NCBI GenBank assembly: GCA_016207825.1
Contig: JACQZI010000028.1
Location: 1 to 11,438, forward strand
Source of the DNA: Planctomycetota bacterium
GTDB taxonomy: Bacteria > Planctomycetota > MHYJ01 > JACQXL01 > JACQZI01
DNA length: 11,438 bases
Direction of reading: 5' to 3'
This document shows, piece by piece, positions 1 through 11,438 of this stretch; the first letter of the stretch is position 1; each line of letters begins with the position of its first letter. Below the pieces are notes generated by a model, which was not told the DNA's origin, did no database searches, and worked only from the letters and a program-made list of their open reading frames with translations. The translations under genes were made by a program, and so were the position numbers.

Positions 1-141
1 ATCACCAACGGGATTATCCAGGGATTCGTTGACCCGGCACTGGGGTTGGATTCCTTTACCACGGGTGGGCTTTCACACATGGATTACATCCTGGATGGTG
101 AGAAACGGCTCTGGCTGGATGTCCAGGTGAGCCAAGTGTAA
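1..141 (+). CDS. C-terminal fragment of an unrecognised protein
   Basis: Frame 1 is open from the first base to a TAA at 139-141 and gives the last 46 residues of a protein whose start lies outside the window. The fragment begins ITNGIIQGFVDPALGL and ends RLWLDVQVSQV. It has no membrane segment or catalytic motif that I recognise; alternating hydrophobic and polar residues near the end (RLWLDVQVS) suggest a final beta strand. A strong intrinsic terminator begins 7 nt after the stop, which supports this being the true 3' end of a plus-strand transcription unit. I do not assign a function. The reading frame and stop are seen directly; that it is a real gene is inferred from the terminator and the open frame. 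Confidence 0.7.
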   Translation: MTNGIIQGFVDPALGLDSFTTGGLSHMDYILDGEKRLWLDVQVSQV

Positions 142-147
142 GAAATC

Positions 148-212
148 GGGGATGCTTTCCTATAGTCCTGAGTTTCATCAGGGCGAAGGATAGGGGCATC
201 CCCCTTTTTTTT
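148..212 (+). terminator. Intrinsic terminator after the partial gene
   Basis: GGGGATGC (148-155) pairs with GCATCCCC (196-203). Inside it, CCTAT pairs with ATAGG across a small asymmetric bulge. The stem is followed by one C and a run of eight T (205-212). This is a canonical Rho-independent terminator on the plus strand and separates the upstream gene from the acyl-CoA operon. Confidence 0.85.
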
Positions 213-228
213 ATCCAGCTGAATTGTC

Positions 229-257
229 TTGATTTTAAGCCTTTTTTGTAATATGAT
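229..257 (+). promoter_or_regulatory. Sigma-70-like promoter of the acyl-CoA operon
   Basis: TTGATT (229-234), a 17-nt spacer and TATGAT (252-257) match the -35/-10 consensus closely (4/6 and 5/6). Transcription would start near 264, about 25 nt before the ATG at 290 and just upstream of the ribosome binding site GGAG (277-280). The site lies right after the terminator of the previous gene, as expected for a new transcription unit. Confidence 0.65.
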
Positions 258-289
258 AGTTTTAATAAGGGTGTTTGGAGCGTAATATA

Positions 290-2185
290 ATGAATACTAG
301 CCCTGATGTCTTAAACCGAATCAAGTCGCAATACCCTGAGAAATTCGTATCGGAAGAGGAAATCTTCAAACACATCAACCCCGGCGACCGGATATTTATC
401 GGCACCGCCTGCGGAGAGCCCCAATACCTGGTCAAGGCCCTCATCAATTACGTGGAATCCAATCCCAAGGCGTTCTTCGATGCCGAGGTCCTGCACGTCT
501 GGACGCTGGGCGTGGCTCCTTACGCGGATGAGAAATTCAAGACCAATTTCCGCCATAATTCCTTTTTTATAGGGGAGAGCACCCGCTCTGCCGTGGGCAA
601 AGGTAATGCGGATTACACGCCGGTCTTTTTATCCGATGTGCCCAATTTATTCCGCCGGCGCTTGCAGCCGATAGATGTTTCTCTTATCCAGGTTTCCACT
701 CCGGATGAACACGGCTACGTCAGTTTGGGAATAAGCGTGGATATCGTGAAGGCGGCGGTGGAAGCGAGCTCGCTGGTTATCGCCCAGGTTAATTCTAATA
801 TGCCGCGCGTTCATGGCGAGACTTTCATCAATATCAAGGATATTAATTTCGTCATCCCGCATGATGAGTCTTTGCTTGAATATAATACCGAAACCTCCAA
901 GGAAATACAGATGAAGATAGGCAATTATGTTTCGCGTATCATTGAAGATGGGGATACCATACAGGTGGGCTATGGAAGCATCCCGAACGCGATATTATCC
1001 AGCCTGCAGAATAAGAAACACCTAGGTGTTCACACCGAATTACTAACGGAAGGGCTGGTGGAACTGATGAAATCAGGCGTCGTCGATAATTCCATGAAAA
1101 ACCTGAACCACGGCAAGACCGTAGCGGCTTTTTGCATGGGGAAAAAAGCGACTTATGATTATATCAACGATAACCCGAGCATCGAATTTCGAGCGGTTGA
1201 TTATACCAATAATCCCCTGGTTATATCAAGAGTCGATAATATGGTTGCCATAAATAGTGCTCTGGAAATAGACTTGACCGGCGAATCCACGGCCGAATCA
1301 ATAGGGAAAACTTTCTACAGCGGAATCGGCGGGCAGGCTGATTTTATGAGAGGGGCAATTCTTTCTCCCGGAGGAAAAACCATCCTGGCAATGGAATCAA
1401 CCGCGGAGAATGGCTCCGTTTCCAGGATCGTCCCATTTCTGAAGGAGGGCGCGGGCGTAACGCTTAACCGGGGTGATATCCATTACGTGGTGACGGAATA
1501 CGGGATCGCATACCTTCATGGGAAAAACATACGCGAGCGTGCTATGGCGCTTATTGCTATTGCGCATCCAAAATTCAGGCTGGAACTCATAAAAGAAGCC
1601 AAGAAAGCGAATTTGATTTACCAGGACCAGGCATTTATCCCGGGGAAAAAGGGCGAGTATCCCGAATATATGGAGATTCATCGCACGACCAAAGAAGGGC
1701 TGACCTTGCTCTTGAGGCCTGTGCGCATAAATGATGAGCCTTTGCTTAAGGATTTCTTTTATTCGCTTTCCGACCAGAGCATGTACCGCAGGTTCATTTC
1801 CACCAGAAAAGACATGAGCCATGAACGGCTCCAGGAATTTGTGGTCATTGATTATACCAGGGAGATGGTAATACTTGCTTCAATCAAACAGGATGAGAAG
1901 GAGTTAATCGTCGGGGTGGGACAATACGCCATAGACGAGATTTCCCATACCGCCGAGGCGGCTTTTGTAATAAGGGATGATTATCAGAATAAGGGAATCG
2001 GAAAAGAACTGCTTTCTTATCTCACCTATCTTGCCAAGAAAAACGGGTTGCTTGGTTTTACCGCCGAGGTCTTAGTGGAAAATAAGCAAATGCTCCATCT
2101 TTTTGAGAGCATGGGTTTTGACATAGAAAAAAGGCATTCTTCTGGAGTTTGCGAGTTGAGGATGACTTTTAAATCGAAAGACTGA
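290..2185 (+). CDS. Acetyl-CoA hydrolase/CoA-transferase fused to a GNAT acetyltransferase
   Basis: A 631-residue cytoplasmic two-enzyme fusion. Residues ~10-460 form an acetyl-CoA hydrolase/4-hydroxybutyrate CoA-transferase-type protein. The probable catalytic glutamate lies in HTELLTEG (E250), and the second conserved loop is GIGGQADF (345-352). This part would move CoA between acyl-CoA and a carboxylate, or hydrolyse acyl-CoA. Residues ~467-631 are a GNAT domain with the acetyl-CoA pyrophosphate loop QNKGIG (566-571) and a late ENKQMLHLFESMGF segment. Its opening (LLLRPVRINDEPLLKDFF) resembles the lysine acetyltransferase domain of Pat. I chose ATG 290, not the in-frame TTG at 275, because GGAG at 277-280 is correctly spaced for it. 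The stop overlaps the next gene's start by one base (TGATG), so translation is probably coupled. The fusion type is known; acyl substrate and acetylation target are not visible. Confidence 0.93.
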   Translation: MNTSPDVLNRIKSQYPEKFVSEEEIFKHINPGDRIFIGTACGEPQYLVKALINYVESNPKAFFDAEVLHVWTLGVAPYADEKFKTNFRHNSFFIGESTRSAVGKGNADYTPVFLSDVPNLFRRRLQPIDVSLIQVSTPDEHGYVSLGISVDIVKAAVEASSLVIAQVNSNMPRVHGETFINIKDINFVIPHDESLLEYNTETSKEIQMKIGNYVSRIIEDGDTIQVGYGSIPNAILSSLQNKKHLGVHTELLTEGLVELMKSGVVDNSMKNLNHGKTVAAFCMGKKATYDYINDNPSIEFRAVDYTNNPLVISRVDNMVAINSALEIDLTGESTAESIGKTFYSGIGGQADFMRGAILSPGGKTILAMESTAENGSVSRIVPFLKEGAGVTLNRGDIHYVVTEYGIAYLHGKNIRERAMALIAIAHPKFRLELIKEAKKANLIYQDQAFIPGKKGEYPEYMEIHRTTKEGLTLLLRPVRINDEPLLKDFFYSLSDQSMYRRFISTRKDMSHERLQEFVVIDYTREMVILASIKQDEKELIVGVGQYAIDEISHTAEAAFVIRDDYQNKGIGKELLSYLTYLAKKNGLLGFTAEVLVENKQMLHLFESMGFDIEKRHSSGVCELRMTFKSKD

Positions 2186-4299
2186 TGAAGAACACAGAAA
2201 GCAACGTCAAAGCACTTTTTGAGCCCAAATCGATTGCCATTATCGGAGCATCGCAGCATAAAGGGAAGATAGGCTATAAGATCCTGGAAAATATCGTTGC
2301 CGGCGGATACAAAGGCAAAATCTACCCGATTAACCCAAAAGGCGGGGAGATACTTGGGATAAAAGCTTACAAGGATATAGAAGATATCCCCGGCGAGATA
2401 GACGTTGCGACGATTGTCCTGCCGGCTAACCTTGTTTTTGAATCGCTCAAAGGATGCGCGGCTAAAAAGGTTAAATTCCTTTCTATTATATCATCAGGTT
2501 TTTCGGAAATCGGCAATGTCGAAGAAGAACGCAAAATCGCTTCCTACGCCCGGGAAAACAACATGCGCATACTGGGGCCGAACATATTCGGGTTCTTTTC
2601 TGCTGGTGTTTCGCTTAACGCCACTTTCGGGCCGAAGGCGGTAAAGCCGGGTGGCGTGGCGATAATAACGCAAAGCGGGGCGCTGGGCGTGGCGATGATA
2701 GGCAAAACCGCGGTCGAAAATATCGGGCTTTCCGCCATCATCTCGGTCGGCAATAAATCAGATATTGACGAAACGGATTTGCTTAAATACCTTATTAGCC
2801 ACAAAGAAACAAAAGTCATTATGATGTATATTGAAGGGATAAAAGAAGGCGCGCGTTTAGTGGAAACGTTAAAAGAAGCAACCACCGAAAAGCCGGTGGT
2901 GGTGGTGAAATCAGGCCGTTCCAAACGCGGCGCCATCGCGGCCGCATCGCACACCGGGTCTTTGGCCGGTTCGGATGATATATTTGATGCCATCATGAAA
3001 CAATGCAATGTCCAGCGGGCGGAAAATATCAGGGATGCTTTGGAATGGTGCAAGTTCCTTTCCAATTCGCCGGTGCCATCCGCAGAAAACGCAATTATCA
3101 TTACCAACGGCGGCGGCATCGGCGTCCTGGCGACGGACGCCTGCGAGAAATATGGGATAAAACTGTATGACGATTATGAGGCGCTGAAGAAAACGTTTGC
3201 TCCTGTCATGCCATATTTCGGCTCGGCCAAAAACCCGATTGACCTGACCGGCCAGGCAGAGTCATCCCATTACAGCCTGGCTTTTGCGACCTCGCTTAAG
3301 AACAAGAATATCTCGTCCTTGATTTCGCTATATTGCGAAACGGCCGTTTTCGATATCCAAAACTTCGAACCGCTCATCGAGGAGACATACCAGAAATACA
3401 AAACGGCCGGAAAGCCGATAGTCTTTTGCCTGGTGGGGGGCGAAAAAGTGGAGGAATGCGTCAAGTCTTTGCGACGGCGCGATGTCCCGGCTTTCAACGA
3501 CCCTTATGAGGCGGTCTCCTGCTTGGGTGCGCTTTATTCTTATGCGAATTATCATGGCGAAAGCTCCGAAGCAACGGATAAGCCCAAGATAGACGTTAAA
3601 TCCATGGATGATGTCATCAAAAAAGTCAGAACGGAAAACCGTAATTTCCTGCTTTCTAACGAAGGGCAGTCCGTGATGAAAGCCGCGGGTATTCCCACTC
3701 CGCAAAGCCGTATCGCCCGTAATATCAACGAGGCGGCGGATTACGCGGAAAAGATCGGCTACCCATTAGTCATGAAAATAGTTTCCAAGGACATTCTTCA
3801 TAAAAGCGACGTGGGCGGGGTGGCTTTGGATTTGCAGAATAAAAACGAAGTGGTAGAGGCTTACGAAGCCATCATCAATAATTGCCGGACGCATAACCCG
3901 GCGGCTGCGATTGACGGAGTGGAAATATCCGAAATGGTTCCCCGCGGGACGGAGCTCATAATCGGCGCCCGGCGCGACCCTTCCTTCGGGCCGATTGTCA
4001 TGTTCGGGCTGGGCGGGATTTATGTCGAGGTGATGAAAGACGTGAGTTTCCGCGCCATTCCGGTCAGCCGGCGCGAGATACTTTCCATGATAAAACAAAT
4101 AAAGTCCTATCCTTTATTACTCGGCGTCCGCGGCGAGCCGCAGAAGGATGTCGAAAGTGTAATAGACAGCATAATAAAAGTAAGCGGGATAATTGAATCG
4201 TGTCCCGCGATAACTGATATAGAGATAAATCCGCTGGTCGTATACGAAAAGGGCGTAAAAGCCCTGGATGCGCGGATTTTGATTTCCCGTTTAAAATAA
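2185..4299 (+). CDS. ADP-forming acyl-CoA (acetate-CoA) ligase, fused alpha-beta type
   Basis: A 704-residue single-chain NDP-forming acyl-CoA synthetase: acyl-CoA + ADP + Pi gives acid + CoA + ATP, reversibly, in the cytoplasm. Residues ~5-135 are the CoA-binding Rossmann domain (SIAIIGASQ). Residues ~150-460 are the two succinyl-CoA-ligase-like domains, with the phosphohistidine candidate H256 in AAASHTGSLAG and an upstream glutamate, E217 (YIEGIKEG). Residues ~480-704 are the ATP-grasp domain with the second swinging-loop histidine H539 in ILHKSDVGG and the metal/nucleotide segment near MFGLGGIYVEV. All residues expected for catalysis appear present, unlike Pat-type homologues, in which this part is described as inactive. 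There is no GNAT domain on this chain; that domain sits on the upstream gene. The start is fixed by the 1-nt overlap with the upstream stop; there is no strong separate ribosome binding site, consistent with coupling. Acetate versus another acyl substrate cannot be told. Confidence 0.95.
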   Translation: MKNTESNVKALFEPKSIAIIGASQHKGKIGYKILENIVAGGYKGKIYPINPKGGEILGIKAYKDIEDIPGEIDVATIVLPANLVFESLKGCAAKKVKFLSIISSGFSEIGNVEEERKIASYARENNMRILGPNIFGFFSAGVSLNATFGPKAVKPGGVAIITQSGALGVAMIGKTAVENIGLSAIISVGNKSDIDETDLLKYLISHKETKVIMMYIEGIKEGARLVETLKEATTEKPVVVVKSGRSKRGAIAAASHTGSLAGSDDIFDAIMKQCNVQRAENIRDALEWCKFLSNSPVPSAENAIIITNGGGIGVLATDACEKYGIKLYDDYEALKKTFAPVMPYFGSAKNPIDLTGQAESSHYSLAFATSLKNKNISSLISLYCETAVFDIQNFEPLIEETYQKYKTAGKPIVFCLVGGEKVEECVKSLRRRDVPAFNDPYEAVSCLGALYSYANYHGESSEATDKPKIDVKSMDDVIKKVRTENRNFLLSNEGQSVMKAAGIPTPQSRIARNINEAADYAEKIGYPLVMKIVSKDILHKSDVGGVALDLQNKNEVVEAYEAIINNCRTHNPAAAIDGVEISEMVPRGTELIIGARRDPSFGPIVMFGLGGIYVEVMKDVSFRAIPVSRREILSMIKQIKSYPLLLGVRGEPQKDVESVIDSIIKVSGIIESCPAITDIEINPLVVYEKGVKALDARILISRLK

Positions 4300-4311
4300 A
4301 AGGAGGATTCT

Positions 4312-5346
4312 ATGAATAAACTGGTTTTCGCATCAATGAATAAAAATGCCGGAAAAACAAGCATTATCATTGGGCTGGGCAGGGCATTGAAAATGAAGAT
4401 AGGTTATATGAAACCTTTCGGCGAACGGCTGGTATACCATAAAAAGAGATTATGGGATTACGATTCCGCCCTGATTGCGGGGTTATTCGGTATGAAAGAA
4501 AATCCTGAGGAAATGACCATCGGCTTTGAATACTCGAAGCTGCGTTATATGTATGATGAAAAACAACTGGATAAAAAACTGCATGAAATGTCCGACAGCA
4601 TGGGCAAAGGCAAGGATGTCCTTTTTATCGAAGGGGGCAAGGATTTGAGATACGGCTCCGGGTTGTCTTTGGATGTGGCTTCTGTCTGCAAGCGCCTTAA
4701 AGGGGAGCTTTTTATCGTATTAGACGGAGATGACGATTCAATACTGGACGATATCTTGTTTATCAAGAACCATATAAACAAGGAAAGCGTTAAGGTGGCA
4801 GGGTTAATAATAAACAAGGTCAAAAACCCGGCTGATTTCAAGGAAACGTATCTGGATATAATCAAACAAACAGGGCTGAACGTGGCGGGGATAATTCCGT
4901 TTAAACCGGAGCTGAATTACCTGACGGTCGGCTATGTGGGTTATAAACTTTTTGCCAAAACGCTTGCCGGGGAAGGTGCCGCGAGCCGGAGCATAAAAAA
5001 CATATTTATCGGGGCGACTTCAGCGGAAGAGGCCGTAAAAAACCCGCTCTTCAAAAAGGAGGATAAGCTTATCATTACCAGCGGAGACCGTAGCGATATG
5101 ATACTGGCGTCCCTGGAGAAAAACACTTCCGGGATAATACTTACCAATAATATCCTGCCGCCTTCCAATATTATCGCTAGGGCTTCCGAACTTAATATCC
5201 CGTTGCTCGTGGTCAGCCAGGATACTTATCAGGCGGCGCGCCAGATAGATGATATGGAGCCATTGCCTACTAAGGATGAAAACGAAAAGATACAACTGAT
5301 GGAAAAACTGGTTAAAGAAAACCTGGATCTGAAAAAAATAGTCTAA
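4312..5346 (+). CDS. P-loop/DRTGG protein, phosphotransacetylase-N-like
   Basis: A 344-residue protein resembling the N-terminal half of long phosphotransacetylases (BioD-like P-loop domain followed by a DRTGG domain), without any phosphotransacetylase catalytic domain. Residues 9-16 (MNKNAGKT) are a deviant Walker A loop, KPFGER (34-39) matches the next conserved strand, and LFIEGGKDL (104-112) the Walker B-like region. Residues ~205-310 are the DRTGG-type domain, with ITSGDRSD (255-262) at its signature. A perfect AGGAGG (4301-4306) precedes the ATG by 5 nt, and only 12 nt separate it from the ligase gene, so it belongs to the same operon. Stand-alone proteins of this kind are commonly annotated as phosphotransacetylase family proteins and occur beside ADP-forming acetyl-CoA synthetases. 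A regulatory, nucleotide- or metabolite-sensing role is inferred, not shown. Confidence 0.85.
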   Translation: MNKLVFASMNKNAGKTSIIIGLGRALKMKIGYMKPFGERLVYHKKRLWDYDSALIAGLFGMKENPEEMTIGFEYSKLRYMYDEKQLDKKLHEMSDSMGKGKDVLFIEGGKDLRYGSGLSLDVASVCKRLKGELFIVLDGDDDSILDDILFIKNHINKESVKVAGLIINKVKNPADFKETYLDIIKQTGLNVAGIIPFKPELNYLTVGYVGYKLFAKTLAGEGAASRSIKNIFIGATSAEEAVKNPLFKKEDKLIITSGDRSDMILASLEKNTSGIILTNNILPPSNIIARASELNIPLLVVSQDTYQAARQIDDMEPLPTKDENEKIQLMEKLVKENLDLKKIV

Positions 5347-5349
5347 AGC

Positions 5350-5673
5350 CTATTCTTTAACGCTGATATTAGTTTGGGGAAAACCATTTTCAACAAGCCG
5401 TTGCCACAAAGTCCGATTGGGGTGATAAAGGATAAACCTTTCATCCGACTGGGCGAAAACACCGAAAATTCTCATGCATGGTTTACCAATATGTTCCGTA
5501 TCCCTTAAATCCAGAACTATTTTTTCCCCGTTATAGCGGTTCACGCAGTGGTTAATGACCGTTTTGATTATGCCCCTGGCTTGACTTACTTCCGCTTCAT
5601 GCCTCCCATCTGCGGGGTGATGGTCTATAAAACGGGGGGCTTTCAGGTAAATATCATTTTTAGTAAAAGTCAT
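5350..5673 (-). CDS. Small protein, possible STAS-like fold
   Basis: A 107-residue soluble protein on the minus strand. The start is supported by a purine-rich AAGGGAGA 7 nt upstream of the ATG. The central segment EKIVLDLRDTEHIG (50-63) followed by FILYHPNRTLWQRLVENG (80-97) has the pattern of STAS and anti-sigma-factor antagonist proteins: a hydrophobic strand ending in DL, a helix, a second strand, then an amphipathic helix ending near a glycine. The N-terminal part contains a His/Asp-rich stretch (FIDHHPADGRHEAE). The usual phosphorylatable serine of SpoIIAA-type proteins is not evident (HIGKPC at that place), so phospho-switching is doubtful. It converges on the DRTGG gene with a 3-nt gap and stands alone. 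The gene is likely real; the fold assignment is tentative, and it may be an unrelated small protein. Confidence 0.7.
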   Translation of the reverse strand: MTFTKNDIYLKAPRFIDHHPADGRHEAEVSQARGIIKTVINHCVNRYNGEKIVLDLRDTEHIGKPCMRIFGVFAQSDERFILYHPNRTLWQRLVENGFPQTNISVKE

Positions 5674-5765
5674 AATTTAATCTCCCTTGTTTGATAGGTA
5701 GATAATTGCTAGAATGTTATATCGGAAATTAGAAGCGGAATAAACAGGTGTTTTTGAGGTGAGAT

Positions 5766-5798
5766 AAAAAACCCTCCCCGACGTTAGACGGGGAGGGT
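5766..5798 (-). terminator. Intrinsic terminator of the lipoprotein gene
   Basis: ACCCTCCCCG (5771-5780) pairs perfectly with CGGGGAGGGT (5789-5798) around an 8-nt loop. Six A on the plus strand (5766-5771) become the U-run when read on the minus strand. It lies 23 nt past the stop of the lipoprotein gene and insulates it from the small gene further left. Confidence 0.92.
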
Positions 5799-5821
5799 TG
5801 ATTGTGTGATTACGTCAAACC

Positions 5822-7063
5822 CTATTTGAACTTTACTAAATCGCAATCCTTAAAGACAGAGCGTTTTGATTGTAAGCCGGGCATATCCTTTTCCGCCGCG
5901 TCTTTGGCGTCGTAAGGTCCGGCATAAACGCTGATATTATCAACTCCGCCAATGCGTTCATTACGGGTGAAAGTATTAGAAACTCCGTTTGCATTCAACC
6001 AGCCAACCATACGGTTTGCCAAATGCTTTCCCATTTTGTCGTTTTTGTAGTAAATCAGCCGGATGCCCCATTTACCGGGGGTTGCGCCGGCTTCGGTATC
6101 TGTTTTCGGGGTAACATCCGGGGCCGGAGTTTCTTTTTCGGGGGTCGCTTTCCCCTGTTCTGTTTTAACAGGCGTTTTTGCTGTCGGTTTTTGTTTTTCC
6201 AATTCTTTTACTTTTTCCGCCAGGCGCGGCTTCTTTTTCATCACATCTAGCGTGATATCTTTTGCCTGCATGCCTTCCGGAGGTGCGTAAACAAAAAGGC
6301 TCGGTGACACGTCTTTATTCAGGGTAACATCCTTGAAAATCGCGGTAAATTCCGGCTTTTTGAGGTCTGAGCCGGCTTCATATTTTTTTATGAAATGGGT
6401 TTCTTTATCGAAATAAAGCCGGGCAGAGGTAATATTCAATCCCTTTGCCAGTGTCGGAGGATTATCCGTTCGGTAGAGTTCTTCAAAGCCGGCATCGCTT
6501 AAATCACCTTCGATTACCTCGCATTTTACTCCGTCAACCTTTTGCGCGGGGACAGATTTAAAATTATAAAGCTTGAGCAGGGTCTTGATTGTTGCGGGTA
6601 AATCCTGTCCCGCGAGTAATCCTGTCGGATAAGGCAGGTAATATCCGTCAAACATATTATCCGGTGTGACAATATCTTTTAAAGAAACTTTAAGCACGTT
6701 TTTCGGAGTGATGACAAGGTCTCCTTGTTTGTCGCTTAATTCAACCCATTGGTTTTCTCCGTCAAAGAGTGTTTTGTATTGAGCGCTGTAATTGGCTCCG
6801 CCTGAAACAGGAAGAGTCATTTCCGTATCGGTTGACAGCCGGTTGGGATTCATCCCGGCTATTTTACTGTTGATTGATGCGGAAGAAGCTTCTGTTCCTG
6901 CCGAAGGAACAGCCATGGTTATATTAACCGTCGCGTTGTAGCTTTCCAAGGAATCCAGCGCTTTATTGGCGTCGCTTATCACTTCATTAGGCTGCCTCGG
7001 TTTTGAGCAACCGGCTCCTAATACCATAAGAGCTGTAAGTCCCAGTATGACAAACCGTTTCAT
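5822..7063 (-). CDS. Lipoprotein with LolA/LolB-like body and SPOR-like tail
   Basis: A 413-residue exported protein. Residues 1-18 are a type II signal peptide (MKRFVILGLTALMVLGAG) followed by the lipidation cysteine C19, then SKPRQP. Residues ~25-265 resemble the LolA/LolB lipoprotein-carrier superfamily and related outer-membrane lipoprotein-sorting proteins: an opening helix (ANKALDSLESYNATVNITM), repeated strands such as LFDGENQWVELS, and a late YFDKETHFIKKYE segment. Residues ~285-330 are a Pro/Thr/Lys/Glu-rich linker. Residues ~332-413 resemble a SPOR-type ferredoxin-like domain (GIRLIYYKND ... ISVYAGPYDAKDAAEKDM). AAGGAGAG lies 7 nt before the ATG. It probably sits in the outer or inner membrane facing the periplasm, possibly touching peptidoglycan through the tail. 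The lipoprotein call is firm; the two domain assignments are by pattern, and the SPOR call is the weaker. Confidence 0.85.
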   Translation of the reverse strand: MKRFVILGLTALMVLGAGCSKPRQPNEVISDANKALDSLESYNATVNITMAVPSAGTEASSASINSKIAGMNPNRLSTDTEMTLPVSGGANYSAQYKTLFDGENQWVELSDKQGDLVITPKNVLKVSLKDIVTPDNMFDGYYLPYPTGLLAGQDLPATIKTLLKLYNFKSVPAQKVDGVKCEVIEGDLSDAGFEELYRTDNPPTLAKGLNITSARLYFDKETHFIKKYEAGSDLKKPEFTAIFKDVTLNKDVSPSLFVYAPPEGMQAKDITLDVMKKKPRLAEKVKELEKQKPTAKTPVKTEQGKATPEKETPAPDVTPKTDTEAGATPGKWGIRLIYYKNDKMGKHLANRMVGWLNANGVSNTFTRNERIGGVDNISVYAGPYDAKDAAEKDMPGLQSKRSVFKDCDLVKFK

Positions 7064-7104
7064 ATATGCTCTCCTTTTCTAAAATAAATATAAAACTTGT
7101 GTTT

Positions 7105-7132
7105 ACTATACTATTAGCTTGGTTAAATGCAA
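7105..7132 (-). promoter_or_regulatory. Probable promoter of the lipoprotein gene
   Basis: On the minus strand TTGCAT (7127-7132) and TATAGT (7105-7110) are separated by 16 nt. The predicted transcript would start about 35 nt upstream of the ATG. The -10 box is good (5/6) and the -35 box moderate. Confidence 0.45.
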
Positions 7133-7202
7133 GATAAAAATGATAATAAAGGAATGCAGGATACCCATGGCTTTACCGCGCTTTATAGTAAAATGATTTA
7201 AC

Positions 7203-7231
7203 TTGACCAAAGCGTACGAAGCGGGTATAAA
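7203..7231 (+). promoter_or_regulatory. Sigma-70-like promoter of the SurA-like gene
   Basis: TTGACC (7203-7208), a 17-nt spacer and TATAAA (7226-7231) form a near-consensus promoter. Transcription would begin near 7238, about 16 nt before the ATG at 7254. The site decides the start codon: the in-frame TTG at 7203 is the -35 box itself and would lie outside the transcript. Confidence 0.7.
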
Positions 7232-7253
7232 AGCTTCTGGAAACGGTTTAAAT

Positions 7254-8273
7254 ATGCGTAAAAAACTATTGTATTGTCTTGTATTAATTTTCTGCCTGGT
7301 TCCGCTTTGCTTAAACGGGGAAGACGCGCCTAAACCCGAAAATGCCGAGTCTTCTTTTAAAGACGGTATCGCCGCGCAGGTAAACGGGGAAATTATCACC
7401 AAAAGTGAGGTTGAAGTCGTGGCATACCAGATAAAGAAAGATAAAAAGGATGTAATTAAAGGATTGATTGAAGGCAGATTGTTTTACCAGGCGGCGTTGG
7501 CGGAAAAGATCGAGGTCACCGAAAAGGAGCTTGATAAACGCCTGGAAAAACTTATGGAGCGTTACGGCGGAAGGCAGAAATTTATCGGGGAAGTTCTTAG
7601 GGTATATAAAATAACTTATGAAGAATACCGTGAGGAACTGCGCCGGGACATGCTTAAAAATAAATACGTGATGATTAAATCAAGCGGAGCTAATAAACCG
7701 GATGATCAATATACGGAAATGGATACATTGGTAGATACTTTTGTCAGCCCGAAGGAAATCAGGGATTATTTCGAAGCGCATAAGTCCGATTATACGGGAA
7801 AACCCAAAATCCTGGTCAAACAAATCATCCTTAAATTCCAGGATAGTGATACCAAGAGTTACAAGAAGAGTATCGGAGAGGCGTTATTGCCGGAACTGGA
7901 TAAAGGAAAATCCATCGAAGATCTGGCTGCTAAATACTCGGATGTGCCAGAAAAGGAATCTGGTCAAGATAAATATATGACCGAAAACGACTTCCCGGAA
8001 AAAATCAGGGAGGCTGTTTTTAAACTGGAAAAAGGGAAATATTCATCCTTGCTCGAAACCGAGAATGATTTTCGGATTGTTCAGGTATACAATAGGATCA
8101 ACACCGCCGAAGGAATAAATTCTCCGGAAGTCCAGGAGCATATAAAGCAAATCATCCAGAACGCCAAAACCATGGAGGGCATGAAAAAACTCCGGGCGCA
8201 ACTGATGAAAAAAGCCGAAATATGGATTGATTCTTCCTTTGAAATAACCGCCGAATCCCTTTCAGCCGAATAA
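7254..8273 (+). CDS. SurA/PpiC-type exported peptidyl-prolyl isomerase or chaperone
   Basis: A 339-residue exported protein. It opens with a signal peptide (MRKKLLYCLVLIFCLVPLCLNG). Residues ~37-145 match the SurA N-terminal chaperone domain (GIAAQVNGEIITKSEVE, then two long helices with FYQAALAEKIEVTEKELDKR). Residues ~182-283 are a parvulin-like domain: KPKILVKQIILKF, GKSIEDLAAKYSD, and AVFKLEKGKYSSLLETENDFRIVQVYN all line up. The glycine-rich segment usual in active parvulins (GGDLG type) is replaced by KESGQDKYM (234-242), so isomerase activity may be reduced and the protein may act mainly as a periplasmic chaperone. The ATG at 7254 is chosen over the TTG at 7203 because it begins the signal peptide and lies downstream of the promoter; its ribosome binding site (GGAAA at 7239) is weak. 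No terminator is visible before the thrS promoter. Family assignment is strong; activity is inferred. Confidence 0.88.
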   Translation: MRKKLLYCLVLIFCLVPLCLNGEDAPKPENAESSFKDGIAAQVNGEIITKSEVEVVAYQIKKDKKDVIKGLIEGRLFYQAALAEKIEVTEKELDKRLEKLMERYGGRQKFIGEVLRVYKITYEEYREELRRDMLKNKYVMIKSSGANKPDDQYTEMDTLVDTFVSPKEIRDYFEAHKSDYTGKPKILVKQIILKFQDSDTKSYKKSIGEALLPELDKGKSIEDLAAKYSDVPEKESGQDKYMTENDFPEKIREAVFKLEKGKYSSLLETENDFRIVQVYNRINTAEGINSPEVQEHIKQIIQNAKTMEGMKKLRAQLMKKAEIWIDSSFEITAESLSAE

Positions 8274-8290
8274 TATGCCCAAAATATATA

Positions 8291-8319
8291 TTGACACAAA
8301 CCAGATAGTATTTTAATAT
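8291..8319 (+). promoter_or_regulatory. Promoter of the thrS-infC-rpmI operon
   Basis: TTGACA (8291-8296) is a perfect -35 box; 17 nt later comes TAATAT (8314-8319). An overlapping perfect TATAAT (8317-8322) sits at a 20-nt spacing. The transcript would begin near 8326-8330 and have a leader of only ~35-40 nt, too short for a T-box riboswitch. Confidence 0.65.
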
Positions 8320-8364
8320 AATAACCTGTTGTTTATAAATTACGATCATTGTGGTTTTTATTAA

Positions 8365-10212
8365 GTGAGTAAGGAAAAGAAAACAGAAGTTATTGCCGTC
8401 CGCGTTAACGGGGCACTCTTAGACCTTCCGAAGGGAAACGAATCTAAGCCGGCCGAAAGTTCAGCCCAGGAGATTACGCTTCAGATGCCTGAAGGGCTGG
8501 AAATACTGCGCCACAGCACCTCGCACGTCATGGCGGACGCGGTGAAAAAGCTTTTCCCGAACGCCAAACTCGCTATCGGTCCGGCCATTGAAAACGGGTT
8601 TTACTATGATTTTGACGTGGACAAGCCGTTTTCGCCGGAAGACCTTGTAAAAATCGAAAAGGAAATGGAAAACATCGTTAAATCCAAAAAACCTTTCGTC
8701 CGCAAAGAAGTTTCTCGCGACGAGGCATTGAAATTTATGGATAACAAAGGCGAGTTTTATAAAACCGAGCTTATCAGCGAACTGGGCGACCAGAAAATAA
8801 CGCTATATCAGCATGGCGATTTCACCGATTTATGCCGCGGACCTCATATCCCGGATACCGGTTATGTCAAAGCGTTCAAGCTCCTTTCCGCTACCGGCGC
8901 TTACTGGCGGGGTGATGAGAAAAAGAAAATGCTCCAACGCATTTACGGGACGGTTTTTCCTTCCAAGAAAGAACTGGATGATTACCTGAAACACCTTGAG
9001 GAAGTGAAAAAGCGTGACCACCGCCGCCTGGGTAAAGACCTGGACCTTTTCAGCATACAGTATGACGATGCCGGCCCGGGGTTGGTTTTCTGGCATCCCA
9101 AAGGCGCCCTGATACGTAAGATTATAGAGGATTACTGGCGTGATGAGCACCTTAAAAACGGGTATGAATTAATCTACGCGCCCCATATCGCCCGGATCGG
9201 ATTATGGAAAACCTCGGGACATTGGGACTTTTACAAGGAAAATATGTATTCACCCATGGATATTGACGGGCAGGAATATATTCTTAAACCCATGAACTGC
9301 CCGGGCCATATCCTGGTTTATAAAACAAGGATAAGAAGCTATCGAGATTTGCCCATCCGCTGGGCGGAGCTCGGCACGGTTTATCGCTACGAGCGTTCCG
9401 GTGTTTTGCAAGGGCTGTTCAGGGTGCGCGGGTTTACCCAGGATGATGCGCACCTTTTCTGTAGGTTTGACCAGATAGATGATGAAATAAAAGGCGTCAT
9501 AAATTTCGGGCTTAATATCTTCCGCTCCTTCGGCTTTTCCGATTTCAAGATGGTGCTTTCGACACGTCCAACGGAAAAATACGTAGGGACCATCGAGCAT
9601 TGGGATAAAGCCACAGCCGCCTTGAAGAAAGCAATTGAAGAAGTAGGCCTGCCTTATACCGTTGCCGAAGGCGAAGCCGTCTTTTACGGTCCCAAAGCAG
9701 ATATACATATAAAGGATTCGCTTGGGCGCGAATGGCAGTGTTTTACCGTTCAGGTGGATTTCAACCTGCCGGAACGTTTTGACATGGTCTATACCGCGCA
9801 GAGCGGTGTACAGGAACGGCCGGTCATGCTTCACCGCGCTCTCATGGGTTCACTAGAGAGATTTTTTGCCATATTGATTGAGCACTACGGCGGCGCGTTT
9901 CCCATGTGGCTGGCGCCGGTACAGGCAATCGTCCTACCCGTGGTCGAATCGCAGCATAATTATGCCGTCCAGGTGAAAGACGCCCTGGCAAAAGTTGGAA
10001 TAAGGGCGCAGGCGGATTTGAGGAACGAACGTTTGAGCCAGCGCATCCGCGAGGCGACCAACCAGAAGATACCTTATATGCTCGTGGTCGGCGACAAGGA
10101 AGAAGCTGATAAAACTGTTGCTGTGCGCGAGCGTACCAAAGGCGATTTAGGACAAATTAAACTAGATGCGTTTATCGAACAAATAAAACTGGCAGTGGAG
10201 AAAAAAGCGTAG
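8365..10212 (+). CDS. thrS: Threonine-tRNA ligase
   Basis: Threonyl-tRNA synthetase charges tRNA-Thr with threonine in the cytoplasm. The 615 residues keep the editing domain (zinc-like set H50, H54, C157, H161 in HSTSH and CRGPH), the class II core with catalytic zinc ligands C312 (MNCPGH), H363 (DDAHLF) and H490 (VMLHRA), motif 2 near RYERSGVLQGLFRVRG, motif 3 at VMLHRALMGSLERF, and the anticodon-binding domain (~515-610). Against my recollection of the E. coli enzyme it is ~23 residues shorter at the N terminus: only the second half of the TGS domain (AVRVNGALLDL) remains. The frame cannot extend upstream, because TAA (8362-8364) directly precedes the GTG start and the sequence before it is an AT-rich promoter. 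No good Shine-Dalgarno precedes the GTG (only GTGG, 10 nt away). It heads the operon with infC and rpmI. Confidence 0.97.
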   Translation: MSKEKKTEVIAVRVNGALLDLPKGNESKPAESSAQEITLQMPEGLEILRHSTSHVMADAVKKLFPNAKLAIGPAIENGFYYDFDVDKPFSPEDLVKIEKEMENIVKSKKPFVRKEVSRDEALKFMDNKGEFYKTELISELGDQKITLYQHGDFTDLCRGPHIPDTGYVKAFKLLSATGAYWRGDEKKKMLQRIYGTVFPSKKELDDYLKHLEEVKKRDHRRLGKDLDLFSIQYDDAGPGLVFWHPKGALIRKIIEDYWRDEHLKNGYELIYAPHIARIGLWKTSGHWDFYKENMYSPMDIDGQEYILKPMNCPGHILVYKTRIRSYRDLPIRWAELGTVYRYERSGVLQGLFRVRGFTQDDAHLFCRFDQIDDEIKGVINFGLNIFRSFGFSDFKMVLSTRPTEKYVGTIEHWDKATAALKKAIEEVGLPYTVAEGEAVFYGPKADIHIKDSLGREWQCFTVQVDFNLPERFDMVYTAQSGVQERPVMLHRALMGSLERFFAILIEHYGGAFPMWLAPVQAIVLPVVESQHNYAVQVKDALAKVGIRAQADLRNERLSQRIREATNQKIPYMLVVGDKEEADKTVAVRERTKGDLGQIKLDAFIEQIKLAVEKKA

Positions 10213-10227
10213 AAAACAAGCTCAATT

Positions 10228-10250
10228 CTCGCTACTCTCTACTCGCTACT
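10228..10250 (+). repeat. Short direct repeat between thrS and infC
   Basis: CTCGCTACT occurs at 10228-10236 and again at 10242-10250, giving a 14-nt period. It fills most of the thrS-infC gap and has no hairpin potential that I can see. It may be a remnant of slipped-strand expansion. No function is proposed. Confidence 0.6.
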
Positions 10251-10257
10251 TAACAAG

Positions 10258-10276
10258 AAAGGAGGGATGAGCTATT
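10258..10276 (+). promoter_or_regulatory. Shine-Dalgarno and AUU start of infC
   Basis: AAAGGAGGG (10258-10266) is a near-perfect anti-16S match placed 8 nt (from the end of AGGAGG) before ATT (10274-10276), the presumed start codon. An in-frame TGA at 10268-10270 rules out a start further upstream. In E. coli, infC also starts at AUU, and IF3 represses its own translation by rejecting such non-canonical starts; the same autoregulation is likely here. Confidence 0.8.
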
Positions 10277-10780
10277 CCAGAATTAAGGATTAACGAAAGG
10301 ATACGGATAAAAACCGTCCGGCTGATTGACGAAAACGGGGTCCAGGTTGGCGTCATTTCTACGGATGACGCCCGTAAGATGGCTCGTGAAAGAGGGTACG
10401 ATTTGGTGGAGGTTTCCCCCACGGCCGCCCCGCCGGTCTGCCGGATACTGGATTATGGAAAATATAAATATGCCGAGCATAAAAAGCTCCAGCAGGCGAA
10501 AAAGAAACAGCATAAGATGCAGATAAAAGAAATCAGGCTCCATCCGAGAACCGAAGAGCATGATTTTATGGTGAAGCTTAACCACACAAAGGAATTCCTG
10601 AAAATAGGCGACAAGGTTATTGTTTGCATGGTCTTCCGAGGCAGGGAAATGGCGCACCGCGAGTTGGGCGATAAATTAATGGACCGGTTTGTCAAAGAAA
10701 CCGCCGATGTCGGCAAGGTTGATACTCCGATTTCCAGGCGCGGTTCACGGTTTTCCATGACCCTGGCCCCGCTCAAATAA
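10274..10780 (+). CDS. infC: Translation initiation factor IF-3, AUU start
   Basis: IF3 binds the 30S subunit, prevents premature 50S joining and proof-reads the start codon and initiator tRNA. With the AUU start the protein is 168 residues, the usual family length. It begins (M)PELRINERIRIKTVRLID, matching the conserved N-terminal domain, with the linker signature VCRILDYGKYKYAEHKK near residues 55-71 and a complete C-terminal domain (IKEIRLHPRTEEHDF, KVIVCMVFRGREMAHRELG). Starting at the first in-frame ATG (10379) would delete ~35 residues of the N-terminal domain and leaves no ribosome binding site, so that start is rejected. It lies 61 nt after thrS in the conserved thrS-infC-rpmI order. 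Identification is certain; the AUU start is inferred from frame, homology pattern and Shine-Dalgarno. Confidence 0.95.
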   Translation: MPELRINERIRIKTVRLIDENGVQVGVISTDDARKMARERGYDLVEVSPTAAPPVCRILDYGKYKYAEHKKLQQAKKKQHKMQIKEIRLHPRTEEHDFMVKLNHTKEFLKIGDKVIVCMVFRGREMAHRELGDKLMDRFVKETADVGKVDTPISRRGSRFSMTLAPLK

Positions 10781-10806
10781 AGTTTATATTAAAAGGAGAA
10801 AGTAAT

Positions 10807-11007
10807 ATGCCTAAGATGAAATCATGCAAGTCCATTGCTAAAAGAGTTAGAGTAACTGCCAGCGGTAAGGTAAAGCGTTTCGGCATGGGCAAGCGCCACA
10901 TGCTCTCATCCAAAAACGGCAACTGGCGGAGAAAGAAGAGATTGGGGACTTTTATTAACAGGGTGGACGAGAAAAAAATCCGCACCGCGCTGGTTAATTA
11001 TAGGTAA
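10807..11007 (+). CDS. rpmI: Ribosomal protein bL35
   Basis: A 66-residue basic protein of the large ribosomal subunit, of normal family length. It starts MPKMKSCKSIAKRVRVTASG and contains the typical GKVKRFGMGKRHMLSSKN stretch and the C-terminal end VDEKKIRTALVNYR. Position 7 is Cys where many homologues have Thr or His (PKMKTHKS type). AAAGGAGA (10792-10799) gives a clear ribosome binding site 7 nt before the ATG, and the gap to infC is 26 nt, so it is co-transcribed. Usually rplT (bL20) follows immediately; here it does not, and the operon runs into a hairpin-rich noncoding stretch. Confidence 0.97.
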   Translation: MPKMKSCKSIAKRVRVTASGKVKRFGMGKRHMLSSKNGNWRRKKRLGTFINRVDEKKIRTALVNYR

Positions 11008-11010
11008 AGT

Positions 11011-11041
11011 AAAAAAAGGGAAGGAGCCGGGACTCCTTCCC
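11011..11041 (-). terminator. Hairpin with a minus-strand U-run after rpmI
   Basis: GGGAAGGAG (11018-11026) pairs perfectly with CTCCTTCCC (11033-11041) around a 6-nt loop. Seven A at 11011-11017 give a U-run only when read on the minus strand, where it is a textbook intrinsic terminator. On the plus strand the stem is followed by TCTAACTTGG, which is a poor terminator tail. It may still act as a 3' stabilising hairpin for the rpmI mRNA. The orientation implies leftward transcription from the right edge. Confidence 0.7.
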
Positions 11042-11048
11042 TCTAACT

Positions 11049-11121
11049 TGGATAGACCCTGAACCACGCAGGGTTCAGGGCGGTGAACCCTCAGTGGTTC
11101 ACCGTCTCTTTCCACTATCTA
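11049..11121. repeat. Paired abutting hairpins enclosed by an outer stem
   Basis: CCCTGAACC (11057-11065) pairs with GGTTCAGGG (11072-11080), and immediately after, CGGTGAACC (11081-11089) pairs with GGTTCACCG (11096-11104). Both are perfect 9-bp stems with 6-nt loops. TGGATAG (11049-11055) can pair with CTATCTA (11115-11121) with one G-U pair, closing a three-way junction. The core arms TGAACC/GGTTCA alternate four times at 12-nt steps, so the second and third arms can also pair with each other. No ORF explains the stretch. It could be a REP-like palindromic element, a structured RNA, or a switch; the folding strand is not decided. Confidence 0.75.
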
Positions 11122-11215
11122 CTTACAAAATAGGGGACAAGAAAACGGCTAGGCTTAACGAATTTCTTGGAGTTACACCTATAACCTCTTGAAAAATAAG
11201 GAGATAAAATTTTAC

Positions 11216-11368
11216 ATGGATTTTGAGATTCTCCAACTCTATATTTTATTGAATGTTATGGGTTTGTCAGTTTGTATCTGCTTGTTTTATAAGAAAGTAG
11301 GGCGGATTTTTCCGTCTCCGACCACTACCCCCCTACCCCACCCTATGCTCACGCTTTTACTACCTTAG
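11216..11368 (+). CDS. Doubtful 50-residue single-span membrane ORF
   Basis: The ATG at 11216 opens a 50-codon frame ending with TAG at 11366-11368. AAGGAG (11198-11203) precedes it by 12 nt, slightly far. Residues ~7-25 (QLYILLNVMGLSVCICLFY) would form one membrane helix followed by a positive KKVGR, a sensible topology for a small inner-membrane protein. Against it, the last third (PSPTTTPLPHPMLTLL) comes from a C-rich low-complexity patch, codon use differs from the neighbours, and I recognise no family. It is either a small membrane protein or a chance frame. Confidence 0.3.
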   Translation: MDFEILQLYILLNVMGLSVCICLFYKKVGRIFPSPTTTPLPHPMLTLLLP

Positions 11369-11394
11369 GGGGAAAACTACTCTGCCTAAGGGGG
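11326..11394. repeat. C-rich tract with G-run inverted/direct repeat
   Basis: The plus strand carries C-runs of 6, 4 and 3 (11328-11343), then CCTTAGGGGG (11363-11372) and CCTAAGGGGG (11385-11394). The last two are near-identical direct copies, and their first seven bases are also an inverted repeat (CCTTAGG/CCTAAGG, 15-nt loop). CCCCCTA (11329-11335) can pair with TAGGGGG (11366-11372). The stretch is noncoding-like. Its neighbourhood up to 11438 shows nothing else that I can support. Confidence 0.5.
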
Positions 11395-11438
11395 TATCCA
11401 TTACGACCATACCCTCTTATATTCCATACGGACAGAAG

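Follow-up and report, generated by a model that had tools for sequence, protein, structure and literature searches.

A dispersed double-hairpin element at tRNA genes and beside small GIY-YIG endonuclease ORFs in bacteria of three phyla, with a solo copy at a planctomycetal infC-rpmI locus

Mitochondria are known to contain short mobile palindromes (PMC2800124); the GC clusters of yeast mitochondria include one of 48 nt within the var1/rps3 gene (PMC2800124; PMC4478555), and intron endonucleases have been proposed as the mobilisers of these clusters (PMC4478555). In bacteria, the Rickettsia palindromic elements (RPEs) are likewise palindromic and dispersed, and lie in frame within unrelated genes (PMC10969869). 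How the mitochondrial double-hairpin elements (DHEs), the GC clusters and the RPEs move has stayed open. Other systems that bear on the element described here are the REP/BIME sequences, which are inverted pairs of short palindromes associated with the RAYT (Y1 HUH) transposase, and the free-standing GIY-YIG homing endonucleases (the Seg enzymes of T4-like phages) and the group I intron endonucleases, which are single-domain PF01541 ORFs. The T4 segB gene has a tRNA neighbourhood, as do the GIY-YIG ORFs described below. The open-access literature, to which our search was confined, yielded no paper that describes bacterial DHEs, and none on patescibacterial GIY-YIG/tRNA elements; the claim that a cross-phylum bacterial double hairpin tied to tRNA loops and to one GIY-YIG subfamily is new is therefore provisional.

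The DNA that was analysed (the window) is a stretch of 11,438 nucleotides, the whole of contig C28 of a 2.89 Mb Planctomycetota genome. A 48-nt double-hairpin element lies at 11057..11104 (given without a strand). In unit 1 (11057..11080; CCCTGAACC-ACGCAG-GGTTCAGGG, with an ACnnAG-type loop) the arms at 11057-11065 and 11072-11080 form a perfect 9-bp stem closing a 6-nt loop; in unit 2 (11081..11104; CGGTGAACC-CTCAGT-GGTTCACCG), which in form approximates the reverse complement of unit 1, the arms at 11081-11089 and 11096-11104 do the same, and the units abut without a gap (11080/11081). The RNA fold of 11045-11125 had an energy of −36.7 kcal/mol (z −5.3), equalled by 0 of 200 shuffled sequences, and folding as DNA gave z −6.3. 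First-order Markov simulation at the composition of the window led us to expect 0.08 such hairpins per window, and abutting pairs arose in none of 400 simulations. The copy scored 72.2 bits with our first covariance model (R1). The twin hairpins, two abutting 9-bp/6-nt structures as first described in a sequence-only reading of this DNA, are thus real and far exceed chance. That reading also enclosed them in a 7-bp outer stem spanning 11049..11121 (TGGATAG at 11049-11055 with CTATCTA at 11115-11121, one G-U pair); the stem is possible and appears in the RNA minimum-energy fold, but it is absent from the RNA centroid and from the DNA fold, lies outside the conserved 48-nt element, and is probably incidental. 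The window had no match in Rfam at the gathering threshold. A terminator reading of the twin was rejected, there being no U-run; the sole terminator-like site in the region is a separate minus-strand hairpin at 11044-11015. This perfect 10-bp hairpin (AGGGAAGGAG/CTCCTTCCCT, 11015-11044) is found 3' of rpmI and resembles a minus-strand intrinsic terminator for a gene entering from the contig end.

Copies of the element share the unit form C-NN-TGAACC-n6-GGTTCA-NN-G, two 24-nt palindromic units standing in tandem with the second roughly the inverse of the first. A second covariance model (R2) was built from 18 twins, and over these, pairing in the local twin fold held in 96.3% of cells and 10 of its 18 pairs showed double changes, a level reached in 0 of 500 shuffles. 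The analysis of arm covariation that had been proposed with the sequence-only reading thus came out clearly for the local stems. The same reading had drawn a mutually exclusive fold between the two middle arms, and these arms can be paired on paper; over the 18 copies, however, the alternative fold showed 0 double changes and 91.7% pairing versus 92.1% in shuffles. As the local stems covary and the alternative does not, it is the pair of local hairpins that is preserved, through selection or through the mode of copying.

We compared the window locus with that of a same-genus genome (G001), in which infC and rpmI occur in the same order and InfC is 94% identical. Homology between the loci runs out close to where rpmI ends, and the same-genus infC-rpmI locus yielded no twin hairpin. 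There are no tRNA genes in the window, and no GIY-YIG ORF was seen 3' of its element. From these observations the window copy is best read as a solo (non-autonomous) insertion in the 3' intergenic region, and not as an operon regulator; it is probably neutral DNA that, if transcription reaches it, probably forms a paired 3' trailer. A bistable RNA switch in the 3' part of the infC-rpmI transcript, as had been suggested for this ribosomal-protein operon, would draw on the inner arms of the window copy, which by eye can pair with each other; with the alternative fold no better paired than shuffles and the element absent from this locus within the genus, we give that explanation almost no credence. 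The window shows no rplT between rpmI and the contig end (10807-11438), and a crude search found no rplT 3' of rpmI at the same-genus locus (L254) either.

The search for further copies in this genome and its relatives bore out the suggestion that the twin is a mobile palindrome, as dispersed copies were found in the window's own genome and across three phyla, with precise insertions described below. DNA similarity and pattern searches placed one twin in an MnmE/TrmE-like ORF (contig C5) and one in a BioA ORF (C10) of the same genome, both inside the ORF, and single units there include an intergenic one (C17) and one directly 3' of tRNA-Ser (C23). The pattern matched this genome 11 times in the forward form against 2 for the reversed control when up to one mismatch was allowed, and 8 times against 0 when exact. 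The exact twin pattern also matched one Parcubacteria MAG, one Omnitrophota MAG (on two contigs) and the same-genus Planctomycetota MAG. By covariance model, five twins were present in this Parcubacteria genome, of 0.5 Mb, and about 10 in this Omnitrophota genome; among drawn samples of genomes, R2 matches at E≤1e-6 occurred in 15 of 237 Omnitrophota, 14 of 379 Patescibacteria and 6 of 392 Planctomycetota. The hosts are MAG-derived and their binning was taken as given; that the copies vary in sequence between genomes, and are found next to or within tRNA and housekeeping genes, argues against contamination. IMG/VR contained no twin by exact or relaxed pattern, and phage and plasmid collections searched with the window copy returned one weak partial match and nothing relevant. 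In one Planctomycetota genome (G833; L171, L174) three to five hairpin units stand in tandem arrays, which suggests that units can multiply in place. Elsewhere (L051 and L053 in G006; L117, L120, L123) other small hairpins, for example TCCGCCTAAGGCGGA, are nested in the loop or an arm of a unit, as if palindromes insert into palindromes.

Some copies lie at tRNA genes. Of 90 additional copies, 13 start at the nucleotide that follows the discriminator base of a tRNA and 0 abut a tRNA 5' end; the 13 adjoin Gln, Ser, Met, Leu and Gly tRNAs, and their genomes represent all three phyla. At five loci a copy of the 5' part of a tRNA, 21-71 nt long and 98-100% identical to the intact tRNA downstream on the same strand, stops at the element, the break falling in the D-loop (L131, L141), the anticodon loop (L136) or the T-loop (L132, L137). 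Further copies lie, as judged by eye, in tRNA-like T-arm or anticodon-arm tracts at L129, L130, L138, L142 and L157-L159, of which only L159 was partly supported by alignment (88% over 33 nt). In six cases (L088, L116, L118, L133, L135, L056) the order is tRNA, twin hairpin, GIY-YIG ORF; at L132 and L136, and probably at L130, L142 and L156, it is tRNA 5' part, twin hairpin, GIY-YIG ORF, intact tRNA. No target-site duplication was seen at the insertions, a point of difference from the GC clusters, which have a short one, and by eye the flanks of the element have no constant tetranucleotide.

Other copies lie within protein genes. In BioA of the window's genome and of its same-genus relative the element occupies a variable loop; four genomes of the same order (G002, G003, G005, G007) have a short loop without the element, and two more (G004, G006) have other inserts at the same position. 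In an RNase HII of Parcubacteria it falls in a loop, and the two conserved blocks on either side of it align to solved structures. In-frame copies are also found in ThiL (L124), an MnmE-like GTPase, two unnamed ORFs (L083, L112), and a methyltransferase-like ORF (L059) whose identity comes from weak matches only. The copies in ORFs are 48-nt forms that preserve the reading frame. The element resembles the DHEs and GC clusters of fungal mitochondria in being a short tandem of palindromes, one dispersed unit at tolerant genic and intergenic positions, the tolerant genic sites being the BioA and RNase HII loops and the loops and 3' ends of tRNAs. It differs in residing in bacterial chromosomes of three phyla and in being tightly linked, physically, to one GIY-YIG subfamily as well as to the loops and 3' ends of tRNAs. 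We read it, by analogy, as a bacterial counterpart of the mitochondrial double-hairpin elements, something that works like them and is not a member of that group, and we claim no common descent. With the RPEs it shares in-frame insertion into unrelated protein genes (BioA, MnmE, RNase HII, ThiL and other ORFs), but by description it is set apart from them: RPEs are about 100-150 bp and described from one genus, whereas the present element, a double hairpin of 48 nt, crosses phyla, targets tRNAs and is linked to an endonuclease.

At about 17 loci (a count that includes L156 and L184, added from further locus inspection) the element directly precedes an ORF of about 80 aa, in one polarity, with 18-126 nt, and at most linked loci 18-60 nt, between hairpin and start codon. 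Five of five linked ORFs tested matched the GIY-YIG domain PF01541 with 57-62 bits; the window copy itself has no adjoining GIY-YIG. Whereas an endonuclease was proposed for GC clusters, here one is physically linked. A tree of 49 small GIY-YIG proteins, 15 of them hairpin-linked, was built upon only 87 columns. The hairpin label required 2 changes on this tree as against 13 in shuffles (0 of 500 as low), after the labels of L136 and L184 had been set by hand to hairpin-linked, the motif script having missed units that are visible in the sequence; the first tree, with uncorrected labels, gave 3 changes as against 10.7. Of the bootstrap trees, 70% united the hairpin-linked proteins in one clade, and a single clade was not rejected (AU p 0.46). 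The linked endonucleases cluster as one subfamily, the clade being not firmly supported on 87 columns. The GIY-YIG ORFs of the window's own genome fall outside this cluster, so the source enzyme of the window copy would be a different one or would have been lost. That genome also has decayed GIY-YIG frames with internal stops (L228, L229 on C10), one of them near a tRNA-Leu.

Other small GIY-YIG ORFs of the same genomes often lie beside same-strand tRNAs without this hairpin, so that tRNA targeting is broader than the hairpin, and the linkage of hairpin and GIY-YIG could reflect a shared tRNA target and not a shared mechanism. This is the substance of one rival explanation, in which a MITE or other palindrome is moved, as RPEs may be, by an unlinked transposase, and the GIY-YIG neighbourhood is due to a common preference for tRNA genes. 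The in-frame insertions in unrelated genes, as in RPEs (PMC10969869), and the roughly 70 of 90 copies with no adjoining GIY-YIG ORF fit this explanation as well; the single polarity, the narrow spacing at most linked loci and the clustering in one subfamily go beyond what a shared target by itself would predict, and the target-site duplication is missing, so that we think it unlikely. Relatives of the linked GIY-YIG in viral DNA were limited to two loci on IMG/VR contigs (L268, L269), directly before tRNA-Lys and tRNA-Cys, neither with the hairpin.

The REP/BIME-like character proposed in the sequence-only reading did not hold. An element of this kind mobilised by a RAYT would account for the inverted pair of short palindromes and the dispersed copies, and Y1_Tnp genes are present in most host genomes tested. 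Yet 16 Y1_Tnp loci in 6 genomes had no convincing copy, the matches being weak only (E 0.006 in G004, the best with R1; E 0.16 in G120); the GTAG/GGAG foot was not seen beside the hairpin in flanks inspected by eye; the Parcubacteria genome of 0.5 Mb with five twins, which is incomplete, yielded no Y1_Tnp; and, at odds with the extragenic location of REPs, copies are inside BioA, MnmE, RNase HII, ThiL and tRNA genes. RAYT mobilisation is accordingly highly improbable. Two Y1 transposase genes (L109 on G120:C2 and L104 on G004:C218) are flanked on both sides by hairpins of their own (TGGACCACCG..CGGTGGTCCA; AGGTTG..CAACCT); these are RAYT/REP-like loci unrelated to the window element.

A functional structured RNA under selection for its fold, whether a regulator, a processing signal or a control of downstream endonuclease expression, would be in keeping with the strong compensatory change in the stems and with the placement of hairpins immediately beyond tRNA 3' ends and 18-60 nt ahead of the endonuclease ORF. 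It leaves the copies inside protein genes unexplained, and the window locus of the same-genus genome is without the element; we rate it very unlikely, though a role of the hairpin in endonuclease expression could coexist with mobility.

We consider it likely that this is a mobile element linked to a homing endonuclease and that it has solo hairpin derivatives, of which the window feature is one. The wider proposition stands at about even odds in our judgement: an undescribed class of bacterial mobile element in at least three phyla, composed of tandem 24-nt self-complementary units and a cognate GIY-YIG of about 80 aa. Such an element would home into the loops and the 3' ends of tRNA genes, keep the tRNA intact through duplication of the 5' part, and give rise to solo hairpins that turn into in-frame protein segments. 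Beside the observed dispersal, precise sites, partial tRNA duplication, and linkage and clustering of endonucleases, we infer that the linked enzyme may mobilise the element. The GIY-YIG would cut at or near the tRNA site, or within the palindrome, and repair of the break would copy the element and co-convert the tRNA 5' part, so that an intact tRNA stays; the hairpins may be the recognition or processing structure of the enzyme, and solo hairpins could also spread alone, mobilised in trans. The linked loci differ from those of the Seg and group I intron endonucleases, which they resemble in their single-domain ORFs, in that introns are absent, a conserved twin hairpin immediately precedes the ORF, and part of the tRNA is duplicated; from REP/BIME, which they resemble in the inverted palindromes, they differ in the lack of RAYT linkage and in their intragenic and tRNA sites. 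With a linked endonuclease and clean before/after tRNA sites, endonuclease-driven mobility becomes directly testable, and the element would account for the broken tRNA copies of Patescibacteria as well as for 16-residue inserts in proteins of uncultured bacteria. In three Omnitrophota genomes (L110, L111, L115) what is apparently one insertion site upstream of a GIY-YIG ORF has unit 1 arms of differing sequence and, in one instance, an inverted unit 1 loop, as if single units had been flipped or replaced.
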